Source: Clostridium sp. DL-VIII (GTDB lineage: Bacteria > Bacillota > Clostridia > Clostridiales > Clostridiaceae). From it: a DNA stretch of 64,000 bases. A program made the position numbers and the translations under genes. The first letter of the stretch is position 1. Every line of letters starts with the position of its first letter. A model generated the notes under the pieces. It was not told the DNA's origin, ran no database searches, and saw only the letters and a list, made by a program, of their open reading frames with translations. Where the stretch lies: contig NZ_CM001240.1 of the NCBI RefSeq assembly GCF_000230835.1, forward strand, positions 5,110,779 through 5,174,778, read 5' to 3'. This document shows positions 1 through 64,000 of the stretch, piece after piece.

Positions 1-76
1 TTTGGTTTTCATTATTAAGATATTTTTCTAATAAGCTATAAAATCTTTCATCTTCAATTAAATTCACATATGCCAT
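1..76 (-). CDS. Partial CDS, N-terminus of unknown protein linked to the dynamin-like cassette
   Basis: An ATG at 76 opens a frame that runs off the left edge of the window (25 codons visible, beginning MAYVNLIEDERFYSLLEKYL). An AGGAG ribosome site lies within the end of the upstream gene, whose stop codon is at 80-82, so the two genes are almost certainly cotranscribed and perhaps translationally coupled. Too little is visible to name a family. It matters mainly because it shows that the GTPase and coiled-coil gene cassette has at least a third member. Confidence 0.6.
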   Translation of the reverse strand, partial: MAYVNLIEDERFYSLLEKYLNNENQ

Positions 77-79
77 TAT

Positions 80-772
80 TTATCTTCTCCTCTTCCCAAA
101 AAGCCTAGCAAAAAATGATTTATTTCCCCATTCTACTTCTTCCTGTATGTCATTTATTCTTTCATTAAGTTCATCTTCAAATTTACTTATGAGTTCTACT
201 ATAATATCCTTATCTTTAATCTTATTATCAATAAGCTTTATTTTTCCTAAAATTAAATCTGCATTATTATCACTATTTTCCCCCATCGACTTCCCTAACA
301 GTTCAACTTTTTCATCAATGGCTTTTTCTAATGCGTCCACTTTTTCTTCAACTTTTTCCACCTTAATATCATCTATTTTATTTAAAATGGCTTCCTTATT
401 AGCCGCAGCATCTTTTACTACTTTAAGCCCTAAAATCGCAAGTCTTTCCTCAATAGCTTCAAACATTACTTTATTTTGCTCTGCAACGCTTTTATTAATT
501 ATTGCTGCTATTGTGCTCTCCATAGATTTCGTTGTTTTTGATATACTGTCATTCAATTCATCCAGCTTTTCTTCAAAATCGTCTTCTTGGAATTCTTGAA
601 AATTCATCTTTAAATCACTTATCTTCTTTTCAATCGGTCTTAATTTCTCTATTACTTCTTCAGACATATTTTTAGATATCTTTGAAAGTATATTATTCAT
701 ATCTTCTTGTATTTCACTCATCATATTTTTTGTAACTTCATCACTTTGAATTAAGATTGATTTTTCTTCCAT
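80..772 (-). CDS. Coiled-coil hypothetical protein, partner of dynamin-like GTPase
   Basis: 230 residues, rich in Glu, Lys, Ile and Asn, with long heptad-like stretches over roughly residues 10-110 and 130-215, and a basic tail (FARLFGKRRR). No signal peptide or membrane segment is seen. The start codon lies one base after the stop of the GTPase gene, so the two are in one operon and probably made in fixed proportion. I do not recognise a named family. The short basic, aromatic tail could be a membrane-contacting element, but that is inference. Its likely role is as structural partner or adaptor of the GTPase. Confidence 0.75.
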   Translation of the reverse strand: MEEKSILIQSDEVTKNMMSEIQEDMNNILSKISKNMSEEVIEKLRPIEKKISDLKMNFQEFQEDDFEEKLDELNDSISKTTKSMESTIAAIINKSVAEQNKVMFEAIEERLAILGLKVVKDAAANKEAILNKIDDIKVEKVEEKVDALEKAIDEKVELLGKSMGENSDNNADLILGKIKLIDNKIKDKDIIVELISKFEDELNERINDIQEEVEWGNKSFFARLFGKRRR

Positions 773-773
773 A

Positions 774-3296
774 CTATTTTTCTACTCCTTCATATTTAGG
801 GATATTCAAAAAGTAACTTAAAATTGCTTCTAAAGTTTCCTTTTCTTCTTTCCCTCTAGATAAAGTATTTTCAAACAATTTTTCTTTTATAATCTTATAA
901 TCGCTAATCAAAAAATTATGTTTTTCCTGACTTTCTATTAGTGCCATATTATATATTGGATTTTTAGAATTAATTAATATATATCCCATATTAGCTTTAT
1001 AGAATCTATTTATAATAGTATTTTTTAAATTATTTACTTCTAATAAAAGTTCCTGAACATTATTTGCATTTATAAATTCTCTACATGAATCTATAACTAA
1101 ATTTACAAATAAATTATCATTATTATTAAAGAAATAACTTAAATTTCTGCTCTCTAAAATATTTTTTTTAGAATTTCCAATTTGAATCCCATTAAAAATT
1201 AAATACACATTGCACTTTTTATCTTTTATTGCTCTCAACTTTTCCTGAACGTTAAAATTCCATTGGCTTAATTCATGAATAATTACTACATTATCAAAAT
1301 AATATATTCCATTGTTTCTTATCTCATTGCATTCTTGTTCATTTAAATAAATTCCATATATCCTTAATATAAAATCCCTGCATGAATCTATTTCCCATGT
1401 CCAAAAAACATCTCTAATATTCTGATCATTATTTGATAAACCTTTTCTTCTTACATAGTTTCCGACTAGTAAGTAATTATTCTCTATTACTTTATTACTT
1501 AACAGATAGAAATTATATTGAGCTTTTGAAATATAATATAGTGTACTTTTTCTCTCATACTCATGACTTGTAACTTCTATTTCATACTGAACGTCACCTT
1601 CTAAAGTTAAAAGCTTGTCTCTAATCAGACTCAATCTTTTACTTGTGTCATCTATATCATAAATTTCTATATTTTGATTTTTCTTTTCTTCATATTCTTT
1701 TTCTCTTTTATTTACTTCATCATAAAACATATCTATGGATTTTCTGTATTGAGTGCTCCATTCTTTTAATATATCCATATATTTAATTTTATTTTTATCG
1801 CATATTTTTTGTGCTTTTTGTATTGTAGCCTCTTTATCTATTATTTGCTCGTCATATCCAACTTCCTTATATCCCCACTCTTTATCAAATATATTTGATA
1901 ATAATCTTTTCCCTTTGTTTAATACTCCGTCTTTTTTAAATAACATAGTTCTTTCTTCATATTTATGTTTAATTTCTATGTTTTTACTTTCGATACTTGG
2001 CAGAAAATATGAAAATCTTATATCTAAATTTAGCAAATTGTATGTCTCTCTTTTTGTCTCTTCATAATCTTTAACTATATTTAATATGTCGCTTTCAATA
2101 TACAGCTTCTTATTATTAATTTTATCCACTATACCTAAATAATCATCCACACTCTCTGATGGTAACTCTGTGATTTCCGCAATAGTTTCTGAAATTATCT
2201 TTTCGATTTCTCTAATTTTTAGATATATTTTTTCCTGTGCACCTTCAAAATCACTTAAAAGTTTATCTATATCATTGCTTTTTATCTTAATTAATTCTTC
2301 TATACCTTCTAAATCATTTCCGTTTATTATCTCTTTATCTGTATTAACTATACTATTAATTTTCTCCTTAATACTCAAAGCCCTCTCATATTCAAGCTTA
2401 GGAGCTTCTCGCATAACACAATTTCTTATAACCTCAATAAAAGCTTCCATATTAGACCTTTTATACAAGATTTCATCTTTACCTACAATTCCTTTTAATC
2501 CGTTAAGTGCTGATATTTGAACTATCTCTAAATTTTCTTCAGCTTTAATTACCTCTTTTAAAAGCTTTTTAGCTCTGTCTCTATGCTTTTTTAAAATGGT
2601 AGTTTTATCTTCTTCTACTATTCCATCTTTTCCAATTTTCTCTTCGATTGAATCTATCATATTTTGTACTAGAACTATTTGTTTTCCTTTTTCGCTTATA
2701 ATTTTAATTTTCTCTGCATTTGTGCCATCACTACTAGCCTTTACTGTAGTTAAAAATATACAGATATCTATTGTTGGGAGCAATACTTCTAACGTTAGTT
2801 TTTCATGATTTTCTAAATTCCACGCATCTAAGCCTGGACTATCTATTATATGTATATTATCATCCAGCTTATAATAAGGTGTTGTAATATCTATTTGAGT
2901 CACATTATATTTATTATTTGAATTATTTTCTTCATCTGCATACTTACTTATATTATCCTGAGTTAAATAAGTGCCTTCTAATATCTTTGGTTCCTTATCT
3001 TTAAAATAAACAGTTGCCTGTCTTTTTTCGCCCTTAGCTGCTGTGATTATAATACTAGAACTTGGTCTAATTGCCATAGGTAGAATTTTTTCACCTAAAA
3101 GTGTATTTACTAGAGTTGATTTTCCACTGCTTGTCACTCCCATAATAGCAATTCTTATTATATTGCTATTATAAATTCTTTCCCTTTCTTTAAACCACTC
3201 TATATCACTATTATATCTTTTTTGTCTATACTCATTTTCCCCTAAGACTTTAACTATTTCCTGAATTGTATTTAATATATAACTACTTTTTTCCAT
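774..3296 (-). CDS. Dynamin-family large GTPase
   Basis: About 840 residues starting at the ATG at 3296. That start is preceded closely by GAGGGG, so I prefer it to a TTG 33 bases further upstream. The N-terminal GTPase domain has G1 GVTSSGKS (residues 53-60), G3 DSPG (152-155) and G4 NMID (212-215), in the order seen in the bacterial dynamin-like (Dynamin_N) family. The rest is long, charged and largely helical, with no transmembrane segment visible. Dynamin-like proteins act on membranes through GTP-driven assembly. Bacterial examples serve in membrane repair, vesicle formation or phage defence, and the sequence does not say which. It leads a cassette with a coiled-coil protein and a third gene. 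Confidence 0.82.
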   Translation of the reverse strand: MEKSSYILNTIQEIVKVLGENEYRQKRYNSDIEWFKERERIYNSNIIRIAIMGVTSSGKSTLVNTLLGEKILPMAIRPSSSIIITAAKGEKRQATVYFKDKEPKILEGTYLTQDNISKYADEENNSNNKYNVTQIDITTPYYKLDDNIHIIDSPGLDAWNLENHEKLTLEVLLPTIDICIFLTTVKASSDGTNAEKIKIISEKGKQIVLVQNMIDSIEEKIGKDGIVEEDKTTILKKHRDRAKKLLKEVIKAEENLEIVQISALNGLKGIVGKDEILYKRSNMEAFIEVIRNCVMREAPKLEYERALSIKEKINSIVNTDKEIINGNDLEGIEELIKIKSNDIDKLLSDFEGAQEKIYLKIREIEKIISETIAEITELPSESVDDYLGIVDKINNKKLYIESDILNIVKDYEETKRETYNLLNLDIRFSYFLPSIESKNIEIKHKYEERTMLFKKDGVLNKGKRLLSNIFDKEWGYKEVGYDEQIIDKEATIQKAQKICDKNKIKYMDILKEWSTQYRKSIDMFYDEVNKREKEYEEKKNQNIEIYDIDDTSKRLSLIRDKLLTLEGDVQYEIEVTSHEYERKSTLYYISKAQYNFYLLSNKVIENNYLLVGNYVRRKGLSNNDQNIRDVFWTWEIDSCRDFILRIYGIYLNEQECNEIRNNGIYYFDNVVIIHELSQWNFNVQEKLRAIKDKKCNVYLIFNGIQIGNSKKNILESRNLSYFFNNNDNLFVNLVIDSCREFINANNVQELLLEVNNLKNTIINRFYKANMGYILINSKNPIYNMALIESQEKHNFLISDYKIIKEKLFENTLSRGKEEKETLEAILSYFLNIPKYEGVEK

Positions 3297-3416
3297 AGAA
3301 CCCCTCATACTTATTCTGGATATTTTCAATCTCTTATATATATATTAACATAATTATAATCAGTTATCTAAGCAAATACTTACTTTATAATCAAAATTTC
3401 GTATTTTTTTACGCAT

Positions 3417-3452
3417 CTGCCTTTCCGAACGCATATGGGGAAAATCTGGCAG
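3417..3452. repeat. GC-richer imperfect dyad upstream of the GTPase gene
   Basis: CTGCC and TTTCC on one side pair with GGAAA and GGCAG on the other, in an otherwise strongly AT-rich 350-bp spacer (3297-3644). It lies 120-155 bp upstream of the GTPase start, so it could be an operator or an RNA hairpin in the leader. No known consensus was recognised. The rest of the spacer holds only the terminator at 3562-3617 and a lone DnaA-box-like TTATCCACA near 3519. Confidence 0.35.
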
Positions 3453-3561
3453 GCGAATATGATTATTTTTTATTCTTTTTAAACTATTTAGCTATAGTAA
3501 AATAGCCCTTTATAATAGTTATCCACAGATTTAAATTTATTATAAATTCCTAAAGAATAAA

Positions 3562-3617
3562 AAAAATGCTCTATAATAGATATATCTCTCTGCTATATCT
3601 TCTTATAGAGCATTTTT
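3562..3617 (-). terminator. Intrinsic terminator after the rubredoxin-like gene
   Basis: A 15-bp perfect stem (AAAAATGCTCTATAA and its complement) with a 26-nt loop ends 27 bases beyond the stop codon of the gene at 3645-3980. The A/T flanks give a U-run on both strands, so it may work in both directions. Confidence 0.8.
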
Positions 3618-3644
3618 GTTAACTGTGAAATCTTACACTACTTA

Positions 3645-3980
3645 TTACCATTTACCTAGGCTCATGTGCCCTGCAAGTTCAGTCTTTGATCTTTGTTTTA
3701 TTATCCAAGCCTCATCTTTCGCTTGCTTAAAAGCTGCAAGACATTTAGGATCCAGATTATCTTCTATACCTTCTTCACTAAGAGCTATTATTTTTTCAGC
3801 TAAAGTTATTATTTCCATATGAATTCCATTTGTTTTATCTGAACGATATACTTTTTCAGCAGCTTCACTGCTTAATTCCTCAAATTTCTCTGCTCCAGCA
3901 TGACATTTTGGACATTTCTCAGGTGCTGTTTCTCCTTCACTTATATATCCACATACACTGCATTTAAATAACTTCTTCAT
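3645..3980 (-). CDS. Rubredoxin-like zinc/iron-ribbon protein
   Basis: 111 residues. The N-terminal 30 residues form a rubredoxin or rubrerythrin-tail type metal knuckle with CxxC pairs at C7/C10 and C23/C26. The remaining ~80 residues are a helical domain with no cysteines. Proteins of this shape are common in clostridia and are thought to serve in electron transfer or oxidative-stress reduction. There is a strong GGAGGGAG ribosome site and its own terminator, so it is probably monocistronic. The fold call is firm, but the redox partner cannot be read from the sequence. Confidence 0.72.
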
Positions 3981-4150
3981 AACTAATTCTCTCCCTCCAA
4001 AAATAATATAACTTTCTATTCTTAATTATTATTAACATATAAGTATACAAAAAACTTTTTTGTATATTTATATAATACTCCTAACTATCAAAAAATTCAA
4101 TTATTTTTATTAAATAATAACCATTATTTAATAAATCAATATAAAATATA

Positions 4151-4190
4151 AAACTCCAGCTTGAAATATAACATTGTAAGCTGGAGTTTT
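4151..4190 (-). terminator. Intrinsic terminator after hsp20
   Basis: A 12-bp perfect stem (AAACTCCAGCTT and its complement) lies 11 bases past the hsp20 stop codon and is followed by a T-rich stretch on the minus strand. Confidence 0.85.
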
Positions 4191-4200
4191 GTATTTTGTC

Positions 4201-4650
4201 TTATTGAATTAAAATTTTATCGCTCTCTTTAATAGCTTCATTTAATTTAGGTAAAATAATTTGTAACTCTCCATTTTCAAATCTTGCTGAAATTCTTGAT
4301 TTATCAACATTGTCTACACGAAGAGCTCTTGAAATCTGTCCATAAGTTCTTTCTCTTCTAATGTAATTATCTTTTTCTTCATTGATTTCTTCATTTCTCT
4401 TTGCTGAAATAATTAATGTATTATCTCTATATTCAAGATCAATGTCTTCCTTTTTAACACCTGGTAGCTCTGCAGATACCAAATATTCATTTTGAGTTTC
4501 TCTTATATCTGCATTGAATTTTTGATTATTTCCAAAGCCTAAATTCATTGGTGAGAAAAACTCATCATTAAAGAAGCCATCAAAAAAATCTTCAAATGCA
4601 CCTCCTTTTCTATCTACTCTGTTAGTTTTAAAAGGTATCAATCCAAACAT
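4201..4650 (-). CDS. hsp18: Small heat shock protein, Hsp20/alpha-crystallin family
   Basis: 149 residues. After a short phenylalanine-rich N-terminal arm (FEDFFDGFFNDEFF), the alpha-crystallin domain begins near FNADIRET and contains the diagnostic AELPGVKKEDI strand and a late GELQIILPK segment. It is an ATP-independent holdase for unfolding cytosolic proteins. It appears monocistronic, with its own promoter and terminator. The promoter overlaps a perfect CtsR heptad repeat (4737-4753), placing it in the class III heat-shock regulon. The closest known relative is the Hsp18 of solventogenic clostridia; the symbol follows that usage. Confidence 0.93.
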   Translation of the reverse strand: MFGLIPFKTNRVDRKGGAFEDFFDGFFNDEFFSPMNLGFGNNQKFNADIRETQNEYLVSAELPGVKKEDIDLEYRDNTLIISAKRNEEINEEKDNYIRRERTYGQISRALRVDNVDKSRISARFENGELQIILPKLNEAIKESDKILIQ

Positions 4651-4723
4651 ATTAAACCCTCCTTAAAGTTTTAAAATTTATTATTTTCTCTTATTATTTT
4701 GTATCCTTTGTTTTTACAAGTTA

Positions 4724-4753
4724 ATTATACTTTTAAAGTCAAAGAAGGTCAAA
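4724..4753 (-). promoter_or_regulatory. hsp20 promoter with CtsR operator
   Basis: Read on the minus strand: TTGACC (4747-4752), a 17-bp spacer, and TATAAT (4724-4729). On the plus strand 4737-4753 reads AGTCAAAGAAGGTCAAA, which is two heptads of the CtsR consensus separated by exactly 3 bp. They cover the -35 and the spacer, so CtsR binding would block RNA polymerase. The repressor gene itself is not in the window. Confidence 0.88.
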
Positions 4754-4802
4754 GTCTATAAAATATTTATTTTTTTGTTCTTATAGCTTACAATTTCACT
4801 AT

Positions 4803-4833
4803 AAAAAAATAGCTAGCTAATGCTAACTATTTC
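4803..4833 (-). terminator. Intrinsic terminator after the rRNA methyltransferase
   Basis: A 10-bp stem (AATAGTTAGC / GCTAGCTATT, one G-U pair) with a 4-nt loop, followed on the minus strand by seven T residues. It lies 17 bases past the stop codon. Confidence 0.85.
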
Positions 4834-4849
4834 TTCGAATTTCTTATAT

Positions 4850-6037
4850 TTAATGTATTTTAACAAACACAACCTTCAGATAATTTCCTTCTGGGAATTT
4901 CTCTGTAGTTGCGAAATCTTCCGGAAGATTATGCTCTTCTATAATTTCATAATTCCTATTTGATTCCTTAAATGCTTCATGTATAAACCTTTTAAATTTC
5001 TCCATATTAAAGGTTGCACAATTTGTTGAAGCCACAATCATGCCTTCATCTTCTGTTATTTCTATAACTGTTTTTACTAAATCTTTATAGTCTCTTGCAG
5101 CACTAAACTTATTATCTTTTGATGTTGCAAAGCTCGGCGGATCAAGAATAACTACATCAAACTTTAGTTTTTCCTTTTTGGCATGTTTAAAGTAAAGAAA
5201 AACATCTTGAACTATTATTTCATGCTTCTGAGGATCAATATTATTTATAGTAAAATTTTCAGTTGTTTTTTCTAAACTTCTGCTTGCCAAATCAACACTT
5301 GTAGTAATAGCTCCACCTTTTGCTGCTGCCATAGAAAAAGCTCCTGTATATGAAAAAGTATTTAATACTCTTTTGTTTCTAGAATATTTTTCTTTAATAG
5401 CTTTTCTTACTTCCTTTTGATCTAAAAATACGCCAACCATGGCACCATCATTTAAATAAATTGCAAAATTCACATTGTTTTCTTTAACTATAAGAGGTTC
5501 TGGTGCTTTCCTCCCATATACATAGCTATCTTCATCTACAACCATACCATTCTCTTCAAAGCGCTTCTTTTCATATATTCCCTCAAAAGATACTAATGCT
5601 TTTATAGCTTTAAATATATTATCTTTAAATGCATATATTCCTCTACTATACCAGGTTATAAGATAATATTCATCAAAGTAGTCAATAGTAAGACCTCCAA
5701 TTCCATCGCCTTCACCGTTAAACACTCTAAATGCAGTAGTATCTTTTGAATGATAAAACTTCATCCTTTTAGAAAATGCATTTCTAAGCTTATCATAAAA
5801 AAATTTATAATCCAAATTACTATTTTTACTGTTACTTAAAATCCAGCCGCAGCCCTTATTTTGCTTTCCATAATACCCTTTTCCTAAAAAGGCTTTCTTT
5901 TCATCTATAAGAGTTATTATTTGTCCTTCCTCTTTTAAATCTTTTGTAATTTCTAATGCTTCTTCTAAAATTAATGGATATCCTTTTTTATATTTATTAA
6001 TAAATTCTTTTTTTACTGTAATTATTGTTTCTTTCAT
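4850..6037 (-). CDS. Class I SAM-dependent rRNA methyltransferase, RlmI-like
   Basis: 395 residues, the usual length of the YccW/RlmI family (23S rRNA m5C methyltransferase). The N-terminal part fits a PUA-type RNA-binding domain, followed by an RNA-binding linker and a Rossmann methyltransferase domain. The latter shows NTFSYTGAFSMAAA (SAM-binding region), SVDLASRSLE (acidic residue for the ribose) and the catalytic-loop motif DPPSFA. It lies alone between two terminators. The exact target base is inferred from family membership, so I give no symbol. Confidence 0.85.
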   Translation of the reverse strand: MKETIITVKKEFINKYKKGYPLILEEALEITKDLKEEGQIITLIDEKKAFLGKGYYGKQNKGCGWILSNSKNSNLDYKFFYDKLRNAFSKRMKFYHSKDTTAFRVFNGEGDGIGGLTIDYFDEYYLITWYSRGIYAFKDNIFKAIKALVSFEGIYEKKRFEENGMVVDEDSYVYGRKAPEPLIVKENNVNFAIYLNDGAMVGVFLDQKEVRKAIKEKYSRNKRVLNTFSYTGAFSMAAAKGGAITTSVDLASRSLEKTTENFTINNIDPQKHEIIVQDVFLYFKHAKKEKLKFDVVILDPPSFATSKDNKFSAARDYKDLVKTVIEITEDEGMIVASTNCATFNMEKFKRFIHEAFKESNRNYEIIEEHNLPEDFATTEKFPEGNYLKVVFVKIH

Positions 6038-6094
6038 ATGTATCCTTCCTAATGCATAATCAAAACTATTTTATTCATGCATCTAAAATAAAAC

Positions 6095-6131
6095 TTAAAG
6101 CAAAACAAATACCAGACACGTTAGTATTTGT
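6095..6131 (-). terminator. Probable weak terminator after degT-like gene
   Basis: An 8-bp stem (ACAAATAC / GTATTTGT) with an 11-nt loop, followed on the minus strand by TTTTGCTTT. It sits ~130 bp beyond the stop codon at 6259. Confidence 0.55.
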
Positions 6132-6258
6132 AAAATGGTTTACTTTTTAATGCTAGATAATTATATCATATAGATATCCAACATATAAACTATACTTATA
6201 AATAAAATAATTATCCACTGAAATTAAGCTTTTGTGGCAGCTTGCCGAAGTTACATAT

Positions 6259-7458
6259 TTATTTGTTATTTAACGTAATATCTTTTAATGTATCAATTAT
6301 ATAATTTTTCTGTTCCAGACTTAATTCTGGAAAAACTGGTATTGCGAAGGTTCTATGTGATAAGTATTCAGCTACAGGTAAATCACCTTCTTTATATTCA
6401 AGGTCTTTATATACCTTCTGTAAATGCATTGGTACTGGATAATACACCCCTGTATTTACCCCTTTTTCTTTTAACTTATTAATAACTTCTTCTCTATTTT
6501 CAGCTTGCACTACATACATATTATATGCTGATTTACCTTCTGCTATTATGACCGGTAAAGTTAGATCTGTTTCTTTTAATTTTTCATCATAAGCTTTAGC
6601 ATTTTTTCTTCTTGCTTTGTTCCAGTTATCTATAGAATGTAATTTTATTCTTAAAATTGCTGCTTGAATTGTATCTAATCTTGAATTGAATCCAATTAGA
6701 TAATTATAATATTTTAATGGATTGTACACTGTATCATCATGTTCTTCTGACGATTTAATATTTTCACTTATTCCATTTAATAAATTATAAGCCTTTTGAC
6801 CATTTTCGCCACTGCCATGAGTTCTAAGTGCTCTTGCAATAGTTGCTATATCATCATCAGAGGTTGTTATGATTCCACCATCTCCTGCACACCCTAGGTT
6901 TTTAGTTGGAAAGAATGAGAAACACCCTACATCTCCTATAGTTCCAACTTTTTTCCCTTTATATTCAGCGCCAACAGCTTGAGCTGCATCTTCTATTATT
7001 TTCAAATTGTGCGTTTTTGCTATTTTTCTTATTTCATCCATCTTTGCAGGTTGTCCAAAAATATGAACTGGCATAATTGCCTTTGTTTTTTCAGTAATTT
7101 TCTCTTCAATTTTTGATGGATCTATATTATAAGTATCCTTTTCCACATCCACAAACACAGGTGTTGCACCTACAAATGAAATGCTTTCTGCTGTTGAAAA
7201 AAATGTAAAAGGTGTAGTTATAACTTCATCACCTTCTCCAACACCACATGCCATAAGTGCTATAACTAATGCATCAGTTCCATTTCCAACTGATATTGCA
7301 TGCTTAACTCCTATATATTCTGCAAACTCTTTTTCAAATTCTAATACTTCATTTCCCATAATATAACTTGCAGATGAAAGCACTCTGCTTACAGCCTCTA
7401 CAACTTCTTTTTCAATTTCTTTATATTGTGCCTTTAAATCAACTAATGGAATGTTCAT
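6259..7458 (-). CDS. DegT/DnrJ/EryC1/StrS family PLP aminotransferase (copy 1)
   Basis: 399 residues. The PLP lysine is K186 in FFPTKNLGC, and the pyridine-ring aspartate is D157 in EDAAQAVGA, both at family positions. These enzymes transaminate keto-sugar nucleotides for surface polysaccharide or antibiotic sugars, or build cyclitol amines. No sugar-nucleotide gene is beside it, so the substrate is unknown. It starts 94 bp after the MerR-methyltransferase fusion gene ends, with a good AAAGGAG site and no terminator between, so it is probably transcribed from that gene's MerR-type promoter. It shares only family-level similarity with the second DegT gene nearby. Confidence 0.88.
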
Positions 7459-7552
7459 TTTTCTTTCTCCTTTTTATTTGCCACTGATTTCTTCACATAA
7501 TAAAAACTATTTTTCCATGGCTTACTTTTTTACTTAATCACTTCTTATTTTC

Positions 7553-8713
7553 CTATTTTGCTACCTTAAACATGCATATTTTCGTAGTTATAGAAATGTC
7601 GCCCTTTTCTTTAATATATCCCTCTAAGTACCTTGTAAACTCTTTCTTCTTTTCCCCAATAAGTATGGAACTTCCTTGAATTGTTGAGGCTTTATATGAA
7701 ACTACTGGTTCCGGATTATCTACTATAATCTTTCCTTCTAATATTTCTATATCAACCTTCTCAAAATATTTTCTGATAATCGGCTCTCCATTTTCTAATT
7801 CAAATCTAGCTGAATACCCGTTATTATCAATGCCTAGGCTTGAATCAAATTTTTCTGCAAGCTTATTTAATTCAGCCATGGTTTCGCAGGAATTAACCGT
7901 AATGTAAGCCCTGCCACCTGGAACTAAAACCCTTTTAATTTCAGATATGGCTTTTTCTATATTCGGTGCAAAATAAATCATGTGCCTAGCAATTACGATA
8001 TCAAAACTTTGGTCTTCATAAGGAATATCTTCAACATTGATTTCTTCATACTTAAAATTGTGCTCTAAATCTTTTAATTTATCTTTTGTACTCTTTAGCA
8101 TACCTTTTGAGAAGTCAGATAATGTAATATCTAAACTTTCATCTATATTTTCTTTATTCTTATACCACAGTTTTCCTGTTCCACATCCAACCTCTAAGAC
8201 TTTTGCATTTTTTCTAAAGTTAATTTGATTAAAACACCACTTGTCAAAATCTACCTTATTGATATTATAGCTGTGAAGATCATTTCTAATATTGAGATTC
8301 TTATCGCTTTTATATTGCTCTCTAACAACACTTTCAATATTAGTTATCTTTATAATATCAATTAAGTTACTGGCGTCTAAAAATCCATTTTTCTTTGCTG
8401 TATTTTTAGCTTTATTAAAAACAGCTATAACTGCATCAATGTGCTTCTTTTTCTCTTCTAAGGCTTTTTTCTGAATGCTTATCATATTTTCTAGATTTTC
8501 TCCGCTTTCATGTAAAATATGACCTATTTCACTAAGCGATAACCCAATAAATTTTAAAGTTGTAATCTGTTGAAGTTTTAAGAAGTCATCTTCACAGTAA
8601 ATCCTATATCCTGCATCAGTTTTCTGTGATGGTTTTAGAAGTCCAATTTTATCATAATGAAGTAATGTTTTTACTGTTACTCCTGATCTCTTAGCAAATT
8701 CACCAATCTTCAA
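7553..8713 (-). CDS. MerR-family regulator fused to a SAM methyltransferase
   Basis: About 386 residues. A TTG at 8713, five bases after GAGGAGGG, fits the usual MerR N-terminus (KIGEFAKRSGVTVKTLLHYDKIGLL) better than an ATG two codons upstream, which abuts the ribosome site. Residues 1-70 are a MerR winged helix. Then comes a dimerisation coiled coil (~75-110), and the second half is a class I methyltransferase with VLEVGCGTGKLW (motif I) and a VPGGRAYI strand. The promoter at 8809-8839 is of MerR type and suggests autoregulation. The methyltransferase domain may sense SAM or a small acceptor, or modify an inducer. That is inference. Confidence 0.85.
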   Translation of the reverse strand: MKIGEFAKRSGVTVKTLLHYDKIGLLKPSQKTDAGYRIYCEDDFLKLQQITTLKFIGLSLSEIGHILHESGENLENMISIQKKALEEKKKHIDAVIAVFNKAKNTAKKNGFLDASNLIDIIKITNIESVVREQYKSDKNLNIRNDLHSYNINKVDFDKWCFNQINFRKNAKVLEVGCGTGKLWYKNKENIDESLDITLSDFSKGMLKSTKDKLKDLEHNFKYEEINVEDIPYEDQSFDIVIARHMIYFAPNIEKAISEIKRVLVPGGRAYITVNSCETMAELNKLAEKFDSSLGIDNNGYSARFELENGEPIIRKYFEKVDIEILEGKIIVDNPEPVVSYKASTIQGSSILIGEKKKEFTRYLEGYIKEKGDISITTKICMFKVAK

Positions 8714-8808
8714 AATCATCCCTCCTCTTTAGGCATGCAAACGAAAATAGCAGTTCAAATATACTAGCATATTTATTTTCTATTTTTTGAATACTATATC
8801 TCAAATTT

Positions 8809-8839
8809 ATTGTAATCCCCTACCTCAGGGTAGAGTCAA
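8809..8839 (-). promoter_or_regulatory. MerR-type promoter of the merR-methyltransferase gene
   Basis: On the minus strand: TTGACT (8834-8839), a 19-bp spacer (8815-8833) containing the dyad CTACCCTGAGGTAG, then TACAAT (8809-8814). The over-long 19-bp spacer with a central dyad is the hallmark of MerR-activated promoters. The start codon is 96 bp downstream. Confidence 0.85.
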
Positions 8840-8855
8840 CAATCTTTTAACTCTT

Positions 8856-8903
8856 AACTTAAAATAATGCCTACAACTTATTAGTAATCAATAAATTGTA
8901 GGC
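8856..8903 (-). terminator. Terminator after second DegT gene
   Basis: A 12-bp stem (GCCTACAATTTA / TAAGTTGTAGGC, one wobble pair), then ATTATTTT on the minus strand. It separates the second DegT gene from the MerR promoter. Confidence 0.75.
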
Positions 8904-8953
8904 CTCTATTTTTATTATAGTACTTCTTTAGGTATATGAAAGAAATCAATTTG

Positions 8954-10135
8954 TTATTTTCTTAATAATTCCTTAATAACTTTCACAGTTTCTTCAGCTA
9001 TATATTTCGCATCTTCAAGTGATAAAGTCGTATATACTGGAAGAGTGATTTCATTTTCATATTGTGCATAAGCATTTGGATAGTTTTTAATATCATATCC
9101 AAGGTTTTTATAAAGTGTCATCATTGGTAATGGTTTATAGTGAACATTAGTCGCTATTCCCATTTCAGCTAATTTTTGAATTGCTGCATTTCTCTTTTCT
9201 TCATTGAACCCTTTAACTCTATAAAGATATAAGTGATATGATGTTTCAGTTCCGTTATCATCCTTTGTAACTGGAATTATTGAAAAATCTTCTTTGCCTA
9301 GAATATCTGAATATGTCTTAAAAATTTGTCTTCTCTTTTCAAGCATTCCTTCATATCTCTTAAGCTGAACTAGACCAATTGCAGCTCCTATATCTGTCAA
9401 ATTACACTTAAGTCCATCATTTATAATATCATATTCCCAAGCACCAGCTTTAAGTTTGCTTAATGCATCTTTTGATTGACCATGCATAGCAGTAAATCTC
9501 ATGTATTTAAGTAAATCATCATGGTCTCCAAAATGATTATCATTAAAAGTAACAGCTCCACCTTCTCCTGTAGTTAAGTTTTTAACTGCATGGAATGAGA
9601 ATGAATGAAAATCTGCCTGAGATCCAACTGGTTCTCCCTTATATTTAGCTCCAAATGAGTGAGCTGAGTCGCAGATTATCATAATATCTTCACGATTCAT
9701 ATCTTTAAGTACCTTCTTTAAAGCATCATAATCAAATGGGTAACCAGCTATATCAACTGGAATAATAGCTCTTGTCTTAGCTGTAATCTTTTCAGCTACC
9801 TTATCTATATCTAACATAAACGTATCTTTCTTGACATCTACATATATAGGCTTAATACCTCTATGGATTGCAGCACTTGAAGTTGCAGTATAAGTATATG
9901 GAGTTGTTATTACTTCATCTCCTTCTTTAAAATCAAAGACTTTAAGTACTAACTCCTCTGCTGCTGTTGCACTATTTAACGCTAATGCTTTATTAACTTT
10001 TAAATAATTTTGAATTCCTTCTTCAAACTCCGCAAGCTTTGGTCCTGATGTAATCCACCCTGATCTAAGAACATCAGCTACAGCTTCTATTTCTTCTTCT
10101 GTTATATCAGGTGGTGAAAATGGTATTTTTTTCAT
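8954..10135 (-). CDS. DegT/DnrJ/EryC1/StrS family PLP aminotransferase (copy 2)
   Basis: About 393 residues from the ATG at 10135. The ATG three codons upstream touches the GAGAGG ribosome site, so I take the inner one, giving the family-typical start MKKIPFSPPDI. The PLP lysine lies in FHAVKNLTTGEGG and the ring-binding aspartate in CDSAHSFGA. The family transaminates keto sugars or related intermediates. The gene has its own MerR-type promoter (10235-10265) nearly identical in layout to that of the MerR-methyltransferase gene, plus a terminator. It therefore looks like a one-gene target of that regulator. Confidence 0.88.
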   Translation of the reverse strand: MKKIPFSPPDITEEEIEAVADVLRSGWITSGPKLAEFEEGIQNYLKVNKALALNSATAAEELVLKVFDFKEGDEVITTPYTYTATSSAAIHRGIKPIYVDVKKDTFMLDIDKVAEKITAKTRAIIPVDIAGYPFDYDALKKVLKDMNREDIMIICDSAHSFGAKYKGEPVGSQADFHSFSFHAVKNLTTGEGGAVTFNDNHFGDHDDLLKYMRFTAMHGQSKDALSKLKAGAWEYDIINDGLKCNLTDIGAAIGLVQLKRYEGMLEKRRQIFKTYSDILGKEDFSIIPVTKDDNGTETSYHLYLYRVKGFNEEKRNAAIQKLAEMGIATNVHYKPLPMMTLYKNLGYDIKNYPNAYAQYENEITLPVYTTLSLEDAKYIAEETVKVIKELLRK

Positions 10136-10234
10136 GTAATTCATCCTCTCTTAAATTAAACAAAAATTTTAAAGTTCAATTAGAGTATTTTTAATAATCT
10201 CATAAAAACTTAATAATATACTCTTATTAATTAC

Positions 10235-10265
10235 ATTATAAACTCCACCCTTAGGTTAGAGTCAA
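10235..10265 (-). promoter_or_regulatory. MerR-type promoter of second DegT gene
   Basis: On the minus strand: TTGACT (10260-10265), a 19-bp spacer with the dyad CTAACCTAAGGGTGGAG, then TATAAT (10235-10240). It shares the -35 and the CTCTA-n-CCT-n-AGG pattern with the promoter at 8809-8839, so the same activator probably reads both. Confidence 0.85.
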
Positions 10266-10283
10266 GTTAAACTTATAATAAAT

Positions 10284-10347
10284 AAACCACGCTTTTCTAG
10301 TATATTTTCTCTAAAACTATTTTTCCTACTAGAAAATTGTGGTTTTT
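10284..10347 (-). terminator. Terminator after RNase J gene
   Basis: A long stem pairs the AAACCACGCTTTTCTAGTA arm with TACTAGAAAATTGTGGTTT. It begins 27 bases past the stop codon, and A/T runs on both flanks allow bidirectional use. Confidence 0.8.
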
Positions 10348-10373
10348 ATTTATGCTTCACTATTATACTTTTA

Positions 10374-12089
10374 TTATAAATCAACGATTACAGGTAAAAT
10401 CATAGGTTTTCTCTTCATCTTTGTATACACAAAATTATCGACTTCTCTTCGTATACTATTTTTAATTTCTGCCCATTGAGTTATGTTTTTTTCTAAACAC
10501 TTTTCCACAACGTTAGTTACTATTTTTCTTACTTCTTCTATTAACTCTTCAGAATTTCTAACATATACAAAGCCTCTCGAAACTATGTCTGGTCCTGATA
10601 TGATTAGTTTATTTCTTCTATCTATGGCTACAACCACTGTTATTATTCCATTTTCAGCCAAGTTTTTCCTATCCCTAAGCACCATGTTTCCAACATCCCC
10701 GACTCCCATTCCATCTACAAGCACTCTTCCAAATGGTGCTTTACCTGTCACTTCTCCTTTATTCTTTGTTAATTCAAGAACATCACCATTTTCTAAGATA
10801 AATGTATTTTCCTTTTCAACTCCCATACTTTGTGCTATTTTAACATGTGTAATTAAATGCTTATATTCACCATGAACTGGTATAAAAAATTTAGGCTTCA
10901 ATAAAGCCTCAATTAATCTTAATTCTTGCTCACAAGCATGACCTGAAACATGTATATCTTCTATTGATTTATAAATAACATTAGCACCTTTCTCTATCAA
11001 ATCATTTACTACATTTGATACGGCTTTTTCATTTCCTGGTATTGGAGTTGCTGAAATAATAACCATATCTCCTTCTTGTATCTGTATCTGTCTATGTGTT
11101 GATGCTGCTATTCTTGTAAGTGCAGCCATTGATTCACCTTGACTTCCTGTTGTAACAATAGTTAGCTTATCATCTGGATAGTTTTTTAACTCATCAAGGC
11201 TTATTATCATATCTTCTGGAATAACCAAATACCCAAGAGAAATTGCTACTTCTGATATATTTTCCATGCCCCTTCCGCTAAAGGCTATTTTTCTGTCATG
11301 CTTCATTGCACAATCAGCAATTTGCTGTAATCTGTGAATATTTGATGCAAATGTTGATACTATTATCCTGCCTGTTGCTTTACCAAAAAGGTTCTGCAGT
11401 GTTTCACCTACAGTTTTTTCTGACATTGTATACCCTTTATGGAGAGCATTAGTGCTATCAGCCATTAGAAGCAGTACTCCTTTTTTACCCAATTGTGCAT
11501 ATCTTTGTAGATCCATAATTTTTTCATCAACCGGTGTAAAATCAACTTTGAAATCCCCACTGTGAACAACAACACCTACTGGTGTATGCAACGCAATAGA
11601 ACAGCTATCAGGTATGCTATGATTATTTCTAATATATTCAATTTTAAATTGATCTAATTTTATTAATTCCCCTGGTTCTACCATGTTTAACGTACAATCA
11701 CTAAGCATAGTATGTTCCTTTAATTTTACTTCAATTAATCCAAGTGAAATCTTTGTGCCATATACAGGGATATTAATCTGCTTAAGTACATATGGTAAGC
11801 CACCTATATGATCTTCATGACCATGAGTAATAAAAATCCCCTTTACTTTATCCTTATTCTTTATTAAATATGTTACATCTGGAATTACGATATCAATTCC
11901 ATAAAGATCTTCATCTGGAAACGCTAACCCACAGTCTATAACTATTATTTCATCCTTATATTCAAACGCCGTCATGTTCTTCCCAATCTCACCAAGACCA
12001 CCTAATGGTATTATTTTTAATGGATCTACTTTCTTCTTCACCTTTTTATTTTTATTCTTAGTCTTCTTACCAGCTTCATTACTCTCCAC
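10374..12089 (-). CDS. rnj: Ribonuclease J
   Basis: About 571 residues using a GTG start at 12089, chosen because GAGGGGTGG lies just upstream; a TTG five codons earlier lacks a ribosome site. The metallo-beta-lactamase/beta-CASP domain carries the metal-binding HGHEDHIGG, LMADSTNA, and beta-CASP motifs including HVSGHACEQE and PVHGEYKHL. A C-terminal domain of ~100 residues follows. RNase J is a 5'-3' exonuclease and endonuclease in mRNA decay and rRNA maturation in Firmicutes. A Lys-rich N-terminal extension (KKTKNKNKKVKKK) precedes the catalytic domain. Whether it corresponds to J1 or J2 cannot be told here. Confidence 0.94.
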   Translation of the reverse strand: MESNEAGKKTKNKNKKVKKKVDPLKIIPLGGLGEIGKNMTAFEYKDEIIVIDCGLAFPDEDLYGIDIVIPDVTYLIKNKDKVKGIFITHGHEDHIGGLPYVLKQINIPVYGTKISLGLIEVKLKEHTMLSDCTLNMVEPGELIKLDQFKIEYIRNNHSIPDSCSIALHTPVGVVVHSGDFKVDFTPVDEKIMDLQRYAQLGKKGVLLLMADSTNALHKGYTMSEKTVGETLQNLFGKATGRIIVSTFASNIHRLQQIADCAMKHDRKIAFSGRGMENISEVAISLGYLVIPEDMIISLDELKNYPDDKLTIVTTGSQGESMAALTRIAASTHRQIQIQEGDMVIISATPIPGNEKAVSNVVNDLIEKGANVIYKSIEDIHVSGHACEQELRLIEALLKPKFFIPVHGEYKHLITHVKIAQSMGVEKENTFILENGDVLELTKNKGEVTGKAPFGRVLVDGMGVGDVGNMVLRDRKNLAENGIITVVVAIDRRNKLIISGPDIVSRGFVYVRNSEELIEEVRKIVTNVVEKCLEKNITQWAEIKNSIRREVDNFVYTKMKRKPMILPVIVDL

Positions 12090-12417
12090 TTTACCACCCC
12101 TCAATATTTATGTTTTTTTAATTGTACCTTAAATTAAGTATTTACAAATAATTTTAAATATATGAGTATTAATTGATATAAAAAGTATACATAAAGCAAA
12201 AAATTTAATGCACAACTTATAGTTAAGGATTTCTTTATTCTGTAGTTCTAACCACATAAATTAATTCTTAATTATACATTGTACATTACATAAAAATATA
12301 TGCTAATTTACATATATTTGTTGCAATTAATTTTCTACATTTAACATTTAGATATTTACGTAGCGTATAGACATCCTAATTATAATTTTATTATTGCAAC
12401 ATATATATAAGTATTAT
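12090..12417. other. AT-rich spacer between GalT-like gene and RNase J
   Basis: 328 bp of very AT-rich DNA. It must contain the RNase J promoter, but I see no convincing -35/-10 pair with 16-18 bp spacing, no strong hairpin and no coding frame. TACAAT near 12120 is the best -10 candidate. Confidence 0.5.
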
Positions 12418-13185
12418 TTAATAATATATTTCCTTTAATTTCTCTACTATTTCCATCTCACAACTTGATATCTGCCTTATACCATATCCAAGAAGCAATG
12501 GTGAACTAGTGAATCTAGGAGTCACCTTACATATGATCTTTCCTTTGATGTGATAGAAGAATATATTAAAGCTATCACATTTTACAAAATAATTATTTAA
12601 AAGATAATGAACTATCTTTTTCAAATTAAGTGCCAATTCATTTAACGCATGTAAATCATCTTCTATTATTATGTTAAACTCAGTAAAGCCATTAAATGGT
12701 TTATGAGATAAATTCACAAGGCAATCTTCACCTTTATGAACTTCTATCCCCTCAAAATAGTCATCCTTTATTCTCGATTTATAATCTATATCTTTTATAC
12801 CCACAATCTGCATATGCGGATGTTTTAAACTTCCACCCGATCTTGGTCCATGATTTTTATAAAATATAACAGATTTATATTCTCCACTTTCCTCTATCTT
12901 TAACCAGTGTGTAACACTAAATCTGATTAACTCTTCCATGTATTCCTCAGAATACTTTCCCATGTCAGTATCGCAGCCATAGGTTTCTATAATAACTAAT
13001 TGATATGTATCTTTTATAGTTGGATATTTATTTTTAAGCAACATAAATGGCCCTTTTTCATCTATAACATCACTAAGTTTGTCTCTATTACAAAATGGAC
13101 ATTCTTTCATATTTATTTTTTGAAATTCATTAGGCTTATCTTTATTTATGTCATTTAAAAACACTAAATATTTATCCTCTTCCAT
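12418..13185 (-). CDS. GalT/HIT-like protein (DUF4931-type)
   Basis: 255 residues. The histidine-triad-like motif GGSLKHPHMQIVG matches the active-site region of galactose-1-phosphate uridylyltransferases (HPHxQ). CPFCNRDK near the N-terminus is a likely metal-binding pair. It is shorter than true GalT (~330-500 residues), so nucleotidyl transfer or nucleotide-sugar hydrolysis is plausible but the substrate is unknown. Its ribosome site is weak. It follows the pullulanase gene after a structured spacer, so a link to glucan or sugar-phosphate metabolism is a reasonable guess. Confidence 0.65.
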   Translation of the reverse strand: MEEDKYLVFLNDINKDKPNEFQKINMKECPFCNRDKLSDVIDEKGPFMLLKNKYPTIKDTYQLVIIETYGCDTDMGKYSEEYMEELIRFSVTHWLKIEESGEYKSVIFYKNHGPRSGGSLKHPHMQIVGIKDIDYKSRIKDDYFEGIEVHKGEDCLVNLSHKPFNGFTEFNIIIEDDLHALNELALNLKKIVHYLLNNYFVKCDSFNIFFYHIKGKIICKVTPRFTSSPLLLGYGIRQISSCEMEIVEKLKEIYY

Positions 13186-13224
13186 TTACATCACCAAAAC
13201 CTTCCATCAAGGCATATTAACAAA

Positions 13225-13341
13225 AATAACAAGTCAAAAATATCATGTTTATTTTAACATCAACCACAAAATATACTGTTAGGTAAACATGCTGACTAAG
13301 TATGATACCACCCAAACAGTTTAGCATGCTGACTTGTTATT
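13225..13341 (-). terminator. Large nested inverted repeat after pullulanase gene
   Basis: The outer arms AATAACAAGTCA and its exact complement enclose nested pairs: ACTGTT with AACAGT, and AGCATG with CATGCT. The minus-strand product would be a multibranched RNA ending in TTATTTTTG, 15 bases past the pulA stop. It probably terminates or protects the pulA mRNA. It is larger and more branched than an ordinary terminator. Confidence 0.6.
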
Positions 13342-13356
13342 TAAATATACCAATAA

Positions 13357-15330
13357 TCATTTTTTTATCAAAACATGTGCACACTTTGAAGGAACAGTTA
13401 TATTATTACCTTCTATAGAATAAATTTCGTCCACTCCAGCCTTTTCTTTATTTACAAGAACGCTCCATCCGCATTCCTTCAAATCTATAAATACTTCTTC
13501 ATCATTTGGATTGAATATTACCACCACAGTATTACATAAATTATTTCCACTGTTGTCTTCTATCTTATATGCAACAACATCAGATTTATAAAAGTCTTCT
13601 CCATACTCTAAGAATTTTAAATTTTTTCTAATTTCTTCACTAGAATTCATTCTAAAAGCTTTATATCTTTTTCTTAATTTTACTAAACCTTTATAGTAAT
13701 TAACGATTTCTCTATACTCAAATACTCTATTCCATTCTAAGCAGTTTACTCTATCAGGAGCATTATAGCTATCATGATTGAAGCTGCCATCATCATTTTT
13801 CTTTGTTCTTAAAAATTCTTCACCTGCCTGAAAAAATGGTATTCCTTGAGAAGTTAAAACTATAGCGGCTGCTAACTTATTCATATTTTTGAGCTTCTGA
13901 GTAGATGAATCTCTATTAGTCAAATACAACTTATCCCATAATGTATAGTTATCATGTGCCGAAATATAATTTACACATTGATACGGCTCATTGGCCCATG
14001 CAAAGTTTGAATATATAATCTTATTATAATCAATTCCTTTTTGAAAAGTAGCTCCAACTATACAAAATTTGATATTTTCTTCAAGTCCTGTTTTTCCATT
14101 CACATATCCACTCTCATTTATATTAAATACATGACCCTTAACAGAATCCCTTGTATCATCGCTAAATGCTGCAATCTGCATTTTATCAAATTTGATTATA
14201 TTTTGCTTAACAGCTGATTCTTCCACACCAAGTGGTGTCCAGCCACCAGTCCAGCCTTCTCCATACATTAATATTGCTGGATCAATTTTATCTAATTCTT
14301 CCCTAATTCTTCTCATGGTTTCAATGTCATGAAGTCCCATTAAATCAAATCTAAATCCATCAATATGATATTCCTTAGCCCAATAAATTATTGAATCTAT
14401 AATGAGTCTTCTAACCATATAACGTTCTGAAGCTAACTCATTTCCACATCCTGAACCATTTGAAAAATTTCCATTTAGATCTTGTCTATAATAATATCCT
14501 GGTACTGCTAAATTTAAATTAGATTCATAACTTTTATAGGTATGATTATAAACCATATCCATTACTACTCTAATTCCTGCTTTATGAATACTCAGTACCA
14601 TTTCTTTAAATTCTTTGATTCTCATTTCCCCACGTAAGGGATTTGTAGAATAAGAACCTTCAGGTACAAAATAATTTTTTGGATCATATCCCCAATTGTA
14701 TTGTGGCACATCTGCTTTACTTTCGTCAACAGTTTCATAATCAAAAGATGGAAGTAAGTGAATGTGCGTTACTCCCAGTTCTTTCAAATAATCAATTCCT
14801 GTTTTTATATCACTATTTGGAATAGTAGTACCATTTTCACAAAATGCTAGAAATTTTCCCCTTCTTTCAAATCTTATCCCTGAACTTTCACTTACTGAAA
14901 AATCTCTTATATGAACTTCATATATTATTGATGCTGCTGCATCACTTAAGTCTGGAGCTTTATCTTTATCAAAACCTATAGGATCAGTTTCCCTAAGATC
15001 CACTACCATTCCTCTATTTCCGTTAACACCTACTGCATCAGCATAAGGATCCGTTACCTCTCTTTCTATTCCACTATTCGTGACCAAATAGTTATAAAAT
15101 TCTCCTTTTAAATCGCCTTTAACTTCAATCTCCCAAATTCCTTGTGAACTTCTGTTCATATCAAGTATTTCCTCTGGAGGATTTGTATAATTATTTTCAT
15201 CTCTGCCAAACAAAGCCAAACGCACCTTATTTGCATTAGGCGCCCATAATATGAACTTCGCACTACTCTTATCATATTCTACGCCTAATCTTCCAGCATA
15301 ATTATTATAATCATTATCTAATAAATTCAT
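13357..15330 (-). CDS. pulA: Type I pullulanase
   Basis: 657 residues without a signal peptide, so cytoplasmic. An N-terminal CBM48 domain (~15-100) precedes a GH13 catalytic barrel. The type I pullulanase signature YNWGYDP is present, and the GH13 conserved regions are visible: DMVYNHT, DGFRFDLMG (nucleophile Asp), YGEGWTGG (acid/base Glu) and SAHDNYTLWD. It cleaves alpha-1,6 branches of pullulan, glycogen or limit dextrins. The neighbouring GH13 gene upstream (80 bp away) and this one would act together on branched maltodextrins or glycogen. AGAGGAG ribosome site. Confidence 0.93.
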   Translation of the reverse strand: MNLLDNDYNNYAGRLGVEYDKSSAKFILWAPNANKVRLALFGRDENNYTNPPEEILDMNRSSQGIWEIEVKGDLKGEFYNYLVTNSGIEREVTDPYADAVGVNGNRGMVVDLRETDPIGFDKDKAPDLSDAAASIIYEVHIRDFSVSESSGIRFERRGKFLAFCENGTTIPNSDIKTGIDYLKELGVTHIHLLPSFDYETVDESKADVPQYNWGYDPKNYFVPEGSYSTNPLRGEMRIKEFKEMVLSIHKAGIRVVMDMVYNHTYKSYESNLNLAVPGYYYRQDLNGNFSNGSGCGNELASERYMVRRLIIDSIIYWAKEYHIDGFRFDLMGLHDIETMRRIREELDKIDPAILMYGEGWTGGWTPLGVEESAVKQNIIKFDKMQIAAFSDDTRDSVKGHVFNINESGYVNGKTGLEENIKFCIVGATFQKGIDYNKIIYSNFAWANEPYQCVNYISAHDNYTLWDKLYLTNRDSSTQKLKNMNKLAAAIVLTSQGIPFFQAGEEFLRTKKNDDGSFNHDSYNAPDRVNCLEWNRVFEYREIVNYYKGLVKLRKRYKAFRMNSSEEIRKNLKFLEYGEDFYKSDVVAYKIEDNSGNNLCNTVVVIFNPNDEEVFIDLKECGWSVLVNKEKAGVDEIYSIEGNNITVPSKCAHVLIKK

Positions 15331-15410
15331 TCTATTATTACTCCTCTAATACCCATATTAAACATTTAATTTTTACTAGTGGAAGTCTAAACTCCTAACA
15401 TTAATCTGTT

Positions 15411-16754
15411 TTAATTTTTTAATTCTTTTATTACTTTTGATGAAAATGCTGGAACGTTTAATTTTATTTTTCCGCCATCAATTATGTTTTCATTTCCATC
15501 TAACAGATCAGATCCCTTTGTAATCTGTAGTTCAAACTCCAGATAACATTCTTTATCACTTAAATTTAAAATCACATATATTTCATCATTTTTGCTGAAT
15601 CTCCTAAATACAAATTGCTCGTTCTTAACTAGAATCTGTTCATATTCACCATATTTTATAGCTTCACTCTCACTTCTAATTATTCCAAGCTTCTTGATTA
15701 ATTTAAATAACTTTTCATTTTTCTCGTCTATTTTTTCGATATCTAATTCTGGTCTTAGTGGTAAATCAGTTCCTTTTTCTTTAACTCCTTTAATGCCATA
15801 TTCACTTCCATAATATATACTTGGTACTCCCGGCATTGTATACAAAAGCGTATAAGCATTATATATATATTCAGGAACTTTTAAAATACTAGCGAGCCTG
15901 CTTACATCATGATTATCAGCAAAGTTATATAAACATAGATTTTTATATAATCCATTTCTTCCAAATAATCTATTTAATGAATATGCAATTTCAAAATAAT
16001 TTTTATCATTATGACTTGAGTAATTTCCTTTATAGCATTCATAATTTGTTACTGAATCTAAGCTTTCTGAATTTGCCCATCTATTATAATCTCCATGAAT
16101 GACTTCTCCCATAAGCCAAAAATCATTTTTTTTACTTTCAGTGAATTTTTTTAAAGTCTTAAAAAACTCAAAATCAATGCTATCCGCTGCATCCAGCCTT
16201 AAACCATCTATATCAAATTCATCTATCCATGTCCCTACAGCTTGTAATAAATGATCTATAACTTCTTGATTTTTTAAATTAAGCTTTACTAGTTCATAAC
16301 ATCCGTTCCAAGACTTATAACTGAACTCATCCCCAAAAGGACTTTTACTATCAAAATTCAAATCTGCAAACCAACCGCAATATCTAGAATTCCTTTTATT
16401 AATTTGAACATCCTTAAATGTCCAAAATTCCCTTCCTACATGATTAAATACTCCATCTAATATTATTTTTATATCATTTTCATGAAGCTTCACACACACT
16501 TCTTTAAAGTCTTTATTTGTTCCAAGTCTTTTATCTATTTTATAATAATCTTTAGTATCATAACCATGATAACTGGATTCAAAAATTGGTGTAAAATAAA
16601 CAGCATTAACACTCATTTCTTTTAAATGTGGTATCCACTTTTCAATTTTAGAAATTCTATTTTCATTTTTATAAATTTTCTTAGGCTCTAATACACCACA
16701 AACTCCTAATGTGTAAAATTCATAAAATATACTTTCTGAAATCCACGAATTCAT
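15411..16754 (-). CDS. GH13 alpha-amylase family enzyme (cytosolic maltodextrin hydrolase type)
   Basis: About 447 residues from the ATG at 16754, which follows AAAGGAG; an ATG eight codons upstream lacks a ribosome site. GH13 conserved regions: DGVFNHVG, GLRLDAADS (nucleophile), LMGEVIHGD (acid/base Glu) and FADNHDVSRLAS (transition-state Asp). It has no signal peptide, so it acts inside the cell on short alpha-1,4 glucans. It is more compact than classical neopullulanases or maltogenic amylases because it lacks their N-terminal domain. It is probably cotranscribed with pulA downstream. The exact product specificity cannot be assigned. Confidence 0.88.
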   Translation of the reverse strand: MNSWISESIFYEFYTLGVCGVLEPKKIYKNENRISKIEKWIPHLKEMSVNAVYFTPIFESSYHGYDTKDYYKIDKRLGTNKDFKEVCVKLHENDIKIILDGVFNHVGREFWTFKDVQINKRNSRYCGWFADLNFDSKSPFGDEFSYKSWNGCYELVKLNLKNQEVIDHLLQAVGTWIDEFDIDGLRLDAADSIDFEFFKTLKKFTESKKNDFWLMGEVIHGDYNRWANSESLDSVTNYECYKGNYSSHNDKNYFEIAYSLNRLFGRNGLYKNLCLYNFADNHDVSRLASILKVPEYIYNAYTLLYTMPGVPSIYYGSEYGIKGVKEKGTDLPLRPELDIEKIDEKNEKLFKLIKKLGIIRSESEAIKYGEYEQILVKNEQFVFRRFSKNDEIYVILNLSDKECYLEFELQITKGSDLLDGNENIIDGGKIKLNVPAFSSKVIKELKN

Positions 16755-16976
16755 AAACTTATCTCCTTTTATCCTCATATATTATACCACTCTTGTTACA
16801 TTTTTTCCCATATAACACCAAAATATATATTTCTATCAATCTAATTCTGCTACTATTTATCTCTATTATTAATTTATGCATCAATAACTATATTGATTAT
16901 ATTGAAAAATAAAGTAATATTTTTTTTATTTATGTGCATACTAACTTTGAAATTGAATTTTTACGGAGGTATGCAA

Positions 16977-17450
16977 ATGAATAAGAAAAATATAAAATAT
17001 ATAGTAACTTCTTTAGTTATGATTAATTGTTTAGCTCTTGCTTCTAAATCAGCATCAGCATATACATATTTCAGTTACTCTAATTTTGAAAATCAAATAT
17101 CTTATGCTCATAAAGATGGCAAATCTAAAGGATTTGATATCTTTAATGAAAAAAACCATAAGTATCTTTCTGCTGAACAAAAAAAGGAGCTCCAAGAAAT
17201 TAAGAAATGTAAAGATAAAGGCGAAACCCTTTCAGAAGATCAAAAGAAAACTTTGCATTCACTTATTGACTGTATTATTAAAGGAAGACTTGGAGATAAG
17301 AAATATGCTGATTTTAAATGTTTGATGGACAAAAAACGTTCAAACACAAATTTAACTGAAGAAGAAACTAAAAGATTAGATGAATATAATGATATAATTG
17401 ATGGAACTAAGCCTACTGGTACTGATATACTTGAACAATTTCTAAGATAA
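16977..17450 (+). CDS. Small exported protein of unknown function
   Basis: 157 residues from the ATG at 16977, which follows ACGGAGG; a longer frame begins at 16893 but ignores that site. It has a signal peptide (KKNIKY, hydrophobic core, cleavage near SKSASA-YT), then a charged, helical mature domain of ~125 residues with only two cysteines. Two related segments can be seen: LSAEQKKELQEIKKCKDKG and LTEEETKRLDEYNDII, both resembling paired helices, so an internal duplication is possible. I do not recognise the family. It is one of only two intact plus-strand genes and shares a bidirectional terminator with the hydrolase downstream. Confidence 0.75.
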   Translation: MNKKNIKYIVTSLVMINCLALASKSASAYTYFSYSNFENQISYAHKDGKSKGFDIFNEKNHKYLSAEQKKELQEIKKCKDKGETLSEDQKKTLHSLIDCIIKGRLGDKKYADFKCLMDKKRSNTNLTEEETKRLDEYNDIIDGTKPTGTDILEQFLR

Positions 17451-17480
17451 CATTTCTATATATAATTAATATTTTTATAT

Positions 17481-17517
17481 TTAAGAACAAAATCTGCAAT
17501 TTAGATTTTGTTCTTAA
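17481..17517. terminator. Bidirectional terminator, split from its hydrolase gene by the IS
   Basis: A 15-bp perfect stem (AAGAACAAAATCT and flanking TT/AA) with a 7-nt loop serves the exported-protein gene on the plus strand. Before the IS arrived it also served the alpha/beta hydrolase on the minus strand, whose original stop codon (17514-17516) lies inside the stem. Confidence 0.85.
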
Positions 17518-17546
17518 ATATTTCTATCATAAAAAGATAAAATTTT

Positions 17547-18929
17547 GGCTCAACACTAAAAACTGTGCTTGACATAAAATAATTATAAAATTAAATGAAA
17601 AATGCATTCAAATTCCTGTATTCTATAAGTGACTAATCCAATAGAATTGAAGGAGTTTAAATGCAATTACAGGATATCACTAATATATTAAATTTACAAG
17701 GAATAAATGTTATCAATTTTATCTATGGTTTTGAAGATAGAATTTGTATTGAAATCCAACCTACAGAATATACTCAACCTTGTCCGTGCTGTAAGAGTTT
17801 TAAAATAATAAGACGAGGCTCATCTGGAATTAGAAGAGTAAGGCATCTTCCTATATTTCAAAACGAGGTAATATTAAAGGTTCCTAAAATAAGAATGTCC
17901 TGTAAGGATTGTAATGCCTCTTTTTCATGGCAATATTCATTCCTGACTGGAAAGAGTCGTTATACTAATGAATTTCAAGAGTTTATTGCAACTAAAGTAC
18001 CAGGAGCAACGGTTATTCACTGTGCTAGAACATTGAAAATACCATATTCTACAGTTGAAAGAATATATAAAAATTATATTGACTATGTTGTTCCACAATT
18101 GCAAGCAAAAGTTATATTAGAAAGTTCTAACACTAACAAGCTTATACTTGGAATGGATGATTTTGCTATAAGGAAAGGACATAGTTATAATACTGGAATT
18201 CATGACCTTCGTAACGGAACATTACTTGAAATAATTCCAGGAAGAAAACTTGAAGAGCTTAGAAGTCATAAGACTGTAAATCCAGAACTTTTTGAGCTCC
18301 GACCTTTTGCTATAGTAATGGATTTGGCTCCATATTATCACACATTTGCAAAAGAAGTATACCCAGATGCTATACGTATTGCGGATAGGTTTCATGTTAA
18401 TAGCTATGCTATGGAAGCTCTTAGAGGCGTAAGAAAACGCATAAGTTGTGATTTAACTCCTGCGGCACGGACAGTATTGAAAAGAAATAAATCAGTACTT
18501 GAAAAACGGAATGAATATCTTACATCAAAAGAGGTTGAGATGCTCCAGCAGTTGTTGTCATTATCACCTGACCTAAAAGCAGTATATGAGTGGAAAGAGG
18601 AACTTATTGAGTGGTATGACTGTTGTTCAAGTGTTATACAGGCAACAAATGTATTTGATAAATGGTGTAAAAAAGGACATTCACTAAATATACCTGAGGT
18701 AGAACGTGCTTTGGTTACTTTTGAAAACTGGAGACAAGAAATAATTAACTATCATCATTGTAGATATACCAATGCCGCTGTTGAAGGTAGAAACGGTAAA
18801 ATTAAAGCAATTCAACGCAGACACTATTTTACAAGGAATAAAGACTACTACAAAGGAAGAATTTTATTAGAATGTAATAACCATTTCTTGACAGCTTAAG
18901 CTGTCAAGAACATATTTTGATGTTGAGCC
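17547..18929 (+). mobile_element. ISL3-family insertion sequence, complete, 8-bp target duplication
   Basis: 1383 bp bounded by imperfect terminal inverted repeats of ~28 bp starting GGCTCAACA. Both ends are flanked by AAAATTTT (17539-17546 and 18930-18937), the 8-bp target duplication expected for ISL3. It carries one intact transposase. The intact ends, intact gene and exact target duplication suggest recent insertion. It landed in the last codons of the hydrolase gene at 18896-19933. Confidence 0.93.
17661..18899 (+). CDS. ISL3-family transposase
   Basis: 412 residues, full length for the family. The N-terminal zinc ribbon has CPCC and CKDC pairs, followed by a helix-turn-helix region and the DDE catalytic domain: GMDDFAIRKG (first Asp), IVMDLAPYY and ADRFH (second), and NAAVEGRNGKIK (catalytic Glu). 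No frameshift or stop interrupts it. Good ribosome site (AAGGAG, 7 bp before ATG). It performs cut-and-paste transposition of the element that carries it. Confidence 0.95.
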   Translation: MQLQDITNILNLQGINVINFIYGFEDRICIEIQPTEYTQPCPCCKSFKIIRRGSSGIRRVRHLPIFQNEVILKVPKIRMSCKDCNASFSWQYSFLTGKSRYTNEFQEFIATKVPGATVIHCARTLKIPYSTVERIYKNYIDYVVPQLQAKVILESSNTNKLILGMDDFAIRKGHSYNTGIHDLRNGTLLEIIPGRKLEELRSHKTVNPELFELRPFAIVMDLAPYYHTFAKEVYPDAIRIADRFHVNSYAMEALRGVRKRISCDLTPAARTVLKRNKSVLEKRNEYLTSKEVEMLQQLLSLSPDLKAVYEWKEELIEWYDCCSSVIQATNVFDKWCKKGHSLNIPEVERALVTFENWRQEIINYHHCRYTNAAVEGRNGKIKAIQRRHYFTRNKDYYKGRILLECNNHFLTA

Positions 18930-19933
18930 AAAATTTTATTAAAAAAAGGGAATGAAATCCCATCTTTTTCAAAATAAGCTTCATGCTTAGAGTCTTTTAC
19001 ATAAACTAGTTCACAATTTTCAGCATAAGTTGAAAACTTATTTTGTGCCCTTGGAATAACATGAGTATCATGTTCTGCTTGAAATAATAACACTGGTATT
19101 TTTACTTTTAAAACATTCTCCTTCTTAATTAGTTTTCTAGTTGCCTTTAAACTTTCAAGATACCATATTGCAGAAGATCCTCCACTATGATAACAATTAT
19201 TATTTCTAATTTTCTCCTGCAGATAGTCATACCTTTCCTTACAGCTGGTAGATCTGCTAGAAAACATTTTTTTATCCCTGTACGGCAATTGCCCTGGAAG
19301 ATAATTAATTCCTTTCCCCAAAAGCTTCATTCCTCCTGCAACAACATTGGCTAATACTTTAGGCACTTTTCCTGTATTTATTTCATACATCGGAGAACTA
19401 AGTACCGCTGCTTTAAAATATTTAGTATAAGACTCTAAAAAAACAGTTCCTATTGCTCCTCCCATTGAATGAGCAAATAAAAATAAACTCTTATTTTCAT
19501 TTTGAGGAAAAACAATCTCATCTATAAATTTCTTAAAATCATCCACATAATAATTGAACCGTTCAACATTAATTTGGTACTCATCCATTCCAAGCCTTTG
19601 AGAACGTCCATGCCCTCTATGTTCAAGAATAAAAACCGAATATCCTTCTCTCATAAGATAATAGATAACTTCATTATACTTTTCTGTAAACTCGCCAAAT
19701 CCATGACATATAACGACACCTGCTTTTGAGTTTTCCACTATATATTTTTCATAATAAAGTTTTATATTATTTACTCCTGAAATATATCCTTTTTTTAAAT
19801 TTTCCTTTAAATATGGTTCTACCTTGCTTGACATTTCTTCTTTATAATGACTTTGTGAAATATATTTGTTAACATCTCTAAATTCAAAATCTAAATCCGA
19901 ATATATCCTTGACGACTTTATTTCTTTACTCAT
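18896..19933 (-). CDS. Alpha/beta hydrolase (lysophospholipase/monoacylglycerol lipase type), C-terminus replaced by IS sequence
   Basis: 345 residues. Hydrolase_4 family: the nucleophile elbow is FAHSMGGAIG, the oxyanion region CHGFGE, the acid is in FQAEHDTHV and the catalytic His is probably in KDSKHEAYFE. It cleaves ester bonds of lysolipids or monoglycerides, probably in the cytosol. The last ten residues (AQHQNMFLTA) are encoded by the right end of the IS. Joining the flanks across the 8-bp duplication restores FNKIL-SFYDRNI and a stop at 17514-17516. The catalytic residues lie before the junction, so the protein may still work. The original terminator is now 1.4 kb away. Confidence 0.88.
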   Translation of the reverse strand: MSKEIKSSRIYSDLDFEFRDVNKYISQSHYKEEMSSKVEPYLKENLKKGYISGVNNIKLYYEKYIVENSKAGVVICHGFGEFTEKYNEVIYYLMREGYSVFILEHRGHGRSQRLGMDEYQINVERFNYYVDDFKKFIDEIVFPQNENKSLFLFAHSMGGAIGTVFLESYTKYFKAAVLSSPMYEINTGKVPKVLANVVAGGMKLLGKGINYLPGQLPYRDKKMFSSRSTSCKERYDYLQEKIRNNNCYHSGGSSAIWYLESLKATRKLIKKENVLKVKIPVLLFQAEHDTHVIPRAQNKFSTYAENCELVYVKDSKHEAYFEKDGISFPFFNKILAQHQNMFLTA

Positions 19934-20202
19934 GCTTCTACAATCCTTTCTTATAATTTTATATATACCTTATATTTTATGAGTACTATTCTAATTATAA
20001 TATAAATTATTCGTTTTAAATTCATGATAATTATAAGTTAAGATATAGAATAATTAATATAAATATACAACATGTAAGCTAGACTTATCACTTTTCAGCC
20101 ATAATTTATTGAGAGCTGTTTATTAATTTATATCATCTGAAAATTACAAGTTTTAACTTATATTTATATGTTAATAATTATATAAATATATTCATATTAT
20201 AA
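19934..20202. other. AT-rich spacer, nothing recognised
   Basis: Upstream region of the hydrolase. Together with the hairpin at 20203-20299 it fills 408 bp between genes. No coding frame, repeat or clear promoter was identified. Confidence 0.4.
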
Positions 20203-20299
20203 AAATGGGTAGCCTTCTATTAAACAATGCTGCGTTTAAAATACAATTGTATAAATCCTCTTATATTTTATAGCAGGCAAACATCAGGACTACCCATTT
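20203..20299 (-). terminator. Long branched hairpin terminator after HD-GYP pair
   Basis: AAATGGGTAG pairs with CTACCCATTT across ~77 nt that themselves fold (GCTGCG...AAAATA with TATTTTATAGCAGGC). The minus strand ends in TTTTTATAA. It looks like a terminator with an unusually elaborate loop. I tested it by eye against c-di-GMP riboswitch consensus and found no match. Confidence 0.6.
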
Positions 20300-20341
20300 C
20301 ATTATTCCTTTAATATTTAAACCTCAATCAATTATTTAATT

Positions 20342-21400
20342 CTAGCTTAATACTAGTTCCTTTATGTATATATCTTTATTTTTACTTAAATCTATAAACT
20401 CACCATCTTTTAATAATAACGGCTTAGATAAGTCATTTACATTTATCTGCAGTATTTTAGCTTTTTCCCCTGTACTTAGTAATACATCTTCACCCATGTA
20501 ATAATTAGCTATATGTTCTAAAAATACTTTTGAATATTCATAATCTAATTTGTTTAAGCTCTTTTCTTTAATTATCTCTAAAATCTCAAACGGGCCTCTT
20601 TTATTTCTATATTTTTCATCCGAGTTCATTACATCAAGTTCATCTGCAATTGCAATGATCTTTGCAAAGCAATGTATCTTTTCTCCAGTTATTCCAAGTG
20701 GATAGCCAGATCCATCTTCTCGTTCGTGATGCATAAGCACTCCATAACTTACAGATTTATCTAAAAATGGAATACCATCAACATGTTTATATCCTATTTT
20801 AGTATGCTGTTTTACATCATTATATCTTCCTTGTATTAAAATATCAGGTTTTTCTGGAATCTTTAAATCTAATTTAGTCATACCAAAATCATGCAATAAT
20901 GCTGAATAGATTAGTAAGTTTATTTTTGATTGTTCCAGTCCAATCCATTTTCCTAAAAGAGCACTTAGGGCTGCAACATTTACCCCATGTCTATATATTG
21001 GATCATCTCCACTCCCCCTAAAGACGACATTGCTTATAACAATTTCAGCAGACTTTAACTCCCTTTGGATTTTTTCTGAAAATATTCTAAGATCATTAAC
21101 TCTATTTTCCTTAACTCTACTCAATTTTAAAAACATATCTTTTAGCTCTGAACTTATTTCTTTAAACGTTTCTTCTACCTTTTTCATTTCTGCTTCTTTA
21201 GTATTTTGTGCTATTACTTCTTCGGGCACATTGACTTCAATCTTTTCAAGAAAATATGCCTTATTTAATCGAGCAATTAGCTCCTCATTTACAACTGATC
21301 CTTCTTTTATTAGAAGATTTCCATTCTTTATAACATCTTTTGTAATGACCATTCCTGATTTCAATTCTTGTACGTTTACCAATTCCTTTTTATTCTTCAT
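20342..21400 (-). CDS. HD-GYP domain protein (copy 1, variant metal-site neighbour)
   Basis: 352 residues. An N-terminal region of ~120 residues is shared with its neighbour, then comes an HD-GYP domain with H170-D171 and HHEREDGSGYP near 225. HD-GYP proteins hydrolyse c-di-GMP. The usual HDxGK lysine is methionine here (HDFGM, residue 174), whereas the downstream-coordinate paralogue keeps Lys. The intervening THxxxGY histidine is kept as QHTKIGY. It may therefore be a weaker or regulatory enzyme. Start 32 bp after the paralogue's stop; one operon with terminator at 20203-20299. Confidence 0.85.
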   Translation of the reverse strand: MKNKKELVNVQELKSGMVITKDVIKNGNLLIKEGSVVNEELIARLNKAYFLEKIEVNVPEEVIAQNTKEAEMKKVEETFKEISSELKDMFLKLSRVKENRVNDLRIFSEKIQRELKSAEIVISNVVFRGSGDDPIYRHGVNVAALSALLGKWIGLEQSKINLLIYSALLHDFGMTKLDLKIPEKPDILIQGRYNDVKQHTKIGYKHVDGIPFLDKSVSYGVLMHHEREDGSGYPLGITGEKIHCFAKIIAIADELDVMNSDEKYRNKRGPFEILEIIKEKSLNKLDYEYSKVFLEHIANYYMGEDVLLSTGEKAKILQINVNDLSKPLLLKDGEFIDLSKNKDIYIKELVLS

Positions 21401-21432
21401 AAAACTTTCCCCCTATTGCTGCAATTATACCT

Positions 21433-22488
21433 TTAAAATAATATTTCTTTAATATATAAATCTTTTTCCTTAGCTAAGTCTATAAATTTATCATTTTTTA
21501 ATATAAGAGGTTTTTCTAAATCATTTACATTCATCAGTATTATCTTGCATTTTTCGTTCGTATTTAATAATACTTCCTCTCCTATATAATAACCCACTAT
21601 ATGTTCTAGAAATACTTTTACATATTCATAGTCTAATTTCCCAAGGCCTTCATCTTTAACTATCTGCAAGGCTTCAAATGGTAGCTTTTTTTTCTTATAT
21701 GTTCTATCTGAATTTATTGCGTCAAATACATCTGCTATAGCAATAATTCTTGCAAATTGATGTATCTCTTTTCCTTTTAACCCCAATGGATATCCAGAAC
21801 CATCTACTCTTTCATGATGCATTAGAACACCATAACTTACCGCCTTGTCCAAAAATGAAATATTCTTTATAAATTTATACCCTACCTGTGCATGAGTTTT
21901 TATTACCTTTAATTCTTTTGGGGTTAAAGCTGCTTCTTTATCTAACACTTCTCTATCTATTTTAGTCTTTCCAAAATCATGTAGAATTGCAGAATAAACT
22001 AACAAATTTAACTGCGCTTTATCAAGTTCCAGCCATTTTCCTAAAAGAGCACTTAATGCTGCAACATTCACTCCATGCCTATAAATGGAGTCTGTCCCAC
22101 TTCCATAAAGCACTATGTTTTTTATAACTAAGCTGCTTGGTTTTAATTCACTCTGAATTTTTTGAGAAAACTCTCTAATTTCATTCATAGCTGCTCCATT
22201 TTCATTCATTAATTGTCTAAACGTTTTAGGCAGCTTTAAAGCTATCTCTTTAAATTCCTCTTCTACTTTATTAGGTTCTTTCTTTTTAATAATATTCTTT
22301 TGTACTTTTCTATCATATATTATTGCGTTTCCAATAAATAACAAACCTTGTATCCTTTTTATCATCTGCTTATTTATTGGAATATCTTTTTTTAGTAATA
22401 CCCTTCCATTTTGTTCTACATCTTTTGCTAATATCATGCCTTCTTCTAACTGATTAAAGCTTACTACCCTTGTATTATTTTCATCCAT
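21433..22488 (-). CDS. HD-GYP domain protein, predicted c-di-GMP phosphodiesterase (copy 2)
   Basis: 351 residues, colinear with the adjacent copy from end to end, so the two arose by tandem duplication. All HD-GYP features are present: HDFGK (170-174), KTHAQVGY, HHERVDGSGYP (GYP at 232-234) and IADVFDAI. It has no receiver or membrane domain; the shared N-terminal ~120 residues may be a sensor. It is the first gene of the two-gene operon. Predicted to lower cellular c-di-GMP, which is relevant because the window also carries a c-di-GMP riboswitch. Confidence 0.88.
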   Translation of the reverse strand: MDENNTRVVSFNQLEEGMILAKDVEQNGRVLLKKDIPINKQMIKRIQGLLFIGNAIIYDRKVQKNIIKKKEPNKVEEEFKEIALKLPKTFRQLMNENGAAMNEIREFSQKIQSELKPSSLVIKNIVLYGSGTDSIYRHGVNVAALSALLGKWLELDKAQLNLLVYSAILHDFGKTKIDREVLDKEAALTPKELKVIKTHAQVGYKFIKNISFLDKAVSYGVLMHHERVDGSGYPLGLKGKEIHQFARIIAIADVFDAINSDRTYKKKKLPFEALQIVKDEGLGKLDYEYVKVFLEHIVGYYIGEEVLLNTNEKCKIILMNVNDLEKPLILKNDKFIDLAKEKDLYIKEILF

Positions 22489-22901
22489 TCACTCTCACAC
22501 CCATCATACCCTATTTTTTACTTCTAAATGTAATATTAGTTTATTATCGTATATTTCGATAATAATTTTAACTGTTTTGAAATAAAATATTATTATTCAA
22601 AACAAATTCCACCATAATTCACCTGATTTATTAGACCATAATATAATTAACAATAATCTAATTCTACATTATTATTGAAAACAAATTTTGCAATTAAAGT
22701 TTTTTAGAAAATATGCTCAATTAAATTATATTATTCTATATTTTTTATTTTTTGTAAAAAATTCTTTGAATTTTAATTAATGTTAGTAATAACAAAAATA
22801 GCACATTTACTTACACTTATTTAACTATTTACTCATATAGAAATTACCATCATAGGAACATTACTTTATTAGCAATGTGTTAGAGTATATCCTTGATATA
22901 T
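22489..22901. other. AT-rich spacer upstream of HD-GYP operon
   Basis: 413 bp, extremely AT-rich, with a repeated ATTATTNAAAACAAATT-like motif near 22590 and 22672 (two loosely similar copies about 80 bp apart). No ORF or recognised regulatory element. It must hold the promoter of the HD-GYP operon. Confidence 0.35.
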
Positions 22902-22937
22902 AAAAAAGGATGAAATAAAAATAAATTTCATCCTTTT
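22902..22937 (-). terminator. Terminator after small basic protein gene
   Basis: AAAAAAGGATGAAAT pairs with ATTTCATCCTTTTTT across a 6-nt loop, 11 bp past the stop codon, U-rich on both strands. It supports the reality of the small gene at 22948-23106. Confidence 0.85.
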
Positions 22938-22947
22938 TTATATAATT

Positions 22948-23106
22948 TTACTCTATAGGTGATGCTTTCTTATTCCCTGTTTTAGCTTTCCCTTGAATTT
23001 CTCCAGGAACATTCCTTACATCATTTTTTTTATAATTCATTTTATGATTACTTTCTGTTCCATGTGGTTCACTTGGATCTGGTCTTCTCATTCCTGCTTT
23101 TGCCAT
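22948..23106 (-). CDS. Small basic conserved-looking protein, 52 residues
   Basis: An ATG at 23106 after AAAGGAT (12-nt spacing) opens a 52-residue frame ending in TAA and directly followed by a strong terminator. The product starts MAKAGMRRPDPSEPHGTES and is polar, basic and rich in Lys, Asn, Pro and Gly with no hydrophobic core. It resembles the small, unstructured proteins made by spore-formers, but I cannot name the family. The terminator and codon use are the main evidence that it is real. Confidence 0.6.
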   Translation of the reverse strand: MAKAGMRRPDPSEPHGTESNHKMNYKKNDVRNVPGEIQGKAKTGNKKASPIE

Positions 23107-23229
23107 AAATATTTTCATCCTTTCTAAAATCTACTGATATTAACTTCAATTTTAGTATTGTAAAAATATTTATATAGTATACATTCTTTTGACTTAAGAA
23201 TTAAATAATAATTTATATCTTAAGAAGTT

Positions 23230-23577
23230 TTATTGTTCTTCTATCCACTTATTCCAAATATCCGAATTATATCCAACGGTTGCTTCCTTACCATTTCTAA
23301 CCACAGGTGTTTTAATAACCTTTTGATTTTTTAATAATAATTCAGTTTTTACTTCAGCACTTCGTATATTATTAAAATTTAGTTTTGTATACTCTTTTGA
23401 TTTAGTATCTATTAAATCATTAATACTTACAGAATTAAGTACACTATTAAACTCACCTTTGCTCATAGCTTTCTCATTTAAATCGATAAATTGAAATTTT
23501 ATATTTCTTTCTTTAAAGAAACGCTCTGCTTTTTTGGTATCAAAACATTTCTTGGTCCCAAATATTTGTATGTTCAT
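23230..23577 (-). CDS. ArsC/Spx-family thioredoxin-fold protein
   Basis: 115 residues, full length for the ArsC-like (YffB/Spx) family. The N-terminal IFGTKKCFDTKKAERFF holds the single active-site cysteine (C11) and the family basic residues. PVVRNGK near the C-terminus is the usual cis-Pro segment. It has CxxT rather than the CxxC redox switch of Spx. Family members include arsenate reductases and redox regulators. No ars genes are nearby, so a redox or glutaredoxin-like role is as likely as arsenate reduction. Confidence 0.8.
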   Translation of the reverse strand: MNIQIFGTKKCFDTKKAERFFKERNIKFQFIDLNEKAMSKGEFNSVLNSVSINDLIDTKSKEYTKLNFNNIRSAEVKTELLLKNQKVIKTPVVRNGKEATVGYNSDIWNKWIEEQ

Positions 23578-23902
23578 ATTACTTTATACCTCATATTTCT
23601 AAATTTTAATCATTATCAAAAACAATTATAAATAATAAACACATACCTTGTATAGTAAATATAATATTTTTATTTATATTATTATACCCAAATAAAAATA
23701 CCAACTCATATTACCTTTATTTGTATATTATAGTCAAAATATCAATTGTACTAAAATATTTATCTTTATAATGAATTTTTTCCTATTTCAATCGTTGAAA
23801 AAGTTTATATTATGTCATATAATGTAATAGTGATAAGATATTTAGCATATTGAAATTATCCCTAAATTTCAGTATAATCAAACCCTTATATACCCACTAA
23901 AT

Positions 23903-23943
23903 AAAAATAAGAGATTAGTTAGTAGCTAGTTTCTTATTTTTTG
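23903..23943 (+). terminator. Hairpin with U-run, plus-strand oriented
   Basis: AAAATAAGA pairs with TCTTATTTT, followed by TTG on the plus strand. It lies in the 508-bp spacer 23578-24085, which otherwise contains only the deoD terminator and AT-rich DNA with no ORF. Confidence 0.5.
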
Positions 23944-23985
23944 TTTACAATGAATGCGTTATTTCTTACTTTTTAACATAAAAAT

Positions 23986-24062
23986 AGAAGATCCGTCTTA
24001 TAGTTTAGGATGATCGTTAATTTCCAAAATTAGCAAACACATAAATCAAGTACGAATCTTCT
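23986..24062 (-). terminator. Terminator of the deo operon
   Basis: AGAAGATTCGT and ACGGATCTTCT (one wobble) enclose a long ~55-nt loop, followed by ATTTTTATG on the minus strand, 24 bp after the deoD stop. The large loop is unusual. Confidence 0.7.
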
Positions 24063-24085
24063 TTAGTTTATTATCTATTTAATTA

Positions 24086-24799
24086 CTATTTATCTGATTT
24101 TACTATTGTCTCAAGCGCAACTTCCATCATGTTTGTAAATGTTAATTGTCTTTCTTCTGCACTTGTAATTTCTCCAGTTACAAAATGATCACTTACTGTA
24201 AGTAGGGCTAACGCGTTAACTCCAAATTTAGCTGCAATTGTATACAATGCTGCTGCTTCCATTTCTACTCCTAAGCATCCAAACTTAGCCCATTTCTTCC
24301 AGTCTTCAGTATCATCACCATAAAATACATCTGAACTATATATACTTCCAACCTTCGGATCAAAACCTTTTTCAACTGCAACATCATAGGCAGGTTTTAA
24401 TAAATCGAAACTTGCTGTTGGAGCAAATGTTCTTCCTTGGAATCTTACTAAATTTAAATTTGAATCTGTTGAAGCTGACATAGCTATTATAAGATCTCTA
24501 ACTTTAACTTTTTCACTATATCCACCACAAGTTCCAACTCTTATAAGATTCTTAACTCCATAACTTTGAATCAATTCATTAACATATATTGAAATTGATG
24601 GTATTCCCATTCCTGTTCCCTGAACAGAAACTCTTTTTCCTTTATATGTTCCTGTAAAACCATACATTCCTCTAACTTCATTATAACATACTGCATTTTC
24701 CAAAAATGTTTCTGCAATAAATTTTGCTCTTAAAGGATCTCCTGGTAATAATACGCTTTCTGCGATAGCACCTTCTGGTGCGTTAATATGAATACTCAT
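24086..24799 (-). CDS. deoD: Purine nucleoside phosphorylase, DeoD type
   Basis: 237 residues, the family length for hexameric PNPs. It begins [25 protein letters not shown], with the phosphate-binding GDPLRA and GTGMGIPS motifs, VGTCGG, and the base-binding EMEAAALY and TVSDH segments. It splits purine (deoxy)nucleosides with phosphate into base and (deoxy)ribose 1-phosphate. It is the last gene of a salvage and catabolism operon, 24 bp after cdd. A second, different-family PNP (punA type) is encoded at 52880-53692. Confidence 0.96.
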
Positions 24800-24823
24800 T
24801 GTATACCTCCAAATTTATTCAGT

Positions 24824-25225
24824 TTAAAGTTTTCCTAATGCATCTTTTTTAAAAGCTCCTGGTAAAATATCATCCATGTCTTTTACCATATACTCTTTTT
24901 CATTTTTAGCTATTATTATTTTTACATCTTCATCGCCAAATTCTACAATTACTTGACGACAAATACCACAAGGATATGTGTATTCTTCCAAACTTCCAAC
25001 TACTGCTATAGCCTTTATTTTTGTTTCTCCCTCTGATATTCCTTTAAATATACCGGTTCTTTCAGCACAATTTGTAGCACCAAAAGATGCATTTTCTATA
25101 TTGCATCCTCCATAAATCTTTCCACTTTCAAAAAGCACTGCTGCTCCCACTTTAAATTTAGAATAAGGTGAATACGCTCTGTTTCTATACTCTAAAGCTG
25201 TCTTTATAAGTCTTTCATAATCCAT
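24824..25225 (-). CDS. cdd: Cytidine deaminase
   Basis: 133 residues, the tetrameric small form. The zinc site is NCAERTG (Cys plus catalytic Glu) and PCGICRQV (two Cys). It converts (deoxy)cytidine to (deoxy)uridine so that the pyrimidine phosphorylase of the same operon can act. It sits between deoB and deoD. A 154-bp spacer with a degenerate palindromic element separates it from deoB. Confidence 0.96.
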   Translation of the reverse strand: MDYERLIKTALEYRNRAYSPYSKFKVGAAVLFESGKIYGGCNIENASFGATNCAERTGIFKGISEGETKIKAIAVVGSLEEYTYPCGICRQVIVEFGDEDVKIIIAKNEKEYMVKDMDDILPGAFKKDALGKL

Positions 25226-25379
25226 AAAATCCCACCCCTTAAATCAGTTTACATTTTACATCTAACAGTATCTGCAATTTACAAACTCTTTCTTATATAT
25301 TAATATGCTTTTACCTTCTAGTAAGTATATATTTTTTAAACTCTATCTTAGTTTGTTCTTTAACTGTAAGGTATTAACC
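25226..25379. repeat. Degenerate palindromic spacer element in deo operon (between cdd and deoB)
   Basis: The spacer starts with AGTTTACA-type and ends with ACTGTAAGG/AAACTGTCAACTG-type segments in opposite orientation. They resemble the ends of the elements at 26575-26717, 28040-28167 and 28917-28985. There is no promoter or terminator. Confidence 0.4.
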
Positions 25380-26552
25380 TTAAACTGTCAACTGCTCTAA
25401 AAAGCTTGCTCCATTGTTTATTCTTTCAACTTTTAATACTTCTGCTACTGTTTGCCCCATATCTGCAAAAGAATTTCTAGTACCTAAATTAACATTTTCT
25501 TTTAATTGTTTTCCATATGCTAAAAATGGGACATGCTCTCTGCTGTGATCAGTTCCTGGCATAGTAGGATCGCAGCCATGATCTGCTGTTATAAATAAGA
25601 TATCGCTTTCTTTCATCGTATCTATAATTTCTTTAAGTCTTACGTCAAATTCTTCTAAACCTTTTGCATAAGATTTAAAGTCATTGCGATGTCCCCATTT
25701 CATGTCAAAATCAACAAGATTAGTAAATATTAAACCCTTGTTATCCTTTTTCATATAATCTAAGGTTTTATCTACTCCATCCATATTATCTTTAGTATGA
25801 ATTGCTTCTGTTATACCCTGACCACAGAATATATCTTCTATCTTACCAACACCAATAACATCTAATCCAGCATTTTTTATTTTATTCAAAACAGTATCAT
25901 ATGGTGGTAATAATGAAAAATCTCTTCTATTTGGTGTTCTAGTAAAGTTTCCTGGCTTTCCAATAAATGGCCTAGCTATTACTCTTGCAACAGCATGTTC
26001 TCCAGTTAACATTTCTCTTGCAATTCCACAAATTTTGTATAATTCCTCTAATGGCACTACATCTTCATGAGCAGCTATTTGGAATACACTGTCTGCTGAT
26101 GTATAAACAATAAGACTGCCACTTTTCATTTGCTCTTCACCAAGTTCATCTAGTATTACTGTACCAGAAGATGGCTTATTTCCTATAACTTTTCTTCCTG
26201 TTAATTTCTCGAATTTTTCTATTACATCTTTTGGGAAACCATTGGGGTAAGTTGGAAATGCCTTTTCTGATATAACGCCTCCCATTTCCCAATGACCTGT
26301 TGTTGTATCTTTACCATTAGATGCTTCTCTAAATCTAGCATAACATCCTATTGGTGCTTTTGAAGCTTCTACACCTTTAATATTTTCTATGTTTCCAAGT
26401 CCTAATTCCACCATATTAGGTAAATTCAATCCACCAACTGCCTTAGAAATATTTCCTATTGTATTAGCACCAACATCTCCAAATTTTTCAGCATCTGGCA
26501 TTTCTCCCATTCCTACGCTGTCTAAAACTATCCATATTACTCTATCTATCAT
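25380..26552 (-). CDS. deoB: Phosphopentomutase
   Basis: 390 residues, alkaline-phosphatase-superfamily fold. The N-terminal metal site is DSVGMGEMPDA, the phosphothreonine region is GKDTTTGHWEM, and the C-terminal metal ligands are in TADHGCDPT and TDHSREHVP. It interconverts (deoxy)ribose 1- and 5-phosphate, linking the phosphorylases to DeoC. GGGGTG ribosome site. Operon order deoC-pdp-deoB-cdd-deoD. Confidence 0.96.
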   Translation of the reverse strand: MIDRVIWIVLDSVGMGEMPDAEKFGDVGANTIGNISKAVGGLNLPNMVELGLGNIENIKGVEASKAPIGCYARFREASNGKDTTTGHWEMGGVISEKAFPTYPNGFPKDVIEKFEKLTGRKVIGNKPSSGTVILDELGEEQMKSGSLIVYTSADSVFQIAAHEDVVPLEELYKICGIAREMLTGEHAVARVIARPFIGKPGNFTRTPNRRDFSLLPPYDTVLNKIKNAGLDVIGVGKIEDIFCGQGITEAIHTKDNMDGVDKTLDYMKKDNKGLIFTNLVDFDMKWGHRNDFKSYAKGLEEFDVRLKEIIDTMKESDILFITADHGCDPTMPGTDHSREHVPFLAYGKQLKENVNLGTRNSFADMGQTVAEVLKVERINNGASFLEQLTV

Positions 26553-26574
26553 TTACAAAACACCCCTTTCTTCA

Positions 26575-26717
26575 GTTTACAGTTATCAGTGCACAGTTTG
26601 CAGTTAAGGATAAAGCCAAAATCGTTTCTTAAAATATATTTTTTAAATTCCAAAGGAAAATGGAAAATCAAAATTTTATATTTTGTTCTTCGAACTTTCA
26701 ACTGCTAATTGTTACTT
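26575..26717. repeat. Degenerate palindromic element between deoB and pdp
   Basis: The left end (CAGTTTACAGTTATCAGTGC and following CAGTTTGCAGTTAAGGAT) is recognisably the inverted counterpart of the right end (TTTCAACTGCTAATTGTTAC and TTGTTAACTATC). The centre is AT-rich. It has MITE-like geometry without any coding capacity. Confidence 0.5.
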
Positions 26718-26722
26718 GTTAA

Positions 26723-28027
26723 CTATCTAACGACTCCATAAATTAATGGAACCGCTTCCCTATTTTCGCTTGTTATATGATAACTTCCAATTATATCTTT
26801 CTTTGCCTTTTCTATTTTGCTTTCATCATTTGCATGTATATACGCTAAAGTTTCACCAACTGAAACCTTATTGCCTCTCTTTTTATTTAAAACTATGCCA
26901 ACTGCTAAATCCACATTATCTTCTTTTGTTGCTCTTCCTGCTCCAAGTTCCATTGCTATAAGTCCTATGTGCTGTGAATCTATCTTTGAAACATATCCTT
27001 CTTTTTCACTCTTAACTTCCACAATATATTTAGCTTTTGGTAAAAGTTCTGTATTTTCAACCTGCTTTGGATTTCCACCTTGCGATGCAACAAATTCTTT
27101 TAATTTGTTAAGTGCAGATTTATCTTCTATTACCTTAACAAGCATCTTTCTAGCTTCTTCTACAGTTTCAGCTTTTTTCGCAAGCACTACCATATTACTT
27201 CCGAGTGTCAAGCATAATTCTAATAAATCCTCAGGACCAACACCATTTAATGTATCTATTGCTTCCTTAACCTCTAGTGCATTTCCAACTGCAAATCCTA
27301 AAGGCTGATCCATATCAGAAATTACTGCAACTGTATTCCTATTAACATTCTTTCCTATGTTAACCATGGCCTCTGCAAGTTCCTTTGCATTTTCATAAGA
27401 TTTCATAAATGCTCCATCACCAATTTTAACATCTAATACAATAGCATCTGCTCCTGCAGCAATTTTTTTACTCATTATACTCGATGATATAAGTGATATA
27501 TTTTCAACTGTTCCTGTAACATCTCTTAAAGCATACAGCTTTTTATCTGCTGGTGCCAAATCAGCTGTTTGCCCCATTATAGCTATTTTATTATTATTTA
27601 CATTCTTAATAAATTGTTCTTCACTGATTTCAACTGAAAACCCTTCAAATGATTCTAATTTATCTATTGTACCACCAGTATGACCAAGACCTCTTCCTGA
27701 CATTTTTGCAACAGGAATACCAAGTGCTGCAACCATTGGTGTAAGTACTAATGTTGTAGTATCACCAACTCCTCCAGTACTGTGTTTATCAACTTTTATT
27801 CCCTCGATGTTAGATAAGTCAAGGATATCTCCTGAATTTACCATAGCCATAGTAAGATCGCTTGTTTCTCTCATATTCATTTTTTGAAAACAAATTGCCA
27901 TAAGAAGTGCTGACACCTGATAATCTGGAATACTTCCATTGGTATAATTTTTTATGAAAAAGTTTATCTCTTCTGTTGTAAGTTCCAAGCCCGCTCTTTT
28001 TTTGCTTATTATATCAATCATTTTCAT
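26723..28027 (-). CDS. pdp: Pyrimidine-nucleoside phosphorylase
   Basis: 434 residues from the ATG at 28027 preceded by AAGAAGGTG; a longer upstream frame translates the palindromic spacer element and is not real. The family signature [16 protein letters not shown] is present, along with [19 protein letters not shown] and the C-terminal phosphorylase domain ([18 protein letters not shown]). It phosphorolyses uridine, thymidine and deoxyuridine. It could equally be called deoA; the broad-specificity pdp name is usual in Firmicutes. Confidence 0.94.
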
Positions 28028-28039
28028 AGAAACACCTTC

Positions 28040-28167
28040 TTTCAATTGACAATTGACAATGTACAATTGATAATTAATTATGAAATTACTTTGTAATTTC
28101 ATAATCTTTTATTTTTAGAAAAGCCCATGGCTTTTCATCTTTAACTGTTCATTGCCAATTGTGCATT
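28040..28167. repeat. MITE-like palindromic element between pdp and deoC
   Basis: The ends CAATTGACAATTGACAATG and, inverted, GCACAATTGGCAATGAACAG flank two perfect hairpins: a 13-bp stem ATTATGAAATTAC with a TTT loop (28077-28105) and AAAAGCC-CAT-GGCTTTT. It is ~128 bp with no coding capacity. It is the best preserved of four related elements in this operon. Confidence 0.6.
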
Positions 28168-28175
28168 TTTAAAAT

Positions 28176-28832
28176 TTATTTACTTTCTTTAACTATAGCG
28201 ATACTAGCGCTTGCACCTATTCTGCTTGCACCTGCATTTATCATATCCATAGCTGTCTTAAAATCTCTTATTCCCCCAGATGCTTTTACCCCCATATCAG
28301 GTCCTACAGTCTTTCTCATAAGAGCAATATCTTCTTTTGTTGCTCCACCACTTGAAAATCCTGTTGATGTCTTTACAAAATCAGCTTTAGCTTCTTTTGA
28401 AATTTCACAAGCCTTAACTTTTTCTTCATCAGTTAATAAACATGTTTCAATAATAACTTTAACTATTGCTCTTCCTGCAGCCGCATTCACTACTGCTTCT
28501 ATATCTTCTTTTAAACAGTCATAATTTTTAGCCTTCAATGCACCTACATTTATAACCATATCTATTTCGTTTGCACCATTTTTGATAGCCTCTGTAGTTT
28601 CAAATGCTTTTGCTTCCTTAGTCATAGCTCCTAATGGGAAACCAACAACTACACATGTTTTAACACTGCTTCCTGCAAGTTCAGTGCTGACTAACTTTGT
28701 GTAACATGTATTTACACAAACAGATGCAAAATTATATTCCTTTGCTTCTAAGCAAAGTCTCTTTACATCCTCAGCAGTAGCTTCCGGCTTTAATATTGTA
28801 TGATCTATATATCTAGCTATATCCATATTCAT
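28176..28832 (-). CDS. deoC: Deoxyribose-phosphate aldolase
   Basis: 218 residues, TIM-barrel aldolase. The Schiff-base lysine is K154 in [20 protein letters not shown] at the N-terminus and [10 protein letters not shown] near the C-terminus are the other signature segments. It splits deoxyribose 5-phosphate into glyceraldehyde 3-phosphate and acetaldehyde, feeding nucleoside sugar into glycolysis. It follows the transporter genes in the same orientation. Confidence 0.96.
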
Positions 28833-28916
28833 TTACTCCTCAACTTTATTTTTTACTTACACATATTAATAATATTACAAATTTCCAATGAAATTCTTAA
28901 ATTAATCTGCCTAAAT

Positions 28917-28985
28917 TCACTTTATATAATATATATTTGAAAAAAAGCTGAAAGCTTTTCTTCAAATAAACTGTTAATTGTAAAC
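28917..28985. repeat. Degenerate palindromic remnant between deoC and the transporter
   Basis: A short AAAAGCTGAAAGCTTTT hairpin is followed by AACTGTTAATTGTAAACTGAC. This repeats the hairpin-plus-AACTGT organisation of the element at 28040-28167, apparently with one arm lost. Confidence 0.4.
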
Positions 28986-28988
28986 TGA

Positions 28989-29873
28989 CTAACGTGTTCC
29001 TTTTTCGTAAGGCACTCCATCTGCTTTAGGTGCAACTGATCTTCCAACGAAAAGAATTAAAACTACAATTGTTAAAATATATGGTAACATCGCAAGTATT
29101 TGTGATGGTATTGCAAAACTTCCTCCACCTAACACAACTGTTAGAGCCTGTGCAAATCCAAACAATAAACATGCTCCATATGCACCATGTGGAGTCCATT
29201 TTCCGAAAATAACTGCTGCTAATGCAATAAAGCCTTGCCCACTGATTGCTGTTGGAGTAAATTGAGCTATTATTGCAAGCGTCATAGCAGCTCCACCAAA
29301 TCCTGATAATATTCCAGAAATCAAAACACATGCATAACGGATTCCTGTTACACTTATTCCAAGAGTATCTGCTGCTGCTGGATGCTCTCCTACAGCACGA
29401 ACACGAAGTCCCCATTTTGTTCTGTATAAAATGAACCATACAACTATTGTGATTATTATTGCTAAGATAACTGTGATGTCCACACCAAATACCTTTGGTA
29501 ATTTAACAGGAACTGGCTTAGTCATAGTAGCACCTTCAAATAACAGCCTACATAAAAATAGAGAAAAACCGGAACCTAGTAGATTTATAGCAATACCTGA
29601 GATTGTTTGGTCTGCATTAAATGTTACTGAAGCTACCGCATGTAATAAAGCCATTATTCCACCTGCAATTCCTGCTGCTAGGAATCCAAACCACGCGTTA
29701 CCAGAATAGTATCCTACTGCTGCACCTGTAAAAGCACCTATAGTCATCATACCTTCGATCCCAATATTTACGACTCCAGATCGCTCAGAAACAACGCCTC
29801 CTAACGCTCCAAAAATTAATGGTGCAGAATACATTAATGTAATACCTATTAATAATGTTATGCTACTTAGCAT
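28989..29873 (-). CDS. nupQ: Nucleoside ABC transporter permease (second permease)
   Basis: About 294 residues from the ATG at 29873 (GAGAGGTG eight bases upstream; the alternative GTG three codons earlier overlaps the ribosome site). Multiple membrane helices; BPD_transp_2 family, with the EAA-like loop KWGLRVRAVGEHPAAADTLGI. With NupP it forms the channel for BMP-type nucleoside uptake. It overlaps nupP by 11 bp. Symbol by analogy with the Bacillus nupNOPQ system. Confidence 0.9.
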   Translation of the reverse strand: MLSSITLLIGITLMYSAPLIFGALGGVVSERSGVVNIGIEGMMTIGAFTGAAVGYYSGNAWFGFLAAGIAGGIMALLHAVASVTFNADQTISGIAINLLGSGFSLFLCRLLFEGATMTKPVPVKLPKVFGVDITVILAIIITIVVWFILYRTKWGLRVRAVGEHPAAADTLGISVTGIRYACVLISGILSGFGGAAMTLAIIAQFTPTAISGQGFIALAAVIFGKWTPHGAYGACLLFGFAQALTVVLGGGSFAIPSQILAMLPYILTIVVLILFVGRSVAPKADGVPYEKGTR

Positions 29874-30990
29874 TCTTTTCACCTCTCTTCACAAGTCTAT
29901 CGGCTAAAATAGGTACTATTCTAGTCAATGCGACAAAGAATACTATGGTACCTATCATAATATTTATTATTTCTGATGGTGCACCTATAGCAGATTGTAC
30001 GGATTGCCCTCCATATAATAGGCCTCCATAAAGTAATCCGCCAAATATACATCCAATTGGTGAACTTCCTGCAATCAATGCAACTGATAATCCATTAAAG
30101 CCATAGTTTTCAAAAGCTGCCAAAGTAGATAGTTTATGCGGTGCAGTTCCAGTAATAATCAACGCACCTGCAAGTCCTGATAGTGCACCTGCAATTACCA
30201 TTGATTGTATTATATTACGATTAACATTTATTCCTGCAAATTCAGCTGCATCCTTATTTAATCCAACTGCGCGTAACTCGTATCCTTTAGTAGATTTATA
30301 TAATAATATTGATATTACTACCGCCATTATGATTGCTATTATAATTCCAATATTTACATCAGTTTTTATTAGCACTTCAGAAAGCCATGGAGTATTTGAA
30401 AGTGTTTTAATTCCAGCATCTGAAGTCTTCCAATTGCTCAATATTGAAGTGAACCCAGATTCATTAATCATAAAAGTACTTGTTGAATCTGGTTGATGAA
30501 ATGCATCACTTGCTACAACAAAATTACACAAATATAATGCAATCCAATTCAGCATTATACTCGTTATAACCTCATGTATACCAAACTTCGCCTTGAGTAC
30601 TCCTACGATGCCGCCAAATATTGCTCCAGCTATAACTCCAGATAAAATTACTACTGGAACCTCTAATACTGCTGGTAAATTTAGCTTTATTCCAACTATT
30701 GTTGCAGCAATTGTCCCTATAATATATTGACCTTCAGCTCCTATATTGAATAAGCCTGTTTTAAAAGCAAATGCAACACTAAGACCTGTTAAAATTATAG
30801 GTGTAGCCTTAATTACTGTATTTGAAATATATTTAGGTCTTGAAAAAATTCCATTAAAAAGTGCACTAAAAGCATCCATTGAATTATACCCTGCTGCACT
30901 AAGTACTATTGCAGAAACTAAAAATCCAAAAAATATTGCAATAAATGTTGAAGTAACTGGCTTTTTAAGAATCTTTGCCACTGTTTTCAT
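29863..30990 (-). CDS. nupP: Nucleoside ABC transporter permease (first permease)
   Basis: 375 residues, ~9-10 hydrophobic segments, BPD_transp_2 family. It has an NIGAEGQYIIG motif and a cytoplasmic loop TKGYELRAVGLNKDAAEFAGI for contact with the ATPase. It carries a ~60-residue extracytoplasmic insertion between helices, usual for the larger permease of this pair. It overlaps the ATPase gene by 26 bp and the second permease by 11 bp, so the three are tightly coupled. Confidence 0.91.
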   Translation of the reverse strand: MKTVAKILKKPVTSTFIAIFFGFLVSAIVLSAAGYNSMDAFSALFNGIFSRPKYISNTVIKATPIILTGLSVAFAFKTGLFNIGAEGQYIIGTIAATIVGIKLNLPAVLEVPVVILSGVIAGAIFGGIVGVLKAKFGIHEVITSIMLNWIALYLCNFVVASDAFHQPDSTSTFMINESGFTSILSNWKTSDAGIKTLSNTPWLSEVLIKTDVNIGIIIAIIMAVVISILLYKSTKGYELRAVGLNKDAAEFAGINVNRNIIQSMVIAGALSGLAGALIITGTAPHKLSTLAAFENYGFNGLSVALIAGSSPIGCIFGGLLYGGLLYGGQSVQSAIGAPSEIINIMIGTIVFFVALTRIVPILADRLVKRGEKNAK

Positions 30991-32515
30991 TTCGTTTACC
31001 TCCCGCCATTAATAAACCTATTGTATTTTCATCAACTTCTCCTTGTTTAAATGTGTCTACAATAGTTCCAGCATAAATTACAGCTATAGTGTCAGAAACA
31101 TTCATAACTTCATCAAGCTCAAAGGAAACTAAAAGAACAGCTTTCCCCTTATCTCTTTCTCTAATCAATGTTTTATGAACATATTCTATTGCTCCTACGT
31201 CCAAACCACGAGTTGGCTGCACCGCAATTAATAAATCTGGATCATTAGCTACTTCTCTAGCAATAATAACCTTTTGTTGATTTCCTCCTGATAATCCTCT
31301 AACAGGAGCTAATTCACAGTTATCAGGTCTTATATCATATTGTTTTATCATATCTTTAGTATGCGAAATAATTTCATTATTATTTAAGAAACCATTTTTA
31401 CAATATGGCTTACTTTTGTATTTTTCTATTACTACATTTTCAGCAACAGTAAAATCTAATACAAGTCCTCGCTTTTGTCTGTCCTCATGTATTGTTGCAA
31501 CTTTATTCTTAATTACATTTTCAGTTGTAGTATTTTGTATTTCTGCTCCATTTATTTTAATGGTACCGCTTTCACATTTTGTTAGGCATGTAATAGCTTC
31601 TATTAATTCCTTTTGTCCATTCCCATCAATTCCTGCAATACCAACGATTTCTCCTTTATGTACCTTAAGTGATAAATTTTTAACTGCATCTAACTTTCTT
31701 TCATCCTTCACTGTTAGATTATCTATTTCAAATATAACATTTTCTGGATTTGCTGGTGTTTTATCAACAACCAACTTAACTGAATGACCTACCATCATAG
31801 TAGCAAGTTCATCTTCATTTACTTCTTTAACATTAACAGTATCTATATATTGTCCTCTTCTAATAATTGTACAAACATCAGAGGATTCCTTTATTTCTTT
31901 TAATTTATGAGTAATTATAATTATTGTCTTTCCATCAGCAATAAGATTATGCATAATGCCTATTAAATCTTCAATTTCCTGCGGAGTAAGTACAGCTGTT
32001 GGCTCATCTAATATTAATAAATCTGCTCCTCGATATAATGCTTTTAATATTTCTATACGCTGCTGCATACCTACAGAAATATCTTCTACCTTAGCATCTG
32101 GATCCACTTCTAATCCATATTTTTTAACTATATTTACTATTTCCTCACGTGCTTTTTTCATATCTAACATTCCAAATTTGCTTGTAATTTCACTACCTAA
32201 CACTATATTTTGTGTTACTGTAAAATTATCAACTAACATAAAATGTTGGTGAACCATTCCAATTCCATTCTCAATAGCAATATTAGGATTTTTTATATTT
32301 ATCTTTTCACCGTTAAGATATATCTCTCCTTGGTCAGCTTGATATAATCCGTAAAGCACATTCATTAATGTACTTTTCCCTGCTCCGTTTTCTCCGAGCA
32401 ATGCATGAATTGTACCTTTTTTAATATCAAGATTTATATTATCTAAAGCACAGAACGAGCCAAACTTTTTTGTAATCCCACGCATTTGCACTGCATATTG
32501 TTTGCTAATTTCCAT
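30965..32515 (-). CDS. nupO: Nucleoside ABC transporter ATP-binding protein (tandem ABC)
   Basis: 516 residues with two nucleotide-binding domains. The first has Walker A GENGAGKST, signature ISVGMQQR and Walker B LLILDEPTAVL. The second has a degenerate Walker A (GIDGNGQKE), signature LSGGNQQKV and a Walker B region DLLIAVQPTRGLD. One normal and one degenerate site is typical of the sugar/nucleoside CUT2-like ATPases. GGGAGG ribosome site. It energises nucleoside import with NupP/NupQ. Confidence 0.94.
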   Translation of the reverse strand: MEISKQYAVQMRGITKKFGSFCALDNINLDIKKGTIHALLGENGAGKSTLMNVLYGLYQADQGEIYLNGEKINIKNPNIAIENGIGMVHQHFMLVDNFTVTQNIVLGSEITSKFGMLDMKKAREEIVNIVKKYGLEVDPDAKVEDISVGMQQRIEILKALYRGADLLILDEPTAVLTPQEIEDLIGIMHNLIADGKTIIIITHKLKEIKESSDVCTIIRRGQYIDTVNVKEVNEDELATMMVGHSVKLVVDKTPANPENVIFEIDNLTVKDERKLDAVKNLSLKVHKGEIVGIAGIDGNGQKELIEAITCLTKCESGTIKINGAEIQNTTTENVIKNKVATIHEDRQKRGLVLDFTVAENVVIEKYKSKPYCKNGFLNNNEIISHTKDMIKQYDIRPDNCELAPVRGLSGGNQQKVIIAREVANDPDLLIAVQPTRGLDVGAIEYVHKTLIRERDKGKAVLLVSFELDEVMNVSDTIAVIYAGTIVDTFKQGEVDENTIGLLMAGGKRNENSGKDS

Positions 32516-32535
32516 ACAAGGTCCTCCCTTAATTT

Positions 32536-32577
32536 ATATGCTTTGCTAACTGGGATTTACTAGTTAGCAAAGCATAT
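32536..32577 (-). other. Intercistronic hairpin between nupN and nupO
   Basis: A 16-bp perfect stem (ATATGCTTTGCTAACT and complement) with a 10-nt loop. On the minus strand no U-run follows, so it is not a standard terminator. It is more likely an mRNA-stabilising 3' end that keeps the binding-protein message more abundant than the transporter message. Confidence 0.7.
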
Positions 32578-32607
32578 GTATTTTAATATTATTGCTTTTT
32601 TTGAGTA

Positions 32608-33678
32608 TTATTTACCAAAGGCATCAAAAGTTTCTTTATTATAAGGTGGAACTATTGTACCATCTTTAATCTTATCTTGAATTGCCATAGCTGCTTTATA
32701 TACTTCTGGATCCATATTTTTATTTTCAGTTGGAATACCTACAGCATTTTCTTTTAAACCATAAGTAAATGTTTGCCCACCAATTTTAGTTCCACTCATA
32801 GCTTCTTTTGAAAGATTTTCAACAGCAACATTTGCTAATTTTAATGCTGATGTTAAAACATTATCAGGAGCTAAATATGCTTGGTCACGGTCAACACCTA
32901 TTGCAAATTTGTTTGCTTCCTTAGCTGCTTCAATTACACCTACACCTGCACCACCTGCTGCATGGAATACAATATCGCATCCTGAAGAGAACATTTTTTG
33001 TGCAATTGCTTTTCCTTTTGAAGCATCAGAGAAACTTTCAGCATATTGAACATCTACAGAAATATCTTTTCCTAATTCTTTTGCTGCATAAGCTACTCCA
33101 GCTTGGTATCCATATTGGAATTGATCTATAATTCCACTTGTTATACCACCAACAAATCCTACTTTATTAGTTTTAGTTGTCTTTCCTGCAATATAACCTA
33201 CCATGAATGATGGCTCTTGAGCTTTAAACATAACTCCTGTAACATTAGCCGGAGTCTTATCTTCACCTGTTGTTGGATCTACGTATGCATTATCAACTAT
33301 AGCATAGTTAACATCTGGATTTGATTTTGCTGAATTTAATATTGCATCTGCCATTGCAAATCCAATACCCCATACTAACTTATTGCCCCCATCAACTGAT
33401 TTATCTAAATTTGTAGCATAATCTGATTCTTGTTTAGATTCTAAGTAACTTACCTTAGCTCCTTTATTATTTTTCTCGAAGCTTTGTAAGCCTTCCCATG
33501 AAGATTGATTAAATGATTGGTCATTTACTCCACCTGTATCAGTTACCATTGCAACCTTAAATTCTTTTTCAGTGCTAGTACCTTGATCAGCTGTTTTAGT
33601 ACCGCTTGATCCACATCCAGCAAATAATGTTACTGTTACTGCTGAAACTGCTAATAATGATAATAATTTTTTCTTCAT
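32608..33678 (-). CDS. nupN: BMP-family nucleoside-binding lipoprotein
   Basis: 356 residues. Lipoprotein signal peptide with lipobox LFAGC (Cys ~22), then a Bmp/PnrA substrate-binding domain (VAMVTDTGGVNDQSFNQSSWEG, IVDNAYVDP, VGFVGGITSGI, GCDIVFHAAGGAG). Anchored outside the membrane, it delivers nucleosides to NupOPQ. First gene of the operon nupN-nupO-nupP-nupQ-deoC-pdp-deoB-cdd-deoD. AGGAGG ribosome site. Confidence 0.95.
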   Translation of the reverse strand: MKKKLLSLLAVSAVTVTLFAGCGSSGTKTADQGTSTEKEFKVAMVTDTGGVNDQSFNQSSWEGLQSFEKNNKGAKVSYLESKQESDYATNLDKSVDGGNKLVWGIGFAMADAILNSAKSNPDVNYAIVDNAYVDPTTGEDKTPANVTGVMFKAQEPSFMVGYIAGKTTKTNKVGFVGGITSGIIDQFQYGYQAGVAYAAKELGKDISVDVQYAESFSDASKGKAIAQKMFSSGCDIVFHAAGGAGVGVIEAAKEANKFAIGVDRDQAYLAPDNVLTSALKLANVAVENLSKEAMSGTKIGGQTFTYGLKENAVGIPTENKNMDPEVYKAAMAIQDKIKDGTIVPPYNKETFDAFGK

Positions 33679-33698
33679 TAAATTTCCTCCTAAAATAT

Positions 33699-33729
33699 AA
33701 TATTTAATATTTAATATTTAATATTTAAA
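33699..33729. repeat. Tandem TTTAATA repeat in nupN leader
   Basis: About four copies of a 7-bp unit (TTTAATA) lie 20-50 bp upstream of the nupN start codon, just before its ribosome site. Low complexity; possibly an unstructured leader. Confidence 0.6.
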
Positions 33730-33782
33730 ATCATGAATTTTACATGACCTAAATCCAATAGGGCTTTTATTAATATAAATAT

Positions 33783-33819
33783 GGTACTATATTAAAAATA
33801 TGTTACCTTTAGCATTATA
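33783..33819 (-). promoter_or_regulatory. Candidate nup/deo operon promoter with downstream dyad
   Basis: On the minus strand, TATAAT (33814-33819) is followed 7 bp later by an 11-bp dyad with 9 matching pairs, GGTAACATATT-TTT-AATATAGTACC (33783-33807). The dyad is placed where a repressor would block initiation. The -35 (TTAAGT at 18 bp) is weak. The LacI-family protein encoded next to the operon is the obvious candidate regulator, though the dyad lacks the central CG typical of that family. Confidence 0.45.
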
Positions 33820-33961
33820 ATAGATAAACAAATCAAAACTTAATTTATTACTTATAAATTTCAGCTTATAGCTTATTAAAAATATCGGTTGCAAGTTATA
33901 AATTTAATTTATATGTTTGATATCTATAACTATAAAACAAGATTATACCCCATTGTATATC

Positions 33962-34987
33962 TTACCTTAATCTTTTTTCTGAACCTCTGGCTACTATTTG
34001 TGGTGAAATAATCAGCCTTTTAAGCCCTGAATTATTATTCTTCTTATTATCTATAACTTCACAAAGCATCTCCATTGAAGCTCTGCCTAATTCAATCGGA
34101 CAATCTTCCATATATGTAATATTAAGTCCTACTATGTCTAAAAAATCTATTTTATCGAATCCTACTATTGCTAAGTCTCTAGGTATATCTTTATTTTTCT
34201 CCTTTAAAGCCTTTATTACCCCCATGGTCATCATATTACTACAGATTATTAGTGCTGTAGGAGGTTCCTTTTCATCAATCAGCTTCTTGGTTAATTCATA
34301 TGCCTTATCTAATTTAAAATCACCGTGATAAACATACCTATTATCAAATAGAATATCACTATTTTTTAAAGCTCTTTGATAACCTATTAGCCTGTCTATT
34401 TGAGGTTCTGAACTTAGAAATCCTGTCATAATTCCTATTTTAGTATGCCCTTCTTTAATCAATAAATTCGTTGCATCGAATCCGCCTTTTACATTATCTA
34501 CAAAAACCCCATTTAGTTCTACAAATCTCACATCTGCTGAAGCTAAAACTATCGGAATGTTTAAGTTCTCTATTGTCTTTATATATATATCATTGCACTT
34601 TTCTTCCCCAAAGCCCGGCGTCATAATAATTCCTTTAATTCTCTGTTCCTTAAGTAAGTTTAGTGCACGTACCTCTTTATCTAAATAATTATTTGTATTA
34701 AATAAGATTATATTCAAATTATTTTTTTCAGCTATCTCACTAATTCCCTTTATTATCTCTCCAAAGTAGGCATTAGTTATGTCAGGAACAATAACGCCTA
34801 TAGTATTAGTTTCACTTTTTGATAAGCTCCTAGCAATTGCACTTGGCGTATAATTCATCTCTTTTATTGCTACTAATATTCTTGCTTTAGTATCTTCCTT
34901 TACATATCCCGAATTATTAAGAACCCTTGAAACTGTTGCCGCCGAGACTTTCGCTCTCTTCGCTATATCACTTATTGTTACTGGCAT
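33962..34987 (-). CDS. LacI-family transcriptional regulator
   Basis: About 341 residues starting at the ATG at 34987 (GGGGTGGG just upstream; a GTG three codons earlier is the alternative). The N-terminal helix-turn-helix and hinge (VTISDIAKRAKVSAATVSRVLNNSG, then SAIARSLSKSETNTIGVI) is followed by a periplasmic-binding-protein-like sensor domain. It is probably the regulator of the adjacent nucleoside operon. Its own promoter carries a CG-centred cre/LacI-type dyad at +1 and its leader can fold into a terminator-like structure. The effector is unknown. Confidence 0.88.
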   Translation of the reverse strand: MPVTISDIAKRAKVSAATVSRVLNNSGYVKEDTKARILVAIKEMNYTPSAIARSLSKSETNTIGVIVPDITNAYFGEIIKGISEIAEKNNLNIILFNTNNYLDKEVRALNLLKEQRIKGIIMTPGFGEEKCNDIYIKTIENLNIPIVLASADVRFVELNGVFVDNVKGGFDATNLLIKEGHTKIGIMTGFLSSEPQIDRLIGYQRALKNSDILFDNRYVYHGDFKLDKAYELTKKLIDEKEPPTALIICSNMMTMGVIKALKEKNKDIPRDLAIVGFDKIDFLDIVGLNITYMEDCPIELGRASMEMLCEVIDNKKNNNSGLKRLIISPQIVARGSEKRLR

Positions 34988-35008
34988 AAAACCCACCCCA
35001 TTACAATA

Positions 35009-35090
35009 TAAAAAAATACCTTACTGATCTTTAGCTTTTTAAAAGCTAAAACTGAAATACTATTCCCCATTCATATTTCTAAGGTATTTT
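35009..35090 (-). other. Three-way-junction leader with terminator-like end, upstream of lacI-type gene
   Basis: Read on the minus strand, AAAATACCTTA pairs with TAAGGTATTTT. Between them are two hairpins, GAAATA/TATTTC with a purine-rich 14-nt loop and TTTAGCTTTT/AAAAGCTAAA. A run of T residues follows the closing arm. The loop contains AATGGGG, repeated at the gene's own ribosome site. The shape suggests an attenuator or riboswitch, but it matches no class I know. Confidence 0.5.
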
Positions 35091-35143
35091 CTAATTTAAG
35101 CTACTCTTTTTATTTCTTAAATTATAAATCATAGTGCGATTTA

Positions 35144-35191
35144 TGGTATCGCTTCCACATTTATAATAATATATTCGGAATATGATGTCAA
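35144..35191 (-). promoter_or_regulatory. Promoter of lacI-type gene with cre-like operator at the start point
   Basis: On the minus strand: TTGACA (35186-35191), 17 bp, TATTAT (35163-35168). The predicted +1 near 35156 falls in TGGTATCGCTTCCA (35144-35157), which fits the cre pattern TGNNANCGNTNNCA in both orientations. This implies repression by CcpA or by the LacI-type protein itself. Confidence 0.72.
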
Positions 35192-35414
35192 TATTCTTAT
35201 ATTTTATCATTTATATCTCATTAGTACATACTATTTTCTTTTATACTATAGTATTCATCTATATTTCAAGTAATTTTATATTATATTTATGTTAAAAATG
35301 TCTACTATTTTTACAAAAATAATTAAATAATATACTTTTTTTACACTAAATTTATATTATCATTAAGAAAGCAATCCAAATACTTACTATTCAGACTGCT
35401 TCTTTTCTATTTTT
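35192..35414. other. AT-rich spacer, nothing recognised
   Basis: Region between the lacI-type promoter and the aminotransferase stop. With the leader and promoter it makes a 427-bp gap. I see no ORF and no convincing terminator for the aminotransferase gene. Confidence 0.4.
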
Positions 35415-36587
35415 CTATTTTTCTTTTAATCTGTTAATAAATCTTTCAATTCTCTTTAGAGCCTCCATGATATCATCCATGGATGAAGCATAACAAACTC
35501 TTACAAATCCTTCTCCACATTCTCCAAAAGCGTTACCTGGAATAACCAAAACTTTTTCACTTATGAGTAATTGCTCACAAAATTCATCTGATGTTACCCC
35601 AGTAGCTTGTATGCTTGGAAATATATAAAATGCTCCAAGCGGCTCAAAGCAATCAAGTCCCATCTTTCTAAAACCATTCAATAAAACTCTTCTTCGCCTA
35701 TTATATTCCTTGCACATTTCCTCTACACTTCCATCTCCACTCTTTAAAGCTTCAATGGCTGCATATTGAGCTGTTGTCGGCGAACACATAAGAGCGTATT
35801 GATGAATTTTTTTCATAGCTTCTATTAGAATTGGATGGCCGCAAATATATCCCAATCTCCAGCCTGTCATAGCATATGATTTAGAAAAACCATTTATAAC
35901 TAAAGTTTTATCTTTCATTTCAGGAAAAGATGCTATTGAAACATGTTTTTCCCCATAACACAATTCCGAATATATCTCATCTGAAATTGCTATGATATCT
36001 TTATCCTTAAGCACTTCTACTATTCCAGCAAGCTCTGTCCTTGTCATTATTGCTCCTGTTGGATTATTAGGGAAAGGTATTATAACCACCTTTGTTTTAG
36101 GTGTGATAGCTGCTTCTAAGGCTTCAGGAGTTAATTTAAATTCATCTTCCACTTTAAGGTTTAATACCTTTGCGGTTGCTCCTGTGAATGCTGTGCATCC
36201 TTTATATGCTACAAAGCTTGGTTCTGGAACTATAACCTCATCACCAGGACCAACTAAAGCTCTAAGAGCTACGTCTATACCTTCACTCCCTCCAACTGTG
36301 ACTATTATCTCATTTTCAGGATTATAATTAAGGTCAAATCTCCTATAAAGATACTTTGATATTTCTCTTCTAAGTTCAATAAATCCAGCATTCGAAGAAT
36401 AATGTGTGTGCCCTTGTTCTAAAGAATAAATTCCAGCTTCTCTAACATTCCAAGGAGTAACAAAATCAGGCTCCCCAACTCCAAGAGAAATTACATCATC
36501 CATCTCATTTATAATATCAAAATATTTTCTTATGCCTGATGGAGGCATATTCTTGACATTATCAAGAATCATATCTTCTAAAATCAT
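35415..36587 (-). CDS. Class I/II PLP-dependent aminotransferase
   Basis: 390 residues, fold-type I. The PLP lysine lies in VINGFSKSYAMTGWRLGY; FPNNPTGA (Asn) and AISDEIYSEL (Asp, Tyr) are the other PLP contacts. The family covers aspartate, aromatic and alanine transaminases (PatA/AlaA-like). It overlaps the Lrp/AsnC gene by 4 bp and lies behind a T-box whose specifier reads as an alanine codon, so alanine formation from pyruvate is my best guess at its physiological role. Confidence 0.9.
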   Translation of the reverse strand: MILEDMILDNVKNMPPSGIRKYFDIINEMDDVISLGVGEPDFVTPWNVREAGIYSLEQGHTHYSSNAGFIELRREISKYLYRRFDLNYNPENEIIVTVGGSEGIDVALRALVGPGDEVIVPEPSFVAYKGCTAFTGATAKVLNLKVEDEFKLTPEALEAAITPKTKVVIIPFPNNPTGAIMTRTELAGIVEVLKDKDIIAISDEIYSELCYGEKHVSIASFPEMKDKTLVINGFSKSYAMTGWRLGYICGHPILIEAMKKIHQYALMCSPTTAQYAAIEALKSGDGSVEEMCKEYNRRRRVLLNGFRKMGLDCFEPLGAFYIFPSIQATGVTSDEFCEQLLISEKVLVIPGNAFGECGEGFVRVCYASSMDDIMEALKRIERFINRLKEK

Positions 36588-37063
36588 ATGAATATTGCCT
36601 CCCTGTCATCTAATTTCTTTTCCTTAAATATTTTGCCATGGTCCTTATACTTTTTCAATACAAAATGTGTTGCTGTGCTTAATACATATTCTTGCACTGC
36701 AAGTTTTTCAGATACAAAAAGTGCTACTTGTTTCATAGTCTTTCCCTCAACAATAACAGTTAGGTCAAAGCCTCCTGACATTAAATAACATGCCTTAACT
36801 TCTGAAAAATTATATATTCTTTCTGCAACCTTATCAAAACCAACGCCTCTTTGAGGGGTTATTTTAACCTCAATTAAAGCTGTAACAGTTTCACTGCCTG
36901 TATTTTCCCAATTTATAAGTGTTGTGTAACCTGCTATTATGCTTTTTTCTTCATAATCTCTTATTGCTTCTCTAACTTCCTCAACTGTTTTTCCTGTCAT
37001 AACAGCTATTTGCTCGTCACTATATCTGCTATTCTTTTCTAAGATTTCAAGTATTTCCTCCAT
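36584..37063 (-). CDS. Lrp/AsnC-family transcriptional regulator
   Basis: 159 residues, an N-terminal helix-turn-helix (YSDEQIAVMTGKTVEEVREAIRDYEEKSII) and a C-terminal RAM ligand-binding domain (ALIEVKITPQRGVGFDKVAERIYNF, GGFDLTVIVEG). Lrp/AsnC proteins bind amino acids and act on nearby amino-acid genes. Here it is translationally coupled to an aminotransferase and preceded by a T-box and a 26-bp perfect palindrome, a probable autoregulatory site. Strong AGGAGG ribosome site. Confidence 0.9.
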   Translation of the reverse strand: MEEILEILEKNSRYSDEQIAVMTGKTVEEVREAIRDYEEKSIIAGYTTLINWENTGSETVTALIEVKITPQRGVGFDKVAERIYNFSEVKACYLMSGGFDLTVIVEGKTMKQVALFVSEKLAVQEYVLSTATHFVLKKYKDHGKIFKEKKLDDREAIFI

Positions 37064-37118
37064 TAAAAATAACCTCCTATTTATTCAATTAATTAACTAC
37101 TTTTCTTTTTTTAAAGAC

Positions 37119-37392
37119 AAAAAAATCCTCCATCCCAAACAAGGGACGAAGGAACTGCTTCGCGGTACCACCCTAATAAACAATATAAATATTGTTCACT
37201 CAGATAGAGTACAATTAATACTCCACCTCTATAACGTGAGGATTACGTTATAGCCTAATTAAAAGTTACATATAATAACTTTTATTTCTCAGCTATAAAA
37301 TTCAAAGGCTGCTTCCATAAGGCTCACTTACTAGATCGCACCAAACTCTAGCTCTCTTAAAAGTTAACTCTTATATACTATTCCTTATCACC
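37119..37392 (-). promoter_or_regulatory. T-box riboswitch, probable alanine specificity
   Basis: The minus strand carries the T-box core AGGGTGGTACCGCG (antiterminator bulge) followed by a perfect 11-bp terminator TCCTTCGTCCC / GGGATGGAGGA (37126-37153) and seven T. Upstream, Stem I has AGTA opposite GAA, between helices ATAAG/CTTAT and AAGG/CCTT. The next triplet, GCA (37310-37312), is an alanine codon. The TGGT bulge would pair with a tRNA discriminator A, as in tRNA-Ala. Uncharged tRNA would permit transcription of the regulator and aminotransferase. Confidence 0.93.
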
Positions 37393-37415
37393 ATTTTTTT
37401 AATATAAGTATTTGA

Positions 37416-37441
37416 TTAATTATAATGTACATTATAATTAA
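37416..37441. promoter_or_regulatory. Perfect 26-bp palindrome upstream of the T-box
   Basis: The half-site TTAATTATAATGT is followed directly by its exact complement, with no mismatches. It lies 24 bp upstream of the first T-box helix, overlapping the expected promoter (TATAAT occurs within both halves). The size and position suit an Lrp/AsnC autoregulatory operator. Confidence 0.65.
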
Positions 37442-37614
37442 AATAATCCAAAATAGAATTCGTATTTTGTTATAATTTAATAATTTAAATCTTTCTCTAT
37501 ATTATACTAGCAAATGTTCAAAAAATCCAATATAATTTTCATATCTTTTTAATTTTAGTTATATTTTTTTCATTATCTGAATTCTTAAAACAATTTTCTA
37601 TATTAATATATAAA

Positions 37615-37647
37615 TTTAAAAGAGCTATAAAACACGTTTTATAGCTC
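37615..37647 (-). terminator. Terminator after zinc-ribbon gene
   Basis: A 12-bp perfect stem GAGCTATAAAAC / GTTTTATAGCTC with a 2-nt spacer, then CTTTTAAATTT on the minus strand, 29 bp past the stop codon. Confidence 0.8.
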
Positions 37648-37675
37648 CCAAATAAATCAACAAAACTTATGCTGA

Positions 37676-37825
37676 TTACCTACTTTGCTGCTTTTTAGCC
37701 CTTCTACACTCCCCACATCTTACAGGATCATTTTCAAATCCCTTTTCTTTATAGAATTCTTGTTCTCCTACTGTAAAATCGAATTCTTTTCCACAGTCTT
37801 TACAAATTATTTTCTTATCTTCCAT
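37676..37825 (-). CDS. Small zinc-ribbon protein, 49 residues
   Basis: The ATG at 37825 opens a 49-residue frame with two CxxC knuckles, ICKDCGKEF and RCGECRRAK, about 28 residues apart. It matches the small probable-zinc-ribbon (zf-trcl-like) proteins common in clostridia. Its own ribosome site is weak (TTGGA). A short upstream frame with a strong GAGGAGG site (TTG at 37865, 16 codons) ends inside its first codons (stop at 37815-37817), so translation may be coupled. A clear terminator follows. Function unknown. Confidence 0.78.
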   Translation of the reverse strand: MEDKKIICKDCGKEFDFTVGEQEFYKEKGFENDPVRCGECRRAKKQQSR

Positions 37826-37972
37826 TCCAATGTTCTATTGTCAAAGTCATTATACGGCTTTGCAATAGTTCACCTCCTCTTTTAGTTTAAAGTTTTTTCT
37901 TTATCATTAAATATATTAACCTTTAATTTCAGCTTTTATTCATTAATATTTTTACCTAAAATTACGCACAAT

Positions 37973-38032
37973 AAAAAAAATAACAAGTCCATCTGCCAGC
38001 CTACTTTCTATATCAGCTTTGGACCTGTTATT
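37973..38032 (-). terminator. Terminator after clpA
   Basis: AATAACAGGTCC pairs with GGACTTGTTATT (one G-U) and is followed on the minus strand by eight T. About 77 bp after the clpA stop. Confidence 0.88.
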
Positions 38033-38108
38033 TATTTTCATGTACCTTATTAAGCAAATTAACACTAAGATATCTTATAACTTATAGTTATGCTTTTTCA
38101 TTTTGGCT

Positions 38109-40379
38109 CTAATTTATTGTCAATTTAAATTCCTCATCTACTAACTTAATTGTACATTCTCCTCCATTACTCAATTTCCCAAATAAAATTTCATCCACTA
38201 ACAATGGTTTTATCTTAGAGGCGACGACTCTTGCAATTTCTCTAGCGCCAAATTCATCCGATATGCCTGTTTTCGCAACATAATCAACACATTCATCGCT
38301 AAATTTAATTTTAATATTCTTACCTTCAAGCTTAATTTTAAAATCATTTAACTGCTTTTTAGCAATATTAACTGCCATAGAATCACTCATACTGTTAAAT
38401 ACAATTATCTTATCTAACCTATTTCTAAATTCAGGTGTGAAGAATTTCTTAACTTCTTCCATTATAGCTTCGCCTTTAACTTCTCTTTCTCCAAACCCTA
38501 TAAGCTTTTTACCTATATTTCTTGCCCCCGCATTAGAAGTCATTATAATTATTGCATTCCTAAAGTCAGCTTTTCTACCTTTGTTATCTGTAAGAGTTGC
38601 ATAATCCATAACCTGTAGCAGCACGCTTAAAATGTCTTCATGTGCTTTTTCAATTTCATCTAATAGCAATACACAATGAGGAGTCTTTCTTATTGCATCT
38701 GTTAATAGTCCCCCTTCTTCATAACCTACATATCCTGGAGGTGATCCAATAAGTTTTGCAGCTGCATGCTTTTCAATGTATTCGCTCATATCAAATCTAA
38801 TAAGCTCTATTCCAAGCATCTTTGAAAGGCACCTTGCAATCTCAGTTTTTCCTACTCCAGTGGGCCCTACAAATAGCATGGATGCTACTGGTTTATCTTC
38901 TTCATTTAATCCAGATCTAGACATTTTTATACATCTTACCACTTCTTCAATGGCTTTGTCTTGTGAGAATATGTTTTCCTTTAATTTTTCTTCAAGATTT
39001 TTTAATGAATTAATTTCGCTGCTCTCTACTGTCTGCTTTGGAATACTGCAGACTTTTGAGATTATTTCCTCAATAGTTTTTCTGTCTACCACAATTTTTT
39101 CCTCGAGGTTTTCATTATGCATTCTAACATATGCTCCAGCTTCATCTATAATATCTATGGCTTTATCTGGTAAATATTTATCATTTATATATTTATCAGT
39201 CAAAGTTACAGCGTCACTTATAGCCTCATCTGTATAAGTTACATTATGATATTCTTCATAATTACCTTTTAGACCATTAAGTATCTCTATTGCTTCTTTA
39301 ATAGACGGTTCTTTAACATCTATCTTTTGAAATCTTCTGCTTAATGCCTTATCTTTTTCAAAAAACTTTTTATATTCATCAAAAGTAGTAGCCCCAATAA
39401 ATCTAATTTTTCCATCTGTAAGATATGGCTTTAATAAATTAGATGCATCTAAAGCCCCACCATTTAGAGCTCCAGCTCCTACAATATTATGAATTTCATC
39501 TATATAAACAATTGGCTTATCTTTCTTTTCAATTAAATCTAAAATTCTTTTAATTCTCTCTTCAAAATCCCCTCTGTACTTGGTACCTGCTATCACTGAT
39601 CCTATATCTAGAGAAAATATAGCGCTTCCTTTTAATTTTTCTGGCACTTTATTCTCACTTATAAGTTTTGCAAGACCCAACGTAATAGCTGTCTTTCCAA
39701 CACCAGATTCTCCTACATGAATAGGATTATTTTTTACTCTTCTGCAGAGAATTTGGATACTTCGTTCTATGATATCCTCGCGTCCTACTAAAGGTTCACT
39801 TTCTTCCTTTGCTTTTTCAATAAGATTTATTGTAAACTTATTAAGGAATGCATCTTCTTTTTTCTTAGTATCATTATGCTCCTGCTCAACAGATTCTAAT
39901 GATTCTTCTTCACCTGAATTTTCTTTTGCTTCATCTTCATAAGAATCTTGAACTGTGTCTTCTAAACTATGGCATAAAATATACAATAAATCCCTTCTTG
40001 TAATACCTTCCTGCTCCAAATAATATCTAGCATAACTCTCCTCTAAATTAAAAATTGCTGAAATTATATGATCTACATCAATAGCGTCTTTACCACTATA
40101 TTTTACCTGTTCATCAGCTGTTAATATAACTTTTTGAAATTCAATACTTTCCTGTGGTTCTCCTTGACCAATTTTATTAATATATGTTTTTATATAAGTA
40201 CTTAGATTATATCTTAAGTTTTCTAAGCTTCCGCCGCATTCTTTAATAGCATATTCAACGCTGCCATTAAATGTTGCTGCATATAACAGATGCTCTGGAG
40301 TAATATATTCACTATTTCTTTCTTTTGCCTCCTGATATGCTTTGAGCAATATTAAATTAACTTCATTGGTGATTTTCAT
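38109..40379 (-). CDS. clpA: ATP-dependent Clp protease ATP-binding subunit ClpA
   Basis: 756 residues, two AAA+ modules after a Clp-N domain (~1-145). D1: Walker A GESGVGKT, Walker B VYIDEIHNIVGAG. D2: Walker A GPTGVGKTE, Walker B LLLDEIEKAHED, and the ClpP-docking loop with IGFGERE. It lacks the middle domain of ClpC/ClpB, which together with the neighbouring clpS makes ClpA the right name. It unfolds substrates for ClpP, which is not in the window. The start is 2 bp after the clpS stop, with AGAGGAGG inside the end of clpS. No CtsR box was found upstream. Confidence 0.95.
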   Translation of the reverse strand: MKITNEVNLILLKAYQEAKERNSEYITPEHLLYAATFNGSVEYAIKECGGSLENLRYNLSTYIKTYINKIGQGEPQESIEFQKVILTADEQVKYSGKDAIDVDHIISAIFNLEESYARYYLEQEGITRRDLLYILCHSLEDTVQDSYEDEAKENSGEEESLESVEQEHNDTKKKEDAFLNKFTINLIEKAKEESEPLVGREDIIERSIQILCRRVKNNPIHVGESGVGKTAITLGLAKLISENKVPEKLKGSAIFSLDIGSVIAGTKYRGDFEERIKRILDLIEKKDKPIVYIDEIHNIVGAGALNGGALDASNLLKPYLTDGKIRFIGATTFDEYKKFFEKDKALSRRFQKIDVKEPSIKEAIEILNGLKGNYEEYHNVTYTDEAISDAVTLTDKYINDKYLPDKAIDIIDEAGAYVRMHNENLEEKIVVDRKTIEEIISKVCSIPKQTVESSEINSLKNLEEKLKENIFSQDKAIEEVVRCIKMSRSGLNEEDKPVASMLFVGPTGVGKTEIARCLSKMLGIELIRFDMSEYIEKHAAAKLIGSPPGYVGYEEGGLLTDAIRKTPHCVLLLDEIEKAHEDILSVLLQVMDYATLTDNKGRKADFRNAIIIMTSNAGARNIGKKLIGFGEREVKGEAIMEEVKKFFTPEFRNRLDKIIVFNSMSDSMAVNIAKKQLNDFKIKLEGKNIKIKFSDECVDYVAKTGISDEFGAREIARVVASKIKPLLVDEILFGKLSNGGECTIKLVDEEFKLTIN

Positions 40380-40381
40380 AT

Positions 40382-40708
40382 CTACGCCTCCTCTACAGTA
40401 AGCTTAAATGGAAAGCCTTTTTCTTTAGCCATTGACATTGCAACACTAACTTTCGTAAATGCAATATCATAACTATATATCCCTGCTATCCCCTTACCTC
40501 TTTCATGTACATCCAACATTATTTTTTCAGCTTCTATAATATTTTTATTAAACACAACCACTAATACATTTATAACAAATTCCATTGTTGTGTAATCATC
40601 GTTATACATAACAACTTTATAATGTTTAGGCTTTTTTACCTTAACTTCATCTTTTTGTTTGGTAACAATATTTGTTTCCATAATATAACTTTCCATTCCT
40701 CCCCGCAC
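40382..40708 (-). CDS. clpS: ClpS adaptor protein
   Basis: Up to 108 residues. The adaptor core is present: VVMYNDDYTTMEFVINVLVVVF, then KAIMLDVHERGKGI-like and IYSYDIAFTKVSVAM segments. ClpS delivers N-degron substrates to ClpA, encoded directly after it. The start is uncertain. GTG at 40708 lacks a ribosome site, ATG at 40696 is only ~1 base after GGAGG, and ATG at 40681 is ~16 bases from it. Confidence 0.9.
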   Translation of the reverse strand: MRGGMESYIMETNIVTKQKDEVKVKKPKHYKVVMYNDDYTTMEFVINVLVVVFNKNIIEAEKIMLDVHERGKGIAGIYSYDIAFTKVSVAMSMAKEKGFPFKLTVEEA

Positions 40709-40784
40709 TTTATTTTTTTATTTCTTATTGTCCATATGTTATTCTAAATAGCTATATTTTATCATAATACTTATATTCCGTTAA

Positions 40785-40840
40785 GAGTTAAAAGCTAAAA
40801 ATTAAAAGTTAAGGACATCTCTTAATTTACTTTTAACTCA
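40785..40840 (-). other. Imperfect AT-rich hairpin after the decarboxylase gene
   Basis: GAGTTAAAAG and CTTTTAACTC repeats in both orientations form a weak stem just past the stop codon. It could be a poor terminator or another remnant of the palindromic spacer elements seen in the deo operon. Confidence 0.35.
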
Positions 40841-40843
40841 TAA

Positions 40844-42313
40844 CTAATTAAGTTTGTCGCTTATTACTTGTAATTTATTATTTACTGCTCCTAGTACAGT
40901 TTTTCCATTCGTCATATAATCTTTTATTATATTTATAGCCTCTTGTGATATAATCTCTCCTGGACAAACTAATGGTATTCCTGGTGGATATGGTATTATT
41001 GACTCTTTGGCAATATTGCCCTCACATTCACCAATTTCTTTCCACTCCCCCTTTAATCTAAACACTTCATATGGTTCCATATTTTTTATAGGAATATTTA
41101 TAAAATATTTTGACTCAGCTTCACCAATTATACTCTTCATTTCTAGATCTAAAATAGCTTTATATATTATTTCAAAATCAGAATCAGTATTAAATGGTGA
41201 TAAAATTAAAACCACACCTCTAGAAAAACTCATTTCAGCTTGTATTCTTTGGCTTCTTAAATAATCTAAAAGCTTATGTCCGCTATATCCTTTAGGAAGT
41301 ATCATTATATATCTACTTAAATCAATGTCATAATATTCTTTCTGATTTCTTTCAATTTCCTTTAAAATTTTATATTCATACTGCTCATTTAAATCATTTT
41401 TACTTAATATATGTACCTTTTTCAGTTCATTTATTTTTTGCTTCCATCTTTCAGATCTATTTATTAACTGTTCATAATCATTCTCGCCATAATTATCTAA
41501 ATAATACCTAGCATAATCCAAAGATGCCATGATTAAATATGAAGGTGACGTTGTCATAAATGCTTTTAAATAAAATTCTAACATATTATTCTCTTCATTT
41601 ACCAAGAGATATGCACCTTGCGTTAAAGCCGGTAAAGTTTTATGGGCACTTAAAACTACATAATCCCCTAAATTTGAAATAGATTTAGGCAGCCTTTTAT
41701 TTATGCCAAAATGAGCACCATGTGCACAATCTATAATTATTTTCAGCCCTATTGATTTCAATTTTTTTATAATTTCCTCAACATTATAAGTTATTCCAAA
41801 ATAATTAGGATACGTTAATATAATTCCTTTCGGATCTAAACTTCGGCTCAATGCTTCATAAATCCTAGTCTCATCTGGTGGTAAAAACACTCCATTCTCA
41901 TCATCTACTACTGGCTCAATATAAGTAACCTTTAACCTTCTCATAATTAATCCATTATATATTGATTTATGGCAATTTCTTTCAACTAAAACTTCATCAC
42001 CTTCATTAAAGGCTGAAAACATAGCTGCTAAATTTCCACAGGAACTTCCATTTACTAAAAAATATGCTTTCTTAGCTTTATAAGTTTTAGCCAAAAGTTC
42101 CTGAGCTTCCTTTATAATTCCCTCAGGAGAATGCAGATTATCCAAAGGATCAACTTCTGTTATATCCAAGAACCCTAACCTATTAGCAAATTCTTTTCCA
42201 AATTCATCCTCTAAAAAACCATCTCCGCCTTTATTTCCAGGCATAGAGAGCAGTAAATTATTTTCATCATGGTATTTAAGCAGTTCTTCTAGTACTGGCA
42301 ACTTTTTCTTCAT
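40844..42313 (-). CDS. Orn/Lys/Arg decarboxylase family protein
   Basis: 489 residues, the short Bacillus-type form (like YaaO/SpeA) without the N-terminal wing domain of the enterobacterial enzymes. The PLP lysine lies in SAHKTLPALTQGAYLL. LSMPGNKGGDGF and VNGSSCGNLAA are the expected N-terminal motifs, and the cofactor Asp is in IIDCAHGAHFG. It decarboxylates arginine or lysine towards polyamines; the substrate cannot be fixed from sequence. It stands alone. Confidence 0.9.
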   Translation of the reverse strand: MKKKLPVLEELLKYHDENNLLLSMPGNKGGDGFLEDEFGKEFANRLGFLDITEVDPLDNLHSPEGIIKEAQELLAKTYKAKKAYFLVNGSSCGNLAAMFSAFNEGDEVLVERNCHKSIYNGLIMRRLKVTYIEPVVDDENGVFLPPDETRIYEALSRSLDPKGIILTYPNYFGITYNVEEIIKKLKSIGLKIIIDCAHGAHFGINKRLPKSISNLGDYVVLSAHKTLPALTQGAYLLVNEENNMLEFYLKAFMTTSPSYLIMASLDYARYYLDNYGENDYEQLINRSERWKQKINELKKVHILSKNDLNEQYEYKILKEIERNQKEYYDIDLSRYIMILPKGYSGHKLLDYLRSQRIQAEMSFSRGVVLILSPFNTDSDFEIIYKAILDLEMKSIIGEAESKYFINIPIKNMEPYEVFRLKGEWKEIGECEGNIAKESIIPYPPGIPLVCPGEIISQEAINIIKDYMTNGKTVLGAVNNKLQVISDKLN

Positions 42314-42348
42314 AACTCACCTCTTTATATACGAAATCTTGTTTAAAG

Positions 42349-42384
42349 AAGGTTTGGTACAAATAATAATTTATGCCAAACCTT
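42349..42384 (-). terminator. Terminator after threonine-aldolase-like gene
   Basis: AAGGTTTGG pairs with CCAAACCTT across an 18-nt AT-rich loop, then CTTTAAAC on the minus strand. It begins 19 bases past the stop at 42403. Confidence 0.7.
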
Positions 42385-42402
42385 AATTTATATATTAAAA
42401 AT

Positions 42403-43431
42403 TTATTTATCTATATTTTTCAAGTCTTCAATAAACTCAAGAACAGCTTCTTCTTTTGTTGCCCATGAAGTTACTAATCTGATTGCTGTATTTGTTTCGT
42501 CAATTACTCTTTCAATATTAAACGCATATTTTTCACTTAGTTTCTTCATAACCTCATTAGGTAAAATAGGAAATTGCTGATTCGTACTTGAGTCACATAA
42601 AAATTCATATCCTTTGTCTTTTAATGCATTCTTTAATAAAATAGACATATTATTAGCATGCCTTGCAAGCTCAAAATACAAATCATCCTTAAACAATTCT
42701 TTAAATTGAATTCCAAGCATCCTTCCCTTAGCAAGCAATCCGCCTTTTTGTTTAATATAATATCTGAAATCCTCTTTTAATTCATCATTACAAATAACAA
42801 GTGCTTCCCCAAAAAGAGCTCCATTCTTTGTTCCACCAATATAAAAAGCATCTACTAGTTTAGCTATATCTTCAAGTGTTAAATCATTTTCCGCTGATTC
42901 AAGTGCTGATCCTAGACGAGCACCATCTAGGTATAATAGCAGCTTATTCTTCTTACAATAATTATGTAACTCTGTTAATTCTGATTTTGTATACAAAGTC
43001 CCAAGTTCAGTAGAATCTGATATATATACTAATTTAGGCTGAACCATATGTTCATCCCCATGTCCCTTTAAAACTTTTTGAATCAGATCCGGTGTAAGTT
43101 TTCCATCACTAGTTTTCATTGTAAGTACTTTATGTCCTGTAGCTTCAATTGCTCCAGTTTCATGACAATTAATGTGACTAGTATCTGCTCCTATCGTTGC
43201 TTGATGAGGTCTTAAAAAACCAGATATAGCAGTAAGATTCACCTGAGTCCCTCCAACTAATAAATGAATATCAACAGTTTCACAATTGATTTTTTGCTTC
43301 AATATTTCAATAGCTTTTTGAGTATGGCAGTCAGTTCCGTATCCCTCTGTTTGTTCAAAATTTGTTTCAATTAGTGCATTTAGTATTCTTGAATGTGCAC
43401 CTTCGCTATAATCATTCCTAAAACTATACAT
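42403..43431 (-). CDS. Low-specificity threonine aldolase / beta-eliminating lyase family protein
   Basis: About 342 residues starting at the ATG at 43431, eight bases after GGAGG. It has the N-terminal FRNDYSEGAHSRIL, the LDGARLGSAL segment, and the PLP lysine in GGTKNGALFGEA. Fold-type I PLP enzymes of this family cleave threonine or allo-threonine to glycine and acetaldehyde. The C-terminal ~100 residues hold the substrate-binding ILPNEVMKKL region. It starts 15 bp after the M16 peptidase gene, so they share an mRNA. The link between them is unexplained. Confidence 0.85.
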   Translation of the reverse strand: MYSFRNDYSEGAHSRILNALIETNFEQTEGYGTDCHTQKAIEILKQKINCETVDIHLLVGGTQVNLTAISGFLRPHQATIGADTSHINCHETGAIEATGHKVLTMKTSDGKLTPDLIQKVLKGHGDEHMVQPKLVYISDSTELGTLYTKSELTELHNYCKKNKLLLYLDGARLGSALESAENDLTLEDIAKLVDAFYIGGTKNGALFGEALVICNDELKEDFRYYIKQKGGLLAKGRMLGIQFKELFKDDLYFELARHANNMSILLKNALKDKGYEFLCDSSTNQQFPILPNEVMKKLSEKYAFNIERVIDETNTAIRLVTSWATKEEAVLEFIEDLKNIDK

Positions 43432-43446
43432 AAAATATTCCTCCAT

Positions 43447-44688
43447 TTATACATTATTGATTATTTCTATTGTAATATTCTTTAATACTTTACTTCCAAT
43501 TTCAAATATCATTTCACTTGTTAATTCACTCAAATTGTGAATCTCGTCAATATATATATTATAATCTCCAAACATGCAGTCATAAGTAGCAAGTTCTTTT
43601 GCTAAAATTATACTTTTCTCTTCTTTAAATAATCTCTGTAGCTTAAAATTCTTAACCAATTGATTCAATTGTTTCTCATTGATTCTTTCTTTAAAGTCAG
43701 ATAAATTTTTCATACAATTCTTTATTAACAAAATAGCCTTATTTACATTTTCTGTTCCTGTACTAAACGTAATTTTATATAATTTTATATAGTTTTCATA
43801 TGCTATACTTGTAATAACATCATACACAAGCCCATTATTAGTTCGTAATGTATCATATAAGATTGAATTTATACCTTCTCCAAAATATTGATTAAAAATT
43901 CTAAGACACTTCATTTCTTTTAAACTCAACTTATCTATCGGACATACTATTTCAACTCTACACGTTTTTATACCTTCTTTTTTGTCATTGAAGGTTTCCA
44001 CTTTAGGCTTCTCATATTCAATTTGTTTAATATTTAAATTATTTTTTTCAGCTGTATTTATTTCCTCTGCTTTCCAATCTTCAAAATATCTGCATATAAT
44101 ATCTTTCACCCTTGGAAATTCTAATGACGAAGTTATTACAATTGATGCATTCCCCGGGAAATAATATTTACCATAAAACGCCTTTATATCATTTAAACTT
44201 ATACTATGTAAACTCTCTTTAGTCCCTATAATAGGATATTTTATTCTTCTCTTCTCAAAGCAATTAAAAAATAATCTATCTTCGCAATACTGTTCTAATT
44301 CCTCATCCCATTCTTTAAGTTCTTCTTTTATTACATCCATTTCTTCTTTAAAACCTTGCTCATTAAAACTCGGATTAAGAATTATATCACTTAGTAAATC
44401 TACACCTTTGTCAAAATCCTCATTAAGCAAGGTTCCATAATAAATTACATAAGGATAATTAGTCATAGCATTGTTAAACCCAAAAATATTGCTTAATTCC
44501 TCATTTATTTCTTTTTCACTTCTATTTTTTGTCCCTTTATAAACCATATGTTCAGTTGCATGAGCCACTCCATATTTTTCCATTTCAACTCCTGCACCTG
44601 CATTTAATGCTATGCAAATTGATGTAAGCTCTGAACTTGTATTCTTGTATATTAATTTCAGATTATTCCCAAAAACATATTCTTCCAT
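43447..44688 (-). CDS. M16 (insulinase/pitrilysin) family metallopeptidase
   Basis: About 413 residues from the ATG at 44688, six bases after AAGGAG; the longer upstream frame has no ribosome site. The inverted zinc motif HxxEH is in AHATEHMVYKG, with the third ligand Glu ~75 residues on in EEMDVIKEELKEWDEE. It is a single-chain, processing-peptidase-sized member. M16 enzymes cut short peptides and are used in peptide maturation or clearance. It is the next gene downstream of the SCIFF peptide and maturase, across a terminator and palindromic repeat, so a role in ranthipeptide processing is possible but unproven. Confidence 0.88.
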   Translation of the reverse strand: MEEYVFGNNLKLIYKNTSSELTSICIALNAGAGVEMEKYGVAHATEHMVYKGTKNRSEKEINEELSNIFGFNNAMTNYPYVIYYGTLLNEDFDKGVDLLSDIILNPSFNEQGFKEEMDVIKEELKEWDEELEQYCEDRLFFNCFEKRRIKYPIIGTKESLHSISLNDIKAFYGKYYFPGNASIVITSSLEFPRVKDIICRYFEDWKAEEINTAEKNNLNIKQIEYEKPKVETFNDKKEGIKTCRVEIVCPIDKLSLKEMKCLRIFNQYFGEGINSILYDTLRTNNGLVYDVITSIAYENYIKLYKITFSTGTENVNKAILLIKNCMKNLSDFKERINEKQLNQLVKNFKLQRLFKEEKSIILAKELATYDCMFGDYNIYIDEIHNLSELTSEMIFEIGSKVLKNITIEIINNV

Positions 44689-44833
44689 TTTTTCTCCTTG
44701 TCCACTTAATGGTGACATATCAAATATAATTAATCCATCCATTCTCCTAATTAACAACATCACAAACTCTATAATTTTATTCTTATATTATACCCTATTT
44801 TCTAAACTCATAAATAAAGATATTTAACTTTAC

Positions 44834-44882
44834 AATAAAAGTCATGCTCTCTCACTAATTTGAAGAAAACATGACTTTTATT
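44834..44882 (-). terminator. Terminator between ranthipeptide maturase and M16 peptidase
   Basis: A 13-bp perfect stem AATAAAAGTCATG / CATGACTTTTATT, 23-nt loop. It follows the palindromic repeat in the minus-strand direction and would end transcripts from the scfB gene. Confidence 0.75.
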
Positions 44883-44951
44883 ATAGATTATTTCACATAA
44901 ACAATTTCTTAATTTGACTATCTAAAGATCTCACATGCCAGTTAGATTTTA

Positions 44952-45174
44952 TGTGTGCGGCTTTCACCAGAAATAACATACATTTTTATGAAGCAGGCAT
45001 TTGAAATTGAGCTGCTGAAAGCTCTTAATGGGAGTTTGTTCCATATTACTGCCTGTCCCGAACTTGCTTCGGGAACATGCTGAAATGGGTGCAAACTCCC
45101 ATTTAGAGCTTTCCAGCAAAAATTTCATAAGTCCTGCGGAATAAAAGTGTATGTTATTTCGGTACGCCCTCACA
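44952..45174. repeat. ~223-bp imperfect palindrome, copy A
   Basis: It folds nearly end to end: TGTG/CACA, AGAAATAACATACA with TGTATGTTATTTC, GCAGG with CCTGC, AATGGGAGTTTG with CAAACTCCCATT, and a CCCGAA/TTCGGG tip. It starts 5 bases after the stop of the radical SAM maturase gene. A second copy lies at 62547-62766 with matching architecture and compensatory base changes. It has no coding capacity and no known name that I recognise. Confidence 0.85.
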
Positions 45175-45178
45175 AAAT

Positions 45179-46540
45179 TTAGTTTTCTTCACTTTTCAAT
45201 GCAATTGCACATTCAATTCTCTTCTTTTGCATTTTACATCCAATTTCATAAGGAATATTCATATCGCCATTGAAATTAAAGTTATTTGCCTGGCATCCGC
45301 CACTGCAATAGAATTTAGCCCAGCATTCTTTACATTTAGGTTTGTTATATATATGGGCCTTCTTAAACTTCTTAGCAAGTTCAGTATCATAAGTATCTTC
45401 ATAAATACTTCCTAATTTAAATTCTTCTTTTCCTACAAATTGATGGCATGGATACACTTCGCCTTGTGGAGTTATTGCCACATATTCAAAACCTGCTCCA
45501 CATCCAGAAATTCTTTTATAAACACATGGGCCGCCTTGAAGATCTATATTGAAATGATAAAATTTAAATTCATCCTTACCTTCTCTTTTTCTTCTCGCCA
45601 TTTCTTCATATAACTTATCATAATTATCAAATATTGTGTCAATATCTTCTTCACGAATTGCAAGCTGATGTCCATTTTCTAACACAACAGGTTCTATGGA
45701 TAATTCTCTAAAACCTTCATTAACCATAGCCATTACATCTTCATAGAAATCTGTGTTTTCTCTTGTAAAGGTACCTCTTACATAATAAGTTTTCCCCTTA
45801 GTTCTTCTCTTTATCATTTCCTTAATATTAGGAATTATATCATCATATGATCCGCTCTTATCTGGCTTAATTCTAACCTTATCATTAACTTCTTTTCTTC
45901 CATCTAAAGAAAGGATTATATTTCCCATTTCCTTATCCATATAATCCATCATATCTGGAGTTAAGAGGGTCGCATTAGTAGTCATTGTAAATCTAATTTT
46001 CTTACCCCATTTTTCCTCATTATCTCTAGCATACTGGATTATTTCTTTTATAGTATCCATTATTAAAGTGGGCTCTCCGCCAAACAAATCAATTTCTATA
46101 TTTTTTCTTTGACCACTTCTTTTAATTACATAATCTATTGCTTTTTTTGCTGTATCAGCACTCATGACACCACCATGTCCATGATATTCCCCTTCATCAG
46201 CAAAACAATACTTACATCTTAGGTTACATCCATGAATTACATTTAAGCAGATGGCTTTTATATAATCTCTATCATCCATAGAGCTGTGTGCTATTTCTTC
46301 ATATTGGTCTTCTGAGTAAAGAATTCCTTCTTCAGCTAATTCCTGAATTTCATCATATGCTTCAGAAAGTTCTTCTTCATCATATTTTCCGCTAAGAGAA
46401 TCTAACACTTCTTTTTTATTTCTTAATTTATCATCATCTAATATATCATAAACTAGCTCGTCTACAACATGAACAGCACCTGTATTTACATCTAAGACAA
46501 AATAATTTTCACCTTGTTTAAATTTATGTATTAAAGACAA
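45179..46540 (-). CDS. scfB: SCIFF ranthipeptide maturase (radical SAM/SPASM)
   Basis: About 453 residues using a TTG start at 46540, eight bases after GAGGAGG. This gives the family-typical N-terminus (SLIHKFKQGENYFVLDV), which the ATG-based longer frame does not. The first ~90 residues are a peptide-recognition (RRE-like) region. The radical SAM CxxxCxxC is CNLRCKYC, and the C-terminal SPASM domain supplies cysteines for auxiliary Fe-S clusters (CKECWAKFYCSGGC). It installs thioether crosslinks in the SCIFF peptide encoded 112 bp upstream. A palindromic repeat follows directly. Confidence 0.95.
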   Translation of the reverse strand: MSLIHKFKQGENYFVLDVNTGAVHVVDELVYDILDDDKLRNKKEVLDSLSGKYDEEELSEAYDEIQELAEEGILYSEDQYEEIAHSSMDDRDYIKAICLNVIHGCNLRCKYCFADEGEYHGHGGVMSADTAKKAIDYVIKRSGQRKNIEIDLFGGEPTLIMDTIKEIIQYARDNEEKWGKKIRFTMTTNATLLTPDMMDYMDKEMGNIILSLDGRKEVNDKVRIKPDKSGSYDDIIPNIKEMIKRRTKGKTYYVRGTFTRENTDFYEDVMAMVNEGFRELSIEPVVLENGHQLAIREEDIDTIFDNYDKLYEEMARRKREGKDEFKFYHFNIDLQGGPCVYKRISGCGAGFEYVAITPQGEVYPCHQFVGKEEFKLGSIYEDTYDTELAKKFKKAHIYNKPKCKECWAKFYCSGGCQANNFNFNGDMNIPYEIGCKMQKKRIECAIALKSEEN

Positions 46541-46651
46541 TTTATTTTCCTCCTCAACATATAAGGCATACTCCAGAAAATAACTCATAGACTTACTATT
46601 TTCTTTCATATGCCTAAAGTAAGCAGTAACCATATAGCTACTGCTTGAAAA

Positions 46652-46789
46652 TTAGTTTTCACATTCTAAGTTTGCAACTGTACAAGATGTCTTACAAGCT
46701 GATTGGCATGAGTTTGCACATTCTTTGCATCCTGGTTTACATAAACTATTTTTGATATTTGGTTTGTTTATAGTTTTTATGTGTTTCAT
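46652..46789 (-). CDS. scfA: SCIFF ranthipeptide precursor (six-cysteines-in-forty-five)
   Basis: 45 residues, too short to appear in an ordinary ORF list. It begins MKHIKTINKPNIK and holds the conserved CQSACKTSCTV core. Cysteines are at 17, 21, 24, 28, 32, 36 and 43, seven where the family name says six. The length is exactly that of the family. GGAGG lies nine bases before the ATG. The maturase converts the Cys-rich core to a thioether-bridged ranthipeptide; in solventogenic clostridia these have been linked to quorum sensing. The TATAAT at 46827-46832 is a likely promoter -10. Confidence 0.95.
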   Translation of the reverse strand: MKHIKTINKPNIKNSLCKPGCKECANSCQSACKTSCTVANLECEN

Positions 46790-46933
46790 CCTAAAAATCC
46801 TCCATTAAAAAAATATCCTTAAATATTATAGCATAATATACAAAAGTATAAAAGATTTAGTGAAATCTCTTTTAATTAATTCTATTATTTATAATTTATT
46901 CCTAAAAAAAAATATAACAAACACTTTTCTATA

Positions 46934-46961
46934 AAACTTAAGAAAATAATTTCTTAAGTTT
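46934..46961. other. Perfect 12-bp hairpin upstream of scfA, flanked by direct repeats
   Basis: AAACTTAAGAAA and its complement with a 4-nt loop. The direct repeats ATATAACAAACAC and ATATAACAAATGC lie just outside the two arms. There is no strong U-run, so it may be an operator or a leader hairpin rather than a terminator. Confidence 0.5.
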
Positions 46962-47106
46962 ATATAACAAATGCTTATTATATCTTTTAGCCTGGCCACC
47001 CCTCATAGCCAATACCATTTTTCACGCTGCACTTACATTATCTCATTATTTTCAAATAACCGTTCCCACAAACTATGTACACCCATTTAAAATTCTATAA
47101 TACAAA

Positions 47107-47230
47107 TTTACCCCTAAATATTATGTAATATTTACCCCTAAATATATGTAATACTTACCCTAAATTCTTTAAATAATGAAAATAATATAAGCGCTTTACC
47201 CTAGTTGATGTAATTTTTAACCCTTTATAC
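47107..47230. repeat. Array of five TTTACCC(C)TAAA direct repeats
   Basis: Copies begin at about 47107, 47131, 47154, 47195 and 47216. The first three have 23-24 bp spacing, about two helix turns. Each core is followed by a TATGTAAT-like segment in the first two. It lies between the MalT-like regulator gene and scfA, 320-440 bp upstream of scfA. The regular spacing suggests a multimeric DNA-binding protein. The remaining 46962-47106 and 47231-47359 DNA shows no ORF. Confidence 0.6.
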
Positions 47231-47359
47231 TACCCTTAAATCTCTCAACAACTATATTATACATTCATCTAAAACGATTGTGTATTATACTAAAGTATAC
47301 TTTTTTTGATAAATTATATATTTTTTTATTTTTTTTAGTAATATATTGTAAAAAGCAAT

Positions 47360-47399
47360 AGAAATACATGGTTTAAAACTTTATCTCCACATATTTCTA
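47360..47399 (-). terminator. Terminator after MalT-like regulator gene
   Basis: AGAAATATGTGG pairs with CCATGTATTTCT over 12 bp (two G-U pairs), 15-nt loop, then ATTGCTTTTT on the minus strand. Confidence 0.7.
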
Positions 47400-47410
47400 C
47401 ATTTATTTTT

Positions 47411-49879
47411 TTAAATTATACCTTTTTCTTTTAATAAATTTATCGCTATCATTTTATTCTTTACATTTAATTTCAAATAAACCGATGCTATATGCTTTTT
47501 AACAGTAACTAATGCAATATTTAATTCCTTCGAAATTTCACTTTGTTTATAACCTTCATCTACTAATTTCATTACTTCTAATTCTCTTGGAGTCAATTCT
47601 ATTTTTTCTCCGAAGCCATAATTTTTCACATAGATATCATTAAATTCATTGCATTTAGTCAGCAACATTTTTGCATACTCATCTTTTCTTCTAATTCCCC
47701 TTAATATGGGCAATATATGGGGTGATAATTCAATGAAGCACATCACAATATTATCTTTTTTTGCTAATTCCATTGCTTTGATCAATGACTTTTGCGCTTT
47801 TTCTGTATCGTGCAAATTGTACTTAGCAATTGAATCAAATATGTACGAATATAATATTCCAAAAATGTAATTTCTTCCAGCATAAATTTCTAGCATAACC
47901 TCCGCCTGAATCTCTAATTCAATATAGCTCTTTTTAAGCATCATGGCTAGTCCAGAAATAATATATCCCATACTCAAATACGGAGAAAATACTTGTAAAT
48001 CAGGACTATCACCATCATTAATCCATATATGTATATCGTTTAAATTTCCAGTAATTCCATCAATATATCCTAAGGCAATATCTGTCCCATTTAAAAATCT
48101 TGGAATATCTAAACTTTTATATTCACTTATTAAACTATTAAACTTATTTCTTATTTCATATTTATCATTTTTATTTATTGAAATTCTCATCAAAAGAAAA
48201 AGTGAACAAATTATAATACTTGTCTGATTTTTAGCTTTTGCTTTATGTAGAGCTTTATATGCAAATAACTCTCCATTATAAATATCACCTGTTTCAAAAA
48301 AATATTCAGCACTCATCAAATAATTTGCTCCTGCTGCTCCTCTGTTTGATATATGATCAAAATAAACTATCCCTTCTTTAAAATGTTCCACCAATTCCTT
48401 AAGCCCACCATTTTTTGTATGATATAAATATAAAAAATGTGGTGAACCAAAAGTAATTGGCATTTTATCATTTGCAATTTTAGACATTCCACCATTGAAT
48501 AATTCATATGCTTTTTTGTGATATTCTATCATTTTTTCAACATTATTAAGCATCAAAAGACTTTCTAAAAATGAAATTTCTCCAAGTACTTGATTTCTAT
48601 CCTTTAATTCCTCATTTACTTCATATATGACCCACAACTCATATAGAAGTTCTTTTCCTGCTTGTGGATTTTCATAAAGTATATAGAAAAATATATGTTT
48701 TAAATATGCTATAGGCCTATTTACCTTTTGTTCCATTGTCAGCTCATTGAAAACTATTCTAATAATTTTTTTCCATACTTTTGTCAAATTTATGGTATCA
48801 TTTCTCTCTATTAAATCAAGTATGCGTTCATAGTTTTTCGCCTTATAATAATACTCCATCGCTTCTATATCTTTTGAAATTTTATAATACCAATCTCCAC
48901 AGACATTATTAATTTCATTTGCATCAATATTTAAAGCTATAATTTCTTCTTTTAATGCACTTCTTAAAATAGAATGCAGTGCATAAGTCTTAGACTTCCT
49001 ATCATATTTTATAAAGCAGTTATTTGATAATAATTCCTTAATCACTTCATTAGATTTTTCATTTTCTGTTATATAAATAGCTTGTTCCAATGTAAAGTAT
49101 TCAACTGGTGCAAGCTTTAAAAGAATCTGCTTTGTAGTTTCATCAAATTTATCATATACAGCTTTCTTAATTAACTCCGTAGCTTTGGGAATATTATCAA
49201 AAGTATTCTCATTATAATATTGTAATAATGCTAAATAAGTAGCTGAAGTCCATCCCCCTGTGTACTCATACACTTCTGCTTTTTCTTTTTCTGTTAAATT
49301 TATTTCATTAATCTCAAAAAACTCTATTGTTTCTTCGAAAGTGAATGCTATATCATCCTGCCACATTACTAAGCATTTCTGCTTCAGCTCAAGTTCAACA
49401 AATTGATTAGCTGGCTTGTTGCGACTTATTATCACAATATGTAAATCAGGTATTTCTTCTAAAGCTATAACTTTTATTAAGTAATTGATATAGAGGGTTT
49501 TATAATCATACCAATCATCAATTATTATAACAGTTTTCTGTTTTACCGCATCACGAATAGTATCAATTATTCGGTATACATCCATGTTATTTTTAGGAAA
49601 TCCATATGCACTTAATCTTTGACTCAATTTAACATTTGTAGTCTTAATTGCAGCACAGAACTTATGCCACATCCAGACATCGTCATCCTCTTCACTTGCA
49701 GTATCAAACCAAATGGTTTTCATTCCCTTTTTTCTATCCAGAAAACTTTTAACAGAAGTTGTTTTACCATATCCCATAGATGCAGAAACAAAAAATATAG
49801 GTACCTCAAATATTTGAGATAACAACTTATTTACACGCTTTCTATGTAATATTTTAGGTCTTAAAATCTGACTTCTCAT
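47411..49879 (-). CDS. MalT-like LuxR-family STAND regulator
   Basis: About 822 residues from the ATG at 49879, which follows GAAGGGG; the ATG five codons earlier abuts the ribosome site. The N-terminal STAND ATPase has P-loop SASMGYGKTT and Walker B VIIIDDWYD. A helical, TPR-like central region follows, and a C-terminal LuxR helix-turn-helix (LTPRELEVMKLVDEGYKQSEISKELNI). MalT-type proteins oligomerise on ATP and effector binding and activate through arrayed DNA sites. The leader contains a c-di-GMP-II riboswitch, and the next genes are scfA/scfB behind a repeat array. Target and effector are not known. Confidence 0.9.
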   Translation of the reverse strand: MRSQILRPKILHRKRVNKLLSQIFEVPIFFVSASMGYGKTTSVKSFLDRKKGMKTIWFDTASEEDDDVWMWHKFCAAIKTTNVKLSQRLSAYGFPKNNMDVYRIIDTIRDAVKQKTVIIIDDWYDYKTLYINYLIKVIALEEIPDLHIVIISRNKPANQFVELELKQKCLVMWQDDIAFTFEETIEFFEINEINLTEKEKAEVYEYTGGWTSATYLALLQYYNENTFDNIPKATELIKKAVYDKFDETTKQILLKLAPVEYFTLEQAIYITENEKSNEVIKELLSNNCFIKYDRKSKTYALHSILRSALKEEIIALNIDANEINNVCGDWYYKISKDIEAMEYYYKAKNYERILDLIERNDTINLTKVWKKIIRIVFNELTMEQKVNRPIAYLKHIFFYILYENPQAGKELLYELWVIYEVNEELKDRNQVLGEISFLESLLMLNNVEKMIEYHKKAYELFNGGMSKIANDKMPITFGSPHFLYLYHTKNGGLKELVEHFKEGIVYFDHISNRGAAGANYLMSAEYFFETGDIYNGELFAYKALHKAKAKNQTSIIICSLFLLMRISINKNDKYEIRNKFNSLISEYKSLDIPRFLNGTDIALGYIDGITGNLNDIHIWINDGDSPDLQVFSPYLSMGYIISGLAMMLKKSYIELEIQAEVMLEIYAGRNYIFGILYSYIFDSIAKYNLHDTEKAQKSLIKAMELAKKDNIVMCFIELSPHILPILRGIRRKDEYAKMLLTKCNEFNDIYVKNYGFGEKIELTPRELEVMKLVDEGYKQSEISKELNIALVTVKKHIASVYLKLNVKNKMIAINLLKEKGII

Positions 49880-50172
49880 AGTATTCCCCTTCATCTAAAA
49901 CAAATTATACAAAATAATCTGCCTTTATATGTTTAGCATTTCTTTTTTTCTTATTGTATGATAACATCTCATTTTCCGCTTTTTTGTCATCGTAACAGGC
50001 TATATTGGACATACAACGATATTTTATCACACTTAAAATTCAACTTCAATTTTATTCTATCTCTTGGAAATGTTATCGATAATTGTTGAATTTAATATTA
50101 TTTTCAACGCCAACCATATTAAGATATCAAGGATACTGTCGGCTTTTTTCACAATGATTTTTTAAATCACGT

Positions 50173-50280
50173 AAAAAAAGCCAACAATTAATTAACAAAT
50201 TAATCATTGGCCGGTTGCACCATTAACTCCAAATCCCCAAGGTGCCCAAAATAAGGAGATCCTTCAACATTTCCAACTTA
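50173..50280 (-). promoter_or_regulatory. Cyclic di-GMP-II riboswitch with overlapping terminator
   Basis: The minus strand matches the class II c-di-GMP aptamer: GTTGGAAA (P1 5' strand), then TTTTGGGCACC, GGAGTTA and GGTGCAACCGGCCAA. The pseudoknot pairs ATCTCC/GGGGAT and GCACC/GGTGC are visible. The 3' P1 strand (GGCCAA) is also the 5' arm of a 14-bp terminator (50180-50211) followed by seven T. Ligand binding should therefore block the terminator, an ON switch. The next gene, 290 bp downstream, is the MalT-like regulator. Confidence 0.88.
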
Positions 50281-50431
50281 ATTAGAATATATACTTAATA
50301 CTATTTTATTATAATTATCTATATGAATATTTTACCACATTTTCATGCATGAGTATACATATTTTGAGTTTTTTTCCTATAAACTGCGTTATATATGGAT
50401 ATTCAATACTAATTTAACTACACCTAAGAAC

Positions 50432-50476
50432 AAAATCAGTAATGCTTTAGATAAATAAAGCATTACTGATTTTTTC
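50432..50476 (-). terminator. Terminator after htpG
   Basis: ATCAGTAATGCTTT pairs with its complement across a short AT loop, with T-runs on both strands, ~40 bp after the htpG stop. It separates htpG from the riboswitch transcript. Confidence 0.85.
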
Positions 50477-50513
50477 ATTTTACATAAATATAATTTTATC
50501 TCACTCTTAGTTC

Positions 50514-52448
50514 TTATAGTGCAATAACCCTATTTAATAATTGATTACTTCTCTTTATAAATTCGTCCATTTCATTTGCATCTAACTCTTTATTTGCTAT
50601 TTTAGCCAAATCTAAAATATGTTCACAAATAAACTTAACTTCAGACTTTTTAGTTTCATCTTTATATATTTCTACAAGCTTTTTGATTATTGCGCTCTTA
50701 TTATTTACAACTAGAGTTTTTTCTTCATCAAACATTCCTTGGAAACTCATCCCTGATTTTGCATACATCTTGCTCATCTCAGCCATTCTTCTTGATTCTT
50801 CAGACACTAAAACAAGGGCTGGAGTTTCTTCATTTTTTAATCCTTCAACAGATAAATTTTTAACCTTATCTCCAAGTTCATTTTTAAACAAATCTTCTAT
50901 TTCTTTATTTAAAGCCTTTACTGTTTCATCATTCTCATCAGCTTTACTTCCTAACGTATCTGAAATATCTGAATCTATTCTATTAAATTTAACTCCTGAT
51001 TCATGCATCTCTAGGAATGAAATAAAATGATCATCTAATGAACAATCTAAAATAACAGCATCTAAATCATATTCTTTAAACATCTTTATATACTGTGATT
51101 GTTGTTTTTCATTATTAACATAGAATACTTTATTTTCATGCTTTTCTTTATTAGCTTCAAGATAGTCCTTTAATGTTATAAATTCACCTTTCAAATTCTT
51201 AAATATAATTATTTCTTTAATCTTATCATAGAATTTTTGATCTCTTAAACAACCATATTTAATGAATATTTGTATATCTGGCCAGAATTTATCGAATTCT
51301 TCTCTGCTATTTTTAAATAAATCAACTAATTTATCTGCAACCTTCTTTACTATATGATTAGAAATCTTTGAAACTTCTTTATCATTTTGAAGGAAACTTC
51401 TTGAAACATTCAAAGGTAGATCTGGACAATCTATTGTTCCTTTTAATAATAATAAGAATTCTGGGATTACTTCTTTAATATTATCTGCAACAAACACTTG
51501 ATTATTATATAGTTTTACTTGTCCTTCTGTCGCTTCAAATTCATGAGTTAATTTAGGAAAATATAATATTCCTTTCAAATTAAAAGGATAATCTACATTT
51601 AAATGAATCCAAAACAATGGTTCATTAAAATCCATAAACACCTTTCTATAAAAATCTTTATATTCTTCATCAGTACAATCTTTAGGAGCCTTAATCCATA
51701 AAGGATTTGTATCATTCAAAGGCTTTGGAGCCTCTGGTTCAACTAATTCTTGATATTCAGTTCCATCTTCTTTTTTCTTTGTTTCATACTTTGGCTCTTC
51801 TTCTGGCTTATTTTCATCTTCTAAATATATTTCTGTAGGTAAGAAAGAACAATATTTTTTTATAATTTCTCTAACTTTATATTCCTCTAAAAATTCTGTA
51901 CTTTCATCATCAACAAATAAAGTTATTGTTGTACCTCTTGCTAACCTATCAGTCGAAACTCCAATTTCATATTCTGTTCCTCCAGAACATTCCCATCTTA
52001 CAGCTTCAGCACCTTCTTTAAATGACAATGTATCAATTTGAACTTTAGTGGATACCATAAAAGTAGAATAAAACCCTAGTCCAAAGTGACCGATTATATC
52101 CTTGCCTTCATCCATTTTATCTTTATATTTTTCCATAAAATCAGTTGCTCCTGAAAAAGCTACCTGGTTAATATATTTTTTAACCTCCTCTTCAGTCATA
52201 CCAATACCATTATCAATAAATTTAAGAGTCTTCTTTTCTTTATTTACTGATACTATAACTTTATATGTTTCATCTCCATTAGTACTTGCCTCGCCTAATG
52301 AGACTAATCTTTGAAATTTACTAATTGCATCACACGCATTACTTATTACTTCTCTTATAAATATGTCTTTGTCAGAGTATAGCCATTTCTTAATAATAGG
52401 AAATATGTTCTCTGTGTCGATTGAAATATTACCATTCTCTTTTATCAT
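50514..52448 (-). CDS. htpG: Molecular chaperone HtpG (Hsp90)
   Basis: 644 residues, the full three-domain length. The N-terminal GHKL ATPase has SNACDAISKF (ATP-binding Asn), DNGIGMT and GHFGLGFYSTF. The middle domain carries the catalytic Arg region (NVSRSFLQ) and there is a C-terminal dimerisation domain. It refolds or stabilises clients in heat and oxidative stress. It is monocistronic with its own sigma-A-type promoter and no CtsR or CIRCE sequence visible. AGAGGAG ribosome site. Confidence 0.96.
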   Translation of the reverse strand: MIKENGNISIDTENIFPIIKKWLYSDKDIFIREVISNACDAISKFQRLVSLGEASTNGDETYKVIVSVNKEKKTLKFIDNGIGMTEEEVKKYINQVAFSGATDFMEKYKDKMDEGKDIIGHFGLGFYSTFMVSTKVQIDTLSFKEGAEAVRWECSGGTEYEIGVSTDRLARGTTITLFVDDESTEFLEEYKVREIIKKYCSFLPTEIYLEDENKPEEEPKYETKKKEDGTEYQELVEPEAPKPLNDTNPLWIKAPKDCTDEEYKDFYRKVFMDFNEPLFWIHLNVDYPFNLKGILYFPKLTHEFEATEGQVKLYNNQVFVADNIKEVIPEFLLLLKGTIDCPDLPLNVSRSFLQNDKEVSKISNHIVKKVADKLVDLFKNSREEFDKFWPDIQIFIKYGCLRDQKFYDKIKEIIIFKNLKGEFITLKDYLEANKEKHENKVFYVNNEKQQSQYIKMFKEYDLDAVILDCSLDDHFISFLEMHESGVKFNRIDSDISDTLGSKADENDETVKALNKEIEDLFKNELGDKVKNLSVEGLKNEETPALVLVSEESRRMAEMSKMYAKSGMSFQGMFDEEKTLVVNNKSAIIKKLVEIYKDETKKSEVKFICEHILDLAKIANKELDANEMDEFIKRSNQLLNRVIAL

Positions 52449-52482
52449 TTTATAACCACTCCTCTTGCTTTTTTCAAAAAGT

Positions 52483-52511
52483 ATTTTAGACTAAACAATA
52501 TTAATTGTCAA
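52483..52511 (-). promoter_or_regulatory. htpG promoter
   Basis: On the minus strand: TTGACA (52506-52511), 17 bp, TAAAAT (52483-52488). The start codon is 35 bp downstream. The promoter overlaps the last codons of the small membrane-protein frame. Confidence 0.8.
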
Positions 52512-52512
52512 A

Positions 52513-52653
52513 TTATTCTTGCTCCATTTTTAGTCTTAAATTTTTGTTTTTAATTATTATTCTCATAATATCTGCTAAAATTATTGCAGTAGATACACTC
52601 GCAGCAATAAATTGTATAAAAAGCACAACTAAATTAAACAATATAATACACAT
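52513..52653 (-). CDS. Possible small membrane protein, 46 residues
   Basis: The frame begins MCIILFNLVVLFIQFIAA, one clear membrane helix through residue ~30, then a basic tail (RIIIKNKNLRLKMEQE) that would face the cytoplasm. The ribosome site is weak (GATAGG). It has the form of a genuine small single-pass protein, but composition alone could produce this in AT-rich DNA. No family recognised. Confidence 0.35.
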   Translation of the reverse strand: MCIILFNLVVLFIQFIAASVSTAIILADIMRIIIKNKNLRLKMEQE

Positions 52654-52699
52654 TATATTTTCCTATCTGCGTCACTTAAATTTTTATTCATCTAAACTA

Positions 52700-52730
52700 T
52701 TGACATTAACGCTGCGTAAAGATGTAAAGT
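52700..52730 (+). promoter_or_regulatory. MerR-type promoter before a truncated merR gene
   Basis: Plus strand: TTGACA (52700-52705), a 19-bp spacer with the dyad TTAACGCTGCGTAA, TAAAGT (52725-52730). Layout as expected for autoregulated MerR-family (TipA/Mta-like) genes, but the gene it serves is now a 31-codon remnant. Confidence 0.75.
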
Positions 52731-52753
52731 AATCTTGTAAGGATGCAAACCAC

Positions 52754-52849
52754 ATGGAATATCCAGTGCAAAAACTAGGTAAATTAGCAGGTATTAGTAC
52801 TTTAAATCAAATTCGTATTACTACGATCAAACTTAAAAGATTATTATAA
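52754..52849 (+). pseudogene. Truncated MerR-family regulator
   Basis: 31 codons, MEYPVQKLGKLAGIST followed by an unrelated-looking tail and stop. The first 16 residues match the start of TipA/Mta-like MerR proteins (EYTVQKLGKLAGVST-type). The rest of the winged helix (TLRYYDEIGLL-type) is missing, so the gene is broken by a deletion. AAGGATG ribosome site and a 19-bp-spacer promoter remain upstream. Confidence 0.75.
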
Positions 52850-52879
52850 AGAGTTAAATATAATTTAGATTCTTAACAT

Positions 52880-53692
52880 TTACATCTCTTCAACAATTTT
52901 TGTTACCCACCTGCACAAATCTGAAGAAACCTTTTTAGCTGTTTCTACAACTCTTTCATGGGAATGCTTCACCTTTTGTATTCCAGTAGCCATGTTTGTA
53001 ATACACGCTATTCCAAGCACATCCATACCTAAGTAATTAGCAACTATTGTTTCTGGCACAGTTGACATACCAACAGCGTCTGCCCCATGTCTTCCTATCA
53101 TTACAATTTCAGCTGCTGTTTCATAATATGGCCCCATAAAACCTGCGTAAACACCTTCTGCATATTTTATTCCAAGGTCATCTCCAATTTTTTTTGCTTT
53201 ATCAATAATCTCCAATTTATACGGTTCAGACATATCTGGAAATCTTGTTCCTAGTCTCTCATCGTTAACTCCAATTAATGGATTATCTCCAAATAAATTT
53301 ATAAAATCTTTAATAAGCATTAAAGTTCCTGGCTCAAAACTCTTATTAATTCCACCACAGGCATTTGTAACAATTATCTTTTCTATACCAAGCTTTTTCA
53401 TCACATATATTGGATATGTAACTTCTTTCATTGTATATCCTTCATAATAATGAAATCGTCCTTGCATTAGCATAACTTCTATATTATTTATTTTCCCAAA
53501 CACTAATTTTCCTTCATGCCCTTTAACTGTGGATACTGGAAAGTTAGGTATATCTTTATAAGAGATGTCTTCCACATCCTTAACTTCTTCAACCAAATCC
53601 CCAAGCCCTGATCCAAGTATTATTGCTATTTTAGGATTTCTCTTTATTTTGCTTTGTATATACTCAACCGATTCCATTATTTTATCATACAT
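52880..53692 (-). CDS. punA: Purine nucleoside phosphorylase, PNP-I (trimeric) type
   Basis: 270 residues, usual length for the trimeric inosine/guanosine phosphorylase. Phosphate-binding GSGLGDL and KGHEGKLVFG, GRFHYYEG, and the base-binding VTNACGGIN and VGMSTVPETI. It is of a different family from DeoD in this window and suits salvage of inosine and guanosine. It lies 12 bp after gerW in an operon with strong AAGGAGG. Confidence 0.94.
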   Translation of the reverse strand: MYDKIMESVEYIQSKIKRNPKIAIILGSGLGDLVEEVKDVEDISYKDIPNFPVSTVKGHEGKLVFGKINNIEVMLMQGRFHYYEGYTMKEVTYPIYVMKKLGIEKIIVTNACGGINKSFEPGTLMLIKDFINLFGDNPLIGVNDERLGTRFPDMSEPYKLEIIDKAKKIGDDLGIKYAEGVYAGFMGPYYETAAEIVMIGRHGADAVGMSTVPETIVANYLGMDVLGIACITNMATGIQKVKHSHERVVETAKKVSSDLCRWVTKIVEEM

Positions 53693-53704
53693 CTTTTTTC
53701 CTCC

Positions 53705-54085
53705 TTAAACTTCATCTTTATGGTTCCTTTCCATATCCTTCTTTACATTTATTTTTGAAACTATATCTGGAAGCATATTTAAAAGGCTGTCTAAATTACT
53801 TTCTTCCTTTACTTTAAGCATAGTAACTTCATCTTTTTTAATTACCAATATTGCATCTGGAGATATTCTAGCTCCCATACCTCCACCTGACCCTATTCCA
53901 TCCATTTCTTTACTATTATAATCATTTCCGCCTCCAGTGCCACCTCCAAAAGTGACACTTATAATTGGTATAAGCGTTACTTCTCCTACTACAATTGGCT
54001 TTCCTATAAGTGTTTCTGTCTTTAAAAATTTTTCTAAATTATCAAATATTAAATCCAGGTTTTCCTTTACTAAATTGTTTTCCAT
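53705..54085 (-). CDS. gerW: GerW/YtfJ-family sporulation protein
   Basis: 126 residues. N-terminal helix, then GKPIVVGEVTLIPIISVTFG and the hallmark glycine-rich stretch GGGTGGGNDYNSKE...GSGGGMGARISPDAILVI. Family members are needed for proper spore germination in Bacillus. This marks the organism as a spore-former. AGGAGG ribosome site; it precedes punA by 12 bp. Confidence 0.92.
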   Translation of the reverse strand: MENNLVKENLDLIFDNLEKFLKTETLIGKPIVVGEVTLIPIISVTFGGGTGGGNDYNSKEMDGIGSGGGMGARISPDAILVIKKDEVTMLKVKEESNLDSLLNMLPDIVSKINVKKDMERNHKDEV

Positions 54086-54249
54086 AGTTATTTCCTCCTA
54101 ACTTTGAAATACACTCCAAATAATAACCATACAATTCCATTAGTAATTCTTTCCCAATATTCCTGGATTTAAATCCCTTTTTTTGATTTTTTCTTTTTTA
54201 ATTATTTCTTTTATAAGTTTCTCATTATTAAATATTTAGTTGTAATTTG

Positions 54250-56025
54250 TTAATTGCAACATATATATTCAATAAAACACTCCACTATTTTAGGATCAAA
54301 CTGTGTACCTGAGCAATTCTTTAATTCCTTTATAGCTTCATCTTTATCAATAGCCTTTTTATACACTCTGTCATTGGTCATAACATCATATGAATCCACT
54401 ACATTTATTATTCGTGCAGCTAGTGGAATCTCTTTCTCTGCTAATCCTAATGGATATCCATTACCATCCCATCTTTCATGATGAGTCAATACACCTTTTG
54501 CTACATTTCCAAGTTCACTTGATGCATTTATAATTCTATATCCCTTTTCTGTATGTGTTTTCATTATTTCAAATTCTTCATTTGTTAATTTTCCTGATTT
54601 CAGTAATATTTCTTCATTCACTCCTATCTTGCCTATATCATGTAGACTTGCAACTAAAATTAACTCGTCTAAATCTGAAATCTTTAAATTCAACCTTTTC
54701 CCTATTGCTAATGCATATTTAGCAACTCTTTCAGTATGTTCATTAGTCTCCATATTTTTTTCTTCTAGACTTTTTTTCAAAGATTCCATAATTGAACTTT
54801 TAATACTTTTCTTATCTAATAATTTTTGTCTATAAACTTTTTCCTCTATTTTTGTGATACATTCATATATGTTCTCATCTAACGAATACCTTATTCCTTC
54901 ACCTAATGCTATACTCAGCTGCATAAATTTATACTTTGCTTGTTTACACTTTTCGGTAATATCTCTAATAATTTGCTCACACTTTACTTCATTACAATCT
55001 GGTATAAGAATTATAAATTCATCTCCTCCCCATCTGAACACATATCCATTTGGGTCACATATATCTTTAAGTATGAGTGCTATTCTTTGTAATAATTTAT
55101 CCCCTTCTAAATGTCCTAATGTATCATTAACAATCTTTAATCCATTAACATCTCCCATAATTATTCCCATTGGAAGATGCTTTTCATGATTTAATTCTTT
55201 AATTTTTTCTTCAAAACTATATCTGTTATATAATCCTGTTAATATATCTATTTCACTTAGATAACGCAATCTTTCTTCCATGAGTTTTCTTTCGGTTATA
55301 TCTCTTGATAATCCGACTACTCCCCATGCTTCACCTTTTTTGTTTACAACTGGTATTTTAATATTTTCTTGTATTACTTCTTTTCCATTCTCATTTTCTA
55401 TTCTCTGTTCAAAATAAGTAGCTTGTTTGGTTCTCATAATCTCTTGATCTTGTTCAATAAAATATGCAGCCACCTCTTTATCGCTATATATCTCCAAGTC
55501 TGTTTTTCCTAATATATCTGTAACTCCCAATTTATTATAAAAGTTTTCAAATTTTTTATTGTATCCTATAAATCTACTTTCTCTATCTTTATAAAAAATA
55601 GATTCAGGCACAGCATCAATTATTGTTCTTAATATATTTTTTTGTTTTTCTACTTCAATTTCTCTTAATTTTCTATCATTTATATCTATTACAATTCCAG
55701 CTACAGCCTCAGGTTTTCCTTCATCATTCAATATAGGAAATATGCGGCACTCAACATAAGTACCATCTACAACACTTTCTACAGTACACACATTTAGATG
55801 CTCTAAACACTTCTGTATCTGCACCTTATATATTCCGACTTCTTCCTTTGGAAAAATCTTCTCGTTTTTCTTTCCAATGACATCTTTTAATTTTACATTA
55901 TACATCGCTTCATAATGTTTATTTAGAAATATTATCCTCGAATCGGTTTTTTGAATCCAAACAGGCCAAGGAAAACTATTTAAAAAAGGTTTATATATTT
56001 CACTTAAGCATCTTTCTTCCATCAT
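54250..56025 (-). CDS. PAS-PAS-GGDEF-HD-GYP signalling protein
   Basis: 591 residues. PAS domain 1 (~10-120, ending in a PAC-like motif), PAS 2 (~130-250), GGDEF domain with FRWGGDEFIIL, then HD-GYP with HDIGKIG and HHERWDGNGYPLG. It combines a predicted diguanylate cyclase and a c-di-GMP phosphodiesterase in one soluble protein without membrane segments. No RxxD inhibitory site is seen upstream of GGDEF. The PAS pair suggests a redox or small-ligand signal. Which activity dominates is not readable. Confidence 0.92.
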   Translation of the reverse strand: MMEERCLSEIYKPFLNSFPWPVWIQKTDSRIIFLNKHYEAMYNVKLKDVIGKKNEKIFPKEEVGIYKVQIQKCLEHLNVCTVESVVDGTYVECRIFPILNDEGKPEAVAGIVIDINDRKLREIEVEKQKNILRTIIDAVPESIFYKDRESRFIGYNKKFENFYNKLGVTDILGKTDLEIYSDKEVAAYFIEQDQEIMRTKQATYFEQRIENENGKEVIQENIKIPVVNKKGEAWGVVGLSRDITERKLMEERLRYLSEIDILTGLYNRYSFEEKIKELNHEKHLPMGIIMGDVNGLKIVNDTLGHLEGDKLLQRIALILKDICDPNGYVFRWGGDEFIILIPDCNEVKCEQIIRDITEKCKQAKYKFMQLSIALGEGIRYSLDENIYECITKIEEKVYRQKLLDKKSIKSSIMESLKKSLEEKNMETNEHTERVAKYALAIGKRLNLKISDLDELILVASLHDIGKIGVNEEILLKSGKLTNEEFEIMKTHTEKGYRIINASSELGNVAKGVLTHHERWDGNGYPLGLAEKEIPLAARIINVVDSYDVMTNDRVYKKAIDKDEAIKELKNCSGTQFDPKIVECFIEYICCN

Positions 56026-56190
56026 TAGGTTCCCCTTTTAAGTAATGTTATTTAAATTCAATTTTACTATTTCCTTGTTTAAATGTCTATAAAAGCAATT
56101 GTATTCTTACACTTCAAATGATTCTAAACTTAAAATAATATCCTCTAAACTTAAAACATACTTAATTTTTGAAATCTTCTAAATCTCTAA

Positions 56191-58218
56191 CTAATCATAC
56201 TCATTGTCAACTACATTTTTATAAGCAATATATGTTGCGTAAAGATATCCGCCATAAACTATAACCATTATGAGCGCAGTCATCAGAATCGATTTAAACT
56301 GATTTGCTGCTCCTAATGCAATTAAGTAATTATTCACCACATTAATTCCAACATATGAATGTACTATTGAAAGTAACAGAGGTAATGCAAAAAATATTGA
56401 TACTTGCTTAAATATACTTTTATTAATCATACTTTTTGTCGCACCAATTTTCCTCAAAACTCTATATCTCTCTATAGATTCATTACACTCTGATAATTGC
56501 TGAAGTGCAAGTACTGCTGCACTTGCTAGCAGAAATACTATTCCCATATAAATAGCTATAAATAGTATCATTGCAGATAAGCCTCTACTTTCATCATATG
56601 CCATTTCCCTTGTCAGTCCCGAAAGCACATAATCAGCTTTTACAGCTTCGCTGTTATGAATTGAAAAATTTTCAAATATTGTAGTTAATTTCTCTTTACC
56701 TTCCATTTTGTCATTACCTGAAAAATTTAAATTTAACACTTCTCCTGATGGCTCTAACCCAGTTACTAATTCATCTGGCACAATTAAATCAAACATACTA
56801 TCGCTGGTTGGTGAAGTTGAAAGTGCTTCTGTTTGAATTTTTCTTTCTTTTATTTTAAATAGCTTATCTCCTATTTTTATTGAGTCTTCTCTCTCTATAA
56901 AATCTTTTACCATTTGCTTTAATGGTTCATAATTAGATGATACTAATATTTCATCGTCTTTTAAATCTATACTTGTTTCACCTTTTAGATTTCTCATAGC
57001 ATTATACTCAGATATCTTAATCATATTTAGTTTTTCAAAAACTTTTAAATTTAACATTTGTTTTTGATCATCTGTTAATGCATATTTTTCTAATAAAGCT
57101 TTAGTGCTCATATTATACTCATAGTTTTTAATTGTAGAATACTCTGCATAATCATCTAAATTGTAGTTTAGCTGTTTTAATGTATCAATAGAAGACAGAG
57201 CTTTATCATCTTTTTTAGCAAATACCTGAATAGATGCATCAAAGGGGGTTTGATTCTTCAGCGTGCCCTCCATAGAGTTTTTAATACTTAATCCAGATGC
57301 TAAAGTCCCTATAGTAACAAATAACATTAAACAAATTATTGTCATCGAAATAAAATTAGTATTGAATTTACTTGAAATCTGTCTCATGGTAAATATGTTT
57401 AACTTATATAAATACATATTTTTATTTTTCTTAATCACAAAAAATGTGACTGCTGCAATTCCAAAAAAGAAAAGTGCGGTTCCTACGATTCCAAGAGCTA
57501 TTGCAGCCTTAAATCTATTATCATAAAAGTTCAATCCTACCTTATTCACTAGATGATAGGCAAATCCTAAAGCTATTATCGAAAGAATTAAAACACCTGC
57601 TCCTAAATAAGGATTTCTAATCCTTACTCTTTCATTTTTCTTATCACCATGTAATAAATCAATTAACTTATATCTTGAAACAATAACTACATTAAAGATC
57701 ATTACTAACAGATACATTATCCCGAAATATAAAATTGTTTTTAAAATTGCATTTGTTGAAATTACAAAACTATATTTAACCATCTGCACTGCAAAAAGTT
57801 TAGCTGTAAATATTGATAATACTTGTGAAAATAGTAATCCTAATAACATTCCTGCAACTAGTGATACCATTCCAATATACAAGGTTTCAAAAAATAATAT
57901 TTTTGACATCTTTCTTTTAGCCATACCTAAAATCATATATATGCCAAATTCCTTTTTTCTTTTACTAATTAAAAATTTAGTGGCATAAATTATTAGGCAT
58001 CCTAAAATAACTGATACTCCAACTGATATAACCGAAATCATCTGCCCCATGGCTATAACGTAATCAGTTTGCCCCTTGTTCATGTCCGCCATTACAGATT
58101 GAGATTCAATAGAATTAAAACTGTAAAATATAGCTACTGCAAAAGTTAAAGTTAAAAAGTAAATAGTGTAATCTTTAAAACTCTTCTTTACATTATTAAG
58201 TGCCATCTTAGAATACAT
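56191..58218 (-). CDS. bceB: Bce-type ABC transporter permease (FtsX-like)
   Basis: About 675 residues from the ATG at 58218 (GGAGGTGA eight bases upstream, inside the end of the ATPase gene, overlapping it by 11 bp). It has ten predicted membrane helices in two FtsX-like blocks, with a large ~220-residue extracytoplasmic domain (roughly residues 320-540) between helices, the mark of BceB/VraG-type permeases. These proteins sense and remove peptide antibiotics such as bacitracin and signal to the paired kinase. The cognate peptide is unknown; the symbol is by architecture. Confidence 0.9.
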   Translation of the reverse strand: MYSKMALNNVKKSFKDYTIYFLTLTFAVAIFYSFNSIESQSVMADMNKGQTDYVIAMGQMISVISVGVSVILGCLIIYATKFLISKRKKEFGIYMILGMAKRKMSKILFFETLYIGMVSLVAGMLLGLLFSQVLSIFTAKLFAVQMVKYSFVISTNAILKTILYFGIMYLLVMIFNVVIVSRYKLIDLLHGDKKNERVRIRNPYLGAGVLILSIIALGFAYHLVNKVGLNFYDNRFKAAIALGIVGTALFFFGIAAVTFFVIKKNKNMYLYKLNIFTMRQISSKFNTNFISMTIICLMLFVTIGTLASGLSIKNSMEGTLKNQTPFDASIQVFAKKDDKALSSIDTLKQLNYNLDDYAEYSTIKNYEYNMSTKALLEKYALTDDQKQMLNLKVFEKLNMIKISEYNAMRNLKGETSIDLKDDEILVSSNYEPLKQMVKDFIEREDSIKIGDKLFKIKERKIQTEALSTSPTSDSMFDLIVPDELVTGLEPSGEVLNLNFSGNDKMEGKEKLTTIFENFSIHNSEAVKADYVLSGLTREMAYDESRGLSAMILFIAIYMGIVFLLASAAVLALQQLSECNESIERYRVLRKIGATKSMINKSIFKQVSIFFALPLLLSIVHSYVGINVVNNYLIALGAANQFKSILMTALIMVIVYGGYLYATYIAYKNVVDNEYD

Positions 58219-58975
58219 CTTTAGCGTCACCTCCAAGAAGAGTAACAATATCTATTATCTTGTTAAAAAATTCTTTTCTAGAGTCATTACCTCTAACTAA
58301 TTCATTAGAAATCCTTCCATCCTTTATGAATAATATCCTATGAGCATAGCTTGCAGTAAATGCATCATGAGTTACCATTAAAATAGTTGCCTCTAATTCC
58401 TTATTTAATCTTTCAATTGAATTTAAAAGTAATTTAGCTGATTTAGAATCTAAAGCACCTGTAGGTTCATCTGCTAAAATAAGCTTTGGATCATTAACTA
58501 TTGCTCTAGCGCATGCAACTCTCTGCTTTTGTCCTCCTGACATCTGATAAGGATATTTATTTAACACCTCGGATATTTCTAAATTTTCAGCTGATTTTCT
58601 AACTAATTCGTGAACTTCATTTCCTTTTTTGCCTGCTATGGTTAATGCTAACGCAATATTCTCATAAGCAGTTAATGTATCTAATAAATTAAAGTCTTGA
58701 AATATAAAACCAAGCTTATCTCTTCTGAACTTTTCTAATTTCTTATTTTTTAATCTAGTAATATCACCTTCATCAATTACAATAGCTCCTGTCGTTACCT
58801 TATCTATTGTAGATATGCAATTTAATAATGTAGTTTTGCCGCTGCCTGATGGCCCCATAATTCCAACAAATTCACCTTTTTGAACCTTAAAACTTATATT
58901 ATCAAGTGCTTTTGTCACATTGTCCTTATTCCCATAGTACTTTTCTACATTTTGTACATCTAAAATATTTTCCAT
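58208..58975 (-). CDS. bceA: Bce-type ABC transporter ATP-binding protein
   Basis: About 255 residues from the ATG at 58975, after AGGAGG. Walker A GPSGSGKTT, signature MSGGQKQRVA, Walker B LILADEPTGALD, switch His in VTHDAF. MacB/LolD-like ATPase that pairs with FtsX-type permeases. It leads the transporter half of the module, downstream of a BceR-type palindrome. Confidence 0.94.
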   Translation of the reverse strand: MENILDVQNVEKYYGNKDNVTKALDNISFKVQKGEFVGIMGPSGSGKTTLLNCISTIDKVTTGAIVIDEGDITRLKNKKLEKFRRDKLGFIFQDFNLLDTLTAYENIALALTIAGKKGNEVHELVRKSAENLEISEVLNKYPYQMSGGQKQRVACARAIVNDPKLILADEPTGALDSKSAKLLLNSIERLNKELEATILMVTHDAFTASYAHRILFIKDGRISNELVRGNDSRKEFFNKIIDIVTLLGGDAKDVF

Positions 58976-59102
58976 AAAATTTCCTCCTGATTTATATATA
59001 GTCAAACTTAATTTAAATTTTGCCCTTAGAATTATTTAACTACCACATGACTATATTTTAAAATCATTTGAATTTCTTTCATATCGAATAACCTTTCAAT
59101 AC

Positions 59103-59120
59103 TCTTACAATTATGTAAGA
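59103..59120. promoter_or_regulatory. BceR-type operator
   Basis: TCTTACAATTATGTAAGA is a perfect 18-bp palindrome whose core TTACA-ATTA-TGTAA fits the TNACA-N4-TGTAA site bound by BceR-type response regulators. It is 128 bp upstream of bceA, so the encoded response regulator probably drives the transporter genes from here. Confidence 0.8.
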
Positions 59121-59123
59121 TAA

Positions 59124-59188
59124 GGCACAATCAAATAAATAATAGACCAACTCTTCAGTTATATTGGTCTATTATCTTTTGATTGTGC
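59124..59188. other. Long hairpin between the cell-wall-binding gene and the operator
   Basis: GCACAATCAAA...ATAATAGACCAA pairs with TTGGTCTATTAT...TTTGATTGTGC, about 28 pairs, 13-nt loop. There is no good U-run, so it is an imperfect terminator or RNA-stability hairpin at the end of the regulator operon. Confidence 0.65.
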
Positions 59189-59273
59189 TTAATTAAATAA
59201 ATCAAAAAGTAATTCTGCACTTATTAAAGAAATCCTGTAAGAATTTCAACTTTAATTATTAATTCTAAATTAT

Positions 59274-59987
59274 TTATATCTCTGGTGTAACCTCTCTAGT
59301 TGTTTTATTCACATGATACCAGCTGCTATTTGACGCATCACCTTCTACATCATAACAATGAACAAAATATGAATCTCCGTCATCAGCCTTTACTTCAATT
59401 ATCTTTGGAATGTATTTATAATTATCTGACAGATAATCGCGAACTACTTCAACTGCTTGTTCCTCTGAAAACATATTAATTACTTCTCCTGTAGAAATAT
59501 CTGTGAAGATACCATTTTTAACTTCAAATATATTACCTCTAGTAGGTTCATAATAATATTGTTTAGCATTTATGTCATTCTTACTCTTGAAGCATACAAA
59601 TACGTTATCATCAATTTGACTTGTAGCTTCATATTCTACATCTTCATTTGTATATTGTTTTATTTTTTCCTTAGCACTACTCAATTCTACTGGATAAGTG
59701 GATGTTGTCTTAGAGGAATCCATAGATCCATCATCATTTAAATAATACCACTTATTATATTCCTCATCATAGAACCAGCCAATCTTCATTATTCCAGTTT
59801 CAGGTTCAAGATAATACCATCTTCCATTAATATCCTGCCAGCCTTTTGCATAGCCAGAATCATCTATATACCTCCAATTTTTTTCATTTTCCTCCCAATA
59901 AGCATAAGCATTTTTAGGAAAGCTAATTGCAACTACAGTAATAGCTGATAATGCTAAAGCAAAAATTTTCTTACTATTCATTTTCAT
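59274..59987 (-). CDS. Exported protein with choline-binding-like cell-wall repeats
   Basis: 237 residues. Signal peptide (KKIFALALSAITVVAIS, cleaved near AYA), then about three CW_binding_1-type repeats between residues 30 and 95 (WRYIDDSGYAKGWQ, GRWYYLEPETG, KWYYLNDDGSM). A C-terminal ~130-residue domain of unknown fold follows (perhaps PepSY-like). It sits 20 bp after the histidine kinase gene in the regulator operon, an unusual member of a Bce module. It may buffer or sense a peptide at the wall. Confidence 0.8.
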   Translation of the reverse strand: MKMNSKKIFALALSAITVVAISFPKNAYAYWEENEKNWRYIDDSGYAKGWQDINGRWYYLEPETGIMKIGWFYDEEYNKWYYLNDDGSMDSSKTTSTYPVELSSAKEKIKQYTNEDVEYEATSQIDDNVFVCFKSKNDINAKQYYYEPTRGNIFEVKNGIFTDISTGEVINMFSEEQAVEVVRDYLSDNYKYIPKIIEVKADDGDSYFVHCYDVEGDASNSSWYHVNKTTREVTPEI

Positions 59988-60007
59988 ATTATAAAATCCT
60001 CTCTACA

Positions 60008-61021
60008 TCACTTTAAATTAAAAAAATCTCCAATTGGAAAAATCAAATTAACCTTTGTTCCTTTATCTTCTACTGACTCCAATGATATACCAAGTCCTAG
60101 TTTTTCACAAAGTTTTTTACAAAGGTACAGTCCTATACCTGTAGATTTGCCATACTTTCTTCCATTTTCTCCTGTAAAACCCTTATCAAAAACCCTTCCC
60201 ACATCACTTTTAGGAATTCCTATTCCATTATCTTCTATGGTTAATAGCAAATTATCTTTTCCTTCAACTGCATAAACCTTTAAACTTCCAGAACCATTTT
60301 TGCTATATTTTATTGAGTTTACAATTATCTGATTTATAATAAACTTTATCCACTTGATATCCGTTACTACTCTTCCAGATACATTTTCAATATCAACGCT
60401 AATTCTTTTATTTATGAAATCACGTCTATTATTCCTAATAGCCTCTTGAACTGCCTCTTTTATTTCAAATTCCTTTACAATATAATCTTTGCTAACATCT
60501 GTACTTCTCGAATAGTAAAGAGCTTGATTTATATAATCCTCAATTTTTCTAATCTCATCACTTAAGGCGTTTTTCTCTTTACTTTCACTATTCTCTATAA
60601 TTAATTTTGATGATGATATTGGAGTTTTTATCTCATGAACCCAGGTTTCAATATATTCTCTATATTCCTTTTGAAGATTCTTATAAAAATTAACATGTTC
60701 ATGCATATTTCTGTTACATTCTTTTAATATTTCATAAAGCATTTTTCCTTCATAATAATTTGGAATCTTTATAACTTCAGGCAATAAATATTTCTTATCT
60801 AACTTTTCAGTAATATTCATAATGTTATCATAAAATTTCTTCTTAGTAAAAAAGTCTATTATTATATAAATTGTTAAAGGAAGAAACCAAATAAGAAAAA
60901 TGAGAAACATTATTATAACAGGCATCTTAGCTATTCCTGCTATAACTAAAACCAGTAAGTATATAAATAAATTAATTATTATATAAGATGACTTTGATAA
61001 AAAATATTCTTTAGTACTCAT
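60008..61021 (-). CDS. bceS: Bce-type intramembrane-sensing histidine kinase
   Basis: 337 residues. Two close N-terminal membrane helices with almost no loop between them, no sensor domain and no HAMP. Then comes the phospho-His in ETWVHEIKTPISS and an ATPase domain with EDNGIGIP, GFTGENG and GIGLYLCKKL. This short form relies on the BceAB transporter to detect the peptide. Its ATG overlaps the response-regulator stop (ATGA). Confidence 0.92.
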   Translation of the reverse strand: MSTKEYFLSKSSYIIINLFIYLLVLVIAGIAKMPVIIMFLIFLIWFLPLTIYIIIDFFTKKKFYDNIMNITEKLDKKYLLPEVIKIPNYYEGKMLYEILKECNRNMHEHVNFYKNLQKEYREYIETWVHEIKTPISSSKLIIENSESKEKNALSDEIRKIEDYINQALYYSRSTDVSKDYIVKEFEIKEAVQEAIRNNRRDFINKRISVDIENVSGRVVTDIKWIKFIINQIIVNSIKYSKNGSGSLKVYAVEGKDNLLLTIEDNGIGIPKSDVGRVFDKGFTGENGRKYGKSTGIGLYLCKKLCEKLGLGISLESVEDKGTKVNLIFPIGDFFNLK

Positions 61022-61689
61022 AACAATATATATCCAAGACCTCTCTTTGTTTCTATTCCGTCATTAAAGCCTATTTCACTGAGTTTCTTTCTAAGTCTAG
61101 TAACATTCACTGATAAAGTGTTATCATCAACATAAATGTCAGAATTCCATAAATAATCCATCAAGTCATCTCTACTTACTATGCATTCCTTATTTTTCAT
61201 AAGGCAAAGTAATATCTTAAGTTCATTTTTAGTTAGATCAACTTCAATTTCATTAAATTTTACACTGCCACTGGTAACATTAAGTTTTAATCCCTTGTGT
61301 TCAACTACTTCATATACTGAAGCATTTGAAGAAGTTCTTCTAAGTACAGCAGCTATTCTTGCAAGAAGTATTTGAGTATTATAAGGCTTAGTTATGAAAT
61401 CATCTGCCCCAAGATTCATACTCATTATCTCATCCATTTCGCTATCTCTGCTAGTCACAATTATTATGGGTATATCCTTTTCTTTTCTAATCTCTCTACA
61501 TACATAATACCCATCATAATAAGGAAGATTTATGTCAAGCAGAATTAAATCCGGATTAGCTTCTAAGACTACCTTAACTATATTTTCAAAATCCGCTGTA
61601 CCATAAACCTCATATCCATAGCGTCTTAAGAATTCTGTAAGCTCTTTTTTTATATTTTCATTATCTTCAATTATCATAATCTTAGTCAT
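61018..61689 (-). CDS. bceR: OmpR-family response regulator of the Bce module
   Basis: 223 residues. Receiver domain with IIEDNE acidic pocket, phospho-Asp in LILLDINLPYYDG, IIVTSRD, and KPYN lysine; then a winged-helix output domain (LTKNELKILLCLM, DDNTLSVNVTRLRKKL, ETKRGLGYIL). AAGGAG ribosome site. It likely binds the TTACA-N4-TGTAA palindrome at 59103-59120. It forms an operon with bceS and the cell-wall-binding gene. Confidence 0.94.
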   Translation of the reverse strand: MTKIMIIEDNENIKKELTEFLRRYGYEVYGTADFENIVKVVLEANPDLILLDINLPYYDGYYVCREIRKEKDIPIIIVTSRDSEMDEIMSMNLGADDFITKPYNTQILLARIAAVLRRTSSNASVYEVVEHKGLKLNVTSGSVKFNEIEVDLTKNELKILLCLMKNKECIVSRDDLMDYLWNSDIYVDDNTLSVNVTRLRKKLSEIGFNDGIETKRGLGYILL

Positions 61690-62021
61690 ATTGTTCTCCT
61701 TAAAATTATAATTTCACAATACTTTAAGCTCCTTAATATCAATAAATATAATTTATCTTATTCTTCTTTTATTTTCTTAAATACAATAAATTTTATCGTT
61801 CTTTATCCTAATATTACTTTAAAATTACTTCTTACTTAATATATTACATATCTCATAAAAACTTATCAAGTTATTGAAAAGGCTCTATCTGTTAAATAGC
61901 GTAATATTTTCAACAAAAAGTATCAATATTAAGAAAAGAGAAACTTCATTATTGCATATTTATTTATGAATAGGAAAATTTAAAAAAGTACACTAGATAT
62001 ACAAAGGAGTGCTGTATAAAT
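61690..62021. other. Divergent AT-rich spacer
   Basis: 332 bp between the response regulator (minus) and the frameshifted secreted-peptide gene (plus). It should hold both promoters. I see no TTACA-N4-TGTAA palindrome and no confident -35/-10. Confidence 0.35.
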
Positions 62022-62265
62022 ATGAAAAAATCATTTACACTTGTATTATTAGTTATTTTACTGACAATAACATTAATGCCTTTAAAAGCATATAGCATAA
62101 ATAATGAAAATCCTATAACAAATTCTTTTTCAGATTTAAAAATGGATGAAAAAAAGCTTTGGATTGATGATATATGCTTATGATAAAGGTGAAGATCATA
62201 TGATTAAGTTTGCTGATATACTTTCAGATGGGATTTTCAAACAATTTCCTAAAAAGTTTAGTTAA
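62022..62265 (+). pseudogene. Secreted peptide gene with frameshift at an A7 tract
   Basis: The ATG at 62022, with AAAGGAG upstream, starts a signal peptide (KKSFTLVLLVILLTITLMPLKAYS) and reads to a TGA at 62181. Removing one A from the A7 tract at 62149-62155 joins it to a second frame (YAYDKGEDHMIKFADILSDG, ending at 62263-62265) and gives an ~80-residue exported protein. It may be a pseudogene, a slippage-controlled gene, or a base error. Function unknown. Confidence 0.6.
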
Positions 62266-62546
62266 TGCCTTTGAAATAAAATAGAAGGTCAATGAGCTGT
62301 AATAAATTTTTCATCTTGGTTTTATACCAAGAAATATATTCTGATTTTGCTATACTTAATTGCGTATGAAGCAAAGAAACTATATAAACTTCCAAGTTAA
62401 AAAGTGGATTTATACACTTAGATAAATTCTTTAATTCCTAGTTCTTAGGTAATGTACAAGTCGAATTTATAATTATGATATGTATAGATAAACACTTTAT
62501 GAACTTAACTTATATACGGAATAACTATCTATTTAAGTTAAACTTT

Positions 62547-62766
62547 TGTGTGTACCTATACCAGAAATCACATACATTTTTGTGAAAGCGGCATTTGAAA
62601 TTGAGCTATGATGGTTCTTAGTGGGAGGTTGTTCCATTTCTGCTTGTCATGAACTTGTTTCAGGAACACGCAGAAATGGGCACAACCTTCCACTTAGAAC
62701 CTTTTAGCGAAAATTTCATAAGTCCGCTGGAATAAAAATGTATGTGATTTCGGTAAGTTGCCACAT
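62547..62766. repeat. ~220-bp imperfect palindrome, copy B
   Basis: Same fold and order as the copy at 44952-45174: AGAAATCACATACA with TGTATGTGATTTC, GCGG with CCGC, AGTGGGAGGTTG with CAACCTTCCACTT, and a GAACTTGTTTC tip. It begins 25 bases after the stop of the chemotaxis receptor gene. The other DNA from 62266 to 62546 shows nothing but AT-rich sequence and a small CTTGG/CCAAG hairpin. Confidence 0.85.
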
Positions 62767-62790
62767 AACTCTAAGTTCAAAGTTTGATAT

Positions 62791-64000
62791 CTATAAAGTA
62801 AATTTCTTTATTTGATTTATCATGGAAGTTGTCTTTTCCTTCAATAATTGTGAGGCTTCATCTACCTGATTTGATGAAGTGATCATATCTTGAGTAGTAG
62901 CTGCTATTTCTTCTGACGAAGCTGAATTTTCTTCTGCGACAACCGAAGTATTCTCTGCAACAGAAATAATTTCGTTTTTGCTATTATTTATCCCTAAAAT
63001 TGAACTGTTAATTTCACTTATCTTAGGTAAAATCTCTTCTATTGATTTAATTATATCCTTAAATGAATTTATTGAAGTATCTATTACTGAGACCTGCTTT
63101 GATAATTCATCATTTGCATCGCTTGTAGTTCTTGTAACTGCATTAGTTTCATCTTGTATTGATGCCAATAATTCATTAATATCATTTGAAGAATTCTTAG
63201 ATTGTTCAGCTAGTTTTCTAATTTCATCAGCTACAACAGCAAATCCTTTCCCTGCTTCTCCTGCCCTTGCAGCTTCAATTGCTGCATTTAATGCTAGAAG
63301 ATTTGTCTGATCAGCAATAGCATTTAATAAATCAGTAATTTCAGTAATTGCCTTAACACTATTAGTTAAATTAGATATTTTTGTGCTTACTTCCTTAAAT
63401 GACTTTGATATATCGCTTATGGAAGTTATAAGCTTTCCTAAATCTTTATTACTATTTTGAGCTTTAATATTTATATCATTTGTACTCTTATCAACACCAT
63501 TTATAGTTATTGTTATATCTTCCAATGTAATACCAAAAGCATTTAATGTGCTGTTCATTGTTGCAAGCTCTGATGCTTGATCAGAAGATCCTTGTGCTAC
63601 AGCATCAATAGCATTTGATATTTCTTTTGTTGAATTATTCATTTCTTCTGACAATGTTGAAAGTGAATTAGCTTCTTTAGATATAACGCTAGAATCCATT
63701 TCAATGTTTCTAAGTATATCTGCTATGGAAAGTATAGTTTTCTCTAGTGCCTTATTCATAATACCAAATTCATTGGTTAAATTCGTATCAATATCAATAG
63801 TAAAATCACCTTCTGATAAAGTTTGTAATTTGCCAGTAAATTCTTTTATTAAATTCTTAACAGTAAAGGTTACAACTAATGATATGGCAGTTAGTATTAA
63901 AAGTGATAATCCAAATATTATTTCAAATATTATCATATTCTTAGTATAGAGAGTTTTAGATTCATCGTTTTTTGAGTTAGCAATACCTTTTTCATAATCT
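62791..64000 (-). CDS. Methyl-accepting chemotaxis protein, N-terminus beyond the window
   Basis: The frame stays open to the right edge, so the first ATG inside the window is internal. Visible order: end of an extracytoplasmic sensor ([13 protein letters not shown]), one membrane helix ([23 protein letters not shown]), a HAMP domain, and the cytoplasmic signalling domain. The signalling domain has the hairpin tip [23 protein letters not shown] in two parts around the conserved Glu, then KLAEQS. It transmits attractant or repellent signals to CheA/CheW. The palindromic repeat copy B follows its stop. Confidence 0.93.

Follow-up and report, generated by a model that had tools for sequence, protein, structure and literature searches.

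The two long palindromes present in the window (the whole stretch of 64,000 nucleotides of the Clostridium sp. DL-VIII genome analysed here) are, with moderate confidence, best explained as copies of a mobile element of around 300 bp that is found in Clostridium, carries no transposase gene of its own, is likely moved by a transposase targeting TA, and has a hairpin that likely works as a folded RNA. Judging from sequence comparisons, the fold is under selection and is better conserved on the + strand, and a function of the hairpin as RNA is probable. The main rival explanation is that the hairpin has a role in transposition only.

Hairpins in the window and the family they belong to

The sequence-only reading had described a palindrome of about 220 bp in two copies, sharing one hairpin design and with changes affecting both arms together. 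The common design was confirmed by a covariance model and by RNA folding, which gave -112.7 kcal/mol (z -13.9) for copy 1 and -113.9 kcal/mol (z -15.1) for copy 2, with none of 200 shuffles folding as well as the window hairpins. The joint arm changes can also be read in both copies (ATAACA/TGTTAT to ATCACA/TGTGAT and GCAGG/CCTGC to GCGG/CCGC, and likewise AATGGG to AGTGGG and GAGTTTG to GAGGTTG). Both copies are thus real, but neither their number nor their length was complete: the genome has at least 42 of them, 40 places identified by BLAST with copy 1 plus 2 added by the covariance model, and the element measures around 300 bp. In copy 2 it exceeds the hairpin core by 75 nt on the 5' side and 39 nt on the 3' side. 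The features of both copies and of their surroundings, in which the genes next to copy 1 are unrelated to those next to copy 2, are collected in Table 1.

Table 1. Window copies of the hairpin element and neighbouring features, in window coordinates
Feature	Position	Strand	Basis
Hairpin core, copy 1 (the inverted ends can no longer be recognised)	44966..45163	+	Covariance model, 215.6 bits; RNA folding
Complete element, copy 2, 309 bp	62485..62793	+	Ends read directly; family model of ends
Hairpin core, copy 2	62560..62754	+	Covariance model, 218 bits; RNA folding
Left inverted end TAGATAAACAC, copy 2	62485..62495	+	Read directly
Right inverted end TTTGATATCTA, copy 2	62783..62793	+	Read directly
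TA, left presumed target duplication, copy 2	62483..62484		Rule from filled/empty site
TA, right presumed target duplication, copy 2	62794..62795		Rule from filled/empty site
SCIFF peptide maturase family gene (radical SAM/SPASM), convergent with copy 1	45179..46633	-	TIGR03974, 633 bits (cut-off 425)
Inverted repeat flanking copy 1 opposite the SCIFF gene, resembling a terminator by eye only	44831..44885		Repeat listing
Methyl-accepting chemotaxis-like gene beside copy 2	62791..63936	-	Chemotaxis model matches, all under curated cut-offs

For the covariance model (R1), 51 copies from six genomes were aligned, 13 of 64 copies being omitted (10 copies of the own genome with inserts, 1 long and 2 partial relatives). 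Matches were obtained in 20 of the 68 Clostridium genomes and, in a sample at the level of the order, in 16 of 194, of which 15 belong to the genus and one is a single weak match in another genus of the same taxonomic family. The number of matches per genome is limited by the number of candidates scored: four genomes gave between 136 and 150 matches among 150 candidates, in which a palindrome may have been counted on both strands, and at least 89 distinct places could be recognised among the matches listed for one genome, G069. Direct sampling of the own genome over 400 kb found 1 clear copy. Stretches of 200 kb contained 6 copies in G069 and none in G028, and 800 kb of G059 contained 40, not counting the weakest matches. 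A conserved stretch of the family is present in Clostridium beijerinckii HUN142, C. chromiireducens DSM 23318 and Clostridium sp. LS, among others, and 4 of its 55 matches, to be taken as candidates, fall in other genera. One copy of G069 is located on a second, small contig, perhaps a plasmid (C2:126351-126547); no blastn match with copy 1 was obtained in plasmid and phage records, nor did the neighbouring chemotaxis gene, used as query in a protein scan, match any viral contig, a result that says little about the element. On the assumption that replication starts at coordinate 1 and ends on the opposite side of the chromosome, a replichore bias appears in the own genome (31:11) and, among the matches listed, in G069 (60:28) and G030 (27:5), and is absent among those listed in G068 (12:10) and G059 (4:3).

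The hairpin had not been assigned to any named RNA family, and this agrees with the Rfam scan of the whole window, where the only matches at gathering level were a T-box leader (37139-37400, - strand) and a c-di-GMP-II riboswitch (50202-50283, - strand), both elsewhere; four loci of the family searched with E values up to 1 gave three chance-level matches, none near the gathering score. A search of the open-access literature yielded no description of the family, which may have been published elsewhere, and Table 3 of PMC2267715 includes only short repeat families for C. perfringens and C. tetani.

Ten of the 40 own copies (L025, L026, L028-L030, L034-L036, L038 and L039) contain an extra segment, always inserted at the same point of the 5' arm, following CTTAAG; its length is around 73 nt (for example L026:1428-1500), and greater in some copies. 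The segment is a repeat in its own right: 41 matches were obtained in the own genome, many of them outside the hairpin element, and a related segment occupies the same position of the 5' arm in copies of G069.

Inverted ends, insertion at TA and the source of transposase

A mobile hairpin element was one of the possibilities raised initially, and it is sustained by the dispersal of the copies, by their inverted ends and by a TA duplication at one site available in filled and empty form. In the own genome and several others, the left end of the family reads TAGATAWMCAA and the right end is its complement; in G030 and other genomes they differ or were not seen. Both ends, allowing up to 2 mismatches, were found at 53 of 110 places, versus 3 of 110 with shuffled flanks, and neither of them at 14. 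The exact 13-mer TTGGATATCTATA occurs 192 times in G069, 32 in G008 and 47 in G059, with 1 control match in each. In the window, copy 2 has inverted ends of 11 bp with a TA on each side, as the rule derived from the filled and empty site requires, and its right end supplies the TAG stop codon (62791-62793) of the chemotaxis-like gene.

That rule comes from the comparison of G059 and G008, two genomes close to each other (identity of mostly 93-99% over long matches), which have many copies in common and some present in one only. The clean case opposes an empty site, TTTC-TA-TATAAATAC, to a filled one, CTC-TA-[TAGATAAACAA...TTGTTTATCTA]-TA-TATAAATAC, and therefore indicates insertion at TA with duplication of TA. 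It is one of five present/absent alignments; among the other four there is one approximate fit, two in which neighbouring copies disturb the alignment, and one that corresponds to a deletion inside the hairpin. This deletion lies at the G059 site that matches the G008 copy at joined coordinate 52254, where only the base of the hairpin is left, its central part being absent, and the deletion ends resemble a short repeat common to both arms. Units of around 36-150 bp between the same inverted ends and without the hairpin were also observed (L102, L103, L105 and L107), and in other short units with family ends most or all of the hairpin is absent or the content is different.

There is no transposase gene inside the element, and no reading frame is conserved across 95 copies. 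A coding peptide was considered, given that 20 of the 95 copies have an open +2 frame of 50 codons or more and 25 an open -3 frame of that length (1 and 11 in shuffled sequences), and was rejected for lack of a frame conserved throughout the family. An autonomous partner with the same ends did not appear among the end pairs or the IS630 copies of the own genome, nor among the end pairs of G069 in the matches listed. Two candidates were discarded by reading their translations: a 1105-bp end pair of the own genome encloses a GalU-like gene, and a 2416-bp pair of G069 consists of two copies with a MurE-like gene between them, neither containing a transposase. The own genome has six near-identical elements of IS630 type, read in two frames (L108, L111, L114 and L116-L118); as partners they were also dismissed, since the IS630 copies end in TATATAAATTTTAAT, unlike the family ends. 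Many MITEs have been described for which no autonomous partner is known (PMC2229807). Of the features that define a MITE, the family presents terminal inverted repeats, a target-site duplication (at one site) and the absence of an internal transposase, and an autonomous element with the same ends was not found in the genomes searched; of those that would denote derivation from IS630, insertion at TA with duplication was observed at one site, and ends common with the IS630 of the host were not. A TA-targeting transposase, perhaps of the IS630/Tc1-mariner type and supplied in trans, would act on the inverted ends and move the MITE into TA sites.

Selection on the fold and its strand

The pairing of the hairpin has persisted while its sequence drifted. 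In the 51-copy alignment a standard pair occupies 96.5% of cells and, rather than each arm changing independently, 44 of 62 pairs have changed on both sides, with 0 of 500 shuffles reaching these values; shifting the partner by 1-3 columns reduces pairing to 35-49%. Covariation of this strength, and the conserved stretches, could also be expected of a conventional class of structured RNA or attenuator, not mobile and duplicated along with its genes. Such an origin is largely refuted by the filled and empty site, with its inverted ends and TA duplication, and the unrelated neighbours of the two window copies, the missing Rfam match and the result of a consensus scan, in which no sigma-70-like promoter was found on the + strand at either window copy, also speak against it, so that we consider it very improbable.

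The covariation is accompanied by a preference for one strand, as expected of a structured RNA. Prediction on a single strand biases the structure towards G-U on that strand, and the count was therefore repeated over 65 strand-symmetric pairs, taken from predictions on both strands and each at least 60% Watson-Crick, and gave 110 G-T versus 31 A-C; with a structure predicted from the minus strand alone the values were 55 and 25. The + strand is more stable than the minus strand in 49 of the 51 copies. On a tree of 95 copies (from 110 places, duplicates and copies longer than 215 nt being omitted), the inner branches carry 41 changes from Watson-Crick to G-U and 6 to A-C, a ratio for which the unpaired columns would predict 1.47; the terminal branches carry 70 and 32, where 0.81 would be predicted. 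The excess is thus not explained by the mutation bias of the unpaired columns (p 7e-5 inner, 1e-6 terminal), these p-values and those based on alignment cells being optimistic, given that related copies are not fully independent.

Copies that have stayed in place show the constraint too. Of the 40 copies of G059, 23 could be placed in G008: 15 with 12 or fewer differences, 5 with more and 3 that were omitted as poorly alignable. Grouping by hairpin difference lowers the hairpin rate of a group by construction, and for this reason only the comparison between paired and unpaired bases was considered. In the 15 orthologous copies, differences were counted in 36 of 4370 site comparisons at paired bases and in 57 of 1546 at unpaired bases (counts doubled, each locus being read from both sides), which means that paired bases change one fifth to one third as often as unpaired ones; p is 6e-7 with halved counts and 0.002 once broken pairs are removed from the unpaired class. 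A comparison using structure from the compared sequences was set aside, and its repetition without that bias agrees with the 15-copy result. The G-T to A-C proportion in this small set was 15:9 (p 0.31). The five other orthologous loci have strongly different hairpins (pooled difference 0.20, versus 0.15 in flanks), and at the three with joined coordinates 217730, 218259 and 330521 the difference in the hairpin is two to three times that of the flanks, perhaps as a result of hairpin exchange between copies.

These data bear on two further ways of accounting for the persistence of pairing. According to one of them, also proposed initially, the arms would correct each other during replication, pairing being maintained in this way with no need of selection. 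Double changes are indeed frequent on the tree (104 inner, 126 terminal), on whose deeper branches such copying may have contributed, and around half of them are double transitions, near the transition share of unpaired columns (0.52-0.54). Where this copying could be tested it found no support: all 36 pair changes in the 15 orthologous copies are single, with 0 double, which together with the fewer changes at paired bases favours selection on the fold; besides, the excess of G-T over A-C is unexpected from copying, and asymmetric internal loops persist. We therefore regard it as very unlikely. The other, a pure DNA parasite, supposes that the hairpin of the MITE matters only in transposition, for instance as a single-stranded form that draws the ends close to each other, and has no role after insertion. 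It accounts for the inverted ends and the TA duplication, and also for a pairing better conserved on inner branches, where changes from Watson-Crick to A-C or mismatch versus G-U are 31:41, than at the tips, where they are 98:70; G-T is, moreover, also tolerated in single-stranded DNA. The lower rate of change of paired than of unpaired bases in orthologous resident copies goes against it, and we judge it rather unlikely, albeit worth serious consideration.

The function of the folded form that the sequence-only reading had suggested would then be reflected in the selection seen for one strand and, in resident copies, for pairing. Pairing conserved through drift, mostly on one strand, makes it likely that the hairpin acts as a folded RNA, which would form in transcripts crossing the element, RNA rather than single-stranded DNA being the form presumably selected. 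At gene ends it could constitute a structure of the 3' UTR or of its antisense side, serving as a barrier or as a site of processing or stability, as described for ERIC and NEMIS. The weak points of an RNA function are that the favoured strand is often antisense to the adjacent gene and that no promoter was found at the window copies.

Location at gene ends and relation to known repeats

The position of the copies was analyzed with respect to genes defined as open frames of at least 80 codons, not as annotated genes. In 82 of 104 copies the gene on the 3' side of the element points towards it, and its stop codon lies at a median of around 40 nt from the hairpin, near the right end of the element. 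Tandem contexts in the same 104 copies are split 53:14 (21:5 in the own genome, 32:9 in the other genomes of the sample), and many copies have their favoured strand in antisense to the gene beside them. This bias is absent from the 40 copies in 800 kb of G059, where the split is 15:12, so an antisense position at gene ends is not general and is retained only as a lineage-dependent observation. In copy 1, the stop codon of the SCIFF peptide maturase family gene is 16 nt from the hairpin, and a terminator scan gave no call at the inverted repeat on the other side; by eye, several copies, copy 1 among them, seem to have landed between a stop codon and a terminator. A bolder version of the RNA function, in which dozens to hundreds of copies of one selected fold, borne by a transposon and placed behind Clostridium stop codons, would form a genome-wide, strand-specific layer of 3'-end control kept by selection, seems doubtful to us.

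Bacterial MITEs are often regarded as decaying parasites. This family, which accounts for many of the intergenic hairpins in these clostridia, is dense in the 20 of 68 genus genomes that have it, and makes it possible to measure copy by copy whether the fold of a transposon is retained after insertion, and on which strand. Both tests used here, the strand test (G-T versus A-C) and the comparison of orthologous copies, could also be applied to ERIC, NEMIS and bcr1.

By their descriptions, several known repeats resemble the Clostridium family. ERIC or IRU, of enterobacteria, is also a non-autonomous intergenic repeat with inverted ends, terminal TA and a long hairpin, and an orientation-dependent effect on mRNA stability is reported for it (PMC2229807). 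NEMIS or Correia elements of Neisseria have the inverted ends, the TA and the long hairpin too, the latter having been proposed as a substrate of RNase III, and exist in a longer form with an internal 50-bp segment, reminiscent of the Clostridium copies with inserts (PMC2229807). Both are shorter than the approximately 300 bp of the Clostridium family (127 bp for ERIC, 107-155 bp for NEMIS) and belong to other hosts. RUP, of Streptococcus pneumoniae, is a 107-bp MITE that targets TA and for which mobilisation by IS630-Spn1 has been proposed (PMC2229807), whereas no mobilising IS was found for the Clostridium family. Among Firmicutes, the intergenic repeats bcr1-bcr18 of the Bacillus cereus group are in some cases MITE-like and in some have a conserved fold, and 84 of 165 and 62 of 155 copies in two strains lie within mRNAs (PMC3446304); bcr1 measures 147-167 bp (PMC2267715) and belongs to another genus. 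The architecture was therefore already known from ERIC, NEMIS and RUP, and what this work may add, from sequence evidence alone, is selection acting on one strand of the hairpin and on copies resident in the genome.
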